A stretch of 64,000 nucleotides of DNA from Pasteurella canis (GTDB lineage: Bacteria > Pseudomonadota > Gammaproteobacteria > Enterobacterales > Pasteurellaceae). The notes beneath the pieces were generated by a model. That model was not told the origin of the DNA. It saw nothing but the letters and a program-made list of their open reading frames with translations, and did no database searches. Location of the stretch: NCBI RefSeq assembly GCF_900454865.1, contig NZ_UGTV01000015.1, positions 1,862,001 through 1,926,000 of the forward strand. The letters run 5' to 3'. Position numbers and translations under genes: made by a program. Positions within the stretch are counted from its first letter, which is position 1; the number at the start of each line of letters is the position of its first letter. Positions 1 to 64,000 of the stretch are shown piece by piece.

Positions 1-1535
1 ATTTAACAGAGCCACATAACTTTCACTGTGGTAGTAATCATGTACATGATTCAGGTTTTAGCCATGATCAGCCTTATGGTGTACCACATGATCATTCTAT
101 GGCTGGTCCTTATGTGAAACTTAAGTCAAAGCGCTATGATATTCGTGCAGAATTAAAATCTCCACTAAAATATATTGAGAAAGCGCGTTTGAATTATTCA
201 TCAACAGATTATTTCCATGATGAGCGTGATGGTGCAATACCTGTCAATTTATTTAAAGCAAAAGGATATAACCTACGTCTTGAATTATTCCATGAACCGT
301 TTAACGGATTAACGGGTGTATGGGGGGTACAATACCAAGAACAAGTGAGTAGTGCGAATTTACCACGTGTCCCGAAATGTTCTCTACTTTATGAGATAGT
401 GCCTTATGGTCAGAAACCCAAAATTCAGCCTCGCTGTGCCCCTAAAATTACGAATGAACAACGTAAATCAGGTTGGGTTCTACCAAAACATGAGTTACAA
501 CAAGTTGGTTTTTTTGCAATGGAACAATTCCGTTGGAAAGATTTCTTATTTGAAGCGGGAATTAGAACAGAAAAACAAAAAATTGCGATTGAATATGATT
601 TAGCTGCAATTGCAGATGCTAAAGGCCTTGCTGATGGTTCAAAATGTCTTCTCGCGATTTTATGTAATGGCAGTAATACGAGAAAACCAATAAGAAAAGT
701 AAATGATCCTGATCTTTCACCTCGAACTGAGAGAGCCACATCGTATTCATTATCAACAACATGGTATTTAGCACCTGAATATTCATTAATGTTAACTTAT
801 TCCCATAATGAGCGATCACCAACGGCCATGGAGCTCTATCACCATGGACGTAATTTAGCGACAAACTCATTTAAATATGGTAATAAAGATCTTAAAAAAG
901 AAGTCTCAAATAATACGGAGATCAGTCTTGCTTATACAGGCGAAAAATTAAGTTACAATTTGGGTGTTTATTATTATCGTTTTAAAAATCGCATTTTTTC
1001 ACAGATTTTACGCCGAGAAGGAAACTTGACTCAAACTCGTTATACTCAATCTCAGGCAAAATATTATGGCGCAGAAGGACGTATTGATTATGCGATTACA
1101 CCTGAAACTACAGTTGGTATATTTGGTGATTATGTGCGTGGTAAATTATTTGACTTACCACCAACATACAAGCCCGATGATTTACATGTTAATTTGATTG
1201 CAACGCCACAGCCAGATCAAGATGCGCCTAGAGTACCGCCTGCACGTTTAGGGGTTCGTGCAAGTTCAGCATTGACAGATCATTTGTCAGGAACGATGGA
1301 ATATATTTATGTGTATAAACAACATAAAGTTGCACCAAGAGAAAATCAAACGGCTGCGCACAGTATGTTAAATGCAGGTTTAGAATATGCGAATAATTTA
1401 GCTGCAGTGAATTATCAATTCTTTATTCAAGGCAATAATTTATTGAATCGTCGTGTTTATTCACATTCGTCATTTCAATCTTTTGTTCCACAAATGGGAC
1501 GTAATTTTGTAATTGGTTTGAATGTGAATTTCTAA
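1..1535 (+). CDS. znuD: ZnuD-like TonB-dependent outer-membrane receptor (3' part, 5' end outside window)
   Basis: The frame is open from the left edge, so this is the C-terminal ~510 residues of a 22-strand TonB-dependent barrel; plug and signal peptide lie outside. The stretch from base 3 to 98 is rich in histidine (seven His in 32 residues, including HNFH and HDH), followed by KRYDIRAEL, WGVQYQ and a C-terminal YSHSSF...PQMGR...NVNF. From memory these match the zinc/haem receptor ZnuD of Neisseria and its Pasteurellaceae relatives, where His-rich loops help capture zinc. It ends in Phe, as barrel proteins recognised by BamA usually do. Transport would be energised by TonB-ExbBD. A hairpin terminator follows directly. 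The promoter and any Zur site cannot be seen. Zinc rather than haem as the main ligand is inference from the His-rich loop. Confidence 0.85.
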   Translation, partial: LTEPHNFHCGSNHVHDSGFSHDQPYGVPHDHSMAGPYVKLKSKRYDIRAELKSPLKYIEKARLNYSSTDYFHDERDGAIPVNLFKAKGYNLRLELFHEPFNGLTGVWGVQYQEQVSSANLPRVPKCSLLYEIVPYGQKPKIQPRCAPKITNEQRKSGWVLPKHELQQVGFFAMEQFRWKDFLFEAGIRTEKQKIAIEYDLAAIADAKGLADGSKCLLAILCNGSNTRKPIRKVNDPDLSPRTERATSYSLSTTWYLAPEYSLMLTYSHNERSPTAMELYHHGRNLATNSFKYGNKDLKKEVSNNTEISLAYTGEKLSYNLGVYYYRFKNRIFSQILRREGNLTQTRYTQSQAKYYGAEGRIDYAITPETTVGIFGDYVRGKLFDLPPTYKPDDLHVNLIATPQPDQDAPRVPPARLGVRASSALTDHLSGTMEYIYVYKQHKVAPRENQTAAHSMLNAGLEYANNLAAVNYQFFIQGNNLLNRRVYSHSSFQSFVPQMGRNFVIGLNVNF

Positions 1536-1550
1536 TCATTATTTCATGAG

Positions 1551-1583
1551 AAAAAAGCATCACTTAATAAGTGGTGCTTTTTT
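1551..1583. terminator. bidirectional terminator between znuD and recQ
   Basis: Arms 1551-1565 and 1569-1583 pair almost perfectly around a 3-nt loop. The A-run on the left and T-run on the right let it serve both convergent genes. Confidence 0.85.
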
Positions 1584-1616
1584 ATTTATATAAACGAATG
1601 ATGATAAATTGTATTT

Positions 1617-3512
1617 CTATTCTAATACGAGAGGAACACTATTCTTTTGACGTGTTTCTTTATGTGATTTGATAAGTTGTATAAAAGGTTGAGCAAAGCG
1701 TTCTAGTTTGATGGCACCTATACCATTTATCTCAAGCATTTCAGCTTTAGTAGTTGGTTGGTATTGAGCCATTTCTTGTAAAGTTGCATCATTAAATACA
1801 ATGTATGATGGAATATTTTCTTTATCGGCAATTTGTTTGCGTAAGAAGCGTAGACGAGCAAACAGATCTTTATCGTAATGATTATGGGCATTTTTTTGTG
1901 GTGCGATAGCTGCTTGTAATGAAGAGATACGAGGCATAGCAAGTTGAAGAGGTCGTTCACCACGTAAGAAAGGTTTTGCATTTTCTGTTAATTGTAATGT
2001 CGTATTGAAATGATCAAGAACTTGTTTTACTAAGCCTAAATGAATCAGCTGGCGAATCACTGATTGCCAATGCTCTGCACTTTTTTCTTTACCAATACCG
2101 TAAACGCTTAATGTTTCATGACCATTATCTTTGATTTTTTGATTATTTAGACCGCGTAAAATGGCGATGATGTAATGCATACCAAATCGTTGCCCTACGC
2201 GATAGATAGTAGACATGACTTTTTGTGCATCAATTAAAGCATCATATTGTTTTGGTGGATCTAAACAAATATCACAATTCTGACAAGGTGTTTGATGGTG
2301 TTCACCAAAATAATTGAGTAAGACTAAACGGCGACAAGTTTGACTTTCAGCAAATTCACCAATAGCTTGTAATTTCATCGCCTCAATTTGACGCTGTGGC
2401 GTATCGGGCTTTTCTAATAAAATTTTATGCAACCAAGCATAATCCGCTGGTTCATAAAATAGTACCGCTTCAGCAGGTAAATCATCACGTCCAGCACGCC
2501 CAGTTTCTTGATAGTAGGCTTCAATGCTACGAGGTAAATCAAAATGTGCAACAAAACGTACATTCGATTTATTGATACCCATACCAAATGCAATTGTTGC
2601 AACAACGACTTGTACATTATCACGTTGAAAAGCTCGTTGGACTTGTTCACGCTGACTTGCTTCCAATCCCGCATGATAGGCTTGAGCAGATATACCTTTG
2701 TTCCTAAGACTTTCTGCAATTCTTTCCACTTTGTTACGGCTATTACAATAGATAATACCGCTTTTCCCTTTTTGTGCTAACACAAAACGGCATAATTGTT
2801 CCATTGGTTTGTATTTTTCGACCAAGGTATAACGAATATTAGGACGATCAAAACTACCAATGTATATGTAGGGATCATGCAAGTTGAGGTGTAAGAGGAT
2901 GTCTTTACGTGTGGCATGATCAGCGGTTGCAGTTAATGCCATAATTGGTGCGTTAGGAAAACAGCTTTTTAAACCACCTAATTGGCTATATTCAGGGCGA
3001 AAATCATGGCCCCATTGTGAAATGCAATGTGCTTCATCAATTGCAACAAAACTCACCTGACAATGGGAAATTAAATGAAAAAAGCTGTTAGTCATTACTT
3101 TTTCAGGCGAGACATATAAGAGTTTTAGGCGACCTGACATGATCTTATTGTGCACAGCTTGTTGTTCAGAGAATGTTTGGCTCGAATTGAGATAATCTGC
3201 CTCAATACCATTAGCAAGTAGTTGATCGACTTGGTCTTTCATTAATGAAATGAGTGGTGAAATGACTAATGTTAAGCCCTCAAAACATAAAGCGGGAATT
3301 TGATAGCATAATGATTTGCCATTACCTGTTGCCATAATGACGAAGCTATCTTTACCTTGTAATGTCGCATTGATGACTTCTTCTTGTCCAAGTCGGAAAT
3401 GTTGATAACCAAAAACAGAATGTAAGACATCAAGTGCGGTCCGTTTTAACGCAATTTGATTAAAATCGACCGCACTTTTTGTTATATGTTGTTGCACTTC
3501 ATTAGAACACAT
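1617..3512 (-). CDS. recQ: ATP-dependent DNA helicase RecQ
   Basis: A 3'-5' superfamily 2 helicase that unwinds forked and recombination intermediates. Visible in order are a Walker A (ATGNGKSLCYQ, with Asn where most RecQ have Gly), DEAH box (IDEAHCISQWGHDFRPEY), motif VI (QETGRAGRD), the RQC zinc cysteines (C...CQNCDIC) and a C-terminal HRDC domain. At 631 residues it is slightly longer than the usual 610-620. The ATG at 3512 overlaps the end of pldA by 11 bases, so the two are probably one transcript, an order also found in enterobacteria. The first ~25 codons contain an inverted pair of uptake signals (3432-3440 and 3469-3477). The family assignment is secure; the exact start is less so. 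Confidence 0.96.
   Translation of the reverse strand: MCSNEVQQHITKSAVDFNQIALKRTALDVLHSVFGYQHFRLGQEEVINATLQGKDSFVIMATGNGKSLCYQIPALCFEGLTLVISPLISLMKDQVDQLLANGIEADYLNSSQTFSEQQAVHNKIMSGRLKLLYVSPEKVMTNSFFHLISHCQVSFVAIDEAHCISQWGHDFRPEYSQLGGLKSCFPNAPIMALTATADHATRKDILLHLNLHDPYIYIGSFDRPNIRYTLVEKYKPMEQLCRFVLAQKGKSGIIYCNSRNKVERIAESLRNKGISAQAYHAGLEASQREQVQRAFQRDNVQVVVATIAFGMGINKSNVRFVAHFDLPRSIEAYYQETGRAGRDDLPAEAVLFYEPADYAWLHKILLEKPDTPQRQIEAMKLQAIGEFAESQTCRRLVLLNYFGEHHQTPCQNCDICLDPPKQYDALIDAQKVMSTIYRVGQRFGMHYIIAILRGLNNQKIKDNGHETLSVYGIGKEKSAEHWQSVIRQLIHLGLVKQVLDHFNTTLQLTENAKPFLRGERPLQLAMPRISSLQAAIAPQKNAHNHYDKDLFARLRFLRKQIADKENIPSYIVFNDATLQEMAQYQPTTKAEMLEINGIGAIKLERFAQPFIQLIKSHKETRQKNSVPLVLE
3432..3477. repeat. 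inverted pair of DNA uptake signals inside the recQ 5' coding region
   Basis: AAGTGCGGT at 3432-3440 and ACCGCACTT at 3469-3477 are the ends of an imperfect 18-bp inverted repeat (16 of 18 positions pair) around a 10-base loop. It lies within about the first 27 codons of recQ, just past the pldA stop, with no T-run after it on the transcribed strand. Confidence 0.85.
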
Positions 3513-4362
3513 TATTTAATGAAATACCTATACCAATACGTTGAATATTTTTTTGATAATCGACTAAAGATTCACCATAGCCCGTATAATACTGAGTATA
3601 GAAACGAATATTTTTAGTGATTGGATAGCTATAGCTTGCCTCTAAACCACCTTTGTTAGACGTTGGATTATAATGTCCTGATAGTTTTATTTGATGATTT
3701 TGGTAATAATATCCTACAGCCAAGTCAGCATAGCCTCGATATCGACTGATATCAGGATTACCATCTGTTTTGGCTTTTTCAGGAATCCGCCACCAAGGTT
3801 TAATTTCTATTGTCCAGTTGCCTTTTGTAGCTGACATACGCGCATAAATACGATTCCAACTGCGTGATAATTTTTCGCGATCGTTACGACCATTTGATTG
3901 GTGATTAATACCTGTTTCGATATCTTGCATTTCCCAACCTAAGGGGAGGAGATGATGCGTTTTCCACGCTAGAAAAAGTTGTGGCTCGTAATTACTTTCT
4001 CTAAATGGAGATGAGTCATCGACATTACTTAGTTGAAACCACGATTTTTGTGTATAAGAAGCTGCTAATACAGAGTTTTTTCCCAAAATACCACGCCAAA
4101 GTGGCAATGCTAAACTAATTTTAAACTTAATTTCATCTTTACGTGTCTTATCTTTTTTTTGAAAGTTACCGTTCGAATAAGTTGCCATTAAATAGTTTTC
4201 TTCATAGCCCAACAGACCCACAAAATCATCTGATTTTGTTAGTAGCACTTGTGTTTTGCTTTGATAAGGACGAAACTTTTCTGTACCTTGTGCTAAGGTC
4301 GTTGTACTGAAAATGACACTGAATACACCAGTGAAAAGGAGCCATTTTTGTTTGATTTTCAT
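3502..4362 (-). CDS. pldA: outer-membrane phospholipase A
   Basis: OMPLA hydrolyses phospholipids that reach the outer leaflet of the outer membrane and acts as a dimer. Residues 1-25 look like a signal peptide (cleavage near TLAQG). The catalytic motif is NHQSNG, with His154 and Ser156, and the following SRSWNR carries the third catalytic Asn. The C-terminus reads YPITKNIRFYTQYYTGYGESL...NNVF and ends in Phe like other barrel proteins. 286 residues is normal for the family. It lies between cyaY (9-base gap upstream) and recQ (11-base overlap downstream), suggesting a cyaY-pldA-recQ transcript. Confidence 0.95.
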   Translation of the reverse strand: MKIKQKWLLFTGVFSVIFSTTTLAQGTEKFRPYQSKTQVLLTKSDDFVGLLGYEENYLMATYSNGNFQKKDKTRKDEIKFKISLALPLWRGILGKNSVLAASYTQKSWFQLSNVDDSSPFRESNYEPQLFLAWKTHHLLPLGWEMQDIETGINHQSNGRNDREKLSRSWNRIYARMSATKGNWTIEIKPWWRIPEKAKTDGNPDISRYRGYADLAVGYYYQNHQIKLSGHYNPTSNKGGLEASYSYPITKNIRFYTQYYTGYGESLVDYQKNIQRIGIGISLNNVF

Positions 4363-4371
4363 GCTTTATCC

Positions 4372-4680
4372 TTAGCGAAAATGCACAGATTCTCCATGCG
4401 CCGCACAAGCCTGTTCTAAACAATCCCAAAATTTTTTGCCATCACTACTCACCCATTCATTGTTTTTAAAACTAAAATGGAATCCACCAACGCGACTGGC
4501 GAGCCATAATTCTAATAATGGTTCTTGTTTATTGATAACAATTTGACTGCGATCTTCAAAGGTGATGCTAAAAACAGAACCTTGTGTATCACAATCTACA
4601 TCGCAATCTTGTGCTTCTAATTGTTCTTCAATTGTCGCCCAAACTTGCTCAATATTTTGATGAAATTCCGTAATGTTCAT
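4372..4680 (-). CDS. cyaY: frataxin-like iron-sulfur assembly protein CyaY
   Basis: Bacterial frataxin, 102 residues. It binds iron through an acidic N-terminal helix and regulates the IscS cysteine desulfurase. The acidic helix (EEQLEAQDCDVDCD) is followed by the beta-sheet segments SVFSITFEDRSQIVIN and PLLELWLASRVGGFHF and a C-terminal helix DGKKFWDCLEQ, the CyaY order. It is probably the first gene of a minus-strand unit with pldA and recQ, and is divergent from lptM-lysA, an arrangement (cyaY back to back with lptM) also known in enterobacteria. Confidence 0.95.
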   Translation of the reverse strand: MNITEFHQNIEQVWATIEEQLEAQDCDVDCDTQGSVFSITFEDRSQIVINKQEPLLELWLASRVGGFHFSFKNNEWVSSDGKKFWDCLEQACAAHGESVHFR

Positions 4681-4802
4681 AAATTCCTCTTATTCATCGT
4701 GCTAAAAATAAAGATTATAAAGATTTTCGTATTATTGTGATAGCACAAAGGGAGATTTAATGGTAAAAAGTGTTGTCAATGTCAACAATAAAGGATAATA
4801 AA

Positions 4803-4919
4803 ATGAAAAAATGGGTTTCCGCTTTCGTCTTAACTGCGCTTTGTGTCTTAACTGTAAGTTGTGGTGTAAAAGGGCCTCTTTATTTTCCAGAAAAAACACA
4901 ACAAGACACAGTAAAATAG
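4803..4919 (+). CDS. lptM: LptM (YifL) small outer-membrane lipoprotein
   Basis: A 38-residue lipoprotein. The signal peptide MKKWVSAFVLTALCVLTVS ends at Cys20, followed by the hallmark CGVKGPLYFP. In Escherichia coli LptM (YifL) this tail mimics LPS and helps LptD reach its mature disulfide pattern. AAAGGATAATAAA supplies the ribosome site. It ends 10 bases before lysA, a conserved pairing. The target LptD is encoded in the same window (37600-39948). Confidence 0.92.
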   Translation: MKKWVSAFVLTALCVLTVSCGVKGPLYFPEKTQQDTVK

Positions 4920-4929
4920 CAGGTAAGCA

Positions 4930-6180
4930 ATGGATTATTTTCAATATCAGGCACAGCAATTAATGGCAGAAAACATATCTGTCCAAGAAATTGCTAATCA
5001 ATTTGGTACACCACTTTATATTTATTCGCGTGCAACCTTAGAACGTCATTGGCATGCTTTTGATAAAGCGTTAGGTGATCATCCACATTTAATTTGTTTC
5101 GCTGTCAAATCTAATCCCAATATTGCACTTTTAAATGTGATGGCTCGTCTAGGATCGGGGTTTGATATTGTATCACAAGGTGAATTGGAACGAGTATTAG
5201 CAGCAGGTGGTGATGCCAGTAAAGTGGTCTTTTCTGGTGTAGCTAAGACGCATACTGAAATTGCTCGCGCTTTAGAAGTTGGAATTCGTTGTTTTAATGT
5301 GGAGTCTCTTGCCGAATTACGACGTATCAACCAAGTTGCTGCTGAAATGGGTAAAATTGCCCCCATTTCATTACGCGTAAATCCTGATGTCGATGCACGC
5401 ACACATCCCTATATTTCAACAGGTTTAAAAGAAAATAAATTTGGGGTGAGTGTTGAGCAAGCTCGTGAAGTTTATCGTTTAGCAAGTCAGTTACCACATA
5501 TTCAAATTACAGGTATGGATTGCCACATTGGTTCTCAGCTAACTGAATTACAGCCTTTTCTTGATGCGGCTGATCGTTTAATTGTGTTAATGGAACAGTT
5601 AAAACAAGATGGTATTTCTCTTAAACATTTGGACTTAGGTGGTGGTTTAGGCGTGACTTATACAGATGAGATGCCACCACATCCAACAGAATATGCCTCA
5701 GCATTATTAGAGAAATTACAAGCCTATAAAGATCTTGAGATCATTTTAGAGCCCGGGCGTGCTATTACTGCAAATGCTGGAATTTTAGTCACAAAAGTGG
5801 AGTACATAAAAAGTAATGAAAGCCGTCATTTTGCAATTGTTGATGCAGGTATGAATGATATGATTCGTCCAGCTTTATATCAGGCATATATGAATATCAT
5901 TGAAGTTGACCGCACTTTAGTACGAGAAAAACAGATATATGATGTCGTTGGACCAATTTGTGAAACCTCAGATTTTTTAGGCAAAGAACGGGAGTTAGCG
6001 ATCGCTGAGGGCGACTACCTCGCACAACGTTCAGCAGGTGCTTATGGGGCAAGTATGTCATCAAATTATAATTCACGTTCGCGTACAGCAGAAGTCATGG
6101 TAGATGGTGATAGAGTTCACCTCATTCGTCGTCGTGAAAGATTAGATGAATTATGGGCGCTGGAACAACTCTTGCCTTAA
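4930..6180 (+). CDS. lysA: diaminopimelate decarboxylase
   Basis: Final step of lysine synthesis: meso-diaminopimelate to L-lysine plus CO2. It is a fold-type III PLP enzyme; the PLP lysine is K60 in CFAVKSN, HIGSQ and GGGLGV bind cofactor, and CETSDFLG holds the cysteine that reaches into the partner active site. 416 residues is the expected length. It is co-transcribed with lptM and carries an uptake signal inside the gene at 5909-5917. A strong hairpin terminator follows at 6196-6234. Confidence 0.97.
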   Translation: MDYFQYQAQQLMAENISVQEIANQFGTPLYIYSRATLERHWHAFDKALGDHPHLICFAVKSNPNIALLNVMARLGSGFDIVSQGELERVLAAGGDASKVVFSGVAKTHTEIARALEVGIRCFNVESLAELRRINQVAAEMGKIAPISLRVNPDVDARTHPYISTGLKENKFGVSVEQAREVYRLASQLPHIQITGMDCHIGSQLTELQPFLDAADRLIVLMEQLKQDGISLKHLDLGGGLGVTYTDEMPPHPTEYASALLEKLQAYKDLEIILEPGRAITANAGILVTKVEYIKSNESRHFAIVDAGMNDMIRPALYQAYMNIIEVDRTLVREKQIYDVVGPICETSDFLGKERELAIAEGDYLAQRSAGAYGASMSSNYNSRSRTAEVMVDGDRVHLIRRRERLDELWALEQLLP

Positions 6181-6195
6181 GTCAACAAAGATAAA

Positions 6196-6234
6196 AAAGA
6201 GCGGTTAACATTTTTTAGATGTTAACCGCTCTTT
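6196..6234. terminator. bidirectional terminator between lysA and oadB
   Basis: Perfect 16-bp stem (6196-6211 with 6219-6234), 7-base loop, A-run before and T-rich tail after. The arms contain AAGAGCGGT, one base off the uptake signal. Confidence 0.9.
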
Positions 6235-6249
6235 GATCTTTTTTATATG

Positions 6250-7554
6250 TTACATCATTGCTGAAACATATTTTAACATCACTCCAGCAGCGATTGCTGA
6301 ACCAATAACGCCTGCAACGTTCGGTCCCATAGCATGCATGAGTAAGAAGTTTTGGTGATCTTCTTCTAAGCCAATTTTATTCGCAACGCGTGCTGCCATT
6401 GGTACAGCCGATACACCAGCAGCACCAATTAATGGGTTAATTGGGTATTTGCAGATTTTGTTCATCAATTTTGCCATCAAGATACCACTTGCTGTCCCAA
6501 TAGCAAAAGCAACAACACCTAGCAGTAATATGCCTAATGTTTGTGGTTGGAGGAATTTATCTGCAACTAATTTTGAACCCACAGATAAGCCGAGGAAAAT
6601 TGTCACAATATTGATTAACGCATTTTGTGCGGTATCATTTAGACGTTCTACTACCCCGCTAGTACGTAATAAGTTACCAAAGCAGAACATACCAAGTAAT
6701 GGTGCTGCATCAGGTAACAGTAATGCAACGAGAGTGACTAACACAATTGGGAATAAAATTTTCTCACGATTACTTACATCACGTAGTTGTACCATGCGAA
6801 TTTTACGTTCGGCTTTAGTTGTCAGTGCCTTCATGATTGGTGGTTGAATAAGAGGTACTAATGCCATATAAGAATAAGCAGCAACCGCAATAGCACCTAA
6901 TAATTCAGGTGCGAGTTTACTTGAAAGGTAAATAGCGGTTGGACCGTCAGCTCCACCAATAATCCCAATTGCTGCAGCCTGTGGTAAGGTAAAGCTGATG
7001 AGCCCTGTCCAGTTTAATAATAATGCACCGATGATGGTTGCAAAAATACCAAACTGAGCTGCTGCACCAAGTAATAATGTACGTGGATTAGCAAGTAATG
7101 GACCAAAATCAGTCATAGCACCAACACCCATAAAGATAATGAGAGGGGCAACGCCATAGCCGATAGCAACTTTATAGAATAAAGCTAATACACCTGCAGT
7201 ATATCCCATGTCACCTGCCATCACTTCTAATTCATTTTGGACAGAAGGTAGTGCATTAGTTATCGCTAACTTAATTGCTTCAGGATCCGCTATTGTATTG
7301 AGTTTTGCTGCTACAATTGCTAGCTGTTCAGTATTGCCTGAATGCAATAAATTATCTAAAGCACTCATTGCTAGCCCTGCTTCAGGGATATTTGACAACA
7401 GTCCACCGAAGCCAATTGGTAACAGCAATAAAGGCTCAAATTTTCGAGCAATGGCGAGCCAGAGTAGCACTAAGCTGATCAGCATCATTAATGCTTGACC
7501 TAACTCAAGATGCATAATTCCCATGCCCCGCAATAATGAAAGAATACTTTCCAT
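6250..7554 (-). CDS. oadB: oxaloacetate decarboxylase, sodium-pump beta subunit
   Basis: Integral membrane subunit of the Na+-pumping decarboxylase. It decarboxylates carboxybiotin carried by OadA and couples this to Na+ export. Hydrophobic throughout (about 9-11 membrane segments), with the family motifs [10 protein letters not shown] (Na+/proton-binding Asp region) and [18 protein letters not shown] near the C-terminus. 434 residues fits. It is the last gene of oadG-oadA-oadB, 10 bases after oadA. Confidence 0.95.
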
Positions 7555-7564
7555 AACAACCTCG

Positions 7565-9382
7565 TTAGCTTAATGTCATTAGCGTGTCACCAACAGCGAC
7601 TGTATCACCGGCTTTTACGCTAATGCTTTGTACTGTACCAGCTTGGCTTGCACGAATTTCTGTTTCCATTTTCATTGCTTCTAAAATCAATAACACTTCT
7701 CCTTCCGCAACTTGTTGACCTTCTTTTGCGACCACTTTCCAGATATTACCCGCCATTGGTGCAGTGACAGGTGTGCCACTAGTAGCGGCTGGAGTAGCCT
7801 GATGTACAACCTGTGGTGTTGGTTGCGCTGGTGTGGTTGGTGTAATATCGCTTACCTCACCACCATCAGTCACTTTCACTACGAATGATTTACCTTCTAA
7901 TTCCACAGTATATACAGCAGGACCAGTACTCGCAGCGGCTTTTGTTGTTGGTGCCGTTGGTTTTTCTACTGGTTTCGCTGTTTCTAATGTTGGTGCTGGC
8001 TCGAAGGCATCTGGATTACCACGATTTTCAAGGAATTTCCAACCAATTTGAGGGAAGAGAGCCACAATAAGGACATCATCGATTTCATTTTCAGCAAGCT
8101 TGATACCTTTTTCTTTTGCTTGTTGTTTAATTTCATCGGCTAATTTGTCCATTTCTGGTGCAATATGATCCGCAGGACGATCAGTGATTGCTTGTGCACC
8201 ATCAAGTACTTTCGCTTGTAATTCAGCATTAACTGGTGCAGGTGTACGACCGTATTCGCCTTTTAAAATACCCGCAGTTTCTTTAGCTATTGTTTTATAG
8301 CGTTCGCCCATTAATACGTTGATCACCGCTTGTGTACCGACAATTTGCGAAGTTGGGGTAACTAGTGGAATAAAGCCTAAATCTTCACGTACGCGAGGAA
8401 TTTCTTTTAAGACCTCATCAAGCTTATCAGAAGCATTTTGCTGTTTTAATTGACTTTCTAAGTTAGTTAACATCCCACCTGGTACTTGCGCTACTAGAAT
8501 ACGGCTATCTGAGCCTTTAAGCTGCCCCTCGAATTTGGCATATTTTTTACGGACTTCACGGAAATAAGCCGCAATATGTTCAAGTTTATTAATATCTAAT
8601 CCTGTATCATATTGTGTGCCTTGTAATGTAGCTACCAATGCTTCAGTTGATGGGTGACCGTAAGTACCACTCATCGAAGAAATTGATGTGTCAATACCAT
8701 CAATACCTGCCTCTACTGCTTTGAGTAACGCCATTTCTGCCATACCTGTGGTTGCATGGCAATGTAAATGAAGCTGAACATCATAGCGTTGTTTGATTTC
8801 GCTCACTAATTTATAGGCTTCTACTGGTGTTAAGATACCAGACATATCTTTAATGACGACAGAATCTACCCCGATTTCTAATAGCTGTTCAGTAATATTT
8901 AACCAAGTTTCTAAATTATGTACTGGACTTGTGGTATAACTTAATGTGCCTTGTGCATGTCCTCCATTACGTTTTACTGCTTGTAATGCTTGTTTCATAT
9001 TACGTGGGTCATTCATGGCATCAAATACGCGGAAGACTGACATACCATTTTTTACAGAGCGCTCTACAAAGCGATCAACCACATCGTCGGCATAATGGCG
9101 ATAGCCTAATAAATTTTGACCACGCAATAGCATTTGTAATGGTGTATTTGGCATTGCTTGTTTTAGCTCACGCAAACGCACCCAAGGATCTTCGCCTAAA
9201 AAACGAATACAGGCATCAAAAGTTGCTCCACCCCATGCCTCAAGTGACCAGTAACCAATTTGATCAAGCTCATGTGCGATTGGCAACATGTCATCAAGGC
9301 GCATACGCGTTGCGAAAAGAGATTGATGAGCATCGCGTAATACGACATCAGTAATAGCAATTTTTTTGTTTTGAGTAGTCAT
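7565..9382 (-). CDS. oadA: oxaloacetate decarboxylase alpha subunit (biotin carboxyltransferase)
   Basis: Transfers the carboxyl group of oxaloacetate to its own biotin, giving pyruvate. The N-terminal carboxyltransferase barrel is seen in [12 protein letters not shown] and the metal ligands [10 protein letters not shown] Pro/Thr/Ala-rich linker (about residues 485-540) leads to a biotinyl domain with EAMKMET, where the biotinylated lysine is K571 of 605. It lies between oadG and oadB. The enzyme serves fermentation of citrate or other C4/C6 acids and can drive Na+-linked transport; no citrate lyase genes are in the window. Confidence 0.96.
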
Positions 9383-9400
9383 TTTTTATTTCCTTTTAAG

Positions 9401-9655
9401 TTATTTGAGCCCTTGTTGGCGACGGTGATGTATGACCGCTGCGATGATAGCAGGACGTAAATGTGCTAAATCGTGAGTATCTGATTGTGTTGTTGTTTTT
9501 GTTGTGGGAGTTGAAACAGGTTCTGGAAAGAAACGATTGACCAACTTAGACATGAGTTCAATAGCGTAAATCAGGATAAATAAAAATAGCATTACAAATC
9601 CTACACCAGCAAACATCAGATTTAAGCCTTCTTGCAGAAGTTCTGCATTTGTCAT
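9401..9655 (-). CDS. oadG: oxaloacetate decarboxylase gamma subunit
   Basis: An 84-residue single-span protein (membrane segment about residues 12-36, FAGVGFVMLFLFILIYAI), followed by a Pro/Thr-rich linker and a polar, His-containing tail (HDLAHL...HHRRQQ), which in this family binds zinc and ties OadA to OadB. First gene of the operon, 18 bases before oadA. GGAGTC just upstream is the ribosome site. Confidence 0.93.
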   Translation of the reverse strand: MTNAELLQEGLNLMFAGVGFVMLFLFILIYAIELMSKLVNRFFPEPVSTPTTKTTTQSDTHDLAHLRPAIIAAVIHHRRQQGLK

Positions 9656-9715
9656 TTTAAGACTCCTTTTTTTAAATAATAATGTGGAATATTACTTCTT
9701 TTTGCGTAGAAAAAG

Positions 9716-9731
9716 TTTGATATGGGTCACA
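9716..9731. promoter_or_regulatory. possible CRP site upstream of oadGAB
   Basis: TTTGA-N6-TCACA is one mismatch from TGTGA-N6-TCACA and is centred 68 bases before the oadG start. Catabolite control of oad is plausible but unproven. Confidence 0.45.
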
Positions 9732-9930
9732 AAAAAGAAGAGCGGTTAATTTAATCCAAGTTTTATTGGTCTAGGTCAAAATTTACACATGATTGATGTC
9801 ACAAATTATCCCTTATGCTATTTAAGAATATTATTTTGGGTTGGTTATATTCTTTTGAAATAAAAAGAGTTTTGCTTTTATATCGTATTTTACTTTGAGG
9901 AAATATTTTTATTTTATAGTCTATTATTTT

Positions 9931-9946
9931 TGTGATTAGACTCACA
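9931..9946. promoter_or_regulatory. CRP site upstream of tnaC-tnaA
   Basis: TGTGA-TTAGAC-TCACA is a perfect CRP consensus dyad about 108 bases before tnaC. The E. coli tna operon is CRP-dependent in the same way. The interval 9656-10053 otherwise holds the divergent oad and tna promoters and no gene. Confidence 0.85.
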
Positions 9947-10053
9947 ACTCTTATATTTTAGTGATGACAAATTAATCATTAGTGGTTAATTTACAACCGA
10001 GATTCATTCTCAACCATAAGCTGTTATCTTTTACTAAACAAAAGGATAATTTT

Positions 10054-10134
10054 ATGATGTCAATTTTATCACCTAATCAAGTTTGGATTATTGTCGATCC
10101 AAAATTATCATTCTTTTTTCCCATAATGTTCTAA
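10054..10134 (+). CDS. tnaC: TnaC-type tryptophanase leader peptide
   Basis: A 26-residue leader (MMSILSPNQVW...FFFPIMF) preceded by AAAGGA at the right distance. W11, D15 and P23 keep exactly the spacing of W12, D16 and P24 of E. coli TnaC, the residues needed for tryptophan-dependent ribosome stalling at the leader end. Stalling blocks Rho and lets transcription proceed into tnaA. Oddly, three residues (I-M-F) and a TAA follow the critical proline, whereas in E. coli the proline is the last residue before the stop. A start at the second Met is equally possible. A C/T-rich, G-poor stretch suitable for Rho follows the stop. Confidence 0.82.
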   Translation: MMSILSPNQVWIIVDPKLSFFFPIMF

Positions 10135-10228
10135 TCCTCAATTTTTCATTTATTTACCCAATTTAAGATAAAGAATAAATGCCTATTTATTCTTAGATAT
10201 TGTTTATCTCAATTTTAAGGATTTTATT

Positions 10229-11644
10229 ATGGAAAACTTCAAACATTTACCAGAACCATTTCGTATTCGTGTTATTGAACCTGTAAAAAGAACAACACGT
10301 GCATATCGTGATGAAGCAATTTTAAAAGCAGGTATGAACCCATTTTTATTAGATAGTGAAGATGTGTTTATTGATTTATTAACGGATAGTGGTACTGGTG
10401 CTGTCACACAAGAAATGCAGGCAGCCATGTTACGTGGAGACGAGGCTTATAGTGGTAGTCGCAGTTACTATGCTCTTGCTAATGCAGTGAAAGAGATTTT
10501 TGGCTATGAATATACGATTCCTACTCACCAAGGGCGTGGTGCGGAACAAATTTATATTCCTGTATTAATTAAAAAACGTGAGCAAGAAAAAGGCTTAGAT
10601 CGCAGTAAAATGGTGGTTTTCTCCAATTATTTCTTTGATACCACACAAGGTCATAGTCAAATCAATGGCGCTACAGTTCGTAACGTTTATACTAAAGATG
10701 CGTTTGATACCAGTGTCAATGCGGATTTTAAAGGGGATTTCGATTTAGAAAAACTTGAACAAGGTATTAAAGAAGTTGGTCCAGAAAATGTACCTTATAT
10801 TGTTTGTACGATTACTTGTAACTCAGCAGGTGGTCAACCTGTATCACTTGCAAATATGCGTGCGATGTATGAAATTGCACAGAAATACGATATTCCTGTA
10901 ATTATGGACTCTGCACGTTTTGCAGAAAATGCATATTTTATTCAACAACGTGAAGCAGGTTATAAAGAGTGGACAATTGAACAAATTACTTATGAAAGTT
11001 ATAAGTATGCTGATGCATTAGCAATGTCTGCGAAGAAAGATGCGATGGTACCTATGGGGGGGCTATTGTGTTTCAAAGATAAACGAATGGAAGATGTGTA
11101 TAACGAATGTCGTACGCTTTGTGTAGTACAAGAAGGCTTCCCAACTTATGGTGGTTTAGAGGGCGGTGCTATGGAGCGCTTAGCAGTAGGTCTACGTGAT
11201 GGTATGCGTCAAGATTGGTTAGCTTATCGTATTAATCAAATAGAATACTTAGTGAATGGTTTAGAAGAAATAGGTGTTGTTTGTCAACAGCCAGGTGGAC
11301 ACGCGGCATTCGTCGATGCAGGTAAATTATTACCGCATATTCCAGCTGATCAATTCCCTGCTCAGGCATTAGCATGTGAACTCTATAAAGTAGCAGGTAT
11401 TCGTGCGGTAGAAATTGGCTCATTCTTATTAGGGCGTGATCCAAAAACGGGTAAACAACTTCCTTGCCCAGCTGAGTTATTGCGTTTAACTGTACCGCGT
11501 GCAACCTATACGCAGACACATATGGACTTTATTATTGAGGCATTTAAGCAGGTAAAAGAAAATGCAGAAAATATTAAAGGGCTAACCTTTACTTATGAGC
11601 CAAAAGTGTTGCGTCACTTTACGGCACGCTTAAAAGAAGTATAA
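10229..11644 (+). CDS. tnaA: tryptophanase
   Basis: PLP enzyme that cleaves L-tryptophan to indole, pyruvate and ammonia. 471 residues, the standard length. The PLP lysine lies in [16 protein letters not shown] near residue 270; other family blocks are [21 protein letters not shown] and [12 protein letters not shown]. It sits 94 bases after tnaC and is followed by a strong hairpin and tnaB, giving the enteric tnaCAB order. The gene predicts an indole-positive phenotype. Confidence 0.97.
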
Positions 11645-11652
11645 AAAACTTA

Positions 11653-11680
11653 ATGCAGTTTCTGAAAACAGAAACTGCAT
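11653..11680 (+). terminator. hairpin after tnaA
   Basis: Perfect 12-bp stem (11653-11664 with 11669-11680), tetraloop AAAA, then TTTTCATTTT. It probably reduces read-through into tnaB. Confidence 0.85.
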
Positions 11681-11714
11681 TTTTCATTTTATTTCATAAA
11701 AAAGGAAAAGCATT

Positions 11715-12941
11715 ATGAAAAAGACGCCTTCAATTTTCGGTGGTGCCTGTATTATTGCCAGTGTGTGTGTCGGCGCAGGAATGCTAGGCTTACCAAGTTC
11801 TGGTGCAGGTGCATGGACAATTTGGTCCATTCTTACTATCTGCTTTACGATGTTAACAATGACAGTTTCAGGTTGGTTATTGTTAGAAGCTTATAAACAT
11901 TACGATCTTCGTGCTTCATTTAATACTGTAACTAAAGCGATGCTTGGTAATTCAGTAAATCTGATTAATAACTTAGCTGTTTATTTTGTGGGTGGTATTT
12001 TGCTTTATGCTTATACGACTGCTTCAGGTGGTATTTTAAGTGGATTAGCAGCGCCATTTTTTGAGCTCGATGCACGTATTTGGTCTGTCATTTTTGTTTT
12101 AGTTTTTTCGTTCTTTGTCTGGCACTCAACACGTATTGTTGACCGTGTATCTGTGATACTAATCGTGTTTATGTCATTGTCATTTGTGTTTAGTGTATTT
12201 GGTCTGACTGTAAATATTGATTTAGCGACTTTATTTGATACAAAAGGGGCTGATTCAAATTATGCAATGTATGCGATGGGACTGTTACCTGTGGCATTAA
12301 CTTCATTTGGTTATCACCATTCTGTTGCAACAATGCGTGCTTATTATAGTGATGAGTATAAAGCAAAATACGCTATTTTAGGGGGGACGGCGATTGCGTT
12401 AGCACTTTATTTATTATGGATTATCTCAATTTTTGGGAATTTACCACGTGATCAATTTGGTCCTGTACTTGAAAGTGGTGGTAATTTAGATGTCTTACTT
12501 GGTGCGCTCAGTAATGTGATTGAATCAGCATCAGTAAAACAAGCAATTAATGCATTTTCTATCGCTGCTATTTTATCTTCATTCATTGGAGTTGGCTTAG
12601 GAGTATTTGATTTCTTAGCAGACTTCTTTAAGTTTGATAATAGCAAACAAGGTCGTTTTAAATCTTGGGCAGTCACTTTTTTACCACCATTAATTTTATC
12701 AGTTTCTTTCCCACTTGGTTTCTTAAAAGCGATTGGTTATGCAGGTGCAGTTGCAACAATTTGGACTTGTATCATCCCAGCATTACTCGCCAGAAAATCA
12801 CGTACGATGCCAAATGGCGATATAGGATTTAAAGTTGCTGGCGGTAATTTCACAATTGTTGTTGTAATCCTATTTGGTATTGCTACAGCATTATTCCATT
12901 TCCTTGCGATGTTTAATATGCTACCAGTGTTTAAAGGCTAA
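11715..12941 (+). CDS. tnaB: tryptophan permease (TnaB type, HAAAP family)
   Basis: An 11-helix aromatic amino acid:proton symporter of 408 residues. The N-terminal GGACIIASVCVGAGMLGLPSS is the helix-1 signature of TnaB/Mtr/TyrP, and TSFGYHHSVATMRAYY matches the conserved TSFGFHGS region. Its place behind tnaA identifies it as the import partner for tryptophanase; tryptophan rather than tyrosine as substrate rests on that context. It is followed by a terminator at 12962-12978. Confidence 0.88.
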   Translation: MKKTPSIFGGACIIASVCVGAGMLGLPSSGAGAWTIWSILTICFTMLTMTVSGWLLLEAYKHYDLRASFNTVTKAMLGNSVNLINNLAVYFVGGILLYAYTTASGGILSGLAAPFFELDARIWSVIFVLVFSFFVWHSTRIVDRVSVILIVFMSLSFVFSVFGLTVNIDLATLFDTKGADSNYAMYAMGLLPVALTSFGYHHSVATMRAYYSDEYKAKYAILGGTAIALALYLLWIISIFGNLPRDQFGPVLESGGNLDVLLGALSNVIESASVKQAINAFSIAAILSSFIGVGLGVFDFLADFFKFDNSKQGRFKSWAVTFLPPLILSVSFPLGFLKAIGYAGAVATIWTCIIPALLARKSRTMPNGDIGFKVAGGNFTIVVVILFGIATALFHFLAMFNMLPVFKG

Positions 12942-12961
12942 CTGATATTTCCAATTATAAT

Positions 12962-12978
12962 AAGGGGCTATGCCCCTT
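12962..12978 (+). terminator. terminator of the tna operon
   Basis: GC-rich stem AAGGGGC / GCCCCTT with a 3-base loop and a T-run. A single uptake signal follows at 12995-13003. Confidence 0.88.
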
Positions 12979-12994
12979 TTTTGCGGATACATAA

Positions 12995-13003
12995 AAGTGC
13001 GGT
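12995..13003 (+). repeat. DNA uptake signal sequence
   Basis: AAGTGCGGT followed by an AT-rich run, the extended Haemophilus-type form, in the tnaB-murP gap. Confidence 0.9.
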
Positions 13004-13033
13004 CAATTTTGTTAATATTTTGTTGGAATAAAA

Positions 13034-13054
13034 TGGGCAGATTATATCTGCCCA
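13034..13054 (-). terminator. terminator of murQP
   Basis: Perfect 9-bp stem (13034-13042 with 13046-13054). Read on the minus strand it ends in TTTTATT. Confidence 0.85.
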
Positions 13055-13102
13055 ACTAAAGTCTTAGGAAAGGTATATTGTATAATGAAGTACAACAATG
13101 AA

Positions 13103-14533
13103 TTAACTTAAATCAACATCTTTTGTGGCAAAGAAATAAGTTGTAATAAAGCCTGTAGCGTAAGCAACTACTGTACCGAATAAGTAAGTCAGAATAGCAG
13201 GGAAAACACCAATCGGCGATGTCATTAATGGTGTTGCTAATAGGCCAGATGGACCGAATACGGTATTTAATCCCATTGGATAGCCTAAATAAGCAATTAA
13301 ACCAATTGTGAATCCGCCAGCTGCCCCTCCGATACACGCTGTGATAAAAGGTTTTACCCGTGGTAATGTCACACCATAAATTAATGGCTCACCTATACCT
13401 AAGAAACCAGGAATAATAGCTCCTCTAATTTGAGTACGTAATACGGCATCTTTATTCGCTTTGAAGTACAGTGCTAGCGCAGCTCCGACTTGACCTGCTC
13501 CCGCCATTGCTAATATCGGGAAAAGTGCATTAAAGCCTTGTGTCTCGACTAACGCAAAGTACACAGGAACGAAGCCTTGATGGATACCAAGCATGACGGA
13601 TATTAAGAATAATCCTGCTAATATTGCAGAACCGAATGGATTACCATTAAGGTTTGAGAATAGCCAAGACATGCCATTAAATAAATAAACGCCAATAGGC
13701 ATGATAAATAAGAATGTGAAGCAGCCCATGATCAGAAGTGTGACAGTTGAAGTGAGAGCCATGTCTAAACTATCTGGAATAAATTTTCTAACAAACCGCT
13801 CAACTTTAGCGCCCACAATTGCTGCAATCAATACTCCAATAATATTACCACGGGGATCAATGGTTAAACCAAAGAAATTACTAAGACCTGAGTAAATGCC
13901 TTTGGTGGCTTCTGGGTTATAACCAAGAATAAAGAGTGAGGCGAGAATTGCGCCATTTACCCCTGAACCACCGAAGGCTTTTGCTGCGTTATAACCAATT
14001 AAAATGCTCAAGAAACTAAACAAGCCTTTACTGAACACTTTCATATAGGCAATTAAATCAACTAAAAAGCCGTTTGGGTTTTCTACACCAGTAACAAAAG
14101 CTTGTTGTAAAACAGTTGCGAGACCAAGTAATAAACCAGCCCCGATAAAACCAGGAATCAGAGGGGTAAAGATAGTGGCAAACTTAGCAAAGAATTGGTG
14201 AATATTGCTTGTTTGCGTTGATTTAATTTGTTGTTTTTGTTCTCGAGCGATGTCTTTGAGTGATGGTGAGGAGATTTCGCTATCTACCATACTTTTCAAT
14301 AGTTCTGCAGCTTTAGCTGCTTTACCTGGACCCAGAATGATTTGTAATTGCTCATCGGCTTCAACTACGCCTAACACTCCGTCGATTTTTTTAAGCTCAT
14401 CTATCTTAACTGCAGATGATTGCTGTAGTGTCACCCGTAAACGGGTCATGCAGTTAGTGACAGTTTGAATGTTGCTCTTTCCACCTAATAACTGCATCAG
14501 CCTGTGGATCATCGCATTATCTATGATTGCCAT
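13103..14533 (-). CDS. murP: PTS system N-acetylmuramic acid EIIBC component
   Basis: Imports N-acetylmuramic acid with phosphorylation to the 6-phosphate. EIIB occupies residues 1-85 with phosphorylated Cys28 in TNCMTRLRV; EIIC fills about residues 110-470 with the sugar-binding loop GIGEPLIYGV. 476 residues, with no EIIA domain, so phosphate must come from a separate glucose-type EIIA, as for E. coli MurP. Substrate is assigned from its operon partner murQ (24-base gap) and the divergent murR. A bare sequence call would only say sucrose/glucose-class EIIBC. Confidence 0.92.
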   Translation of the reverse strand: MAIIDNAMIHRLMQLLGGKSNIQTVTNCMTRLRVTLQQSSAVKIDELKKIDGVLGVVEADEQLQIILGPGKAAKAAELLKSMVDSEISSPSLKDIAREQKQQIKSTQTSNIHQFFAKFATIFTPLIPGFIGAGLLLGLATVLQQAFVTGVENPNGFLVDLIAYMKVFSKGLFSFLSILIGYNAAKAFGGSGVNGAILASLFILGYNPEATKGIYSGLSNFFGLTIDPRGNIIGVLIAAIVGAKVERFVRKFIPDSLDMALTSTVTLLIMGCFTFLFIMPIGVYLFNGMSWLFSNLNGNPFGSAILAGLFLISVMLGIHQGFVPVYFALVETQGFNALFPILAMAGAGQVGAALALYFKANKDAVLRTQIRGAIIPGFLGIGEPLIYGVTLPRVKPFITACIGGAAGGFTIGLIAYLGYPMGLNTVFGPSGLLATPLMTSPIGVFPAILTYLFGTVVAYATGFITTYFFATKDVDLS

Positions 14534-14556
14534 AATCTTCTCCTTTTTAACTTGCC

Positions 14557-15462
14557 TTATTTGACTGAAGTTAATGCTTGGTGAATAAAACCATTGGATT
14601 CAGCCAAACAATTTTTGGCTTCTTCCGCTGACATATTGAGCAACAACATTACAATAGCCACTTTACATTGACCTCCAGACTGTTCTAATGCTTGCTCTGC
14701 TTGATTGTAATCACATTGCGTTACCTGCATTACAATATTTTTTTGTCGCTCAACTAATTTAGCATTCGTTGCTACGACATCAACCATTAAGTTACCAAAT
14801 ACTTTACCTGTTTTAATCATGGCACCTGTAGTAAGCATATTGAGGATAAATTTTTGTGCGCTACCCGCTTTCATCCGAGATGATCCTGTGATGACTTCTG
14901 CGCCTACTATTGGTGTAATAGCAATTTGAGCAAGATTGGCAAGAGAGGAATCTGGGTTACAGCTAATTCCAACGGTCACACAACCTAGTTGGTTTGCATA
15001 TTCAATGCCAGCCAGTACATAAGGCGTGCGCCCACTTGCTGCAATACCAACTAGTACATCTTGCTTACTTAATTGAATATCTTTTAAATCTTGTACACCT
15101 GCGCTCCGATCATCTTCAGCATTTTCTACTGCTTTTAAAATTGCTGATTGACCACCCGCAATTAAACCGACGACTTGTTCATGTGGTGTACCAAATGTAG
15201 GCGGGCACTCACTAGCATCTAATATTCCTAGACGCCCTGATGTTCCCGCGCCTAAATAAATTAATCTCCCCCCTTTCATAAAAGTTTCAGCAATAGCATC
15301 AACTGCTTTAGCAATTTCAGGTAAGACTTTCTCGACTGCTAAGGAAACTTTTTGATCTTCCTGATTAATTACTGCTAACATATCTAAAGTTGAAAGTTGA
15401 TCGATATTTGTACTGAATGGGTTTCGACTTTCTGTTACGAGTTCGTTAATTGTATTTTGCAT
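14557..15462 (-). CDS. murQ: N-acetylmuramic acid 6-phosphate etherase
   Basis: Cleaves the lactyl ether of MurNAc-6-phosphate to GlcNAc-6-phosphate and D-lactate, feeding murein sugar into amino-sugar catabolism. 301 residues with a SIS sugar-phosphate fold: [18 protein letters not shown] holds the catalytic Glu, and [11 protein letters not shown] binds phosphate. The helical C-terminus is typical. First gene of murQ-murP, divergent from murR with a 117-base control region. Confidence 0.96.
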
Positions 15463-15487
15463 AAAAAATTCCTTAAATAGCTTTACC

Positions 15488-15506
15488 TTGGATTATTTTA
15501 TTCCAA
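15488..15506. promoter_or_regulatory. candidate MurR operator
   Basis: TTGGA-(9)-TCCAA is an AT-rich dyad 26 bases upstream of murQ, where an RpiR-family repressor would block its promoter. Assignment to MurR is inference. Confidence 0.45.
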
Positions 15507-15539
15507 ACGAGATGATCTTAGGGAATTATTTATTCATTC

Positions 15540-15555
15540 TGTGAGCTTGCTCACT
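15540..15555. promoter_or_regulatory. CRP site between murQ and murR
   Basis: TGTGA-GCTTGC-TCACT is one mismatch from the CRP consensus, centred 85 bases before murQ. E. coli murQP also needs CRP. Confidence 0.6.
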
Positions 15556-15579
15556 TTTTATCCGTTATTTTGAGGAGCT

Positions 15580-16440
15580 ATGGGATTTTTAATTAAATTG
15601 AAGCATGCCTATCATTCACTTTCGCCTAATGAACAACGTATTGCGGATTTTATCTTGAAGAATCCAAATATTGTAAAATCCTCTTCATCAAAGGTACTTG
15701 CAGCGCAAGTTGAGGTGAGTCAATCTGCGATCATTAAATTTAGCCAGAAATTGGGAGCGGATAAGTTTAGTGATTTTAAGTTAGCGATTAGTGAAGAATT
15801 AATTCGACAGGAAGCACAACAAGAAAAGCGTATTCATTTACATGACACGATTACTGATCAAGATGATTTAACCGAAATTGCCGAGAAACTTTTTCTAGAA
15901 AAACAACAAGCTTTAAAAGAAAGCTTGAGTTTAAATCCTACTAAACAGATTGCCGCTGTTATCCAATGTTTATTATCGGCTAAGCGGATTCAATTAATGG
16001 GAATTGGCAATTCTGCCTTGGTTGCTAAGGATTTATTCTATAAGCTGACTAAAATTGGGCTTCCCGCTGTGACTGAAACGGATACGCACGCACAACTTGC
16101 AATGAGCCAAAGCTTGACATCACAAGATGCTTTATTTTTGATTTCATTTTCAGGTCGTCATCGAGAAATTTTATTGGCAGCAGAGAATGCACGAGCCCAT
16201 CAAGTCAAAATCATTGCATTGACAGCATTACAAACAAATCCCCTACACCAGCTGGCTGATTATGTTCTTTATTCAGTGGCTGATGAGTCTAAATTCCGTA
16301 GTTCTTCTATTGCCTCTCGTACCGCACAACATGCTATTACCGACTTGCTATTTATGGGCATTGTGCAACAGAAAGACGATGCGAATGCATTGATTTTAGA
16401 AAGTCGAGAGTTGATTGGGCAGTTGAATAAGTTTCGTTAG
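15580..16440 (+). CDS. murR: RpiR/MurR-family transcriptional regulator
   Basis: 286 residues: an N-terminal RpiR helix-turn-helix (about 1-77, LAAQVEVSQSAIIKFSQKLG) and a C-terminal SIS domain (about 130-260, MGIGNSALVAKDL and ISFSGRHREIL) that senses a phosphosugar. Divergent from murQP, so it most likely represses that operon and responds to MurNAc-6-phosphate, as in E. coli. The start ATG follows GAGGAGCT closely. An inverted pair of uptake signals follows the stop. Confidence 0.9.
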   Translation: MGFLIKLKHAYHSLSPNEQRIADFILKNPNIVKSSSSKVLAAQVEVSQSAIIKFSQKLGADKFSDFKLAISEELIRQEAQQEKRIHLHDTITDQDDLTEIAEKLFLEKQQALKESLSLNPTKQIAAVIQCLLSAKRIQLMGIGNSALVAKDLFYKLTKIGLPAVTETDTHAQLAMSQSLTSQDALFLISFSGRHREILLAAENARAHQVKIIALTALQTNPLHQLADYVLYSVADESKFRSSSIASRTAQHAITDLLFMGIVQQKDDANALILESRELIGQLNKFR

Positions 16441-16444
16441 AGAG

Positions 16445-16481
16445 AAGTGCGGTAGAAATTTTCACAATTTTGACCGCACTT
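16445..16481. terminator. uptake-signal inverted pair between murR and marC-family gene
   Basis: AAGTGCGGT (16445-16453) and ACCGCACTT (16473-16481) form a stem with a 19-base loop between two convergent genes, then TATTTT. Confidence 0.75.
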
Positions 16482-16492
16482 ATTTTGAGTCG

Positions 16493-17116
16493 CTATACTA
16501 CTTGTGTAAAGAAGTCGCGAATACCGACTAACATATTGTTAATTGCGACAGCAGCGAGAATTAATCCCATTACCCGACTAATCACTGCCGCGCCAGTGTT
16601 ACCTATTAAGCGTTGGATTTTATTTGCCATCAGTAACAAGATGTAGGTAATAAACAAAATGCTTAACATAATAATTGTTGTGATGACTTGATCAAAAAAA
16701 CTAAAACGGTGGTTATCTGTTAATAATACAATGGCCATCATTGCCCCAGGAGAGGCTATAGAAGGTACTGCAAGAGGATAAACTGCCAATTCACTTAAAC
16801 TAGATGACATACGCATCTCATGTTCTGGTTTTCCCTCACCAAAAATCATTGTTAACGCAAATAAAAGGAGTACCAAGCCACCTGCAATTTGGAAAGCTGT
16901 AAGTGGAATTTGCATTGCTTCTAATAAACCCTGACCTAAAATTAAGAAGAACATTAAAATACCACTTGCAATAACAACTGCTTTTAAGGCAATTTTTCGT
17001 CTATCTTCAATTGACAGGCCGACGGTCTTGGTTAAGTAAACGGGTACTGAACCAATAGGATCTATAACTGCCCACAATACGACAAACTGCACGATGAGTG
17101 AATCAAACATTGGCAA
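16493..17116 (-). CDS. MarC/YhgN-family inner-membrane protein
   Basis: 207 residues with six predicted membrane segments. DPIGSVPVYL near the N-terminus, an acidic-basic central loop (EGKPEHEMRMS) and the paired VPSIASPGAMMA segment are features of the UPF0056/MarC family. The family is of unknown or disputed transport function; the old link of MarC to multiple antibiotic resistance has not held up. Single gene, divergent from yheS with a short gap. Confidence 0.88.
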   Translation of the reverse strand: MPMFDSLIVQFVVLWAVIDPIGSVPVYLTKTVGLSIEDRRKIALKAVVIASGILMFFLILGQGLLEAMQIPLTAFQIAGGLVLLLFALTMIFGEGKPEHEMRMSSSLSELAVYPLAVPSIASPGAMMAIVLLTDNHRFSFFDQVITTIIMLSILFITYILLLMANKIQRLIGNTGAAVISRVMGLILAAVAINNMLVGIRDFFTQVV

Positions 17117-17182
17117 CTCCGATAAAAAAGTAGAAAATACCCCATTCTATAATAAAAGTTGAACGAGACATACTGACAAGCA

Positions 17183-19108
17183 ATGCTTTTTTTTACAAAT
17201 TTAACTTTAAAACGCGGGCAATCTATTTTGCTCGACAATACCTCTGCTGCGATTAATCCTGGACAAAAAGTGGGTCTGGTGGGGAAAAATGGTTGTGGAA
17301 AGTCTTCTTTATTAGCCTTACTCAAACAAGAGGTGAGTGCGGAAGGGGGAGAGGTCAGTTTTCCAAACAATTGGGCGTTGTCTTGGGTGAATCAGGAAAC
17401 GCCAGCATTAGATACTACTGCATTAGACTATGTGATTGAGGGGGATCGTGAATACTGCCGCTTACAGCAGGCATTAGCTCTTGCTAATGAAGAAGGTGAT
17501 GGACATCAAATTGCCTATTTACATGCACAACTTGATGCAATTGATGCATGGACGATTCATGCACGTGCTGCTGCTTTATTACATGGTTTGGGTTTTAGTC
17601 AAGATGAATTACAACGCCCAGTAAAATCCTTTTCAGGTGGCTGGCGGATGCGTTTAAATTTAGCACAAGCCCTACTTTGTCCTTCCGATTTATTATTGTT
17701 AGATGAGCCAACTAACCACCTAGATTTAGATACTGTGATGTGGTTAGAGCGTTGGCTAGTACAATATAAAGGTACATTAGTATTGATTTCCCACGATCGT
17801 GATTTTCTTGATCCGATCGTCAATAAAATTTTGCATATTGAGAATCAAAAGCTTAATGAGTATACAGGGGATTATTCTTCCTTTGAGATACAGCGAGCCA
17901 CAAAACTGGCGCAACAAACGGCCCTTTATCGTCAACAACAGCAAAAAGTCGCACATTTACAGAAATATATTGATCGTTTTAAAGCAAAAGCCAGCAAAGC
18001 AAAGCAAGCACAAAGCCGAGTAAAGGCACTAGAACGAATGGAGTTGATTGCGCCTGCTTATGTAGATAATCCATTCCATTTTGAGTTTCGTGATCCATTG
18101 GCTTTGCCAAATCCTCTGCTGTCGATGGAACAAGTTAGCGCAGGCTATGTGACGGAAGATGGCAAAAGTGTGGTCGAGATTTTAGAAAAAATTAAGTTGA
18201 ATTTAGTACCAGGCTCACGAATTGGCTTGTTAGGTAAAAATGGAGCAGGTAAATCAACATTGATTAAATTATTAGCAGGTGAGCTATCTGCGCTGGCTGG
18301 ACAAATACAGCTTGCTAAGGGTGTACAATTGGGGTATTTCGCTCAGCATCAATTAGATACTTTACGTGCAGATGAAAGTCCATTATGGCATTTGCAAAAA
18401 TTAGCACCACAGCAGACGGAACAACAACTAAGAGATTATCTTGGTGGTTTTGCATTTAAGGGTGATAAAGTCAATGAGATAGTTGGCTCTTTTTCTGGTG
18501 GAGAGAAAGCTCGTTTAGTGTTAGCGCTTATCGTCTGGCAGCGTCCGAATTTATTGTTACTTGATGAACCGACTAACCATTTAGATCTTGATATGCGCCA
18601 AGCACTTACTGAAGCATTAGTAGATTATCAAGGCTCATTAGTTGTGGTCTCTCATGACCGCCATTTATTACGTAATACAGTAGAAGAGTTTTATTTAGTA
18701 CATGATAAAAAAGTAGAGCAGTTTTCAGGTGATTTAGACGATTATCAAAAGTGGTTGAATGAATTGTCTCGTGTGCCAGACTCAAAGCTAGTACCACAAG
18801 CTGAGCAAGAAAATAATCAAAGTAGTGTGAATCGTAAGGAGCAAAAACGTCGTGAAGCAGAATTAAGACAACAGACGGCTCCGCTACGCAAAAAACTACA
18901 ACAATTTGAAATGCAGATGGACAATTTATCAACTAAGTTAGTAGAGATAGAAACACAGCTTGGCGAAAGTGAGCTGTATTTAGCGGAAAATAAAGATAAG
19001 TTGACTACGCTGTTAGCTGAACAAGTCAGTCATAAGAAGCAATTAGAGGAGATTGAAATGCAATGGTTAGCTCTTCAAGAGGAGCTCGAAGAACTGCTTG
19101 CTGAGTAA
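17183..19108 (+). CDS. yheS: ABC-F family ATPase YheS
   Basis: A soluble tandem ABC protein with no membrane domain, 641 residues. It shows two Walker A motifs (GKNGCGKSS, GKNGAGKST), two signatures (FSGGWRMRL, FSGGEKARL) and two Walker B motifs (LLLLDEPTNHLDL). The charged linker around residues 250-290 (KYIDRFKAKASKAKQAQSR) reaches into the ribosome in ABC-F factors. A C-terminal coiled coil spans about 545-640. From memory it follows E. coli YheS closely rather than Uup or EttA. Likely role: easing stalled or difficult translation at the ribosomal peptidyl-transferase centre. Confidence 0.92.
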   Translation: MLFFTNLTLKRGQSILLDNTSAAINPGQKVGLVGKNGCGKSSLLALLKQEVSAEGGEVSFPNNWALSWVNQETPALDTTALDYVIEGDREYCRLQQALALANEEGDGHQIAYLHAQLDAIDAWTIHARAAALLHGLGFSQDELQRPVKSFSGGWRMRLNLAQALLCPSDLLLLDEPTNHLDLDTVMWLERWLVQYKGTLVLISHDRDFLDPIVNKILHIENQKLNEYTGDYSSFEIQRATKLAQQTALYRQQQQKVAHLQKYIDRFKAKASKAKQAQSRVKALERMELIAPAYVDNPFHFEFRDPLALPNPLLSMEQVSAGYVTEDGKSVVEILEKIKLNLVPGSRIGLLGKNGAGKSTLIKLLAGELSALAGQIQLAKGVQLGYFAQHQLDTLRADESPLWHLQKLAPQQTEQQLRDYLGGFAFKGDKVNEIVGSFSGGEKARLVLALIVWQRPNLLLLDEPTNHLDLDMRQALTEALVDYQGSLVVVSHDRHLLRNTVEEFYLVHDKKVEQFSGDLDDYQKWLNELSRVPDSKLVPQAEQENNQSSVNRKEQKRREAELRQQTAPLRKKLQQFEMQMDNLSTKLVEIETQLGESELYLAENKDKLTTLLAEQVSHKKQLEEIEMQWLALQEELEELLAE

Positions 19109-19131
19109 AAAGTTATTACTTTTTTAAAGAT

Positions 19132-19161
19132 AAAGGGCTTATTTGATGAAATAAGCCCTTT
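19132..19161. terminator. bidirectional terminator after yheS
   Basis: Perfect 13-bp stem (19132-19144 with 19149-19161) with GATG loop and TTGTTTATTTTTTT after; it also serves the convergent gene at 19165. Confidence 0.9.
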
Positions 19162-19164
19162 TGT

Positions 19165-19779
19165 TTATTTTTTTCTATTGAGTTGAGATTTAAAATAGTC
19201 CTCAATATTATCTACTATGATTGCTCCACGATTGACGCTTTTACCTCTTACATGCTCATTAATAATATTGATAAATGGAACAGAGGCTTTAATTTTTTCA
19301 TCATGTACATTGGGATTACCAGGAACAAGTGCTAATGCATCGCACATCACTAAAATAGCCTCTGCGACATAACTATCTGGAATTGGACGACCAAGGTTAA
19401 TGTCTTGGTTATTGGACTCAATTAATTTACCTGTTGCATCATAGATCGCTTTCGTTTTAATCACGGTTTCTTTAGTATTGCAGTTTGTTGCTATACGCTC
19501 AATAGCATAAGCACCATTTAATAACGTGGCGATTAAAGCAGTACGTGTATCACCAAAAGTATCAATACTTGATAATCGAATAAAGAACATGGGGTTATTG
19601 CCAATCCATTGGCTCCGTAAAGCTTCGGTTCGGTACATATACGAAACGTAAGAGCTTGTATTAGTCACGTTTTCAATTGCAGGTGGTTCAACATAAATAG
19701 ACGTATTTGCTGATGTGATTGTCGAACTAAGTAATGTGCCGATACATAAAGTTGTACTGAAAAAAGTTCTGATATTCAT
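19165..19779 (-). CDS. secreted/periplasmic protein of unknown function, possibly surface-adhesin-E-like
   Basis: 204 residues beginning with a clear Sec signal peptide (MNIRTFFSTTLCIGTLLSSTITSA, cleavage near residue 24) and no lipobox. The mature part has two well-spaced cysteines (NCNTKE and VMCDAL), a YDATGKLIES strand and PIPDSYVAEAILVMC. This layout (Arg/Cys strand, tyr-x-x-x-Gly turn, then a Pro-containing helix ending in Cys) recalls the adhesin-E domain of Haemophilus protein E, but I am not certain. Monocistronic between terminators. I cannot give a function. Confidence 0.6.
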   Translation of the reverse strand: MNIRTFFSTTLCIGTLLSSTITSANTSIYVEPPAIENVTNTSSYVSYMYRTEALRSQWIGNNPMFFIRLSSIDTFGDTRTALIATLLNGAYAIERIATNCNTKETVIKTKAIYDATGKLIESNNQDINLGRPIPDSYVAEAILVMCDALALVPGNPNVHDEKIKASVPFINIINEHVRGKSVNRGAIIVDNIEDYFKSQLNRKK

Positions 19780-19870
19780 ATTTTATTCCACTTGACCTGT
19801 ATTTTATTTGCTCACTATAACATTCTTATTGAATTTTTATAGTCAATTTTCTTCAGGCAGAAGGAAACGC

Positions 19871-21085
19871 TTAACCTACAACTTGTGGTAAATAGCCTGC
19901 TCTCGTAATAAACGGAATCAATGTAATTGCCACACCAAGTATAAGAACAAGCACTAGTACAGGTGTACCGCCACTGACTCGATAAGGTAGGTTAGGGTGT
20001 ATCTGACGAACCTTCCAAACTAAAGCAACAGGTAACACTACAGCATAGAAAGCGAACATCTGACCTGCATAACTGAGGGCTAAGACGAACCCTTGTGGGT
20101 AGAAAAAAGCAAAAAGTAATGGTGGTAGAAAGGTTAATATGCCTAGTATCATTCGATTTCCTGAAATATTAAAGACACGTTTTAATAGATCTTCAATACA
20201 TTCAAATAACCCTAATGCCACGCCTAAGAACGAAGTAATTAAAGCTAAAGCTGAGAAAATTTTCACGGCTTGCGCTAACATTGTGCTGCCTGTAATTTGA
20301 AAACTAGCATTCACTAAGCCATTTAACGTTGGATCTTGTTGTAAAATATCTAAAAAATGAGATTGGCTCAGCACACCATGAGTCGAAAATTGCCACACAA
20401 TATAAAAGACCAGAGTGATAGTTGAACCTGTGAGAATAGCAAATCGTAATGCTTTCACGTTGCCTTGTAAATAATGGTTTAAACTTGGAATTGAACCATG
20501 GAAACCAAAAGAAGTGAAAAAAATCGGACTTGCTGAGAGTAATAAGGCTTTATCAATAGGCATCGCCATCAGATTATTGACAGTAACTTTAGGTAACATC
20601 AGACACAGTACAAATACAAATGTTGTGAGCATGATGAAAAATAATAAGCGATTTATACCATCAACACTTTTTGTACCAATAATAACAAATGCACCAAAAA
20701 ATAAAGTAAATATACCAATAGCGATTTTGGATGTTGTATTCTCATTGACAATAGTAGGTAGGCTTGAAGCAAGAATTGAACCCCCGCCTGTAACATAAGC
20801 AGATAATAATGCATATAAGAAAACGAGTAATACTGTTGTTGCAACAATTCGTCCGAAACGACCAAAGTATTGTGCGGCTAATGTGCCAATACCTGCATCT
20901 GCGTCAGTAGTTTGATAGACTTCGACAAATAAGAGTGCAGTACAAGTGAGTAATGCCCACAGTGCAATTAATAAGACCAAAGTAAAGCTAAAGCCAATGC
21001 CTGCTGAAGTGAGAGGCATTGCAAGCATCCCTGCACCAATCATAGTGCCTGATACAAGCAGTGTACTGCCAGCTGTTTTATTCAC
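19871..21085 (-). CDS. tyrP: tyrosine-specific permease (TyrP type)
   Basis: 404 residues, 11 membrane helices, HAAAP family. The N-terminal GTMIGAGMLAMPLTSAGIGFS and FFTSFGFHGSIPSLNHY match TyrP more closely than Mtr or TnaB. Function: proton-linked uptake of tyrosine at the inner membrane. The upstream region carries three TyrR-box-like dyads, which supports aromatic-amino-acid control and the TyrP call. A second, separate family member (tnaB) is at 11715. Confidence 0.9.
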   Translation of the reverse strand: MNKTAGSTLLVSGTMIGAGMLAMPLTSAGIGFSFTLVLLIALWALLTCTALLFVEVYQTTDADAGIGTLAAQYFGRFGRIVATTVLLVFLYALLSAYVTGGGSILASSLPTIVNENTTSKIAIGIFTLFFGAFVIIGTKSVDGINRLLFFIMLTTFVFVLCLMLPKVTVNNLMAMPIDKALLLSASPIFFTSFGFHGSIPSLNHYLQGNVKALRFAILTGSTITLVFYIVWQFSTHGVLSQSHFLDILQQDPTLNGLVNASFQITGSTMLAQAVKIFSALALITSFLGVALGLFECIEDLLKRVFNISGNRMILGILTFLPPLLFAFFYPQGFVLALSYAGQMFAFYAVVLPVALVWKVRQIHPNLPYRVSGGTPVLVLVLILGVAITLIPFITRAGYLPQVVG

Positions 21086-21117
21086 GATAGTTTCCTTTTT
21101 TAATCAAAATGATTAAT

Positions 21118-21135
21118 TGTAAACATATATTTACA
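21118..21135. promoter_or_regulatory. TyrR box, exact consensus, 33 bases upstream of tyrP
   Basis: TGTAAA-CATATA-TTTACA matches the TyrR consensus TGTAAA-N6-TTTACA at every defined position and overlaps where the tyrP promoter should be. Confidence 0.8.
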
Positions 21136-21146
21136 TTTTTTATAGA

Positions 21147-21164
21147 TGTATATTTATATTAGCA
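21147..21164. promoter_or_regulatory. weak TyrR-like box upstream of tyrP
   Basis: TGTATA-TTTATA-TTAGCA lies 29 bases from the strong box. E. coli tyrP also pairs a strong with a weak box. Low information content. Confidence 0.4.
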
Positions 21165-21226
21165 ATAGAGAAATAATAAAGCCAGTTTTATTCTTATTTT
21201 GATATAAGATAATGATGGATATTTTT

Positions 21227-21244
21227 TGTAATGAAATGTTTACA
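21227..21244. promoter_or_regulatory. distal TyrR-like box upstream of tyrP
   Basis: TGTAAT-GAAATG-TTTACA has one mismatch to the consensus, 109 bases from the exact box and next to the rpoH terminator. Confidence 0.6.
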
Positions 21245-21262
21245 TTCTTATCGAAGGTAATA

Positions 21263-21293
21263 AAAAAGCCAAAGTACAAAACTTTGGCTTTTT
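21263..21293 (-). terminator. rpoH terminator
   Basis: 12-bp perfect stem (21263-21274 with 21282-21293) just downstream of the rpoH stop, with U-run on the minus strand. Confidence 0.88.
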
Positions 21294-21310
21294 CTGTATG
21301 TTAAACTTTA

Positions 21311-22156
21311 TTAAAAGTTAACCGCACTTTTCAGTTTCTTCAGTGCGTTAGCTTCAAGTTGGCGCACACGTTCTGCTGAAATATTATATTTTGCAGCTAG
21401 ATCTTGCAATGTTGCTTTATTTTCATCTAACCAACGTGCTTTAATAATATCTAGGCTACGTTCATCTAACCCTTCTAAAGCAACAGTTAATTGCTCAGTG
21501 GCTTGTGTTTCGTAATTTTCATTCTCTAATTCTGCTGCAAAATTAGAGGTTTTATCTTCTAAATATAATGATGGTGAGTAGGTTTCTTCATTGTCATCTG
21601 TTGGTAAGTCAAAAGCAACATCTGAACCTGTCATCCGTGATTCCATTTCCATCACATCTTCAGGAGAAACACCAAGTTCATTTGCGACCATCTCTACTTC
21701 ATTTTCATTAAACCAACCTAAGCGTTGTTTCGTTTTACGTAGATTAAAAAATAATTTACGTTGTGCTTTCGTGGTTGCTACTTTTACAATACGCCAGTTG
21801 CGTAATACATATTCGTGAATTTCTGCTTTGATCCAATGTACAGCGAAAGAAACTAAACGCACCCCTACTTCAGGATTAAAGCGTTTAACGGCCTTCATCA
21901 GACCAATATTACCTTCTTGGATTAAATCCGCTTGAGGTAAGCCATAGCCTGAATAACCACGCGCTACATGGATAACAAAACGAAGATGTGAAAGAATCAG
22001 CTTTTTAGCCGCTTCCAAATCTTCTTGATAATACAAACGCTCCGCTAATTCCTTTTCTTCCTCAGCGGTAAGCATTGGATATTCATTTGCAGCACGAATA
22101 TATGCTTCAATACTGCCTTGTGGAACCAACATCATGGTTTGTGTTTCTTTGTTCAT
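21311..22156 (-). CDS. rpoH: RNA polymerase heat-shock sigma factor (sigma-32)
   Basis: 281 residues. Region 2 is seen in [37 protein letters not shown], followed by the sigma-32-specific RpoH box ([15 protein letters not shown]) used for chaperone and FtsH control, and region 4 helix-turn-helix ([20 protein letters not shown]). Directs transcription of heat-shock genes. An uptake signal lies inside the 3' end (21321-21329). Single gene with its own terminator. Confidence 0.97.
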
Positions 22157-22337
22157 TGTTTTCCTTCTTAGAAAGTGAAAGATAAATTTCCGAGTGTAGT
22201 TATAACATAAAATCCCATGAGAGCCAATTTTTCATACTCTTTATGGAATGGGTAAAGATTAGACTATAAATTTACCTTAAAGTTCCAATTATCGTATAGA
22301 AAAGGAATAGATGTATTTATAGGTTATGTCGAATATT

Positions 22338-22366
22338 ATACCGCACTTTGTCTTAAAGTGCGGTAT
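22338..22366. terminator. uptake-signal hairpin downstream of the DASS transporter
   Basis: Perfect 12-bp stem made of two opposed uptake signals (22338-22349 with 22355-22366) with a 5-base loop. T-runs around it are weak, so termination strength is uncertain. Confidence 0.7.
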
Positions 22367-22396
22367 GTTTGAGATGAATATCAATGATACTATATT

Positions 22397-23812
22397 TTAT
22401 AAGAAGGTAGATAACGCAAGTACCCATAAAATACTTAAAACAGGTCCTAAGAAACCAATAACGACACCACCTAAACGGAATTCAGCTTGTTTGATTAAGC
22501 CTGTACTGAATGCAATAGCATTTGGTGGCGTTGAAACAGGAAGGAAGAGTGCACAAGAGGCACTTAAACCAATTACGAGTGGTAGGATCATCGGATTAAT
22601 ATCTACGCCACCAACCATAGCTAATAAAGAGACACCCATTGGGATTAAGATCGTTGTTGCTGCTGTATTACTCATGAAGTTAGATAAGATCACTGTAATA
22701 AAGCCAAATAAGACTAGGAGCATCATAAAGCTTACTTGAATATGGCTAATTTGTTCAACAAAGTGCGCTGCAATGCGTTGTTCTTCAATTGCTAAACCTA
22801 ATGCAAGCCCACCCGCAACTAGCATTAAGGTATCCCAAGGTAATTGGCGGATATCTTTTTCGCCTAAAACTCCTGTCATAGTCAGTCCAACAATAGGAAT
22901 CCCTGAAGCAGCGGCGACAGGAATGCCAATCCATTTAGATGTCAACCAACAGAATAACGTAATAGCAAGAATAACCAAGACAATCGTTTTATGCAGTATT
23001 TCGATGCGATTAGAATGGACTTGTGTAGTTTCTTGTAAAAAACTAAAATCGAGACTTTCAGTTTTATCCACTTGGTATTTTTTGACTAATACACGCCAAA
23101 AAATGAACAGTAAAACTAAAGCAAGTGGTGTACCTACCATCATCCATTCTAAAAATGAAATAGGATGACCTAATTTTTCAAGCGCACCAACGGCAATAGC
23201 ATTAGGTGCTGAACCGATAATGGTTCCCATACCTCCAACGGAGGCTGCCGCAGGAATACCTAAGAGCAAGGCTTTAGATAAATTAGAGCTTTTATCTAAT
23301 CGAGTAAATAAAGGACTAATCGTAGCGATCATCATAGCTGTTGTTGCTGTATTACTCATTAACATCGACATTGTCGCAGTCACTAGCATTAAACCCCATA
23401 ACACATAAACAGGATTATGACCAAATTTAGGTAATACTGCTTTGAGCAGCAGCAGGTCAAGTTTGGTTTTTTTCATGGCTTCTGCAAGGAAAAAGCCGCC
23501 AAGAAAGAGCCAGATGACACTATCAGACCAAGTTTGTAGATATTGAATCGCATCGTAGGCTTCGCTTTTTCCCATAATCAACACTAGGAAGCCAACGATT
23601 AAGATACTGACTGAGAAGGGGGGGATTGCTTCAGTGACCCATAGACTAATTGCAAAAAATAGTAAGAACAGCACGTAGTTTTGTACTTTAGTGAAACTTG
23701 CATCAGAAAGTAGCATAGTCATGATAGCGGCAAAAATAATAGATAAACAGAAGAAAACAAAATGCCTGTTCTGCGCTATTTTTATTACTTGTAAGCATTG
23801 CTTGATGTCCAT
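22397..23812 (-). CDS. DASS-family (SLC13) sodium:dicarboxylate/anion symporter
   Basis: 471 residues, strongly hydrophobic, with the two inverted-repeat substrate/sodium motifs SNTATTAMMIA and SNTAATTILIP that define the DASS family (structural model VcINDY). A second paired feature is IIGSAPNAIAVG and VSTPPNAIAF. Likely substrates are C4-dicarboxylates such as succinate, fumarate or malate, possibly citrate; sequence alone does not settle this. Isolated gene. A C4-acid importer would suit the oadGAB pump in this window. Confidence 0.88.
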   Translation of the reverse strand: MDIKQCLQVIKIAQNRHFVFFCLSIIFAAIMTMLLSDASFTKVQNYVLFLLFFAISLWVTEAIPPFSVSILIVGFLVLIMGKSEAYDAIQYLQTWSDSVIWLFLGGFFLAEAMKKTKLDLLLLKAVLPKFGHNPVYVLWGLMLVTATMSMLMSNTATTAMMIATISPLFTRLDKSSNLSKALLLGIPAAASVGGMGTIIGSAPNAIAVGALEKLGHPISFLEWMMVGTPLALVLLFIFWRVLVKKYQVDKTESLDFSFLQETTQVHSNRIEILHKTIVLVILAITLFCWLTSKWIGIPVAAASGIPIVGLTMTGVLGEKDIRQLPWDTLMLVAGGLALGLAIEEQRIAAHFVEQISHIQVSFMMLLVLFGFITVILSNFMSNTAATTILIPMGVSLLAMVGGVDINPMILPLVIGLSASCALFLPVSTPPNAIAFSTGLIKQAEFRLGGVVIGFLGPVLSILWVLALSTFL

Positions 23813-24224
23813 AGGTGACCTCGTTCATAAGATTGAAAATAAAATTGATTGTAATCAAAAGGCAAGTGTGATTTCCTGATCTTGTTCAAAGAAAGTACTA
23901 CTTTTTGAGCAGGATTTGAAGATTTTTGCATGAAAACACCAAAAGCAAGACAAATTTAAACTTTTACTCCAATAAGCAAAAGTGTGAGGTCGATAGATAA
24001 TTGAATATGAGGGAGGGCGAAGGGGGATATTTGTCGTAGCAAGCAAGAAATCCACTACTGAAAAGTTTAAACAAACGAGTATATGCTGCAGCGTGATATA
24101 AATATTTTTATCTCTTCCTACATTTGTTATCAACTCTTCCTCGTTTGGGGAGGTGAAATATAATAGATTTTATAGTTTATTGAACTAGCCTGTATTTATT
24201 CAATGGAGAGGTGTTAGAAAAGCA
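23813..24224. other. about 410-base gap with no recognised gene
   Basis: Upstream region of the DASS transporter gene. I find no convincing protein, tRNA or known RNA. An imperfect inverted repeat (TTTAAACTTTT 23955-23965 against AAAAGTTTAAA 24061-24071) is the only structure seen. A minus-strand frame at 23855-24133 lacks any recognisable motif or ribosome site. Confidence 0.5.
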
Positions 24225-24262
24225 AATACTTGAGCGAGTATCACTTTAATCGCTCAAGTATT
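24225..24262 (-). terminator. tehA terminator
   Basis: Perfect 13-bp stem (24225-24237 with 24250-24262), 12-base loop, followed on the minus strand by TTTGCTTTTC. Confidence 0.85.
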
Positions 24263-24272
24263 AAGTAGGTCG

Positions 24273-25232
24273 TCATTTTATAAAGAATTTACTTGTGAAG
24301 AGCAAATAAAATGTACGGATAAGCATAAACCCGATACTTAAGTTTGCGAGACAGAATAGTGCTAGCCCAAGCCCTGAAAAAAGAGGATCTGCTGCTTGTT
24401 GGTACATAAATAAACTGACTTTTGCCATAGAGGCGAGACCAAATGAAAATGCCCACATAGCGGGGGTAAAGCCCTGAGCAAAAATCCAAGGCAGTAAGCG
24501 AATTAAAAAGAGTAATTGCAATAAACCATAACCGATAAGCATTTTGGCAAAGAAGTCGATTTCACCATTGTTAATGGCTAAATACGCAGAGCAACCAACA
24601 AATGCAGGTGCAAGTTGGATACCAATACCAAGACGCAGAGGCTCAGGGATAGGTTGTAAAGTGCGTAAACGTTGTAATACTGCAGGCTCTAACATTAACC
24701 AAGAAAAAAAGCCTGCTCCAAAGAAGAGCATGCCGAGTTCATCGTATCCTAACGTACCTAATGCAGTTGCACTGACAAAATTAGTGGCGACAGTTGGTAA
24801 ATAAATGACAGGTGTCGTGTATTCAGCTTGATGAGTGCCTCGCCACATCCCTGCAATATAATAAGTGGCAAATGAGAGTTGAGTGATAATGCCAATACTG
24901 ATTAATAGTATCGCTACAGGCATCGAATAAAGCATTAACCCTATTCCAATAAGCGTTGTAGTTATTGGGATTAAGCTAATAAAGCTACCTAAGATAGGAT
25001 GTTGTAAGTCTACTTTAAAATCAGATAGACTACGTGTCCATTTGTAAAGATAGGCACAAACAAAGCAAAACCAGATTAGAGTCGCTAGGCTAAATACACT
25101 TTCACTGATGATTGTTGCAAAAAACCAAGTTGGCACAGCATAACGCCATGCAAGGCTCAATGCAGAAAGTCCAAGAACAATTCCAAAATAGTTAATTGGA
25201 ATAGGAAAAGAGATTGAAGATTGTGTTGTCAT
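24273..25232 (-). CDS. tehA: TehA-family anion channel/transporter (SLAC1/TDT fold)
   Basis: 319 residues with ten predicted helices. The N-terminal NYFGIVLGLSALSLAWRY matches the start of Haemophilus TehA, the structural model of the plant SLAC1 anion channel. It was named for tellurite resistance when overexpressed; the natural substrate is uncertain. No tehB methyltransferase is adjacent. Its start codon overlaps the stop of the upstream 103-residue gene (ATGA), so the two are translationally coupled. Confidence 0.9.
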   Translation of the reverse strand: MTTQSSISFPIPINYFGIVLGLSALSLAWRYAVPTWFFATIISESVFSLATLIWFCFVCAYLYKWTRSLSDFKVDLQHPILGSFISLIPITTTLIGIGLMLYSMPVAILLISIGIITQLSFATYYIAGMWRGTHQAEYTTPVIYLPTVATNFVSATALGTLGYDELGMLFFGAGFFSWLMLEPAVLQRLRTLQPIPEPLRLGIGIQLAPAFVGCSAYLAINNGEIDFFAKMLIGYGLLQLLFLIRLLPWIFAQGFTPAMWAFSFGLASMAKVSLFMYQQAADPLFSGLGLALFCLANLSIGFMLIRTFYLLFTSKFFIK

Positions 25233-25540
25233 GATTGCGGTACTAAGTGGTATTCTAGATCATTGGCAATGACATGGAATAGTAAGTCAATATTAGGGTG
25301 TTTTCCTGTGTTTTGTTTCGCATCTTCTGTATGTTCGGCGAAAAGTGCTAGCCCTTTTTGTGCTGAAATGCGGTTTAATTTCCCATTAAACTCCTTCGCT
25401 AATGCATAATAAACACGTAATGAGCCTAATTTTCCAGTCACAGCAGGAATGTAATGGACTTGTGTCGAGCCAGCCATAATCGCGAGTCCTGTTAAATGCT
25501 CAATCGTGGGTAAGCGAGTTAAAATTGTGTTGAAATCCAT
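25229..25540 (-). CDS. small conserved protein, probably DUF2322 family
   Basis: 103 residues, soluble, no signal peptide or membrane segment. Segments such as LTGLAIMAGSTQVHYIPAVTGKLGSLRVYYALA and IDLLFHVI...LEYHLVP resemble the DUF2322 family of gamma- and betaproteobacteria; this is from memory and should be checked. It ends with a 4-base overlap into tehA and starts 11 bases after murB, giving a murB-DUF2322-tehA run. Function unknown. Confidence 0.65.
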   Translation of the reverse strand: MDFNTILTRLPTIEHLTGLAIMAGSTQVHYIPAVTGKLGSLRVYYALAKEFNGKLNRISAQKGLALFAEHTEDAKQNTGKHPNIDLLFHVIANDLEYHLVPQS

Positions 25541-25551
25541 GAGTTATCTCC

Positions 25552-26577
25552 TTAACTAATTGCTTGTTCACTGTCGACTTCACCATTTTCATCAATAAAG
25601 CGAACTTCGGGTTGTAACCAGACAGCAAAACGCTGTGCAACTTTTTGACGTACATGATGGGCTAATTCCACAATATCAGAGCTTGTGGCATTGTGTTTGT
25701 TAATTAACACTAAGGCCTGTTGTTGGTGAACGGCTGCACCACCAACTTGATAGCCTTTGAGATCGCATTGATCAATTAACCAGCCAGCAGCAAGCTTAAT
25801 ATAACCATCTGGTTGCGGAAAATGTGGAATAGTTGGATATTCTTGCTGTAAGTTGTCAAAATCTGCTTTTGAAACCACTGGATTTTTAAAGAAACTGCCC
25901 GCATTACCAAATTCGGCTGGATCGGGTAGCTTGCTGCGGCGTACTGAACATACTTCGTCAAAAATTTGCTGAGAAGTGACCGCACTTTGATCTAAGTTCG
26001 CTAATGAACCATACTTTAAGACGGGTTTCCAATCTTTTGCTAGCTTTAAACCCACAGCAACAATCACATAACCATTAACATAGTCATGTTTGAATATGCT
26101 ATCACGGTAACCAAACTGGCATTGTTCGTGGCGTAAACGGAATTGTTCACCTTTGCTCAGATCAAGCACATCGACATAATCACAAACATCTTTAAACTCA
26201 ACTCCATAGGCGCCAATGTTTTGGATTGGTGCAGACCCAACACAACCAGGGATTAACGCTAAGTTTTCTAAACCGTTTATACCCGCTTTTAATGACCATT
26301 TTACAAGTTGATGCCAGTTTTCACCGCCATTGACATGTAAATAATGAAATTGGTTATCTTCGCTGTGTTGAATACCGAGTAAGCGATTGAGGAAGACTGT
26401 GCCGTTAAAATTGCGTAAAAAGAGAACATTACTGCCCTGTCCTAAAAATAATGTAGGTTGTCCAGCTGCTTGGCATGCTGACCATTGTTGCTGAAGTTGT
26501 TCAATGCTTGTAACTTCAACAATCTGTTGAGCATAGACAGGTAATGAAAAAGTGTGAAACTCTTGTAGACTTTGCAT
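25552..26577 (-). CDS. murB: UDP-N-acetylenolpyruvoylglucosamine reductase
   Basis: Second committed step of peptidoglycan synthesis: NADPH-dependent reduction of UDP-GlcNAc-enolpyruvate to UDP-MurNAc, using FAD. 341 residues, type I MurB. Visible are the FAD-binding segment [24 protein letters not shown], the catalytic Ser in [10 protein letters not shown], and a C-terminal Glu region (LQPEVRFI). An uptake signal lies inside (25979-25987). It follows the S51 peptidase gene by 11 bases. Confidence 0.96.
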
Positions 26578-26588
26578 AGATTATCCTG

Positions 26589-27206
26589 TTAGTTTTGAGT
26601 TTTGATTTCTACAATATCATTATTCACAACGATTGCTTGCGTATTGGTAATTGGTATTAAATTTAATGTTGCCGAATAAGTGTCAATAATATGTTGTGCT
26701 GCTTCTATAAAAGGGAAGTTTGTATAATGTGGTACAGGGTAAAACTTGACTAAGTTTAATGCTTTGTTATCAACTAAATCAGCTGCTGGCTCTCGAGAGT
26801 CCATGAGTTCAACATAATTAATATCTGGTGAGACAATCATTGCGCCAGCAGACTCTCCAATATAAAGCTTCCCAGCATTGACCTGTTGAATAATTAATTT
26901 ATCTGCACCACTTCGTTTTAACTCTTGTAACAAAAAGAAAGTATTTCCCCCACTGACATAGATAAAATCATTGTGATTGAGTTTGTCACTGATTTGTGTA
27001 AAAGTTGCTTTTGTAACATCAAGTTCATCTATTTGAGCGCCTTGTTGGATGAAGGCTTGTTTCGCGTTCTCGACGTAAAACGTGATTTTCTCTACATTAC
27101 TTGCTGTGGTAATGAAAGTAATCGTTTTTCCTCGAATATCACCAATAAAGTGGATAAATAAGTCCATCACATCAGCAAATGATGAGGATAAAAATAACGT
27201 TTTCAT
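26589..27206 (-). CDS. peptidase E-like (family S51) protein
   Basis: 205 residues with the S51 nucleophile elbow GESAGAMIV and the glycine turn YVSGGNTFFLLQELK, typical of peptidase E-type Ser hydrolases with a class-I amidotransferase-like fold. Family members cleave N-terminal Asp from dipeptides; whether this one keeps that specificity is not clear. It lies one base after narQ and 11 before murB, so it may be co-transcribed with narQ. Confidence 0.8.
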   Translation of the reverse strand: MKTLFLSSSFADVMDLFIHFIGDIRGKTITFITTASNVEKITFYVENAKQAFIQQGAQIDELDVTKATFTQISDKLNHNDFIYVSGGNTFFLLQELKRSGADKLIIQQVNAGKLYIGESAGAMIVSPDINYVELMDSREPAADLVDNKALNLVKFYPVPHYTNFPFIEAAQHIIDTYSATLNLIPITNTQAIVVNNDIVEIKTQN

Positions 27207-27207
27207 T

Positions 27208-28911
27208 TTACATTCCCATTTGGTTTAAAGTAATTTTTACTTCTGTTCCACCTGAAGTGCGGTTAGAAATGTGTAAACTTGCATTTAATTGTGCGGAACG
27301 TTCATTCATGATATTCAAGCCATAGTGTCCATCTGGCTCGTCTAAACTTGGAATACCAATCCCATCGTCACGAACAATCAATTCATATTCGCCGTCTTGA
27401 TTAGTATGTGCAATCACTTCAATTAAGCTGCCTTTTGAATGTTTAATCGCATTTAATATAGATTCTCGCACAATTTGTAATACATGGACGAGCTGTTGTG
27501 CATTAAAACTTTGTGAAGGCAAGGAGCAGTGTACTGTCATTTGCATTTCTGTTTGTCCTCGTAGAGAATCCACGACTTGCTCTAATGCTAATTTAAGATT
27601 GGCTTCTTGTATAGTCAGACGGAAAGTCGCTAATAGCTCACGAAGTTGTACATAACCATCACGTAATGCTTGCTCAAAATTTGCAATAAGACTCAAGCTT
27701 TTGGTTTTTGCATTTTCATCATCTTGTTTTAAGTTATGTTTTAATAAAGTCAGTTGAATTTGTAAAAATGCGAGAACTTGAGCCAAGGAATCATGTAATT
27801 CACGCGCGATAATTGAGCGCTCCTCCATTAATAGTAATTGTTGTTGTTGGCGCTGTATTTTATGAAAGTAAAGTGTTCGACTTAAGATTTGAGCAATATT
27901 ACGCATTGTACGTGGGTCAGGACAAGGTAAACCAGCCTGCCAGTAAAGTACAGCTAATTTTTCATTTTCAATGGTTAATTCTACTTGTTGGCAATCTTGG
28001 TTAGCTTGTTTATTGCCAAAGGCTAAGTTCCAATGTTCTGCACCATCAATAATGAGTGAGAGGTAGCGTAAATGCTCACTAATAAAGATATTTTTGAGGA
28101 CTTGTTGTAATGTGAACTCATCAACATTATTGATGGTTAATTGTTGCGAACTTTCGTATAACATCGTTAAAGAGCGGTTAGTTTGACGGAGTTTTTGCGT
28201 TTTTTCATTCACACTTTCCTCTAATGAAGAATACAGTTTTTCTAATTCACTCGACATCTGTGTAAAAGCACGCGCTAAACTCCCTAGCTCATCTTGTTTC
28301 TTGGTATTGACCTTAACGTGGTTAAATTGACGCATTTGAACTTGAATACTGGCACGCGTTAGCTGTGTTAAAGGCAATACTACTTCTTTGCGTGCATACC
28401 AGACAATATAAGAAACCATGACAATAATTGAGAACATGGACAAAGACATGACTAAGACGGCAATGATCCATTTTTGTTCAGCAAAACGTTGTAATGTAAA
28501 AACAAATTGATCTACTTGCGCAACGTAATCTGTGATTTCAGTTTTATAAGCAGCAATATCTCGATGTCTGGCATAGCGCTCCATACTTTCCCAGCGCTTA
28601 ATTAAATTATGGTAAGAAGACTTAACTGCATTAGGAACGAACCATTGGTGAGCAATTTCTAACAAGGCTTGTGAGTGTAGACTTACTCGATACTGGCGTA
28701 GGCTTGCTTCAACGAGTTCAGGGTGTTGCTCCAATTCGTATAATAGACGATAACTCTGCATACGTAGCGAGCCTGATATATTAATTGACTCTGCATCAGA
28801 CTTATTACTCGCCATAATCATTAGACTTAATGAAGTGATTACACCTGCAAAAATAATCACAATAAATAAGTAATTAGCAAGTTTTGTCGAAACCGAATGT
28901 TTGATGTTCAC
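27208..28911 (-). CDS. narQ: nitrate/nitrite sensor histidine kinase NarQ
   Basis: Membrane sensor that phosphorylates the regulator NarP in response to nitrate. Helices at about 14-34 and 148-171 flank a periplasmic domain starting with the P-box (SINISGSLRMQSYR, about 42-55), which binds the ligand. HAMP, a cysteine-containing linker, and the HisKA_3-type H-box ARELHDSLAQV with His373 follow, then a HATPase domain (RDDGIGIP). I chose the GTG at 28911 because AAAAGG sits well upstream and the 567-residue product has the length of Haemophilus NarQ; an ATG at 28998 would add 29 residues and run into the nap promoter. Divergent from napF. No narP in the window. Confidence 0.93.
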   Translation of the reverse strand: MNIKHSVSTKLANYLFIVIIFAGVITSLSLMIMASNKSDAESINISGSLRMQSYRLLYELEQHPELVEASLRQYRVSLHSQALLEIAHQWFVPNAVKSSYHNLIKRWESMERYARHRDIAAYKTEITDYVAQVDQFVFTLQRFAEQKWIIAVLVMSLSMFSIIVMVSYIVWYARKEVVLPLTQLTRASIQVQMRQFNHVKVNTKKQDELGSLARAFTQMSSELEKLYSSLEESVNEKTQKLRQTNRSLTMLYESSQQLTINNVDEFTLQQVLKNIFISEHLRYLSLIIDGAEHWNLAFGNKQANQDCQQVELTIENEKLAVLYWQAGLPCPDPRTMRNIAQILSRTLYFHKIQRQQQQLLLMEERSIIARELHDSLAQVLAFLQIQLTLLKHNLKQDDENAKTKSLSLIANFEQALRDGYVQLRELLATFRLTIQEANLKLALEQVVDSLRGQTEMQMTVHCSLPSQSFNAQQLVHVLQIVRESILNAIKHSKGSLIEVIAHTNQDGEYELIVRDDGIGIPSLDEPDGHYGLNIMNERSAQLNASLHISNRTSGGTEVKITLNQMGM

Positions 28912-28986
28912 AAGATACCTTTTGATATTGAACTGAGAAACGTAGTTTAGCAAAAAAATGTTTGTTTTTTTACCTGTAAATAAAAA

Positions 28987-29000
28987 TTGATCTAGCACAA
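28987..29000. promoter_or_regulatory. FNR-like site upstream of napF
   Basis: TTGAT-CTAG-CACAA matches 8 of 10 positions of TTGAT-N4-ATCAA. A TAAATA at 29021-29026 is placed as a -10 box for a class II FNR promoter (centre about 41 bases upstream of the implied start). Inference. Confidence 0.5.
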
Positions 29001-29105
29001 GAAAAATGGTGTTTTTTCTTTAAATACTCAATTTGGGTAGTATGAATCTCGACCCCTCTCTCCATAATGACAAGTCTAGAAAAAGCTAAATGAAAGGAAT
29101 GTGTA

Positions 29106-29651
29106 ATGACCGTTGAAAACTTACCTCGTCGCCATTTTTTACGTGGGCAGTTTTTAACTTCACTCCAATCAGAACAAGTAAAACAACAGGGTTTTCAAGG
29201 GATCCGTTTACCTTGGTCTGTAGAAAATACACGTTTTATCCGAGATTGTACGCGATGTGATGCCTGTATTGATGTTTGCGAAACGAAAATTCTAATAAAA
29301 GGTGATGGTGGTTTTCCTGAAGTGCAATTTAGCCGAGGAGAATGCACGTTTTGCCAAAAATGTATAGAAGCTTGTTCGCAGCCTATTTTTAGGTCCACAA
29401 ATGAGCCAGCATGGTCACATAAAATTGAGATTAGTGCGAACTGTTTGACGCAAAAATCTGTTGAATGTCGAAGCTGTGAAGATAGTTGTGAAATGCGTGC
29501 AATTCGTTTTAAACGACAGTTAGGTGGTGTTTCACAGCCAATCCTTGAGCTTGAAAGTTGTAATGGTTGTGGCGCATGTATTAAAGGTTGTCCTGTGTCA
29601 GCAATCAGCGTGTTATTTACGGTAAATGAATTGGAAAGAATAAATGACTGA
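29106..29651 (+). CDS. napF: NapF, cytoplasmic iron-sulfur protein
   Basis: 181 residues with cysteine clusters CTRCDACIDVC, CTFCQKCIEAC and CNGCGACIKGC plus C...CRSCEDSC, i.e. several [4Fe-4S] sites. In E. coli NapF is cytoplasmic and helps mature NapA. First gene of napFDAGHBC; AAAGGA precedes the ATG. Overlaps napD by 8 bases. Confidence 0.94.
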   Translation: MTVENLPRRHFLRGQFLTSLQSEQVKQQGFQGIRLPWSVENTRFIRDCTRCDACIDVCETKILIKGDGGFPEVQFSRGECTFCQKCIEACSQPIFRSTNEPAWSHKIEISANCLTQKSVECRSCEDSCEMRAIRFKRQLGGVSQPILELESCNGCGACIKGCPVSAISVLFTVNELERIND

Positions 29652-29916
29652 ACAAATTACAATGGAAAATGCAGTAGATTGGCATGTATGTGGCTTAATT
29701 GTACAAGGTAAGCCAAACAAAATTGATGCAATTCAGACCGCACTTTTAGCGATGCCACATACTGAAATTCCCGTGTTTGATGCAGAAAAGGGGAAACTTG
29801 TTGTTGTCATGCAATCACACGATAAACATGTATTACATGAGCAAATGGAAGCGACAAGAGATATTGATGGCGTCATTGATGTATCGCTGGTTTACCATCA
29901 ACAAGATGAAAATTAA
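29644..29916 (+). CDS. napD: NapD, chaperone for NapA
   Basis: 90 residues. NapD binds the twin-arginine signal peptide of NapA and holds back export until cofactor is loaded. The ferredoxin-like fold is seen in [19 protein letters not shown] and [14 protein letters not shown]. Overlaps napF, precedes napA by 38 bases, and has an uptake signal inside at 29737-29745. Confidence 0.93.
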
Positions 29917-29954
29917 TAAAACATAGAACGATTCAATATAGTGGGGGAAACGCT

Positions 29955-32447
29955 ATGAATATGACTTTAAGTCGTCGTGACTTTATGAAAACAAATGCTG
30001 CAGTTGCTGCGGCAACAGTAGCAGGATTGGCTATTCCAGTCAAAAATGTAGAGGCGGCTACTGATAAAACCATCAAATGGGACAAGGCACCTTGTCGTTT
30101 TTGTGGAACAGGGTGTAGTGTTTTAGTCGGAACACAAAATGGTCGTGTTGTTGCTTCACAAGGTGACCCAGATGCAGAAGTGAACCGTGGTTTAAACTGT
30201 ATTAAAGGCTATTTTTTACCGAAAATCATGTATGGTAAAGACCGCTTAACTTCACCAATGTTGCGTATGAAAAATGGTAAGTTTGATAAAAATGGGGAGT
30301 TTACGCCTGTTTCTTGGGATCAAGCATTTACCATCATGGCAGAAAAATTCAAAAAAGCGCTGAAAGAAAAAGGTCCTAATGGTGCAGGGATGTTTACTTC
30401 TGGTCAATCAACCATTTTTGAAGGAATTGCCAAATCAAAATTATTCAAAGCGGGCTTACGTTCAAACAATATTGACCCCAATGCACGTCACTGTATGGCA
30501 TCAGCGGCAGTTGCGTTTATGCGTACTTTTGGTATGGATGAGCCAATGGGTTGTTATGATGATATTGAAAAAGCAGATGCCTTTGTACTTTGGGGTTCTA
30601 ATATGGCGGAAATGCACCCAATTTTGTGGTCACGTATTTCTGATCGTCGTTTATCTCACCCTCATGTAAAAGTTGCTGTCCTTTCTACTTTTGAGCATCG
30701 TTCATTTGAATTAGCTGACTTAGGCATAATTTTCACACCACAGGCAGATCTCGCCATTATGAATTACATTGCGAATTATTTAATTGAACATAACGCAATT
30801 GATCATGACTTTATTCAGAAACATACGAAGTTTAAACGTGGTGAAACAGATATCGGTTATGGCTTAAGAGAAACGCACCCATTGGAGCAAGCTGCGAAAA
30901 ATGTCAAAACTGCTGGCAAAATGCACGACAGTGATTTTGAAGAATATAAAAAACTCGTTGCTCCATACACGCTTGAAAAAACACACGAAATTTCTGGTGT
31001 AGCAAAAGATCAGCTTGAAGCATTAGCGAAAATGTATGCTGATCCAAATTTAAATATTGTTTCATTCTGGACAATGGGTTTTAACCAACATACTCGTGGT
31101 GTATGGGCTAACCACTTGATTTATAACATTCATTTATTGACTGGTAAGATTTCAAAACCAGGTTGTGGTCCATTCTCATTGACAGGCCAACCATCAGCTT
31201 GTGGTACGGCACGTGAGGTGGGTACATTTGCACACCGCTTACCAGCAGATTTAGTGGTGACTAATCCAAAACATGTTGAAAAAGCAGAGAAGCTTTGGAA
31301 ATTGCCAAAAGGTGTGATTCAAACACAAGTAGGTTACCATGCTGTTGCACAAGACCGAGCCTTAAAAGATAAGAAAATGAATGTGTTATGGCAAATGTGT
31401 ACCAATAACATGCAAGGCGGTCCAAATATTAATCAGGAGCGTTTTCCGGGTTGGCGTGATGAAGAAAACTTCATTATCGTTTCAGATCCTTATCCAACAG
31501 TTTCTGCATTAGCCGCCGACTTGATTTTACCAACTGCAATGTGGGTAGAAAAAGAAGGTGCTTATGGTAATGCTGAGCGTCGTACACAATTTTGGTATCA
31601 ACAAGTGAAAGCGCCAGGTGAGTCTAAATCTGATGTATGGCAATTAGTTGAGTTTTCTAAATATTTTACTACTGATGAAATGTGGCCTGCAGAAGTCTTG
31701 GCTGCGAATCCTGAATATAAAGGCAAAACTCTTTATGAAGTGTTATTCCGCAATGGTCAAGTAGACAAATTCCAAGTCCCAACAGATAAACCGGGTTATT
31801 TAAACGATGAAGCAGAACATTTCGGTTTCTATTTACAGAAAGGGCTATTTGAAGAATATGCTGTATTTGGTCGTGGTCATGGCCATGATTTAGCGGACTT
31901 CGAGGTATATCACAAAGCACGTGGTTTACGTTGGCCAGTGGTTGATGGTAAAGAAACTTTATGGCGTTATCGTGAAGGTTATGATCCATATGTGAAAGAA
32001 GGCGAAGGTGTTGCATTCTATGGCTACCCAGATAAACGCGCGATCATCTTATCTGTACCTTATGAGCCACCAGCAGAAGCACCAGATGCAGAATATGACT
32101 TATGGTTAAGTACAGGGCGTGTATTAGAACATTGGCATACTGGCACAATGACACGTCGCGTACCAGAATTACACCGTTCATTCCCAAATAACTTAGTTTG
32201 GATGCACCCATTAGATGCGAAAGCACGTGGTTTACGCCATGGAGACAAGGTGAAAGTAAGTTCACGCCGTGGTGAAATTATTTCTCACCTAGATACACGT
32301 GGACGTAACAAAGTGCCACAAGGCTTAGTTTATACCACTTTCTTTGATGCTGGTCAGCTAGCAAACTATTTAACCTTAGATGCGACTGATCCTATTTCAA
32401 AAGAAACTGACTTCAAAAAATGTGCAGTAAAAGTGGAAAAAGCGTAA
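29955..32447 (+). CDS. napA: periplasmic nitrate reductase catalytic subunit
   Basis: 830-residue molybdopterin enzyme reducing nitrate to nitrite in the periplasm. The N-terminus has a Tat signal ([19 protein letters not shown]). A [4Fe-4S] cluster motif (CRFCGTGC ... LNCIKGY) follows, and ARHCMASA carries the Cys ligand to molybdenum. C-terminal dinucleotide-binding blocks include [22 protein letters not shown]. Length and order match NapA. Electrons come from NapC and NapGH through NapB. Confidence 0.97.
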
Positions 32448-32470
32448 TTCGTTAAATTTAATGAGGAATG

Positions 32471-32502
32471 ACCGCACTTATTATCTAAATAGTAAGTGCG
32501 GT
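32471..32502 (+). repeat. uptake-signal hairpin between napA and napG
   Basis: Two opposed uptake signals form a perfect 10-bp stem (32471-32480 with 32493-32502) and 12-base loop inside the operon, with no T-run. It could tune the relative expression or processing of the napFDA and napGHBC parts. Confidence 0.8.
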
Positions 32503-32513
32503 TGGAAAACTAA

Positions 32514-33266
32514 ATGAAAAAACCTGTTGTGAGTCCCGAACGTCGTCGATTTTTTAAAGAAGCTACCCGCACAGCCTGTGGGTTAGCTGGTGTTGGCTTG
32601 CTATTAGGATTGCAACAAAAACAAAGTTTAGCACGAGAAGGTGTAGCATTACGTCCACCCTTTGCTATTGCCGATGAGCAGGCCTTTTCAGCAGCCTGTA
32701 TCCGCTGTGGGCAATGTGTCCAAGCTTGTCCTTACGATATGTTACATTTGGCGTCCTTGTTATCGCCGATGGAAGCAGGCACGCCTTATTTTATTGCTCG
32801 TGATAAACCTTGTGAAATGTGTGAAGACATTCCTTGTGCTAAAGCTTGTCCAACAGGTGCATTAGATAATCAAGCGACAGATATTAATGAAGCACGTATG
32901 GGCTTATCAGTCCTACTCGATCAGGAAACTTGTTTGAACTGGCAAGGGTTACGTTGTGATGTGTGTTATCGCGTTTGTCCTTTGATTGGCAAAGCGATTA
33001 CGCTTGAAATGCAACATAATGATCGTTCTGATAAACATGCAAAATTTATCCCAACTGTCCATTCAAGTGCTTGTACAGGTTGTGGTAAATGTGAGGAAGC
33101 TTGTGTGCTTGAAATTGCTGCAATCAAAGTGTTACCAATGGATTTAGCAAAAGGTATGTTAGGGCAACATTATCGTTTAGGTTGGGAAGAGAAAGAAAAA
33201 GCAGGTCATTCACTTGCGCCAGAAGGCATTATTACTCTACCAACTCGTTTACCAGAGAGTTTGTAA
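32514..33266 (+). CDS. napG: NapG, periplasmic quinol-oxidation iron-sulfur protein
   Basis: 250 residues. N-terminal twin-arginine signal ([23 protein letters not shown]). Four [4Fe-4S] clusters: [35 protein letters not shown] and [11 protein letters not shown]. With NapH it forms a quinol dehydrogenase feeding NapC/NapB. Stop and the napH start share a base (TAATG). Confidence 0.95.
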
Positions 33267-34141
33267 TGGCAAATTCACCAAAATATACAGGCAAAGAAGC
33301 GCGAGAAAAATTAGGCTGGTGGTATGCGAATCGTTTTTTATTTTGGCGACGTTTAACCCAGCTGAGTATCTTAGCAATGTTTTTAAGCGGACCTTATTTA
33401 GGTGTATGGATTTTAAAGGGTAATTATAGTAGTAGCCTTTTTTTAGATCTTATCCCAATGTCTGATCCTTTAATTATGGCAGAAAGTCTTGCTACGGGAT
33501 TTCTACCAACGATGACTGCCCTGTTAGGTGTTGTCATTGTTATCGCTAGTTATGCATTGCTTGGTAGTAGAGTATTTTGTGCTTGGGTTTGCCCATTAAA
33601 TGTTGTGACCGATGTGGCAGCTTGGCTAAGACGTAAACTAGGGATTCGTCAATCGGCGAAAATACCTCGTGGGTTACGCTACGGTATTTTGTTAATGATT
33701 CTTATCGGTAGTGCAGTCAGTGGCTTATTACTCTGGGAATGGTTAAATCCAGTTGCTGCTCTAGGGCGAGCATTAATTTATGGTTTTGGCGCGACAGCTT
33801 GGCTTGTTTTAGCGGTTTTTTTATTTGATTTATTCATTGTTGAACACGGGTGGTGTGGGCATTTATGCCCAATTGGTGCAGCCTATGGTGTCATTGGCGC
33901 AAAAGGAATATTACGCATTAAAGTAGAGCATCGTAGTCAATGTGATAACTGCATGGATTGCTATAACGTTTGCCCTGAACCACAAGTGTTACGTGCACCT
34001 TTACATGGAAAAAATAATGAAAGTCCATTAGTGCTTTCAAAAGATTGTATCAGTTGTGGACGTTGTATCGACGTTTGCCCTGAGAAAGTATTTATCTTTA
34101 CAACTCGATTTAATAATTCAATTAGTCATTCGGGGGAGTGA
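33266..34141 (+). CDS. napH: NapH, membrane quinol dehydrogenase subunit
   Basis: 291 residues with four or five membrane segments, conserved CAWVCPLNVVTD and CGHLCPIGAAYG loops, and two C-terminal cytoplasmic [4Fe-4S] motifs (CDNCMDCYNVCP, CISCGRCIDVCP). I chose the ATG at 33266, which overlaps the napG stop and gives the usual MANSPKYTG-type start; a longer frame from 33182 would lie inside napG. Confidence 0.94.
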   Translation: MANSPKYTGKEAREKLGWWYANRFLFWRRLTQLSILAMFLSGPYLGVWILKGNYSSSLFLDLIPMSDPLIMAESLATGFLPTMTALLGVVIVIASYALLGSRVFCAWVCPLNVVTDVAAWLRRKLGIRQSAKIPRGLRYGILLMILIGSAVSGLLLWEWLNPVAALGRALIYGFGATAWLVLAVFLFDLFIVEHGWCGHLCPIGAAYGVIGAKGILRIKVEHRSQCDNCMDCYNVCPEPQVLRAPLHGKNNESPLVLSKDCISCGRCIDVCPEKVFIFTTRFNNSISHSGE

Positions 34142-34146
34142 TCAAA

Positions 34147-34572
34147 ATGAGAAAAAGTATCTTAATTTTAACCGCACTTTTTGCTTTCGCTGCACAGGCT
34201 GAAGAGGCGAAAGTTGGACATGGTATACAAGATTCACCAGAATATGTTGAGCCTGCGTTTCACAGTGCACCTAAAGAAAGTGGTTTATCGCCATTGAACT
34301 ATGTGAATCAGCCACCAATGGTGCCACATGCGACAAAAAATTATCAAGTCACTAAAAATATTAACCAATGCTTAACTTGCCATAGTCCAGAAGCTTCTCG
34401 TGTGACTGGCGCAACGCGTATTAGCCCAACCCATTTTATGGATCGGGATGGGAATATTATTGGAGGCACATCTCCACGTCGTTACTTCTGTCTACAATGC
34501 CATGTCTCTCAATCTGATGTGGAACCTATTGTTCAAAATGAATTTAAACCAATGGCTGGCTTCGGCAAATAA
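34147..34572 (+). CDS. napB: NapB, periplasmic dihaem cytochrome c
   Basis: 141 residues. Signal peptide MRKSILILTALFAFAAQA, then two c-type haem sites, CLTCH and CLQCH. Electron-transfer partner of NapA. The ATG at 34147 is preferred over a GTG at 34138 because GGGGGAG lies 9 bases ahead and the signal peptide starts there. An uptake signal (34171-34179) encodes part of the signal peptide. Confidence 0.95.
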   Translation: MRKSILILTALFAFAAQAEEAKVGHGIQDSPEYVEPAFHSAPKESGLSPLNYVNQPPMVPHATKNYQVTKNINQCLTCHSPEASRVTGATRISPTHFMDRDGNIIGGTSPRRYFCLQCHVSQSDVEPIVQNEFKPMAGFGK

Positions 34573-34587
34573 GTTAAGGATTGAATT

Positions 34588-35181
34588 ATGTTGAACTTAA
34601 TTAAACGCTTTTGGAAATGGTTCCGCACACCAAGTCGTATTGCGGTAGGGACCTTGATTACACTTGCTTTTATTGCAGGGATCGTTTCATGGGTAGGTTT
34701 CAACTATGGTATGGAACAAACTAATACGGAAGAGTTTTGTGTGAGTTGCCATAGCAATGATGTCTATCCTGAATATCTACATACTGCCCATTATCAAAAT
34801 CGTAGTGGTGTGAAAGCAACTTGTCCAGATTGCCATGTACCACATGAATTTATCCCTAAAATGATTCGTAAATTACAAGCAAGCCGTGAAGTTTACGCCC
34901 ATGTGATGGGATATACCGATACGATTGATAAATTCAATTCTCGTCGCTTACACATGGCTGAACGTGAATGGGCAAGATTAAAAGCCAATGATTCACAAGA
35001 ATGCCGTAACTGTCATAATTTTGAGAATATGGATTTTAGCCAACAAAAAACAGTGGCGGAGAAAATGCACACTTTGGCAGTACAGGAAGGTAAAACCTGT
35101 ATTGATTGCCATAAAGGTATTGCACACCAATTACCTGATATGAGTGGTGTTGAGTCTGGTTTTAGTGTAGAACAAAAATAA
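34588..35181 (+). CDS. napC: NapC, membrane-anchored tetrahaem cytochrome c
   Basis: 197 residues with one N-terminal anchor (about 18-40) and four CxxCH sites (CVSCH, CPDCH, CRNCH, CIDCH). Passes electrons from quinol to NapAB. Last gene of the operon, with a terminator at 35212-35239. Confidence 0.96.
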   Translation: MLNLIKRFWKWFRTPSRIAVGTLITLAFIAGIVSWVGFNYGMEQTNTEEFCVSCHSNDVYPEYLHTAHYQNRSGVKATCPDCHVPHEFIPKMIRKLQASREVYAHVMGYTDTIDKFNSRRLHMAEREWARLKANDSQECRNCHNFENMDFSQQKTVAEKMHTLAVQEGKTCIDCHKGIAHQLPDMSGVESGFSVEQK

Positions 35182-35211
35182 TTATTTCCCCTCACTTATT
35201 GCTCTCAGATT

Positions 35212-35239
35212 AATCTGCATCTCTTTGGAGTTGCAGATT
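35212..35239 (+). terminator. nap operon terminator
   Basis: AATCTGCA / TGCAGATT stem with an inner CTC/GAG pairing, followed by TTTTTTATTTTT. Confidence 0.88.
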
Positions 35240-35295
35240 TTTTTATTTTTCGATCTTATTCACAAATTCAGAACATCAAAAGTGAATAGATACAG

Positions 35296-35304
35296 ACCGC
35301 ACTT
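35296..35304 (-). repeat. DNA uptake signal upstream of dprA
   Basis: ACCGCACTT in the 43 bases before dprA, a gene whose product handles the DNA that these signals recruit. Confidence 0.9.
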
Positions 35305-35338
35305 TACATTCTTTTCTTTTTGTTAAGAGTGAAAATAG

Positions 35339-36484
35339 ATGGATCAGATGATTAATTTGTTATTACGGCTGAACCAGATTCCACGACTAGGGGCTGCACG
35401 TATTCAACATTTGTTAACCCAAGTCAGCATGGATGATTTATTACAATATGATACTGTCGCATTAAAACAATTAGGCTGGACAGAACAACAAATTAGGCGT
35501 TGGCAACAACCAGAAATGAAATACATTGAACCAGCGTTGTGTTGGGCAGAACAAGTTGGGAATCAGATAATACATTATTGGCAAGCCGAATACCCTTATT
35601 TATTACAGCAAATTGATAGTGCACCGCCATTACTATTTATTCAAGGGGATCTTTCTGTGCTCTCTCGACCTCAAATGGCGATAGTGGGCAGCCGATATTG
35701 CTCTCACTATGGTGAATATTGGTCAAAATATTTTGCTACAGAGTTAAGCTTAGCAAATTTTATTGTGACTAGTGGATTAGCATTAGGTATTGATGGATTT
35801 TGCCATCAAGCCGTAGTGGATATACAGGGAAAAACAATTGCAGTCTTGGGCAGTGGTTTAGAGTATCTCTATCCTTACAAACATCGACATTTAGCCACGA
35901 GTATTGTGGAGTATGGTGGGGCTTTAGTATCAGAATTTTTACCCAGTCAACCACCACTTGCAGAGAATTTTCCACGCCGTAATCGTATCATTAGCGGTTT
36001 ATCTTTAGGTACGTTAGTTATTGAGGCAAATGAGCGCAGTGGTTCATTAATTACAGCGCGTTATGCATTGGAACAAAATCGTGATGTTTTTGCTTTACCA
36101 AGCAATATTCAAAATGAATGTAGTCGAGGTTGCCATCAATTGATTAAACAAGGTGCATTTTTAGTGGAAAATGTACAGGATATGTTAGACAATCTTTCAC
36201 TATGCCACGTTGAAAGTTGCACTATCGCGCCGACACACTCAGTTCTTTGTCAGCCAACTGAAACATTAATGACACATGTTTATCAATCGAATGTGAAACA
36301 AACAGAGGTTTCCACTGAGCCTGCCTATCCAGATCTTTTCGCACAGATTAGCTATAGCCCGATTGGAATTGATGAGCTAGCACAAAAACTGGACTTATCC
36401 GTAGAGAGTTTATTGATCCAATTATTAGAATTAGAGCTGCAGGCGTTAATTGTTACTGAAAACGGATTGTATCGGCGAGCTTAA
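35339..36484 (+). CDS. dprA: DNA processing protein DprA
   Basis: 381 residues. Loads RecA on incoming single-stranded DNA during natural transformation. The Rossmann-like core shows GSRYCSHYG, SGLALGIDGFCHQAV, AVLGSGLEYLYPYKH, FPRRNRIISGLS and EANERSGSLITARYALEQ. An N-terminal HhH/SAM-like region (IPRLGAARIQHLL) and a C-terminal winged helix (about 330-380) complete the family layout. Intact, in keeping with the many uptake signals in this genome. In Haemophilus dprA is CRP-S (Sxy) controlled; I did not find a clear CRP-S box. Confidence 0.95.
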   Translation: MDQMINLLLRLNQIPRLGAARIQHLLTQVSMDDLLQYDTVALKQLGWTEQQIRRWQQPEMKYIEPALCWAEQVGNQIIHYWQAEYPYLLQQIDSAPPLLFIQGDLSVLSRPQMAIVGSRYCSHYGEYWSKYFATELSLANFIVTSGLALGIDGFCHQAVVDIQGKTIAVLGSGLEYLYPYKHRHLATSIVEYGGALVSEFLPSQPPLAENFPRRNRIISGLSLGTLVIEANERSGSLITARYALEQNRDVFALPSNIQNECSRGCHQLIKQGAFLVENVQDMLDNLSLCHVESCTIAPTHSVLCQPTETLMTHVYQSNVKQTEVSTEPAYPDLFAQISYSPIGIDELAQKLDLSVESLLIQLLELELQALIVTENGLYRRA

Positions 36485-36499
36485 ATATGATTAAAATAT

Positions 36500-36528
36500 A
36501 CCGCACTTTAGTTGGAATAAAGTGCGGT
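36500..36528 (+). terminator. uptake-signal hairpin terminator after dprA
   Basis: Perfect 11-bp stem of opposed uptake signals (36500-36510 with 36518-36528) followed by TCTTTTTT. Confidence 0.88.
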
Positions 36529-36896
36529 TCTTTTTTATAGCACAGCGCGTTAGCTGTGTCGATTCTTGAGGATGGTACTAAGAGTCTGCTGGATGTCCGT
36601 TTTGAAAAAGATCTGGTATATTTTTACTGTTGTATCAAATAGACTCAAAGTAAATAGATAGTTTGGCATGGGGCGCCTAAAACAAAAACTCCGTTAATTC
36701 ATATCACATAGCCTTATGTGGTAAGCAAAATAAAGTAGCGTATCCTTAGTTTGAACTTATGAGTATGATAAGAAGTAAGTAATATAAAATATGATGTAAG
36801 ATGGGCTAATAGATTGAAATGTAATCAGATTTTCTTTATTATTTTTTCTATATTTATCTAAAAATTAGCAATATAAACGAGCACACAAAAATCGTT
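36529..36896. other. about 370-base gap without a recognised gene
   Basis: Contains a short dyad CACAGC-GCGTTA-GCTGTG near 36541 and an open stretch of about 35 codons that stops near 36651 (ILEDGTKSLLDVRF...), less AT-rich than what follows. It may be a remnant of a lost gene; I recognise nothing. The last 150 bases are AT-rich and probably hold the promoter of the next gene. Confidence 0.4.
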
Positions 36897-37496
36897 ATGA
36901 CAGATAAACAATTTGCATTTTTACAGCGTTTTTTATTTCTTTTTTATCGCCATAAGAAATGGATTTTTATTCATTGGGGGATATTTGGTTTTCTTGGATT
37001 GTTTTTGTTATTAATTGAAGCAAACCTTATTATCTTTAATGATGCAGGAATAAAATATGCATCTTATTATGATTTGACTGTTGAGATTAAAGACAATCGT
37101 GTTTATGGTAAGTTAAATCAATATATTGAAGTAAAGCACAGAAATAATCATTGCTATACTGCACATTGTGGTTTCCCGAATGAGGGGCATTATACCTTAT
37201 CTGAGTTGCAATTTATAACAGTGAATGGTGAAGATTTTATTAAGAAAATGTGCGTGAAAAATTCAGCTTGTTACCAAAATTTATTTGATGAACATATTGA
37301 GGCATATGTTAAAAAGCAACGTCATTATTTGATAGATGAATATGGGAGAATATTTTGGTTGCTTGTTTTGACGAGTTTTCTTTCTTTTCCTTTTATGCCT
37401 TATCAACTCGAGCATGCTAAGCAACGTTATCGTAAAATGCAAGAGGATGTAGAATTTATTCAAGTCAAAATTGAAGAAACGACGATTGAGTTATAA
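36897..37496 (+). CDS. membrane protein of unknown function
   Basis: 199 residues. Two likely membrane segments, about 20-46 (WIFIHWGIFGFLGLFLLLIE) and 148-168 (FWLLVLTSFLSFPFMP), enclose a ~100-residue soluble part with four to five cysteines (HCYTAHC, KMCVKNSAC), probably periplasmic. A charged, coiled C-terminus (HAKQRYRKMQEDVEF) follows. Clearly AT-rich, with a weak ribosome site. No family recognised; possibly an orphan acquired between dprA and lptD. Confidence 0.6.
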   Translation: MTDKQFAFLQRFLFLFYRHKKWIFIHWGIFGFLGLFLLLIEANLIIFNDAGIKYASYYDLTVEIKDNRVYGKLNQYIEVKHRNNHCYTAHCGFPNEGHYTLSELQFITVNGEDFIKKMCVKNSACYQNLFDEHIEAYVKKQRHYLIDEYGRIFWLLVLTSFLSFPFMPYQLEHAKQRYRKMQEDVEFIQVKIEETTIEL

Positions 37497-37533
37497 GTAC
37501 TATTAATAATAAACAAAATTTTGCTAAAAATAG

Positions 37534-37542
37534 ACCGCACTT
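37534..37542 (-). repeat. DNA uptake signal
   Basis: ACCGCACTT in the short gap before the lptD terminator. Confidence 0.9.
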
Positions 37543-37554
37543 TTCGTCTAAAAA

Positions 37555-37578
37555 TAAGGCACTGGAATCAGTGCCTTA
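37555..37578 (-). terminator. lptD terminator
   Basis: 10-bp perfect stem (37555-37564 with 37569-37578), GAAT loop, followed by TTTTTAG on the minus strand. Confidence 0.85.
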
Positions 37579-37599
37579 ATAAGTTAATTGAATGCAGAT

Positions 37600-39948
37600 T
37601 TAGTAGAGACTAAATGCTTGTAAATAAGGTAGTTTTCCTCTTTGTAGCATTTTTTCAATATTACCTTTGTGATCATCGCTACCTAAACCACGTAGCTCGA
37701 TATTAATCCCGATACTTTTATCATACACAATTTCATTTTCAGCCTGATATTGACGGCTAGTGACATTACGTCTCGCCCCCACATTAATTGCCCAACAACA
37801 AGTACTGTATTCTACCCCTAAATATTGTTCAACAGGCTTTTTCAACGCTAAATCCTGGTAATGACGTGCGACAACAGCCCAATTATCTGTTAATTCCCAT
37901 GCAATAGTTAAGCCAAGTTGCTTAATATCCTGACCATAACGGTTTGCATCAGCAGTTAAGTTTTGGTCAATATATTCTTGACTTGCATAACGGTAAGTTA
38001 ATTGAATGATGTTATTGCTCATCGGGTTATATTCGAGAGTAAAGTTACCTAATGCAGATTTATCTAAACGAGTGTCATATTGATAACTACCTTGCCAGCG
38101 CCATTGGTCATTAATTTTCCAGTTAGACTCTAATGACCAAGAAGAGGAACGTCCATAACTACTATTATCAGGGTTAGAATCAATACGTGAATCACGTAAA
38201 TAATAAATTTGACCCGCAGATAAGTTAAAACGTTCTTCGCCTGTTTTATCATAAAAACGTGTTGTACCGCCTAGCGTGAATTGATTTGCTGAAGCAATGC
38301 GATCTAACCCACTATAACGACGATCACGGAATAATGCGAAGTAGTCTTGTTGTAATAGCGATGAATCATAACCAAAACCTAAATAGGCATTGTTACGCTT
38401 TGAGCCGATATGACTTTGATCTTTGTATGGACGATATAAATATTGAATATGTGGTTCAAGTGTTTGAGTATAGCCCTTAATAAAGGTTTTATTACTTGCT
38501 AGTACAGTTTGTAAATCGACTTTAATTTGTGGTAAGACACGATTTACTGTACCTTGTACTTGCTCCGCATACTCGCCTCTTCCTTTACGCTGTTTATAAT
38601 GTGTAGCGTAGAGCTTAGTTTCAATATTTAAACTACCATAACGATTTGAAAGTGGCAGATTTAAGCTTGGCTCAAGATGAAAACGCCATGCCGTTGGCAT
38701 GAGAGCACTGTCATTATCGAAGCGAACGGCTTGTGAAAATAATTTAAAGTCGAATAAACCATGCACTAAATTATTTTTATAATAATTGAAATCTACTTGA
38801 GGTAATGCGCGATAAGGTCCAATCTCGACCTCATCAAAAATTTGGAATTGTCTTGCAGAAATCGCCAAATTGTAATTAGGCTGATAGTAAGCAATGCGTA
38901 AATTTTGATTTGCATAACCATCTGTACTGGAACCATAAGCAGAATCAAAATCAGAGAAATAACGTTTATCGCTTACATGCGTGTAATCTAAATTGAGTCG
39001 CCAATTTTGTAAGAAACTGGAATGATGTGTCCAATAGAATAAATGGCGTGAGCGATTATCGCTTTTATAATCCGTTAAGCGGTCTTTCTTTAAATACTCG
39101 CCTGCGATTTTACCTTCTCCAATTGGGCTTAAATAACGAAACTCACCATTAAGTTGCCAACCACGATGCGACATATATTTAGGTGTGAAAGTAGCATCAA
39201 GATTAGTCGCAATGTTCCAGTAAATTGGTTGAGCATAAAAATAGCCATCACGACTAGAAGTGCCAAAATTTGGCATTAGCAAACCAGAACGACGGCGATC
39301 GCCAATAGGAAGTTGTAAATAAGGCGTGTAGAAAATTGGTACGCCATGCACTTTCAAACGTGCGTGCCACATTTCTGCATATTCTTCTTGAATATATTGG
39401 CGCATTTCTTTTGCTTCAATTGACCAAGAATTATCTCCTGTCAAACAAGAGGTGAATACGCCATTTTTCATTAATCGGTAATTGTCACGTAGTTCAATTT
39501 CTTCTGCGTGCCCACGCCCTTGTCGGTCAACTAATTGATATTTAGCTTGTTTAATATTGGTGTCTTTATTATTTAAATTGACTTGTGCATCTTGTCCCGC
39601 AAGCTGAATTTGATTATCTTCATAATCAAATCCACCACTTATATGTACAAGGCGTTGCGTTTGGCTTGTTAATTGGCGTTGGGTGATTTCTGCACGATGT
39701 GCCTTTAATTGGCGGTTACCTTGTTGGATATCGACATTACCTTCATAAGTTGCACGCGATGATTGGATTAATTGAGCTTGATCTGCTTCAATATATACGG
39801 GTAACTCATTTGGATTTCCGTTGACCAACTCTCCTTTAAAATGAGGTACGCCTGCTAGACATTGTGCTTTTAAATCAGCCATACTTGATGTGCTATAAAG
39901 TGCACTCAAGATTGCAACAGAAAGTAAGGTATAAGAATTCTTTTTCAT
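37600..39948 (-). CDS. lptD: LPS-assembly outer-membrane protein LptD
   Basis: 782 residues. Signal peptide 1-24, N-terminal OstA/jellyroll domain (about 50-190, YIEADQAQLIQSSRATYEGNVDIQQG), then a 26-strand barrel. Cys30 near the mature N-terminus, a Cys in TSCLTGD and a C-terminal Cys pair (STCCWAINV) are the four conserved cysteines that form the inter-domain disulfides. With LptE it inserts LPS in the outer leaflet. Its likely maturation helper LptM is encoded at 4803. No surA or pdxA follows; the next gene is tag in reverse order. Confidence 0.96.
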   Translation of the reverse strand: MKKNSYTLLSVAILSALYSTSSMADLKAQCLAGVPHFKGELVNGNPNELPVYIEADQAQLIQSSRATYEGNVDIQQGNRQLKAHRAEITQRQLTSQTQRLVHISGGFDYEDNQIQLAGQDAQVNLNNKDTNIKQAKYQLVDRQGRGHAEEIELRDNYRLMKNGVFTSCLTGDNSWSIEAKEMRQYIQEEYAEMWHARLKVHGVPIFYTPYLQLPIGDRRRSGLLMPNFGTSSRDGYFYAQPIYWNIATNLDATFTPKYMSHRGWQLNGEFRYLSPIGEGKIAGEYLKKDRLTDYKSDNRSRHLFYWTHHSSFLQNWRLNLDYTHVSDKRYFSDFDSAYGSSTDGYANQNLRIAYYQPNYNLAISARQFQIFDEVEIGPYRALPQVDFNYYKNNLVHGLFDFKLFSQAVRFDNDSALMPTAWRFHLEPSLNLPLSNRYGSLNIETKLYATHYKQRKGRGEYAEQVQGTVNRVLPQIKVDLQTVLASNKTFIKGYTQTLEPHIQYLYRPYKDQSHIGSKRNNAYLGFGYDSSLLQQDYFALFRDRRYSGLDRIASANQFTLGGTTRFYDKTGEERFNLSAGQIYYLRDSRIDSNPDNSSYGRSSSWSLESNWKINDQWRWQGSYQYDTRLDKSALGNFTLEYNPMSNNIIQLTYRYASQEYIDQNLTADANRYGQDIKQLGLTIAWELTDNWAVVARHYQDLALKKPVEQYLGVEYSTCCWAINVGARRNVTSRQYQAENEIVYDKSIGINIELRGLGSDDHKGNIEKMLQRGKLPYLQAFSLY

Positions 39949-40009
39949 TGGATAACCGTATTTAAGTCAAAACTGACTTGATTATACTGGAAAATCAAGC
40001 AAAGGCATA

Positions 40010-40561
40010 TTATTTGCACCAACAATCATTTTGGTGATCGTTGACTAGTCCCATCGATTGCATAAAGGCATAACAGGTAGTTTCGCCGACAAATACAAAG
40101 CCTCTTTTTTTTAGTGCCTTAGACATGGCACGTGATACAGCGGTTTTTGTCGGTACAGAGGCTAAATTGGGTACATTATTCGCTTGCGGTTGGTGATTGA
40201 CGAAAGACCAAATAAACTGACTGAAATTTTCACCATTCTTTTCCATTGCTAAATACGCTTTTGCATTTTTGACAATTGCTTCTAATTTGGCTCTATGTCG
40301 AATTAACCCTGCATTTTGCATTAGCTTATCAATATCTAAAGTTGTCATTTGCGCGATCTTATTTGGGTCAAAATGATGGAAGGCATAGCGATAATTTTCA
40401 CGCTTTTTGAGTACGGTGATCCAAGATAGCCCAGCTTGTTGACCCTCTAAGCAGATTTTTTCAAATAATTTTAAGCTATCATATTCAGGTTTTCCCCACT
40501 CGTTATCATGATAATCGATATAAATAGGTGAGTTATCTACCCAGCCACAACGTTTGCGCAT
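40010..40561 (-). CDS. tag: DNA-3-methyladenine glycosylase I
   Basis: 183 residues. Removes 3-methyladenine from alkylated DNA. Begins RCGWVDNSPIYIDYHDNEWG (Cys5 and His18 of the zinc site; the other ligands are in the C-terminal NDHQNDCWC). EGQQAGLSWITVLKKRENYR is the helix-hairpin substrate region and GFVFVGETTCYAFMQS the base pocket. Single gene upstream of lptD on the same strand, 61 bases away. Confidence 0.96.
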   Translation of the reverse strand: MRKRCGWVDNSPIYIDYHDNEWGKPEYDSLKLFEKICLEGQQAGLSWITVLKKRENYRYAFHHFDPNKIAQMTTLDIDKLMQNAGLIRHRAKLEAIVKNAKAYLAMEKNGENFSQFIWSFVNHQPQANNVPNLASVPTKTAVSRAMSKALKKRGFVFVGETTCYAFMQSMGLVNDHQNDCWCK

Positions 40562-40722
40562 ACTGCCCTCCTAATGAAAAATACGGTTGATTTTTAAACA
40601 TTTTAATACAAGCCTCTAGCTATTGAAATGTGAATGAAAAGATCATGCCATTTTTGTATTGATATGCTATTGTATGTAAGTTCGTAATTGATGAATTGTA
40701 ATAATCTAAGTAGAGGAAAATT

Positions 40723-41676
40723 ATGACTACACAACTTGACTCTCTCCGTAACATGACAGTTGTTGTTGCTGATACTGGTGACATTGAGGCGATTAAAAAA
40801 TACCAACCAGAAGATGCGACAACAAACCCTTCTTTAATTTTAAGTGCGTCAGCACTACCACAATATGCCTCGTTAATTGATGATGCGATTGCCTATGCGA
40901 AAGCAAAAAGTGATTGCTCAAAACAGCAATTAATCGATGCTGAAGATAAATTAGCGGTAAACATCGGTTTAGAAATTTTAAAAATCGTCCCAGGACGTAT
41001 CTCAACAGAGGTAGATGCACGCCTTTCTTATGATACTGAAGCGACGATTGAAAAGGCGAAAAAATTAATCGCACTTTACAACGAAGCAGGGATTGGTAAT
41101 GAGCGTATTTTGATTAAAATCGCTTCAACATGGCAAGGTATTCGTGCAGCGGAGGTGTTGGAAAAACAAGGGATTAACTGTAATTTAACGCTGTTATTCT
41201 CAGAGGCGCAGGCACGAGCTTGTGCTGAAGCAGGTGTTTATTTAATTTCGCCATTTGTGGGTCGTATTTTAGACTGGTATAAAGCCAATAGTGATAAGAA
41301 AGAGTATGCACCAGCGGAAGACCCAGGTGTAATTTCGGTGACGAAAATCTACAACTACTACAAGCAACATGGTTATAGCACGATTGTGATGGGTGCGAGT
41401 TTCCGTAATGTAGGTGAGATTACCGAATTAGCGGGTTGTGACCGTTTAACGATTGCGCCAGCGCTGTTAAAAGAATTACAAGAAAACACGAGTACTCTTG
41501 AGCGTAAATTAAGTTATACGGGAGAAGTGAAGGCGAAGCCAGAGCCATTAACAGAAGCGGAATTTTATTGGCAGCATAATAGTGATGCCATGGCGGTGGA
41601 AAAACTGGCGGAAGGTATTCGTAAGTTTGCAGCTGACCAAGAAAAATTAGAAGCGATGTTATTAGCTAAATTTTAA
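40723..41676 (+). CDS. talB: transaldolase
   Basis: 317 residues. Transfers a dihydroxyacetone unit between sugar phosphates in the non-oxidative pentose phosphate pathway. Schiff-base lysine K132 in [11 protein letters not shown]; other blocks are [21 protein letters not shown] and [10 protein letters not shown]. Preceded by AGAGGAAA. Terminator at 41705-41724. The pentose-phosphate partner rpe is also in the window. Confidence 0.97.
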
Positions 41677-41701
41677 TTTAGGATTAGAGTATAAATATAA
41701 A

Positions 41702-41724
41702 AAGTGCGGTCAGTTTTGACCGCA
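41702..41724 (+). terminator. talB terminator containing an uptake signal
   Basis: TGCGGTCA / TGACCGCA stem (41705-41712 with 41717-41724), loop GTTT, then seven T. The left arm is part of an AAGTGCGGT. Confidence 0.9.
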
Positions 41725-41801
41725 TTTTTTTACCTGTTCAATTAAAGTTTAACCTGATGTGTGTTATTCGCTATGTGCTAATGCTTATCTTATTGTAATT
41801 C

Positions 41802-41842
41802 TTGTATTTTTTATTACGAGAATTCGTATTATAGAAATACAA
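41802..41842. promoter_or_regulatory. nested palindrome upstream of the FGGY kinase
   Basis: Outer arms TTGTATTT (41802-41809) and AAATACAA (41835-41842) enclose inner arms TACGA (41815-41819) and TCGTA (41824-41828), centred about 50 bases before the start codon. It fits an operator for a dimeric repressor or an RNA hairpin in the leader. No regulator gene is adjacent. Confidence 0.45.
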
Positions 41843-41874
41843 TATTTCACATTCCTAAAGAGGTGTAATAAGTC

Positions 41875-43473
41875 ATGCAATATGAAAAACAATGTATTGA
41901 TAATGGACAAATTGTCATTGGAATCGAATTAGGTTCAACTCGAGTAAAAGCGGTCATTATTGATGTACATGGTGTGATTTTAGCAAGTGGTGATGCAGAT
42001 TGGGCAAGCCATTTCATTGATGGAAATTGGACTTATCATCAAACTGAAATTTGGCGAACACTACAACAAGCCTATCGCAATTTACAAATAAATGTGAAAG
42101 AAAAATATGCGACGTTGATTAAGCATGCCAAAGCCATTGGGGTGAGTGCGATGATGCATGGCTATTTACCATTTGATAAGCATGGTAACCAGCTTGTCTC
42201 TTTTAGAACTTGGCGCAATAATACAACAGCAGTAGCGGCACAACGCTTGACTGAGCGATTCAATTACCCTATTCCACAACGTTGGAGTATTGCACATCTC
42301 TATCAATCGATTTTAAATCAAGAAAGCCATATTCAGCATATTGATTATTTGACGACATTATCAGGCTATATTCATTGGCAATTAACGGGCGAAAAAGTGT
42401 TAGGTATTGGCGATGCATCAGGTATGTTTCCAATAGATACTAGTACGCTTAATTATGATGCAGAAATGATAGCCATTTTTGACCAGCAGATTGCCGAAAA
42501 ACACTTGCCATGGCAACTCGATAACATTCTTCCTAAGGTATTAGTGGCAGGTCAAAATGCGGGCAGATTAACGCCACAAGGCGCGTTATTGCTGGATCCA
42601 ACAGGAAATTTAGTTTCGGATATTCCGTTTTGTCCACCTGAGGGCGATGCTGGCACTGGGATGATTGCAACGAATTGCATTAAAGCAAAAACAGGGAATA
42701 TTTCTGCTGGTACATCAGTATTTGCTATGGTGGTGTTAGAAAAATCATTATCAAGAGTATATTCTGATATCGATCTTGTAACCACGCCAGCAGGGAAATT
42801 AGTAGCGATGGCACATGCTAATAATTGTACCTCAGATATTAATGCTTGGGTGAATTTAATTGGCGAAGCATTACAGGCTTTTGGTGTGAAAACAGATACA
42901 CAGACACTCTACCAAAAATTATTTTTAGCGGCTTTACAAGGTGACGAAGATTGCGGAGGACTACTTTCATATGGTTTTTACTCAGGTGAACATAGTCTTG
43001 GGCTTTCTGAAGGCTGTCCGATTTTTCTACATCCAGCAAATGCGCACTTTAATTTAGCGAATTTCATGCGCGTGCATTTATATAGTGCATTCGGTGCCAT
43101 GAAATTAGGAATGGATATTTTACGTGAAAAAGAACACGTCAATATTGAACACATGCTTGCTCATGGCGGAATGTTTAAAACAGAACATGTTGTGTCACAG
43201 ATTTTGGCTTCAGCATTAAATATTCCTCTAGTCACAATGAATACTGCGTCGAATGGTGGGGCGTGGGGGATTGCATTGTTAGCTAACTTTTTACATAAAT
43301 CTCAACACAAATCGTTAGAAGCTTATTTAGAACAAGAAATCTTTAATCAAGCCGACCTCACATTAGTTGAACCTGAACCGAGTGTTGTTGAAGGATATCG
43401 GGTGTTTATGCAACGCTACCAAAAAGGGCTTCCGATTGTAAAAACAGCACTTGATACAGGAGTAGTTAAATAA
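41875..43473 (+). CDS. FGGY-family carbohydrate kinase, substrate unknown
   Basis: 532 residues with the two actin-like domains of FGGY kinases: GIELGSTRVKAVIID (phosphate 1), SAMMHGYLPFD, GDASGMFPID, NISAGTSVFAMVV and HGGMFKTEHVV (adenosine region). The length and HGYLPF...FRTWRN block resemble L-ribulokinase/xylulokinase-like proteins often annotated only as FGGY kinase. No isomerase, epimerase or sugar transporter lies beside it; its neighbours are talB (own terminator) and a convergent nuclease gene. Likely links a pentose or pentulose to the pentose phosphate route, but this is a guess. Confidence 0.82.
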   Translation: MQYEKQCIDNGQIVIGIELGSTRVKAVIIDVHGVILASGDADWASHFIDGNWTYHQTEIWRTLQQAYRNLQINVKEKYATLIKHAKAIGVSAMMHGYLPFDKHGNQLVSFRTWRNNTTAVAAQRLTERFNYPIPQRWSIAHLYQSILNQESHIQHIDYLTTLSGYIHWQLTGEKVLGIGDASGMFPIDTSTLNYDAEMIAIFDQQIAEKHLPWQLDNILPKVLVAGQNAGRLTPQGALLLDPTGNLVSDIPFCPPEGDAGTGMIATNCIKAKTGNISAGTSVFAMVVLEKSLSRVYSDIDLVTTPAGKLVAMAHANNCTSDINAWVNLIGEALQAFGVKTDTQTLYQKLFLAALQGDEDCGGLLSYGFYSGEHSLGLSEGCPIFLHPANAHFNLANFMRVHLYSAFGAMKLGMDILREKEHVNIEHMLAHGGMFKTEHVVSQILASALNIPLVTMNTASNGGAWGIALLANFLHKSQHKSLEAYLEQEIFNQADLTLVEPEPSVVEGYRVFMQRYQKGLPIVKTALDTGVVK

Positions 43474-43519
43474 TATCACTACTTATATTGGTATTATCAG
43501 AATTCTAGCGGTGAATAGT

Positions 43520-44359
43520 TTATTTTTGATAAACGATGCTATCCTCTTGTTGATTTTCAATGATCTGCTTTTCTTTGAGTAACTTCACGATTTCATTAAT
43601 TTTGGCAGTATTACCGCGAAGATTTAATTTAGATGCAATTTCATTTTTTAAGCTAGATAATTTCTGTGGTCTTTTTAGTTTTTCTCTTTTCAATAAAAAA
43701 CTCTCATATTTGGTATAGAGACTTGATAGATTAGTGATTTGATAATTAATTTTTTTATCTTTAATCACAATAAGCTGCTTATTTGATAGATTTTCTATAA
43801 TTTGAGGAATAAGTGTTTTGACCGTCGTTTGGGGGAGTGTTTTCACATTTGTTTGTGAATAGATATGGTTAGTCAGTTTTTCAACTGTTGTTGGAAGGTG
43901 TCGAATATCAGTTTTTGACATAAATTGCTGATATTCATTGGTGTATTTTTCTATATCTTGAGTGGAAAGCACAAATTCATTTTTTGCTGTCGTAGATTGA
44001 GTTTGCTCATTGTTCATCGGTGTGATAGAAATTAACTGACACTTTCTGGCGTATTTTTGGTTTTGAATATAATCACAAATACCTTGATATCCTTTGTCTT
44101 TAGAAATGACATCAAAGCTAATTTGTTTATCTGCCTCTTGATCTGCTTTACCTAAAAAATAAGCAAGATGAAAATCGAGATTGTTCTTAGAAACATTTTT
44201 TATCGTAATAAGATGAATATTGAGTTGATCATTAAATTTTTCCGATAAACTGATATATTGTTGTTGAGCACCAAGAAATAAATAGATTTTTTCATATTCA
44301 CCTAACTTAATATTATCTAATGAATGAATATTTTCATAATCAATAAAGGCATATTTCAT
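43520..44359 (-). CDS. PIN-like nuclease-domain protein with winged-helix-like C-terminal modules
   Basis: 279 residues from the ATG at 44359, which has AGGA 8 bases upstream (an in-frame ATG at 44374 would add five residues). The N-terminal ~125 residues carry the PIN/NYN acidic pattern: AFIDYEN (D7, E9, N10), NNLDFHLAYFLG (D62), FDVISKDKGY (D83, D88). Such domains are metal-dependent RNases. The C-terminal part has two similar helical segments with a short strand end, about 150-205 (VEKLTNHIY...IVIKDKKINYQI) and 225-277 (LSSLKNEIA...IIENQQEDSIVYQ), like winged-helix units. No partner antitoxin is visible. Lys-rich and AT-rich compared with neighbours. Function unknown. Confidence 0.75.
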   Translation of the reverse strand: MKYAFIDYENIHSLDNIKLGEYEKIYLFLGAQQQYISLSEKFNDQLNIHLITIKNVSKNNLDFHLAYFLGKADQEADKQISFDVISKDKGYQGICDYIQNQKYARKCQLISITPMNNEQTQSTTAKNEFVLSTQDIEKYTNEYQQFMSKTDIRHLPTTVEKLTNHIYSQTNVKTLPQTTVKTLIPQIIENLSNKQLIVIKDKKINYQITNLSSLYTKYESFLLKREKLKRPQKLSSLKNEIASKLNLRGNTAKINEIVKLLKEKQIIENQQEDSIVYQK

Positions 44360-44537
44360 TTTGATTGTCCTCATATAGTGAAAGTATTTTTAATACTCTC
44401 ATTAAAATATAAATCTTATTTATTGTAATTATTTTTTATTTTGGAAGATACTAATATATATAACGTTTAATAAATAGGGTATTATTTTAAGTTAAATTAT
44501 ATAAAGGCTATTTTATGGTGTTTTATGACTTTCAAGA

Positions 44538-44993
44538 TTATCTAAATACTTTCAATGTATTCAGAGAAATAAACTCACCTTTCAAATAATCCTTCACCGA
44601 TTCAATCACTAATGGGCTACGTTCACATTGTCCCGCTTGTTGGATATAGTGATAAAACTCTTCTAAGCTTAGCCATAGGCCACGTGTAATGTCAGGATCT
44701 TGCGGTTGGATAGGGTACCAATCGTCAAGTTCTACGACAAATGTGAAACGAAGAAAGTCAGTTTTACTGCGTGGGGCACTCCATTGATAGATTTTGATTA
44801 AACCTTGCATGTCTGCATGAATTCCTGTTTCTTCAAATAATTCACGTTTTGCTGCTTCAAGGAGAGTTTCATCAGTTTCTAAATGCCCAGCAGGTTGGTT
44901 TAAAGTTAGATTGCCATGTTCAAATTCTTCTACAAATAAAAACTTGCCTTTGCAATGGACAACACAAGCAAGTGTGATATGAGGTCTATGCAT
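44538..44993 (-). CDS. nudJ: Nudix hydrolase NudJ (phosphatase)
   Basis: 151 residues with a full Nudix box, GHLETDETLLEAAKRE followed by LFEETGI, matching GX5EX7REUXEEXGU. E. coli NudJ (YmfB) removes phosphate from HMP-pyrophosphate and nucleoside di/triphosphates. The neighbour rluE, 3 bases upstream, and divergent icd repeat the enteric ymfB-ymfC-icd arrangement, which supports the call. Confidence 0.9.
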   Translation of the reverse strand: MHRPHITLACVVHCKGKFLFVEEFEHGNLTLNQPAGHLETDETLLEAAKRELFEETGIHADMQGLIKIYQWSAPRSKTDFLRFTFVVELDDWYPIQPQDPDITRGLWLSLEEFYHYIQQAGQCERSPLVIESVKDYLKGEFISLNTLKVFR

Positions 44994-44996
44994 TTT

Positions 44997-45725
44997 TTAT
45001 CCTAATTTTTTTAACTGTAATTGTTGATAAAGTGCGGTCAGTTCTTGTTCAGAAATAACACGATACTCACCCTGAGCTAAATGTGTTAAATCAAATAATG
45101 CCATATGATAACGAATTAGACGTAAAGTAGGGAAACCAATATGCGCTGTCATTCGGCGTACTTGCCTATTACGTCCCTCACAAATTTTGATCTCCAACCA
45201 GCTAGTTGGACTATTTTTACGCTCACGAATGGGAGGATGGCGTGCCCATAACCAATCTGGCTGCGAAACTAACCGCACTTTCGCAGGTAGGGTTTGTCCA
45301 TCTTTGAGTGTTACGCCTTGGCGTAATTGGTTTAAATCAGTTTCTTGTGGGATACCTTCAACTTGCACCCAATAGGTTTTTTCTGTGTTGAATTGAGGCT
45401 CAGCTAGGCGATGTTGGATTTGCCCATTATTAGTCAATAAGACTAAGCCCTCACTGTCGCGATCTAGTCGCCCTACGGGATAAATGTGTGGGATAGGAAT
45501 AAAGTCTTTTAAGGTCTTACGCCCATTTTCATCGTTAAATTGTGTCAGTACGTCATAAGGTTTGTTAAATAAGACGACTTGTGTTTCTGCAAAACTAATT
45601 TGCTTTTTTTTATATTGGGCGTGAGGCGTTTTATATACTTGGGCATTTTTTCTCATATGTGTGTGAGAAGAAGATATGGCTTTGTATTTAGATGTTGGCT
45701 TTTTCGTTGTAAATTTTGTTTGCAT
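44997..45725 (-). CDS. rluE: 23S rRNA pseudouridine(2457) synthase RluE
   Basis: RsuA/RluB/E/F family pseudouridine synthase modifying 23S rRNA U2457 (assignment from family and context). Core: [14 protein letters not shown], catalytic Asp in [17 protein letters not shown], and [23 protein letters not shown]. No S4 domain, as in RluE, but a basic N-terminal extension of about 50 residues. The start is uncertain: I use ATG 45725; a TTG at 45788 would add 21 residues and an inner ATG is also possible. Two uptake signals lie inside (45030 and 45272). Confidence 0.88.
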
Positions 45726-45899
45726 AGAGAAAATATATTTAAGTTGAAAATGGGATCTAGATCGAAAAATGAAGAAATTTTTTAACAATTTTTTAATAAG
45801 TACTTGCGAACTTTATTCAGTTCCAATAGCTTTGTATAGATAATCTCGTTCGATCGAGTCTTTATACTATCATAGGCAACAGAATAAGGAAGAAATGAT

Positions 45900-47147
45900 A
45901 TGCAATCAAAAGTCGTTATCCCACAAGGTGAGAAAATTCAACTTGATGAAAAAGGTGCATTAATTGTGCCAAACAATCCAATTATTCCATTTATTGAAGG
46001 TGATGGGATTGGTGTTGATGTGACACCTGCGATGCGAACGGTCATTGATGCTGCAGTGGAAAAAGCCTATGGTGGCGATCGTAAAATTGCCTGGATGGAA
46101 ATTTATGCGGGCGGCAAAGCGAATGAGGTATATGGTGAAAATACGTGGTTACCTGATGAAACAATGGCATTTATTCGTGATTATCATGTAGCAATTAAAG
46201 GGCCATTAATGACCCCAGTCGGTGGGGGGATCCGCTCATTGAATGTTGCAATGCGTCAAGGGTTAGATTTATATAATTGTTTACGTCCAATTCGTTATTA
46301 TGAAGGGACACCAAGTCCTGTAAAACACCCAGAATTAGTTGATATGGTAATTTTCCGTGAAAACTCAGAAGATATTTATGCAGGGGTCGAATGGGTGGCT
46401 GGTTCACCTGAGGCAAATAAAGTGATCGAATTTTTACAAAAAGAAATGGGTGTGAAGAAAATTCGTTTTACGGAAGACTGCGGTATTGGAATCAAACCTG
46501 TTTCTAAACAAGGTACCCAACGTTTAGTGCGTGCTGCATTGCAATATGTTATCGATAATGACCGCAAATCGCTTACCCTTGTGCACAAAGGTAACATTAT
46601 GAAATTTACCGAAGGGGCATTTAAGGAGTGGGGTTATGAAGTTGCGAAAGAGTTTGGTGCTGAATTGTTGGATGGTGGTCCTTGGATGAAATTAAAAAAT
46701 CCAAAAACAGGTAACGAAATTATTATTAAAGACAGTATCGCAGATGCGTTTTTGCAAGAGATTTTGTTGCACCCAACAGACTATGATGTTATTGCTACGC
46801 TAAATTTAAATGGCGATTATATTTCTGACGCTTTAGCTGCACAGGTCGGCGGAATTGGTATATCTCCAGGTGCTAATATTGGTGCAGAAGCAGCGATTTT
46901 TGAGGCGACTCATGGTACTGCGCCGAAAATTGCAGGACAGGATAAAGGTAACCCTGGCTCATTGATTTTAAGTGGTGAAATGATGTTACGTCATCTAGGT
47001 TGGGTTGAGGCGGCTGATTTGGTCGTTAAAGCCGTATCAAAAACTATTGCGGATAAAACAGTAACATTTGATTTTGCTGAAATGTTAGAAGGGGCGAAAT
47101 TACGCTCGACTTCTGAGTTTGCACAAGATATTGTGGCGAATATGTAA
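45900..47147 (+). CDS. icd: isocitrate dehydrogenase (NADP+)
   Basis: 415 residues. Oxidises isocitrate to 2-oxoglutarate. Motifs: [13 protein letters not shown], phosphorylatable Ser in [50 protein letters not shown] and [16 protein letters not shown] (NADP site). Very close to the E. coli enzyme throughout. Divergent from rluE-nudJ. Its presence implies an oxidative branch of the citrate cycle, which some Pasteurellaceae lack. Confidence 0.97.
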
Positions 47148-47167
47148 TCTGACTTTCGTTAAAGATA

Positions 47168-47197
47168 AACCCCATTATTCGATCGAATTATGGGGTT
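47168..47197 (+). terminator. icd terminator
   Basis: AACCCCAT / ATGGGGTT stem extended by ATTCGATCGAAT, one internal mismatch, then TTTTATTCT. Confidence 0.88.
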
Positions 47198-47240
47198 TTA
47201 TTCTGTGTGTTTGTTAAAATTTAGCGTAATTTATAGGAGA

Positions 47241-47249
47241 AAGTGCGGT
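47241..47249 (+). repeat. DNA uptake signal
   Basis: AAGTGCGGT followed by ATTTTTTCTTATTT in the ftsB promoter region. Confidence 0.9.
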
Positions 47250-47305
47250 ATTTTTTCTTATTTCGCGGTAAACTATTTACTTTGTTATTAACTGCCTGAG
47301 AATCT

Positions 47306-47584
47306 ATGCGTTTATTTATATTTTTATTAGTCGCTGTGTTATTACTATTCCAATATGATTTTTGGTTTGGTAAAAATGGCTATTTGGATTACAAACAAAC
47401 TGCACAGCAAATAACTCAGCATAAACAAGAGAACGAAAAACTTTCACAGCGTAATCAGGTGATTGCCGCAGAAATCAAAGATCTCAAACAAGGTGTGGAG
47501 GCAATTGAAGAGCGTGCAAGATTTCAGCATGATATGGTGAAATCAGATGAAATTTTTTATCACATTGTGAAAGAGCACAAATAA
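47306..47584 (+). CDS. ftsB: cell division protein FtsB
   Basis: 92 residues: one N-terminal membrane segment ([22 protein letters not shown]) and a periplasmic coiled coil (about 30-75), then [19 protein letters not shown]. Part of the FtsQLB complex that activates septal wall synthesis. The stop overlaps the ispD start by one base. Start of the ftsB-ispD-ispF-truD-surE run. Confidence 0.95.
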
Positions 47585-48294
47585 TGAATCAAGTTATCCC
47601 AAGAAGAGTTGTTGCTGTAGTGCCTGCTGCAGGTATTGGCAGTCGTATGCAAGCTGCTAAACCTAAACAATATCTTGAAATTCAAGGTAAAACTATTTTA
47701 GAGCATACTCTTTCTGTTTTATTAACTTATCCACAGATTGAGCGGGTTTTTTTAGCGGTTGCGCCTCATGATCCTTATATTGCTCACCTCTCTTTTTTAA
47801 ATCACCCTAAAATAGAAGTAATAGAAGGTGGGGAAAATCGAGCAGACTCAGTACTAAATGGATTATATGCAGTATCACATCAACAACAAAATACAGTAGG
47901 CGTTTGGGTGATGGTGCATGATGCTGCTCGTCCTTGTTTAACGCATCAGGATTTAGATAAGTTAATGCAAATTGATGATGAAAATGGTGCTATTTTAGCG
48001 ATTCCTGCAACGGATACCATTAAACGAGCATTACCAAATCAACAAATTAAGCAGACAGAGGATCGCAGTGAATTGTGGTTAGCACAAACACCACAGTTTT
48101 TTCCATTAGATAGCTTAAAGCAAGCATTGGAACAGGCATTTGCACGAGGTATGCAGGTGACGGATGAGGCTTCTGCAATGGAATTTGCTGGATTTCGACC
48201 GTACTTAGTCGCTGGGCGTAGTGATAACATTAAAGTTACTCGACCAGAGGATTTCGCTTTAGCAGAGTTTTATTTAACCAGAAAATCACAGTAA
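47584..48294 (+). CDS. ispD: 2-C-methyl-D-erythritol 4-phosphate cytidylyltransferase
   Basis: 236 residues. Third step of the MEP isoprenoid pathway. [19 protein letters not shown] is the CTP-binding loop; [11 protein letters not shown] and [14 protein letters not shown] are family blocks. Followed by ispF after 11 bases. Confidence 0.97.
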
Positions 48295-48305
48295 GAGAAA
48301 ATAAC

Positions 48306-48785
48306 ATGAATATTCGAATTGGTCATGGTTTTGATGTTCACGCCTTTGGTGGAGAAGGTCCCATTATGATTGGTGGAGTAGCAGTACCTTATGAACGAGG
48401 GTTATTAGCACATTCTGATGGTGATGTAGCCTTGCATGCGTTAACTGATGCGTTACTCGGTGCTGTTGCTTTGGGTGATATTGGTAAATTATTCCCTGAT
48501 ACGGATATGCAATATAAAGGGGCGGATAGTCGAGGCTTATTGCGAGAGGCTTATCGTCAAGTACAAGAAAAAGGTTATCAAGTTAGCAATGTTGATGTCA
48601 CTATTATTGCGCAAGCACCTAAAATGCGTCCATATATCGATGCGATGCGCGCAGTGATCGCACAAGACTTGGCTTGTGATATTGAACAAGTGAATGTGAA
48701 AGCAACAACAAGTGAAAAATTAGGCTTTACTGGGCGTGGTGAAGGGATTGCTTGTGAAGCGGTAGCTTTAGTAAGCAAAGCCTAG
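48306..48785 (+). CDS. ispF: 2-C-methyl-D-erythritol 2,4-cyclodiphosphate synthase
   Basis: 159 residues, trimeric zinc enzyme of the MEP pathway. [10 protein letters not shown] (Zn ligands Asp, His), [22 protein letters not shown] and [15 protein letters not shown] are all present. Two hairpins (48801-48820 region and 48837-48862) separate it from truD. Confidence 0.97.
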
Positions 48786-48836
48786 TTTTTAAATCAGAAA
48801 ACAACATATTATGTTGTTTAATTATGGCGTAAAAAT

Positions 48837-48862
48837 AAAGGCGAACAATGAAGTTCGCCTTT
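48837..48862 (+). terminator. hairpin between ispF and truD
   Basis: Perfect 10-bp stem (48837-48846 with 48853-48862) with a 6-base loop but no T-run; a smaller dyad (AACAACATA/TATGTTGTT) lies 20 bases before it. Possibly a partial terminator or processing site. Confidence 0.55.
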
Positions 48863-48886
48863 ACTACAACATGAATGAAGGAATAC

Positions 48887-49912
48887 ATGGAACTGGCTTA
48901 TTTACAGCACTCACATCAGGCGGAACCTACAGAAAAACAGACCGCCCTTTTAAAAGCAGAATGTGCTGATTTTATTGTTAAAGAATATCTTGGTTATGAC
49001 ATGGCAGGTGAGGGTGAATTTGTTGCCGTAAAAGTACGTAAAACGGATTGCAATACTTTATTTGTTGGTGAAAAACTCGCTCAATTTGTCGGCATTTCTG
49101 CACGTCATATGGGGTATGCAGGCTTAAAAGATCGTAAGGCTGTGACTGAACAATGGTTTAGTCTGCATATGCCAGGTCAGCCAACACCTGATTTTAGTCG
49201 TTTCCAGTGTGATGGCGTAGAAATTTTAGCCGTAACGCGTCACAATCGTAAAATTCGTATCGGTAGTCTGGATGGTAATTATTTTGAAATTTTACTACGT
49301 GGTGTGAAAGCAACAGATGAACTAAACATTCGTTTAGAAAATGTCAAAAAATCGGGTTTTCCGAATTATTTCACAGAGCAACGTTTTGGCCGTGATGGAT
49401 ATAATCTGACTCAAGCACTGCGTTGGGCGGAAGGTGAAATAAAAGTGAAAGATCGCAAAAAACGTAGTTTTTATCTTTCTGCAGCACGTAGCGAAGTGTT
49501 TAATTTAGTTGTATCGGAACGCATTAAATTACAGCTCGCACAACAAATATTACCAAAAGATATTTTGCAGTTACAAGGCTCGCACAGTTGGTTTCAAACA
49601 ACTGAAAAGGATGATTTTGCTGCGTTACAAGTGCGGTTAGAAAATCAGGATATTTTATTAACAGCGCCTTTAATTGGTGAGCAAAATTTGTCTGCAACAG
49701 AGATTGAGAATCGTTTAGTTGAACAGAATCAAGTCTTATTAAAATTGATGGCACAAGAGCGTATAAAAGCAGCACGCAGACCAATATTAATGCAGCCACA
49801 GGAGTTACGTTGGGAATTTGTTGAGCAAGGATTAAGACTGTATTTTTATTTACCCGCAGGGAGTTATGCTACTGCATTGATTAGAGAGTTAGTCAATGTA
49901 CAAGAAGAGTGA
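48887..49912 (+). CDS. truD: tRNA pseudouridine(13) synthase TruD
   Basis: 341 residues. Makes pseudouridine 13 in tRNA-Glu. Catalytic Asp in [31 protein letters not shown] and the C-terminal [17 protein letters not shown] are family marks. I chose ATG 48887, with AAGGA just upstream and alignment to the short start of Haemophilus TruD; an ATG at 48875 would add four residues. An uptake signal lies inside (49629-49637). Confidence 0.95.
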
Positions 49913-49963
49913 TATTGAGTTATTGGATAAAATAAAAGTGATAACAAAAGGATAAAAAATATA

Positions 49964-50704
49964 ATGAGGATTCTACTTAGTAACGACGACGGGATTCATG
50001 CTGAAGGAATTCAGACACTTGCGCGTGAGTTGCGTAAATTTACAGACGTAACAGTCGTTGCTCCTGATCGTAATCGCAGCGCAGCTTCAAGTTCATTGAC
50101 TTTAGTTGAGCCACTGCGCCCATTGCATTTACCAAATGGTGATTATTGTGTAAATGGGACTCCTGCAGATTGTGTGTATTTAGCATTGAATGGTTTTTTA
50201 TCTGGACAAGTCGATTTGGTCGTTTCTGGTATTAATGCGGGCGCAAATTTAGGTGATGATGTGATTTATTCAGGTACAGTTGCAGCTGCATTAGAAGGAC
50301 GTTATTTAGGGCTACCTGCAATTGCTGTTTCTTTAAATGGTCGTCAGCATTATGAAACTGCTGCACGTGTTGTATGTGAATTAATTCCCAAATTACACGG
50401 ACGGATTTTAAAAAGTCGGGAAATCATGAATATTAATGTGCCTGATATTCCTTATGATCAACTAAAAGGAATTAAAGTTTGTCATTTGGGTTATCGGGCA
50501 TCCGCAGCAGAAGTGATTAAACAAAAAGATCCTCGGGGTGAAGCAATTTATTGGGTGGGACCAGCAGGCTTAGCAGAGAATGAGAAAGAAGGGACAGATT
50601 TTTATGCGGTTAAAAATGGCTACGTTGCTTTGACGCCAATTCAAGCTGATATGACAGCCTATCATTCATTACAATCTTTACAAGATTGGTTAGAAAGTGA
50701 ATAA
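49964..50704 (+). CDS. surE: 5'/3'-nucleotidase SurE
   Basis: 246 residues. Metal-dependent phosphatase on nucleoside monophosphates. [16 protein letters not shown] holds the metal-binding Asp pair; [40 protein letters not shown] and [11 protein letters not shown] follow. Preceded by AAAGGATAAAAAAT. In enterobacteria pcm would come next; here yqaA does. Confidence 0.96.
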
Positions 50705-50740
50705 TGATGCGTTTTTGATTATTTTTTAGGAAGGTGTGCG

Positions 50741-51316
50741 TTGAAAATTTTCAGTGCGATGTATGATAAAACGATGATATGGTCAAAACACCGCTATGCT
50801 ACGTTTTTTCTTTCTTTTACAAGCTTTATCGAGGCGATATTTTTTCCGATTCCGCCTGATGTCATGTTGATTCCAATGTCAATGTCAAAACCACAAAGTG
50901 CGTTTAGATTTGCACTTTATACTGCAGTTGCATCAGTACTTGGTGGGGCAGTTGGTTATGGATTGGGCTACTATGCGTTAGATTTTGTACAGCATTACAT
51001 ACAGCAATTTGGCTATCAACAACATTGGGATACTGCGATATCGTGGTTTGAGCAGTGGGGAATATTAGTGGTTTTTGTGGCAGGTTTTTCACCAATTCCC
51101 TACAAAGTTTTTACGATTTGTGCTGGTGTGATGCAAATGGCATTTTTGCCATTCTTACTTACCGCATTTATTTCAAGAGCGGCGCGTTTTTTATTGGTCG
51201 CAAAACTTGCTGCTTGGGGTGGGGAAAAGTTTGCGGATAAATTACGTCGTTCAATTGAACTCATCGGTTGGTCAGTAGTAGCTTTAGCTGTGCTGGCTTA
51301 TTTTATTTTGCGATAA
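50741..51316 (+). CDS. yqaA: YqaA-family (DedA/SNARE-associated-like) inner-membrane protein
   Basis: 191 residues, four to five membrane segments. FTSFIEAIFFPIPPDVMLIP and FVAGFSPIPYKVFTICAGVMQM form the paired re-entrant motifs of the DedA/VTT superfamily, whose members move lipids across membranes. The TTG at 50741 follows AGGAAGG at a good distance and gives the conserved MKIFSAMYD start; an ATG lies six codons in. Followed 13 bases later by a small lipoprotein gene. Confidence 0.85.
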   Translation: MKIFSAMYDKTMIWSKHRYATFFLSFTSFIEAIFFPIPPDVMLIPMSMSKPQSAFRFALYTAVASVLGGAVGYGLGYYALDFVQHYIQQFGYQQHWDTAISWFEQWGILVVFVAGFSPIPYKVFTICAGVMQMAFLPFLLTAFISRAARFLLVAKLAAWGGEKFADKLRRSIELIGWSVVALAVLAYFILR

Positions 51317-51329
51317 TTTAAGGCGAAAA

Positions 51330-51491
51330 ATGAATAAATTACTTTTATTGTTGTCTATGATTCTAGTGTTAAGTGCCTGTACAAGAAATGTTCAAGATGA
51401 GAGTGCGTTGGCGCCAGGTATAATGGAGCCAGTTTCGGGAACAGGCGCTGTTGAAGGTGGTAGTTGGCTGCCAGAGATTACAAAACATTAA
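51330..51491 (+). CDS. small lipoprotein resembling the NlpD N-terminus
   Basis: 53 residues. Signal peptide MNKLLLLLSMILVLSAC with a standard lipobox (LSAC, Cys17). The mature part, ...LAPGIMEPVSGTGAVEGGSWLPEI, resembles residues just after the lipid Cys of the next gene's product (LTPGIMQPVDSANGGAWEPQI), so it looks like a duplicated NlpD head without LysM or peptidase domains. AGGCGAAAA gives a ribosome site. It lies 13 bases after yqaA and 37 before nlpD. Role unknown. Confidence 0.78.
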   Translation: MNKLLLLLSMILVLSACTRNVQDESALAPGIMEPVSGTGAVEGGSWLPEITKH

Positions 51492-51528
51492 TTAAAAATT
51501 GAAAATAAGAAAGAGGAAACTAGCAAAT

Positions 51529-52914
51529 ATGAAAAAGTCGTTTTTACTTTTGCCTATCAGTATTGCTGTGTTGGCTGCTTGTAGCTCAAATGCGCCAGCG
51601 CCTGTAGAGAGTGTTGATGGCACATTGACACCTGGTATTATGCAACCAGTTGATTCTGCTAATGGAGGTGCTTGGGAGCCTCAAATTCAACAACAAAATA
51701 CAATGCCAGTCGGGATGGGAGAGCCAACTTATCAGCCAACTTCTCCTGTAAATCAACCTCTCTCAACTTCAACACATTTTGATATTCCGCGTGATCCTGT
51801 GACCAACCAGCCTGATTATAGTAAGATTGTACGTGGCTCTTACAAAGGAGACACTTATACTGTACGTAAAGGCGATAGTATGTACTTAATTTCTTATATT
51901 TCAGGTCTCAGTGTTAAAGAAATTGCTGCATTAAATAATATGTCTGAGCCTTATACTTTGAGTACTGGTCAAGTATTAAAAGTCTCAAATGGAAATAATA
52001 CCTATCAATCTGGTGCAGTTACACCGACTGCTGTGGGGGCAGCCGCACCTACTTTAAAGCCAGTGAGCCAGGACTTTAAGATTCCTCGCAATCCGAATGA
52101 CAATCGCCCAGACTACAGCAAAATAGATAAGGGTTTTTATAAAGGCGAAACTTATACAGTGCGTAAAGGCGATACGATGTATCTAATCGCCTATATTTCT
52201 GGAATTGATGTGAAAGAATTAGCATCACTGAATAATATGTCGGAACCATATCGCTTAAGCGTTGGACAAACATTGCGTGTGTCAAATGGTAAAACGGTAG
52301 CGACACCACAACCAGTCACACAACCTGTTGTGCCGCCAGTAGATCAACCAAAAACAAAAGAAGTGACTTACACACCAGGCCCACACGGTACACAATATGG
52401 CTCTGATGGCACTATTATTGGACCTATTAAATCAGGCGTGAGCTCGTCTCCTACAATAACTCAACAACCTCAACCTGTTGTGCAGCCTGTTGTTGATTCG
52501 CCAGTATCTGTCCCTGTACCAACAACAAAACAAGTTGTATCTAATGTGGCATGGCAATGGCCAACGAAAGGGAATATTGTACAGGGTTTTTCTACCGCAG
52601 ATGGCGGCAATAAAGGGGTCGATATTGCTGGTTCTCGTGGTCAAGCTGTCAATGCTGCAGCAGCTGGGCGTGTTGTATACGCAGGAAATGCGCTACGTGG
52701 TTATGGTAATTTAATCATTATTAAGCATAATGATGATTATTTAAGTGCTTATGCACATAACGAAAGCATTTTAGTAAAAGATCAACAAGAAGTTCGAGCA
52801 GGGCAGCAAATTGCTAAAATGGGAAGTTCTGGTACTAATAGTGTTAAATTACACTTTGAAATTCGTTATAAGGGTAAATCTGTCGATCCTACCCGCTATT
52901 TACCAAAACGCTAA
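51529..52914 (+). CDS. nlpD: NlpD/LppB lipoprotein, amidase activator
   Basis: 461 residues. Lipoprotein signal ending LAAC (Cys18), two LysM modules (about 108-153 and 208-253), a Pro/Val/Gln-rich linker, and a C-terminal LytM/M23 domain (about 340-458). The zinc ligands are gone: KGVDIAG lacks the His of HxGxD, and VKLHFEI has only one His of HxH. So it should activate AmiC-type amidases at the septum rather than cut wall itself. ATG 51529 is chosen over an upstream TTG (51499) because AGAGGAA and the signal peptide fit. It is followed by a terminator, not rpoS. Confidence 0.93.
   Translation: MKKSFLLLPISIAVLAACSSNAPAPVESVDGTLTPGIMQPVDSANGGAWEPQIQQQNTMPVGMGEPTYQPTSPVNQPLSTSTHFDIPRDPVTNQPDYSKIVRGSYKGDTYTVRKGDSMYLISYISGLSVKEIAALNNMSEPYTLSTGQVLKVSNGNNTYQSGAVTPTAVGAAAPTLKPVSQDFKIPRNPNDNRPDYSKIDKGFYKGETYTVRKGDTMYLIAYISGIDVKELASLNNMSEPYRLSVGQTLRVSNGKTVATPQPVTQPVVPPVDQPKTKEVTYTPGPHGTQYGSDGTIIGPIKSGVSSSPTITQQPQPVVQPVVDSPVSVPVPTTKQVVSNVAWQWPTKGNIVQGFSTADGGNKGVDIAGSRGQAVNAAAAGRVVYAGNALRGYGNLIIIKHNDDYLSAYAHNESILVKDQQEVRAGQQIAKMGSSGTNSVKLHFEIRYKGKSVDPTRYLPKR
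51778..51996 (+). repeat. LysM repeat unit 1 in nlpD
   Basis: Encodes a 73-residue unit (IPRDP...PDYSKI...TYTVRKGD...LNNMSEPY...) that recurs at 52075-52293 with about 75% identity, wider than the LysM core. A recent internal duplication. Confidence 0.85.
52075..52293 (+). repeat. LysM repeat unit 2 in nlpD
   Basis: Second copy of the 73-residue unit, in frame and separated from the first by 78 bases. Confidence 0.85.
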
Positions 52915-52925
52915 GAGCGTATCGA

Positions 52926-52954
52926 AAAATAGGACATACATAATGTCCTATTTT
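52926..52954. terminator. bidirectional terminator between nlpD and dtd
   Basis: Perfect 12-bp stem (52926-52937 with 52943-52954), 5-base loop, A- and T-runs on both sides. Confidence 0.9.
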
Positions 52955-52959
52955 CTTAT

Positions 52960-53394
52960 CTAGACTTGCAGCCAAAATGTGACGGGACCATCGTTTGTTA
53001 AACTGACTTGCATATCTGCTGCGAATTGTCCCGTCGCAGTTTTAATTTTTTTCGCACATTGTTGGGTAAAGTAATGATATAACTCATTTGCCAACATAGG
53101 TGGTGCGCCATTTGAGAAACTAGGGCGTAATCCTTTTTGTGTATCAGCTGCTAAAGTAAATTGTGAGACAATCAGTACCTCCCCATCAATTTGCTGTACA
53201 TTTAAATTCATTTTTCCTTCTGTATCACTAAATAAGCGGTAGTTAAGGACTTTCTCGATAAGTCGGTCTGCTTTTGCTTGATTATCTTCTTTTTCAATAC
53301 CAAGTAGTATTAATAATCCTTGTCCAATTTCGCCAACGACCTGTTCCTCTACGCTGACTTTGGCTTGGCTGACACGTTGGATTAATGCAATCAT
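52960..53394 (-). CDS. dtd: D-aminoacyl-tRNA deacylase
   Basis: 144 residues. Hydrolyses D-aminoacyl- and glycyl-tRNA(Ala) esters. [28 protein letters not shown], the catalytic [12 protein letters not shown] and the cross-dimer loop NDGPVTFWL are present. The start overlaps the yihY stop by 4 bases, giving ychJ-yihY-dtd as a tightly coupled minus-strand unit. Confidence 0.97.
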
Positions 53395-54263
53395 TTTTTT
53401 TCCTTTTCTTGCTCAATTTGAATTGCTTTTTGAGATTCATTTATCATTGTCATCTCTGTTAATACTGCGGATAGTTGGGCTCCTAGTAAAATAACGACCC
53501 AACTTAATTGAATCCAAAGTAACATAATAGGCAAAGTAGCCATCGCGCCATAAATTAATTGGTAAGATGGGAATGTAGCTATATACCAAGTAAATGCTTG
53601 TTTACCGAGTGTAAAGAAAAACGCGGCGACTAACGCACCTGCTGCGGAATGTGTCATTTTTACTTTTTTATTGGGTACAACGGCATACACTAATGTAAAA
53701 ATCAACCATGTAAGTAGAAATGGCACAAAACTAAGAATCTTAAGCCCAAAAGGTAAGGATAAATCCGACTCAAAGACAGATGAAACATAAGTGCTAACAT
53801 AAGCACTTACCCCAATACTTGCTCCGATAAGTAGTGGCCCTAGTGTTAAAATTAACCAATAAATGGCAACAGAGAAGACAAGTGGGCGTGTACTAGTATC
53901 ATGCCAAATTGAATTTAGAGTACGATCAATTGAATTAATTAACATCAGTGCAACCGCAACTAAGCTGATGACGCCCACTGCACTCATTTGTTTTGAGTTT
54001 GTGACAAATTCATCGATATATTGCCCAACGATATCACTTGCTTGGGGAGCAAAGTTATTGAAAATAAAACTTTTAATTTCACCAGTTACTTCATTAAAAA
54101 CAGGAAAGGCTGAAAATACAGAAAAGACGACCATAATAAGTGGTACTAGTGCGAGCATTGTACTATAAGTTAAGTAGCCAGCAGCCTGAGTCAGTTTGTT
54201 TTGTTGAAATCTCAACCAAAATGTTTTAAAGAATAATGTTGTATTTTTTAACGAATTTGTCAC
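53391..54263 (-). CDS. yihY: YihY/BrkB-family inner-membrane protein
   Basis: 290 residues, six membrane segments. Once called ribonuclease BN in error; function unknown. [23 protein letters not shown] and [32 protein letters not shown] are family marks. I chose the GTG at 54263: GGAGG lies 6 bases upstream and the codon overlaps the ychJ stop (GTGA). A TTG at 54281 would add six residues. yihY-dtd adjacency is also seen in E. coli. Confidence 0.9.
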
Positions 54264-54745
54264 AGTAAACCTCCACAACAATGTTTAAATTTTTTCTTTG
54301 AGTTACAAATGCAAGGCTGTTTCATTGTGGGTAGTGAGACAGTTGGATCGACAAAATACCAACGACCTTCAATATTTACAAACAGCGATGTTTCATTATG
54401 CACCTGTGTTCCTTTGTCAGTAGTAAAGTATGCGTCAAATTCCACCCTACTATGTGTTTTAGATAGTAACTGATGTTTGACGATAGTTAGCCCCACCCAC
54501 AGTGTTTGTTGCGCCCAGTCTTTTAATACATCAATAGGTAATAAAGATTGTTGAGCAGGCACAGTCGTTTGCACAATATAATCAATATTTTTTAATACAT
54601 AAGCTGTATAACGAGAGCGCATTAATTGTATTGCATCAGTAGGGAATTGCTGCTGTTGATGAAATGGCGCACAGCAATCTTGATAAGGCAGGTCTGATTG
54701 ACAAGGACAAAGTGCGGTTAGTTTTTCAGTCATTTTTTCCATCAT
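54260..54745 (-). CDS. ychJ: YchJ-family protein with two SEC-C motifs
   Basis: 161 residues. N-terminal [13 protein letters not shown] and C-terminal [13 protein letters not shown] are zinc-binding SEC-C motifs flanking an NTF2-like central domain ([17 protein letters not shown]...GRWYFVDPT). E. coli YchJ has the same layout; function unknown. The ATG at 54733 (four codons in) may be the true start. Contains an uptake signal at 54710-54718. Confidence 0.9.
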
Positions 54746-54838
54746 ATGTTCATACTAGATTAAAATTGTAACAAAGGCACCTTTGATTGAAAAATAGTTT
54801 CTCTTTATACTTCAATCTCTTTTTAGCGGATTTTTGAT

Positions 54839-55471
54839 TTATAACTCTTTTAATAAGGTCACACCATAGTGGATTAGGCTGATAGCAATTGCCCACATAA
54901 TTACGCCAATAATGAGATCTAAAATACGCCATGTAATCGGACGGCGGAAAAAGGGAATCAATAATCGAGCACCATAACCTAAGCTGAAGAACCATAAAGC
55001 AGATACACATAATGCGCCAATTAAAAATAATATTTTCTCTTGAAAGGCTAATGTTCCTGCAATACCGCCTAAAATCACGACTGTATCTAAATAAACATGC
55101 GGATTAAGTAAGGTAATAAGTAGAGTCGCAATGACAGCGTGTATTGCACGTTGTGGCGTATTTTCTTGCTCTTCAAACGTAAGAGAAGCATCACCATGAT
55201 AAGCCGATAAGAAGGCTTTTAAGCCATAAAAGAGTAAAAATGTAGCGCCTAAAAATGCGAGGACTACTGTTGCCATTAAGTTTTGGCTAATTAATGAACC
55301 TAAACCTAACACACCTAATGAAATCAACACAATATCGCAAATAAAGCAAGTTAAAATAACAGCGAGAATATTTTGTTTAAGTAATCCCTGTTTCAATACA
55401 AAGGCATTTTGTGCGCCGATTGCAATAATTAAACCAGAGGTAACAAAAAATCCTTGCAAAAGCGGTTCCAT
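54839..55471 (-). CDS. LysE/ArgO-family amino acid exporter
   Basis: 210 residues and six membrane segments. The signature GLIIAIGAQNAFVLKQGL near the N-terminus and LLNPHVYLDTVVILGG are LysE-superfamily marks; members export lysine or arginine. The ATG at 55471 with AAGGAA upstream is preferred over an in-frame start at 55519. Divergent from rpe. No argP/lysG regulator is adjacent. Confidence 0.88.
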   Translation of the reverse strand: MEPLLQGFFVTSGLIIAIGAQNAFVLKQGLLKQNILAVILTCFICDIVLISLGVLGLGSLISQNLMATVVLAFLGATFLLFYGLKAFLSAYHGDASLTFEEQENTPQRAIHAVIATLLITLLNPHVYLDTVVILGGIAGTLAFQEKILFLIGALCVSALWFFSLGYGARLLIPFFRRPITWRILDLIIGVIMWAIAISLIHYGVTLLKEL

Positions 55472-55574
55472 AAAGAATTTCCTTAATAATTTAAACATAA
55501 AGTAGTACACTAAACGCAATATTTTCGCTTTGCAAGCGTTTAGTTTAACAACTTGTTTACAAGTGAGGTCAATG

Positions 55575-56249
55575 ATGAAACCTTATTTAATTGCGCCTTC
55601 CATTCTATCTGCGGATTTAGCTCGTTTAGGTGAGGATGTTCAAAATGTATTAGATGCTGGTGCAGATGTTATTCATTTCGATGTGATGGATAACCATTAT
55701 GTACCAAATTTAACCTTCGGTCCCGCAGTATGTAAGGCACTACGTGATTATGGTATTACAGCCCCAATTGATGTGCATTTAATGGTGAAGCCAGTCGATC
55801 GTATTATTCCTGATTTTGCAAAAGCAGGTGCAAATTACATTACTTTCCATCCAGAAGCAACTGAACATATTGATCGGTCTTTACAATTGGTACGTGATTG
55901 TGGCTGTAAGTCAGGACTTGTGTTTAATCCAGCGACGCCATTAAGTTATTTAGATTATGTTATGGACAAAGTGGATGTGATCCTATTGATGTCAGTCAAT
56001 CCTGGATTTGGTGGGCAATCTTTTATTCCAAGCACCTTAGATAAATTACGTGAAGTGCGTCAACGTATCGATCAAAGTGGTTTTGATATTCGCTTAGAAG
56101 TAGATGGTGGTGTCAAGGTAAACAATATTGCGGACATTGCCAAGGCTGGTGCAGATATGTTCGTTGCAGGGTCTGCAATTTTTGATCAACCAGATTACAA
56201 GAAAATCATTGACGATATGCGTCAACAATTAGCAACTCTTTCATCATAA
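55575..56249 (+). CDS. rpe: ribulose-phosphate 3-epimerase
   Basis: 224 residues. Interconverts ribulose-5-phosphate and xylulose-5-phosphate. [56 protein letters not shown] and LEVDGGV hold the metal and phosphate sites. The start is set at 55575 by alignment to MKQYLIAPS of E. coli, 7 bases after GAGG; 55572 is an alternative and an upstream ATG at 55530 would reach into the divergent promoter. First of rpe-gph-trpS, the enteric order. Confidence 0.96.
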
Positions 56250-56264
56250 AAGCGCGGTGTAAAA

Positions 56265-56939
56265 ATGACACAATTTAAACTCATTGGTTTTGACCTAGAT
56301 GGTACTTTAGTCGACAGCTTGCCTGATTTGGCACTCTCAGTAAATTCAGCATTAGCAGAATTTGATTTACCACAAGCACCAGAAGAATTAGTCTTAACTT
56401 GGATCGGTAATGGTGCGGATATTTTGATTGCACGTGCATTAGCATGGACAAGTGAACAAGGTGGTGAAACACTCTCAGATGAACAAATTCGTGAATTAAA
56501 ACGCCGTTTTGGTTTCTATTATGGCGAAAATTTATGTAACTTAAGTCGTTTGTACCCCCATGTAAAAGACACATTGGAACAGCTAAAAGCACAAGGCTAC
56601 ACCTTAGCAGTAGTGACCAACAAGCCAACAAAACACGTTCAACCTGTGTTAGCTGCATTTGGTATCGACCATTTATTTAGTGAGCTATTAGGTGGGCAAT
56701 CTTTACCAGCGATTAAACCACACCCAGCGCCGTTGTATTATTTATGTGGTAAATTTGGCTTGTATCCAAAACAAATTTTATTTGTAGGCGATTCTAAAAA
56801 TGATATTTTAGCTGCACATTCAGCAGGCTGCCCAGTGGTTGGTTTAACCTATGGCTACAACTATAACATTCCAATTTCTGAGACAAATCCAGATTGGGTG
56901 TTTGATGATTTTGCAGATATTTTAACGATTTTAAAATAA
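56265..56939 (+). CDS. gph: phosphoglycolate phosphatase
   Basis: 224 residues, HAD superfamily. DLDGTLVDSL (nucleophile Asp), VVTNKP (motif II) and FVGDSKNDILAAHSAGC (motif IV) with a helical cap from about residue 17-85. Removes 2-phosphoglycolate made in DNA repair. 15 bases after rpe and 9 before trpS. Confidence 0.94.
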   Translation: MTQFKLIGFDLDGTLVDSLPDLALSVNSALAEFDLPQAPEELVLTWIGNGADILIARALAWTSEQGGETLSDEQIRELKRRFGFYYGENLCNLSRLYPHVKDTLEQLKAQGYTLAVVTNKPTKHVQPVLAAFGIDHLFSELLGGQSLPAIKPHPAPLYYLCGKFGLYPKQILFVGDSKNDILAAHSAGCPVVGLTYGYNYNIPISETNPDWVFDDFADILTILK

Positions 56940-56948
56940 GGAATAACA

Positions 56949-57947
56949 ATGACAAAACCTGTTGTATTAAGTGGCGTGCAGCCATCAGGCGAATTAACCA
57001 TTGGGAACTATCTTGGTGCATTGCGCCAATGGGTAAAAATGCAAGACGATTACGAATGCCTATTCTGTATCGTAGATTTACATGCGATTACTGTTCGTCA
57101 AGATCCTGCTGCATTGCGTAAAGCCACCTTAGATGTATTAGCACTTTATTTAGCTTGTGGGATTGATCCTGAAAAAAGCACTATCTTTATTCAGTCTCAT
57201 GTGCCAGAGCATACTCAATTAGCTTGGGTACTCAATTGCTATACTTATTTCGGTGAAATGGGGCGAATGACGCAATTCAAAGATAAATCTGCTCGCCACG
57301 CAGAAAATATCAATGTTGGTTTATTCACTTACCCAGTGTTAATGGCTGCAGATATTTTGTTATATCAAGCGAACCAAGTGCCAGTTGGAGAAGATCAAAA
57401 ACAACATTTGGAGATTACGCGTGATATTGCAAATCGATTTAATGCACTTTATGGTGATTTATTTGCAGTGCCAGAGCCGTTTATTCCAAAAGCGGGTGCA
57501 CGCGTTATGTCATTGCTTGAACCTGAAAAGAAAATGTCAAAATCAGATGAAAACCGTAATAATGTGATTGGGTTATTAGAAGATCCAAAAGCTGTAGCCA
57601 AAAAAATTAAACGTGCAGTGACAGATTCAGATGAACCACCTGTAGTTCGTTATGATTTACAAAATAAAGCAGGTGTGTCTAACTTATTAGATATTTTATC
57701 TGGCGTAACGGGCAAATCTATTGTAGAACTTGAAGCAGAATTTGAAGGCAAAATGTATGGTCACTTAAAAGGTGCGGTAGCAGATGAAGTATCAGCAATG
57801 CTAACTACATTACAAGAACGTTTCCATCATTTCCGCAATAACGAAGCGTTGCTAAATAAAATTGCTCGTGAAGGGGCAGAAAAAGCGCGTGAACGTGCGA
57901 AGAAAACTTTAGATGCTGTTTACCAGGCTGTTGGTTTTGTAGCGTAA
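56949..57947 (+). CDS. trpS: tryptophanyl-tRNA synthetase
   Basis: 332 residues, class I synthetase. HIGH-equivalent TIGN in [15 protein letters not shown] and KKMSKSDEN near residue 198. Charges tRNA-Trp. Last gene of rpe-gph-trpS, with a strong terminator after it. Confidence 0.97.
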
Positions 57948-57972
57948 TTACTTCACTTATCTTTTAAAACTG

Positions 57973-58001
57973 AACCGCACTTTGGAGTAAAAAGTGCGGT
58001 T
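57973..58001 (+). terminator. uptake-signal hairpin terminator after trpS
   Basis: Perfect 11-bp stem (57973-57983 with 57991-58001) of opposed uptake signals, then seven T. Confidence 0.9.
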
Positions 58002-58070
58002 TTTTTATTTCTATCATAAAAAAGAGTTTTTATGATAGAGGATTGCATTCCTTTAAAAATATCGATAGAT

Positions 58071-58089
58071 TGTAATGATATTCATTATC
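58071..58089. promoter_or_regulatory. Fur box upstream of the TonB receptor
   Basis: 16 of 19 positions match GATAATGATAATCATTATC, 24 bases before the start codon. Iron-repressed expression is expected. Confidence 0.85.
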
Positions 58090-58113
58090 ATTTAGTAAAA
58101 ATAAGGAGAAAAC

Positions 58114-60660
58114 ATGCAACAGAAAGTGCTGGTAGGTTCACTTAGTTTAAGCTTCAGTATGGTTTTAGCAATACCAACAGTTGCTTTTGCTGAGTCCAAC
58201 ACAGAAAAAACAACCATAAATAAATTAGAGACTATTCATGTTAATGAGAGTGAAAAAGGTGGAGAGTATGATGAGAGCTTGATCAAAACTTACTTGTCTG
58301 CTGGCTCTTATTCTTATTTGACTCAATCTGATATTACTCAGTTTAGAGGAAGCTCTGTTGGAGACTTTCTATCAGGTGTACCAAGTGTGATTGTTGGGAA
58401 TAAGCGTAATAGTGGTGCACTTTCAGTCAATATTAGAGGTATCGCCAATGAAAATAGAGTACCTGTTTGGGTAGATAATGGATTACAGTCAGTCCCATCT
58501 TGGCAAGGCTATGCTGGCTCATCGACACGTACATACTTAGATCCTGATTTAATAAGCCAAGTTGAGATTGAGAAAGGACCTTCTTTAGCGAATGATGCAA
58601 CAGGTGCGATTGGTGGTGTTGTACGTATGAATACGATTAGCTGGAAAGACATTGTCACAGAAGGTAAAGATTGGGGTGTTCGCTTGAAACTGGGCACAAT
58701 GACAAATACTGTTGCACCTCCTGCAAATTATACTAGAGGGGGTTATCAAACAAGATATATTCATAAATGTCTTAGCAATACAACGGGATTATGCCAAACA
58801 CAAACTTATGCGCCCAATGCTCGTTATTCTTCTCATGGACTTGACTTCAATTCTTATAATTACAGTCTTGCATTTGCTAAAAAATGGGATAATGCTGATC
58901 TTGTTCTGGCATATGCTAAACGTAAACAAGGTAACTACTTTGTAGGAAGACACGGGCAAACGCCACAAATTGATAATATTAAAGTAGAAGAGGATTCTGT
59001 CGAAGTTTTAGAACCGCGTCAGCATGAAGATGTTAAAATAGGTATATTGTCATTTAAGAAAAATCGCAGCACACTTTATCGTCCTGGTGAAGAAGCATTG
59101 AATACATCACAAAATAATGACTCCTATTTAGCGAAAGTCAATTTTTATAATAACGAGCATCGTTTAGGGCTCGCATATCGTCATTATCGTAGCCATTTCG
59201 GTGAAATTATGAGTTCAATTTTAAATTTTAGGGCTTATGGAGCACTGCAAGGTGAAGGAACAGAAGTGAAGGTAGATAACTATAATTTAAGTTATCAATA
59301 TAACCCGAATAATCCCTATATAAATTTGAATATCAATACTTATTATACACATAGTGACTCATCAAATTTTACTCCACTTATTGAAGAATATGGCTATTCA
59401 TTATCTAGTCGCCATGCTCACTTTTTGATTTCAAAACAAAAAGGATTGAGTGTTGATAACACAAGTATTTTTCAAATTAACAACCAACCTTTAACTTTGA
59501 AATATGGTGTTGCACATAACTATGAGCGTATTTATCCACCTCGTAATGCATTACAAAGAGTTAGAGCAAAAGGCTATCCCGATAATGCGATTGCCCCACT
59601 CTATGTTCGTGATGGTAAACGGAAGGAAATGAGTGCATTTATTAATGTGAGTTATCCATTTGTATCTTGGTTAAAAGCTGATGTTGGATTACGTTATATG
59701 CGCTCAACAATTTATGACTATGTTGTGCGAGAAGAAAAAGTGCATATTGGTGATAAACCAGTACCTCGTCCAGGTGGTGGAGTTGATTTTATACCACAAT
59801 ATAAATATGTTGTGCATAAACAAGAACCAATTAAAAATAAAGGATTTTCACCGATTGTGATGCTCAGTTCAGAAATTATGAATGGCACGACGCTTTATGT
59901 GAAATATGCCCAAGCATTGCGTTCACCAAGTTTATTCCAAGCAACTAAAGGTTGGAGTATGCAATCAACAGCAGATAACTTGGAACGCCTTAAACCTGAA
60001 CGCGCTAAAAATTGGGAATTAGGTATCAGTGGATTTTACGAAAATATTGGCAATAGAGATAATGTTGTTGGTTTTAAATTAGCCTATTTTCATAACAATG
60101 TGGATGACTATTTAACTCGAAGTTTTGATCGTAAAAGTGGTGTCACACAAACTTTAAATATTCAAAGTGCTCAGTTCACGGGTTTTGAAGCATCAGCCTA
60201 TTACGATATGCGTAAGTTTTATACGAAGTTATCTGGCACGTATTATACAAAAACACAATTTTGTTTAACGCCTGAACAAGCAGGAAAAGAACCGCAATGT
60301 AATTCGGGTTATGTGTACCGTAGTAATCTAAATAATGCCGTTCCTCCTCGCTTAAATTTACATATTACATTAGGTTCACGCTGGCTGAATGAGCAATTAG
60401 ATATTGGCGCTCGTTATAGCTATTATAGTAAACGTCTTGTACCAGTGCTTTCAGCAGAGCGCTTTGTGAATACTTCAAGTATTGAGTGGGCCCCTTACTC
60501 TTTAGTGGATTTATATGCGAACTATAATGTATCTGAGCATCTTAAGTTCACGATGACAATGGATAATGTATTTAATCGTTATTATTTAGATGTAAATAAT
60601 ATGGGGTTAAATACTGCACCTGGTCGTACTTTACATCTTGGTGTAGAGTATCGTTTCTGA
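58114..60660 (+). CDS. TonB-dependent outer-membrane receptor, probably for haem or iron
   Basis: 848 residues. Signal peptide 1-26 (cleavage near AFAES), a TonB-box-like stretch (LETIHV) near residue 38, plug domain about 45-175 (VGDFLSGVPSVIVG, VNIRGIANENRVPVWVDNG, VEIEKGPSLANDATGAIGG), and a 22-strand barrel ending in YRF. The barrel contains LRSPSLFQATKGW and LERLKPERAKNWELGISG, close to the conserved region of haem/haemoglobin receptors, and Cys pairs in two loops. AAGGAG precedes the ATG. A Fur box upstream supports an iron or haem role; the exact ligand is not determined. Monocistronic. Confidence 0.88.
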   Translation: MQQKVLVGSLSLSFSMVLAIPTVAFAESNTEKTTINKLETIHVNESEKGGEYDESLIKTYLSAGSYSYLTQSDITQFRGSSVGDFLSGVPSVIVGNKRNSGALSVNIRGIANENRVPVWVDNGLQSVPSWQGYAGSSTRTYLDPDLISQVEIEKGPSLANDATGAIGGVVRMNTISWKDIVTEGKDWGVRLKLGTMTNTVAPPANYTRGGYQTRYIHKCLSNTTGLCQTQTYAPNARYSSHGLDFNSYNYSLAFAKKWDNADLVLAYAKRKQGNYFVGRHGQTPQIDNIKVEEDSVEVLEPRQHEDVKIGILSFKKNRSTLYRPGEEALNTSQNNDSYLAKVNFYNNEHRLGLAYRHYRSHFGEIMSSILNFRAYGALQGEGTEVKVDNYNLSYQYNPNNPYINLNINTYYTHSDSSNFTPLIEEYGYSLSSRHAHFLISKQKGLSVDNTSIFQINNQPLTLKYGVAHNYERIYPPRNALQRVRAKGYPDNAIAPLYVRDGKRKEMSAFINVSYPFVSWLKADVGLRYMRSTIYDYVVREEKVHIGDKPVPRPGGGVDFIPQYKYVVHKQEPIKNKGFSPIVMLSSEIMNGTTLYVKYAQALRSPSLFQATKGWSMQSTADNLERLKPERAKNWELGISGFYENIGNRDNVVGFKLAYFHNNVDDYLTRSFDRKSGVTQTLNIQSAQFTGFEASAYYDMRKFYTKLSGTYYTKTQFCLTPEQAGKEPQCNSGYVYRSNLNNAVPPRLNLHITLGSRWLNEQLDIGARYSYYSKRLVPVLSAERFVNTSSIEWAPYSLVDLYANYNVSEHLKFTMTMDNVFNRYYLDVNNMGLNTAPGRTLHLGVEYRF

Positions 60661-60680
60661 TCATAAACATTCTGTATAAT

Positions 60681-60707
60681 AACCGCACTTTGTGATGAAG
60701 TGCGGTT
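60681..60707 (+). terminator. uptake-signal hairpin terminator after the TonB receptor
   Basis: Perfect 10-bp stem (60681-60690 with 60698-60707) followed by TTTT. Confidence 0.88.
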
Positions 60708-60876
60708 TTTTATTTAGTTAAATTTAGGTTTTTTATCCCCTTTATTATATGATGCATACTGTTAGTAAAATTTAGATTGGAATTATTGTGCGGTATTGGT
60801 TGTCAAAGCGACTACAGATCAAGAGATCTTGATTGATAGCGTGAATGTTAATTTTTTAGTAGGTAAAGAGAGAGGA

Positions 60877-60885
60877 AAGTGCGGT
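60877..60885 (+). repeat. DNA uptake signal overlapping a start codon
   Basis: AAGTGCGGT, whose last two bases (GT) plus the next G form the GTG start of the following gene. Confidence 0.85.
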
Positions 60886-61519
60886 GAGATTTTTAAAAAG
60901 TTTTTTTTATGTAGCTTTAGTTTACTTACCCAATGTATGGGCAAATGCGGATTTTAATATTAAGTATAGCTCTAATTATCTCATGCCTGCTTATGTGCAT
61001 TTTAAAGCGGACGGTAGCCAGTATTCAGTCAATGCTAAAATTAATGTGCCACTTTATAATATTCAGTTCTTGTCTAAAGGTAAGCAAAGTAGTAAGCAGT
61101 TTGAAATGATCGATTATAAAGATATTCGCAATGGCAATCCCTATGCAACATCAACAATCCAAGGCGGCACTATTGAATATGGTAAAGTCAAAAATGGGCT
61201 GACTAAAAAAGCGTTAGAACTTCCCACGTTCGATTTGTTTACAATGGCGTTTCAGCTAAGCTATTACGACAAATTACCGATTAATTTTCAAATTACGAAT
61301 GGAAAAAAATTGTACCCAATGCATAATGTGTTTGTGAAAAAAAGCGAAGATATCGTTAAATATAATAAACAAGAGGTTACCCAAATCACGTATCAATTTA
61401 AAACGGGTGATAAAGATATCGTAGTGAAAAAATTTGTAGGTGAGCAATTCCCTCGTTTCATTTCCTACAATCGAGATGGCGACAATTATGAGCTGACATT
61501 TAGTGATTTTGTGAAATAA
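60884..61519 (+). CDS. periplasmic protein, DUF3108-like
   Basis: 211 residues with a signal peptide (MRFLKSFFYVALVYLPNVWA, cleavage near residue 21) and a beta-rich mature part. SSNYLMPAYVHFKADGSQYSVNAKINVPLYNIQFLSKG and the C-terminal FPRFISYNRDGDNYELTF resemble the DUF3108 family; this is from memory. The start is GTG with GAGAGG 8 bases upstream. A faint open frame before it (60790-60880) has no start or known motif. Function unknown. Confidence 0.72.
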   Translation: MRFLKSFFYVALVYLPNVWANADFNIKYSSNYLMPAYVHFKADGSQYSVNAKINVPLYNIQFLSKGKQSSKQFEMIDYKDIRNGNPYATSTIQGGTIEYGKVKNGLTKKALELPTFDLFTMAFQLSYYDKLPINFQITNGKKLYPMHNVFVKKSEDIVKYNKQEVTQITYQFKTGDKDIVVKKFVGEQFPRFISYNRDGDNYELTFSDFVK

Positions 61520-61530
61520 GATGTATAGCA

Positions 61531-61561
61531 AAAAAGTGCGGTGAAAATGACCACACTTTTT
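61531..61561. terminator. bidirectional terminator between the DUF3108-like gene and ilvA
   Basis: 12-bp stem with one mismatch (61531-61542 with 61550-61561). The left arm is a full uptake signal, the right arm a decayed one (ACCACACTT). Confidence 0.85.
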
Positions 61562-61568
61562 TGTTGGT

Positions 61569-63110
61569 TTAGACTAAGAAATAACGATAGGCTGGGCTTT
61601 CCGTTACATCTTGATAAACGTAGCCGAGTTTTTCCAAATGTTGGTTAAATGCTTCAAGATCGTCATCATTTAGTTGGAAACCTGCAAGAACATTACCGTA
61701 ATCAGCACCATGTGCACGATAATGGAATACGGAAATATTCCAATGTGTTTTCCCGAGTGTTTCAAGGAATTTTAATAATGCCCCTTTTTGTTCTGGAAAT
61801 TCAAAACTGTATAAACGTTCTTTAAAATCGCTATTTGAACGTCCACCGATCATATAGCGCACGTGAGTTTTTGCAATATCATCATTAGATAAGTCGATTA
61901 AATCATAACCATTACGCTGTAATTGATCGATAATACTGTTTTTTTCCTCTTCTCCGCTGATGCGCACCCCTACAAAAATACAAGCTTGCGCATCATCAGC
62001 ATAACGATATTTAAATTCTGTGACAGGCACTGCACCGAGAATATGACAAAATTTTAAGAAACTACCCGGTTTTTCAGGAATCGTCACCGCCAGTAAAGCT
62101 TCTTGTTGCTCACCAATTTCACAACGCTCTGACACATAACGTAGTGTATGAAAGTTTAAGTTTGCACCAGAAAGAACATTAATTAAGGTTTCCCCTTGAA
62201 TATTATGTTCTTTCACATATTTTTTTAATCCAGCTAACGACAATGCACCAGAAGGTTCGGCAATAGCACGTACATTCTCAAAAATATCTTTCACTGCAGC
62301 ACAGATTTCATCACTATCAACTAACACTACATCATCGATATATTGCTGACAAACTCGGAAAGTTTCATCACCAATCCGTTTGACCGCAACGCCATCAGCA
62401 AATAGCCCAACACGGTCTAGATCGATTGGTCTCCCCACTTTTAAAGCTTTATATAAACAGGCTGAATCTTTTGACTCAACGCCAATGACTTTGATTTCTG
62501 GCATAAGTTGTTTAATGAGTACAGCGATACCTGCGGCTAAGCCACCACCGCCAACAGGCACAAAAATACGATCAATTTGAGTATTTTGTTGCAATAATTC
62601 CATGGCTAAGGAACCTTGCCCTGCAATGACAGCAGGATGATCAAACGGAGGGATAAATGTCATATTTTTAGTTTCAGATAGTTCGATCGCTTTGGCTTTT
62701 GCCTCATCAAAGTTAGCGCCATATAACAAGACTTCACCCCCAAAACCGCGTACTGCATCGACTTTAATACTCGGTGTATTTTGTGGCATGACAATTAACG
62801 CACGCAAGCCCAATTGTTTTGCCGAAAGTGCGACGCCTTGAGCGTGATTTCCAGCCGAAGCAGCGATGACACCTGCACGTTTTTGCTCCTCGTCTAACCC
62901 TGCAATCATGGCATAAGCACCACGCAATTTAAAGCTATGCACAGGTTGGCGATCTTCTCGTTTGATAAATACCTTATTACCCAAACGTTCGGAAAGTTTT
63001 GGCATTTCTTGTAGAGGCGTCACTTGTGCGACTTCGTACACTCTTGAGCTGAGAACTGCTTTTAAATATTCGGCACCAGTAGGTTGAGTTGAAGTTAAGT
63101 TATTGACCAT
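61569..63110 (-). CDS. ilvA: threonine dehydratase, biosynthetic
   Basis: 513 residues. Threonine to 2-oxobutanoate, first step to isoleucine. PLP lysine K61 in VHSFKLRGAYAMIAG, the glycine loop PVGGGGLAAG, and two C-terminal ACT-like regulatory domains (about 335-405 and 430-505, EKPGSFLKFCHILG and PEQKGALLKFLETLG) that bind isoleucine/valine. Full-length, so feedback control should be intact. Downstream of ilvD on the same strand but separated by about 320 bases. Confidence 0.96.
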   Translation of the reverse strand: MVNNLTSTQPTGAEYLKAVLSSRVYEVAQVTPLQEMPKLSERLGNKVFIKREDRQPVHSFKLRGAYAMIAGLDEEQKRAGVIAASAGNHAQGVALSAKQLGLRALIVMPQNTPSIKVDAVRGFGGEVLLYGANFDEAKAKAIELSETKNMTFIPPFDHPAVIAGQGSLAMELLQQNTQIDRIFVPVGGGGLAAGIAVLIKQLMPEIKVIGVESKDSACLYKALKVGRPIDLDRVGLFADGVAVKRIGDETFRVCQQYIDDVVLVDSDEICAAVKDIFENVRAIAEPSGALSLAGLKKYVKEHNIQGETLINVLSGANLNFHTLRYVSERCEIGEQQEALLAVTIPEKPGSFLKFCHILGAVPVTEFKYRYADDAQACIFVGVRISGEEEKNSIIDQLQRNGYDLIDLSNDDIAKTHVRYMIGGRSNSDFKERLYSFEFPEQKGALLKFLETLGKTHWNISVFHYRAHGADYGNVLAGFQLNDDDLEAFNQHLEKLGYVYQDVTESPAYRYFLV

Positions 63111-63143
63111 AAATTATATCCGTTTATTTCATTATGTTAATTT

Positions 63144-63201
63144 GTCGCCTGAGGGCGAGCTACTTTTGGGCTTGTGTAAAAAAGTAACCAAAAGAAACAT
63201 G
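63144..63201. repeat. structured intergenic repeat (dispersed type)
   Basis: Contains GCCTGAGGGC, then CTACTTTTGG ... CCAAAAG inverted arms. The wording (GGCGAGCTACTTTTGG ... AGTAACCAAAAGAAA) resembles an intergenic repeat common in several proteobacteria; only one copy is in the window, so repeat status is from memory. Confidence 0.5.
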
Positions 63202-63432
63202 TCCCTGATTTTTCTTCTTTCTTTGTCTATTGCAAACCTTGGGAATCAACTTTAAAAGCGCCCTTGTTTGGCAAGCTCAAACACTGAAAGTTGTTCTCAA
63301 AAGTTAATGCAACCGCTACGGTAAAAATAAGGGGGAACAGGGTAAGTTATACTCATTTAAAGATAAGTTGAAATCTCTTAAAAACTCACCGCACTTTGAA
63401 TACTTCTGTTCCCTCTTTATAAGATAGTAATG
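63202..63432. other. rest of the ilvD-ilvA gap
   Basis: No gene seen. Holds further inverted arms (CAACTTT/AAAGTTG near 63250 and 63292; GGGAACAG 63333-63340 against CTGTTCCC 63406-63413) and one uptake signal (63388-63396). I see no leader peptide, so attenuation of ilvA is not supported. Confidence 0.5.
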
Positions 63433-64000
63433 TTAAATTTTGCTTTTATCTCTTACCGCACCTTTATCGGCTGATGTGGCAAAATGGCCGTAGACTTTTA
63501 AGGCAAAGGAGACTTCACGTTGTCGGTTTGCAGGTTGCCAGCCGAGTTTATTTTGTTTTACACGGCGTTGTGCGAGTTCTTCTTCCTCCACACATAATTG
63601 GATCGTACGATTTGGGATATCAATTTCAATCGTATCTCCATCGCTGACCAGACCTATCGTGCCACCTGCTGCCGCTTCTGGCGATACATGTCCAATAGAT
63701 AAGCCCGATGTTCCACCAGAGAAACGCCCGTCTGTTAATAACGCGCAGGCTTTACCTAATCCCATCGATTTTAAATAGCTGGTTGGATAGAGCATTTCTT
63801 GCATACCTGGTCCACCTTTTGGTCCTTCGTAACGGATTACGACAACGTGACCCGCTTGGACTTTACCACCTAAAATGCCTGCAACAGCATCTTCTTGGCT
63901 TTCAAACACAATGGCTTTGCCAGTGAATTTGAGAATTGACTCATCAACGCCTGCTGTTTTGACAATACAACCGTCTTGTGCGAGGTTACCAGAGAGCATA
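63433..64000 (-). CDS. ilvD: dihydroxy-acid dehydratase, C-terminal part (continues beyond right edge)
   Basis: The minus-strand frame stays open to the edge, so this is the last ~188 residues. [54 protein letters not shown] and the C-terminal DIPNRTIQL are ilvD blocks; the enzyme makes the keto acids of valine and isoleucine and carries an iron-sulfur cluster held by Cys residues further upstream plus the Cys in DGCIVK. Same strand as ilvA. Confidence 0.95.

What the first reader, a model, noticed from the sequence alone, without database searches (positions are those of the whole stretch)
43520..44359. PIN-like nuclease with two winged-helix-like C-terminal units and no obvious partner
The N-terminal acidic pattern (D7/E9/N10, D62, D83/D88) is that of PIN/NYN RNases, and the C-terminal half appears to contain two related nucleic-acid-binding modules. 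It is AT- and Lys-rich against housekeeping neighbours, convergent with an orphan kinase and lacks an antitoxin, so it may be an RNA-processing or defence effector. This is the best candidate here for undescribed biology.
Basis: partly seen in the sequence, partly recalled or inferred. Interest (0 to 1): 0.55.

Follow-up and report, generated by a model that had tools for sequence, protein, structure and literature searches.

The report
Stand-alone PIN nuclease with winged helices
This bacterial gene most likely makes a stand-alone RNA-cutting enzyme with two nucleic-acid-gripping modules; its relatives travel on plasmids, often near the gene finO, and as integron gene cassettes, and what they cut is unknown.

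Summary
In detail: the minus-strand gene 43520-44359 (279 aa) has an N-terminal PIN7 domain (Pfam PF18475, E 1.6e-21) and two related C-terminal winged-helix units. D7, E9, N10, D62 and D88 are invariant in 49 aligned proteins, this one included; D83 is not. The best solved-structure match of the N-terminus is the MARF1 NYN ribonuclease domain (Z 10.8). The C-terminal units match no recurrent Pfam family and not OST-HTH/LOTUS, yet the layout parallels the known bacterial NYN plus one-or-two OST-HTH stand-alone RNases (PMC2848206, passages). No partner gene recurs across lineages; at this site 4 of 6 genomes of the genus have the gene. FinO lies one or two genes upstream in 11 of 15 plasmid regions viewed, and 13 of 81 genes tested carry integron-cassette marks (rule relaxed after inspection), one directly beside an integron integrase. 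Best reading: a stand-alone, mobile, metal-dependent endoribonuclease targeted by its winged helices. Defence or toxin roles lack direct support; the substrate is unknown. A new variant of a known kind.

The parts
43520..44359 (-). Gene for a 279-aa PIN7 / double winged-helix protein
   Evidence: only PIN7 match in its genome at E up to 0.001
44024..44359 (-). PIN7 (NYN-like) nuclease domain, residues 1-112; D7, E9, N10, D62, D88 invariant
   Evidence: PF18475, residues 5-100; 49-sequence alignment; model; MARF1 NYN Z 10.8
43964..44023 (-). Low-confidence linker, residues about 113-132
   Evidence: mean pLDDT 64 and 48 for residues 111-120 and 121-130
43742..43963 (-). Winged-helix unit 1, residues 133-206; pI of residues 131-208 is 9.3
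43529..43729 (-). Winged-helix unit 2, residues 211-277; pI of residues 209-279 is 9.8
44360..44537 (.). 178-nt AT-rich gap (18.5% GC) between nudJ and the PIN gene; only 20-21 nt in three genus relatives
44538..44993 (-). nudJ (NUDIX), upstream neighbour and genomic landmark, not a functional partner on this evidence
41875..43473 (+). FGGY carbohydrate kinase, convergent neighbour, not a partner
   Evidence: present without PIN in L128, absent next to PIN in L002-L004

Best explanation
A stand-alone, metal-dependent endoribonuclease. The PIN7 domain carries the active site (D7, D62, D88, with E9, N10, N60 as supporting residues) and cuts RNA; the basic winged-helix units, one in most relatives and two here, hold a structured or double-stranded RNA and so choose the substrate. 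It acts alone, without antitoxin or operon partner, like the bacterial NYN plus OST-HTH nucleases and eukaryotic MARF1 but with a different winged helix. It is an accessory gene spread by plasmids and integrons and kept under purifying selection. Shown here: domains, invariant acidic residues, duplication, absence of a recurrent partner, mobile forms among relatives. Inferred: RNA as substrate, metal dependence, the targeting role of the winged helices. Unknown: the RNA that is cut and the benefit.
For: PIN7 in 49 of 49 proteins scanned, NYN also matched weakly in 8 of 49; one long relative passes both the PIN7 and the NYN cut-off. Twelve invariant positions including D7, E9, N10, N60, D62, D88. 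Model of the N-terminus: MARF1 NYN first (Z 10.8, rmsd 2.9, 111 aligned; Z 11.1 for the one-unit model), VPA0982 NYN Z 8.9, Rae1 Z 8.0. The spacing between the second and third aspartate is 26 here; from the residue numbers in PMC11346440 (section 7) it is 26 in MARF1, 23 in VPA0982 and 25 in B. fragilis NYN, an enzyme shown there to cut ssRNA with Mn2+ and to need D13 (abstract). Profile alignment puts D62 and D88 on the conserved aspartates of the GKNxxD and SSD motifs of NYN (P 50%, E 1.6e-4). Winged-helix regions basic (pI 9.3, 9.8) against an acidic PIN domain (6.3); winged-helix hits include the RNA-binding SelB C-terminus. Selection: dN/dS 0.05-0.07 for PIN and 0.29-0.40 for the rest in three comparisons with the window gene (dS 1.4-2.1, near saturation); 0.065 and 0.09 for the closer pair G005/G004 (dS 0.23 and 0.76). 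Stand-alone: no neighbour family recurs across lineages; 13 of 81 genes have cassette marks, with no second ORF shared beyond near-identical copies.
Against: No biochemical evidence exists here. Foldseek E-values are all above 0.001. CARF domains (Csm6 Z 8.9) and an unrelated Rossmann-like protein (7lrn, 8.6) score close behind NYN, so the fold match alone does not prove a nuclease. The winged-helix matches mix DNA-, RNA- and protein-binding domains (LexA, GntR, SelB, cullin WHB, MCM), so DNA or protein binding is not excluded. pTM 0.49: no information on how the domains cooperate. The gene is absent from most genomes searched (present in 22 of 140 of the family) and broken in some (stops in G026; the same copy cut short in L041, L086 split), so it is dispensable.
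Confidence: 0.68

Rival explanations
1. A defence or anti-mobile-element effector: a single-gene system that cuts phage or plasmid RNA (or host RNA, abortively) on infection, spread by integrons and plasmids as many defence genes are.
For: Mobile, accessory and patchy (22 of 140 Pasteurellaceae genomes, 13 of 43 genera); in L065 in an integron array that also holds a YefM-YoeB pair; beside a YhcG nuclease in L038; basic putative targeting domains.
Against: No PADLOC model matches the window protein; no defence family among the recurrent neighbours identified, though neighbours were not scanned with PADLOC; no sensor or trigger domain; strong constraint on the PIN domain.
Confidence: 0.14
2. 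A plasmid and host RNA regulator: it trims or destroys particular structured or antisense RNAs; on F-like plasmids it acts on RNAs of the finO/finP or copA region.
For: FinO lies one or two genes upstream in 11 of 15 plasmid regions viewed, across variants only 35-41% identical to the Klebsiella one, and where the viewed stretch reaches it (L012, L111, L112, L163) repA follows.
Against: Position may be inherited from one ancestral plasmid; two IncFIB/IncHI1B-type plasmids, a Vibrio and a Providencia plasmid carry it elsewhere; the window copy has no finO or copA among the neighbouring genes recognised.
Confidence: 0.1
3. Not a nuclease: a CARF-like or nucleotide-binding Rossmann domain fused to DNA-binding winged helices, i.e. 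a regulator like Csa3.
For: CARF structures at Z 6.7-8.9, Csa3 at 6.7.
Against: NYN ranks first by about 2 Z units; seven invariant D/E/N/H positions at nuclease places; PIN7 and NYN profiles match, no CARF family is listed.
Confidence: 0.05
4. A VapC-like toxin whose antitoxin was missed.
For: PIN fold; small gene; mobile relatives.
Against: The 13 copies with cassette marks hold no second ORF (ATG start, 30 codons or more) that recurs beyond near-identical copies; no recurring neighbour family (ORFs of 60 aa or more); the Pfam call is PIN7.
Confidence: 0.03

Closest known systems
Bacterial LK-nuclease (NYN/DUF88) + OST-HTH proteins (PMC2848206, passages; own-genome example L120)
   Same: N-terminal PIN-superfamily nuclease followed by one or two winged helices; stand-alone, no conserved neighbours; lateral transfer
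   Different: Nuclease is PIN7, only distantly alike (P 50%, E 1.6e-4, 45 columns); the winged helix shows no sequence likeness to OST-HTH (P 0.09%)
MARF1 / Limkain b1 (eukaryotes)
   Same: Its NYN domain is the best structural match; nuclease combined with winged-helix (LOTUS) domains; title and start of abstract of PMC6294520 seen in a search listing: an endoribonuclease
   Different: RRMs and eight LOTUS domains, eukaryotic; LOTUS/OST-HTH not matched here
CRISPR-associated NYN ribonuclease of Bacteroides fragilis (PMC11346440; outline, abstract, sections 7 and 9 read)
   Same: Three-aspartate active site with nearly the same second-to-third spacing (25 against 26)
   Different: Encoded in a type III CRISPR system; the window gene has no such neighbour among the ORFs seen
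Pfam PF18475 PIN7
   Same: Member by score
   Different: The model covers residues 5-100 only; the winged-helix tail is in no Pfam family that recurs among members

Membership tests
PIN7 (PF18475) | Profile score above the gathering cut-off | tested here: met
   77.3 bits against 34; 49 of 49 proteins match at E up to 0.01
PIN/NYN nuclease superfamily | Conserved acidic residues after strand 1, in the helix and after the next strand | tested here: met
   D7, D62, D88 invariant in 49, at the end of E2-7, start of H60-75, after E81-85
PIN/NYN nuclease superfamily | Fold | tested here: met
   MARF1 NYN Z 10.8 and 10.5, 2qip 8.9; but a CARF fold also reaches 8.9
PIN/NYN nuclease superfamily | Metal-dependent RNase activity | not testable with these tools
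   needs protein
Bacterial NYN + OST-HTH nucleases | OST-HTH/LOTUS domain | tested here: not met
   PF12872 is not among the seven families matched by any of 49 members at E up to 0.01, while L120 matches it at 7.4e-12; hhalign P 0.09% against a profile of only six OST-HTH proteins
Bacterial NYN + OST-HTH nucleases | NYN (DUF88) domain | tested here: inconclusive
   8 of 49 match NYN weakly, best E 3.1e-4; hhalign P 50%
Type II toxin-antitoxin (VapBC-like) | Adjacent antitoxin gene | tested here: not met
   adjacent ORFs are nudJ and a kinase; no recurrent neighbour family in the 73 of 76 loci where the PIN ORF was placed; none in 13 cassettes
Known anti-phage systems | Match to a PADLOC model | tested here: not met
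   0 families for the window protein
Integron gene cassette (some relatives) | ORF with attC at its 3' end and the complementary core site upstream, in an array | tested here: met
   13 of 81 genes under a rule relaxed after inspection; 0.49 expected from shuffled flanks; 1 of 328 control ORFs; repeats after the gene and other ORFs in 7 loci; integron integrase adjacent in L062 and 4.4 kb away in L060. The strict consensus found none
Integron gene cassette (window copy) | same | tested here: not met
   window, L002-L005, L011, L111, L112 negative

The most novel reading that the evidence does not exclude
A family of autonomous, mobile RNA-targeting nucleases whose undescribed winged-helix module recognises particular RNA duplexes: on F-like plasmids it sits near the RNA chaperone FinO and works on the antisense-RNA circuits of transfer or copy number, and as an integron cassette it gives other hosts the same RNA-silencing tool against competing elements. 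A plasmid-borne bacterial counterpart of MARF1-type RNA surveillance.
Probability: 0.12. Interest if true: 0.7.

Novelty: new variant of a known kind. Interest (0 to 1): 0.42.

Why it matters
3,168 of 72,556 plasmid records carry a relative, near finO in most of those viewed; annotation calls it only 'PIN domain-containing', 'NYN domain-containing' or hypothetical protein, and several of the records viewed are named for resistance genes (KPC, NDM, mcr). The same gene type as a one-gene integron cassette suggests that it works without a partner, which makes it a self-contained test object for stand-alone RNases in bacteria. If it acts on FinP or CopA it would touch plasmid transfer and copy control.

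Tried and rejected
Strict attC scans found nothing above chance (RYYYAAC...GTTRRRY with 6 of 7 complementary; strict RYYYAAC box, 0 of 81). The relaxed box (any NNNNAAC) was chosen after looking at the flanks, so its 13 of 81 is post hoc; the shuffles and the 328 control ORFs used the same relaxed rule. The 44 of 134 other plus-strand ORFs in positive loci were counted with a looser 150-nt upstream range. The 81 are 73 loci plus window, L002-L005, L011, L111, L112; L002 and L035 are the same gene.

Presence of an integron integrase gene in the genome does not separate cassette from non-cassette copies: over the cut-off in 20 of 24 genomes searched, 10 of 12 with and 10 of 12 without the cassette marks (0 of 14 control genomes over the cut-off); L056 was not held and L071 not submitted. 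Only the linked integrases bear on it: L062, L060, and against it L058, where an integrase lies 3.4 kb from a copy without the marks.

Conserved-neighbour search (ORFs of 60 aa or more, blastp E 1e-6): the recurrent clusters that I identified were local synteny within delta-proteobacterial groups (MoaA-like, YchF GTPase, fructose bisphosphatase) and a NERD-domain gene in Marinobacter; most clusters were not identified. Phage origin: viral contigs gave no relative in two scans (few peptide patterns, so weak evidence); 1 of 50,697 phage records. PDB sequence search with the family profile gave only weak hits, among them histone H1/H5 winged helices at E 0.1. LOTUS domains did not show among the listed rows of the structure searches except Egalitarian-type entries whose domain I did not check; that is no evidence of absence. 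DNA search of E. coli genomes with the window gene: no match. Papers: searches for PIN7 with PIN domain, NYN classification, PF18475, integron with PIN or NYN domain, finO with PIN domain, NYN with winged helix returned nothing that, from titles and starts of abstracts, describes this family; supplements and most subscription papers were not searchable. The 2017 classification of the PIN superfamily (recalled) is not held and may describe it.

The unit tree rests on short units with support 0.83-0.89 at the key nodes and below 0.6 at several others; the history 'old duplication, later loss of one unit' is tentative.

Full report
What is there. The window interval 43520-44359 holds one minus-strand ORF of 279 codons, the only PIN7 match of its genome. 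Pfam PF18475 (PIN7) matches residues 5-100 at E 1.6e-21, 77.3 bits against a cut-off of 34. NCBIfam and PADLOC give nothing, PHROGs one weak match of unknown function (E 0.0078). The gene is AT-rich (28% GC against 38% for the window).

Relatives. Searches found it in 8 of 61 related genomes including its own, 22 of 140 genomes and 13 of 43 genera of the family, 13 of 274 genomes drawn across the class, own included, and 76 loci in named genomes (two peptide patterns only): Pasteurellaceae (Aggregatibacter, Actinobacillus, Histophilus, Lonepinella, Bisgaard Taxon 45 and one more), marine gammaproteobacteria, sulfur bacteria, enterobacterial plasmid or genome contigs, deltaproteobacteria and a few others. 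The contig of genus relative G005 and the Bisgaard Taxon 45 contig have the same length, 225,864, so the window most likely lies in that genus.

Architecture. Most relatives are about 180-210 aa: PIN7 plus one C-terminal unit. Of 90 entries scanned with a profile of the unit (a few are the same gene twice), 73 have one, 9 two (8 distinct genes), 8 none; six of those eight are short, truncated or broken ORFs. Two-unit proteins are those of the window's genus and Aggregatibacter and, with longer spacers, L031 and L032 from two genomes of one other gammaproteobacterial genus, so tandem units arose or were kept more than once. In a tree of units, unit 1 groups with the single unit of most Pasteurellaceae and unit 2 with the canonical unit of other gammaproteobacteria, which suggests an old duplication and later loss of one or the other; support is moderate.

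Active site. Over 49 proteins D7, E9, N10, G30, N60, D62, F63, H64, G70, D88, G90 and P156 are invariant. P156 lies at the conserved proline that opens winged-helix unit 1. The model (49 sequences, pLDDT 90.3, pTM 0.49) places D7 after strand 1, D62 at the start of the long helix and D88 after the next strand, as in NYN nucleases. The best aligned solved structures are the NYN domains of mouse and human MARF1 (Z 10.8 and 10.5), then a Csm6 CARF domain (8.9), VPA0982 (8.9), an unrelated Rossmann-like protein (8.6) and, further down, Rae1 (8.0); the one-unit model gives MARF1 11.1 and 11.0, Csm6 9.2, VPA0982 8.9, Rae1 7.9. Catalytic residues given in PMC11346440 (section 7) have second-to-third spacings of 26, 23 and 25; here 26.

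Winged helices. Each unit is modelled as helices followed by a beta hairpin. Matches are generic winged helices: SelB C-terminus (E 3.7e-3, Foldseek), MCM, cullin WHB, GntR, LexA. To test membership in OST-HTH, 9 OST-HTH loci were fetched and 6 usable proteins, one from the window's own genome (L120), were profiled. The nuclease halves align weakly but with the aspartates in register (P 50%, E 1.6e-4); the winged helices do not align (P 0.09%); the negative controls gave 0.74% and 0.54%, the unit 1 against unit 2 comparison 97.9%. So the protein works like, but is not, a NYN plus OST-HTH protein. That design was described as a probable stand-alone RNA-degrading enzyme with single or duplicated OST-HTH and no conserved neighbours (PMC2848206, passages).

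Genomic setting of the window gene. Three genus relatives have rluE-nudJ-PIN with talB convergent to it, PIN starting 20-21 nt after nudJ. In G001 nudJ is followed by talB, and in G003 by the FGGY kinase (the stretch ends inside it, so talB was not seen), both without PIN. The window has PIN and kinase, and a longer, very AT-rich nudJ-PIN gap. PIN and kinase thus come and go independently. The PIN domain is under strong constraint, the tail under weaker constraint; most of these comparisons have near-saturated synonymous sites.

Plasmids. 3,168 of 72,556 plasmid records have a relative (3,177 with a plasmid copy as query), mostly Klebsiella and Escherichia. In 11 of 15 regions viewed FinO lies one or two annotated genes upstream on the same strand: L011, L012, L111, L112, L159, L160, L161, L162, L163, L164, L165; in four it does not: L113, L114, L115, L166. 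These regions were picked from best-hit and evenly spread lists, several of one lineage, and the gene tables are incomplete, so the fraction is not an estimate for all plasmids. In E. coli genomes three variants lie on plasmids in 269 of 274, 223 of 225 and 159 of 160 places.

Integrons. Thirteen of 81 genes carry NNNNAAC at the stop codon and its exact reverse complement 24-27 nt before the start, as expected of a circular cassette; 0.49 expected from shuffled flanks, 1 of 328 control ORFs. The rule was relaxed after the strict consensus found none. Long repeats resembling attC follow the gene and other same-strand ORFs in seven of these loci (L047, L049, L053, L060, L062, L065, L066). In L062 (Alishewanella agri) the gene is next to an integron integrase (TIGR02249, 461 bits against 265) on the opposite strand; in L060 the integrase lies 4.4 kb upstream. 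Near-identical proteins occur in Alishewanella, Rheinheimera and Arsukibacterium. The window copy and the F-plasmid copies tested lack these marks. Integrase presence in the genome is not discriminating.

Interpretation. A cassette with one ORF argues against an obligate antitoxin or operon partner. With the conserved active site and basic winged helices, the most likely biochemistry is targeted RNA cleavage. What RNA, and whether the benefit is regulation, plasmid control or defence, cannot be told from these data.

Verdict. Real, correctly read in its anatomy, new in detail as far as the searches named here go (unclassified winged helix, finO vicinity, integron cassettes), known in kind. Confidence in a stand-alone endoribonuclease 0.68.

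Noticed in passing
G000:C1:1769764-1769925 (L120:1443-2286, minus): The window's own genome also encodes a classical NYN + OST-HTH protein, the known counterpart of the finding.
   Followed up: yes
window 41875-43473: An FGGY carbohydrate kinase sits between talB and the PIN gene; in G003 it follows nudJ without PIN, and it is missing at this site in G001, G002, G004 and G005: an independent presence/absence gene.
   Followed up: partly
L065:10843-11377: YefM-YoeB toxin-antitoxin pair near a PIN7 cassette (Arsukibacterium indicum); a ParD/ParE-like pair seems to lie at 11464-12137 (by eye only).
   Followed up: partly
L038:6000-12000: In an Actinobacillus MAG a variable region between genes that look like glyQ and glyS (by eye) holds PIN7, a YhcG nuclease, two unknown genes and four copies of a 70-nt repeat.
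   Followed up: partly
L031:2431-3261 and 139-2202: A NYN-domain gene lies directly beside a PIN7 protein with two winged-helix units; the latter passes both PIN7 and NYN cut-offs, a sequence bridge between the families.
   Followed up: partly
L081, L113: PIN7 copy followed by large, repeated Ig-like-domain genes on an IncFIB/IncHI1B plasmid (L113) and, judged by gene sizes only, the same layout in Klebsiella grimontii (L081).
   Followed up: no
L029:544-1827: A PIN7 domain followed in the same ORF by a sequence that looks like a REP-associated tyrosine transposase (by eye), possibly a fusion by insertion.
   Followed up: no
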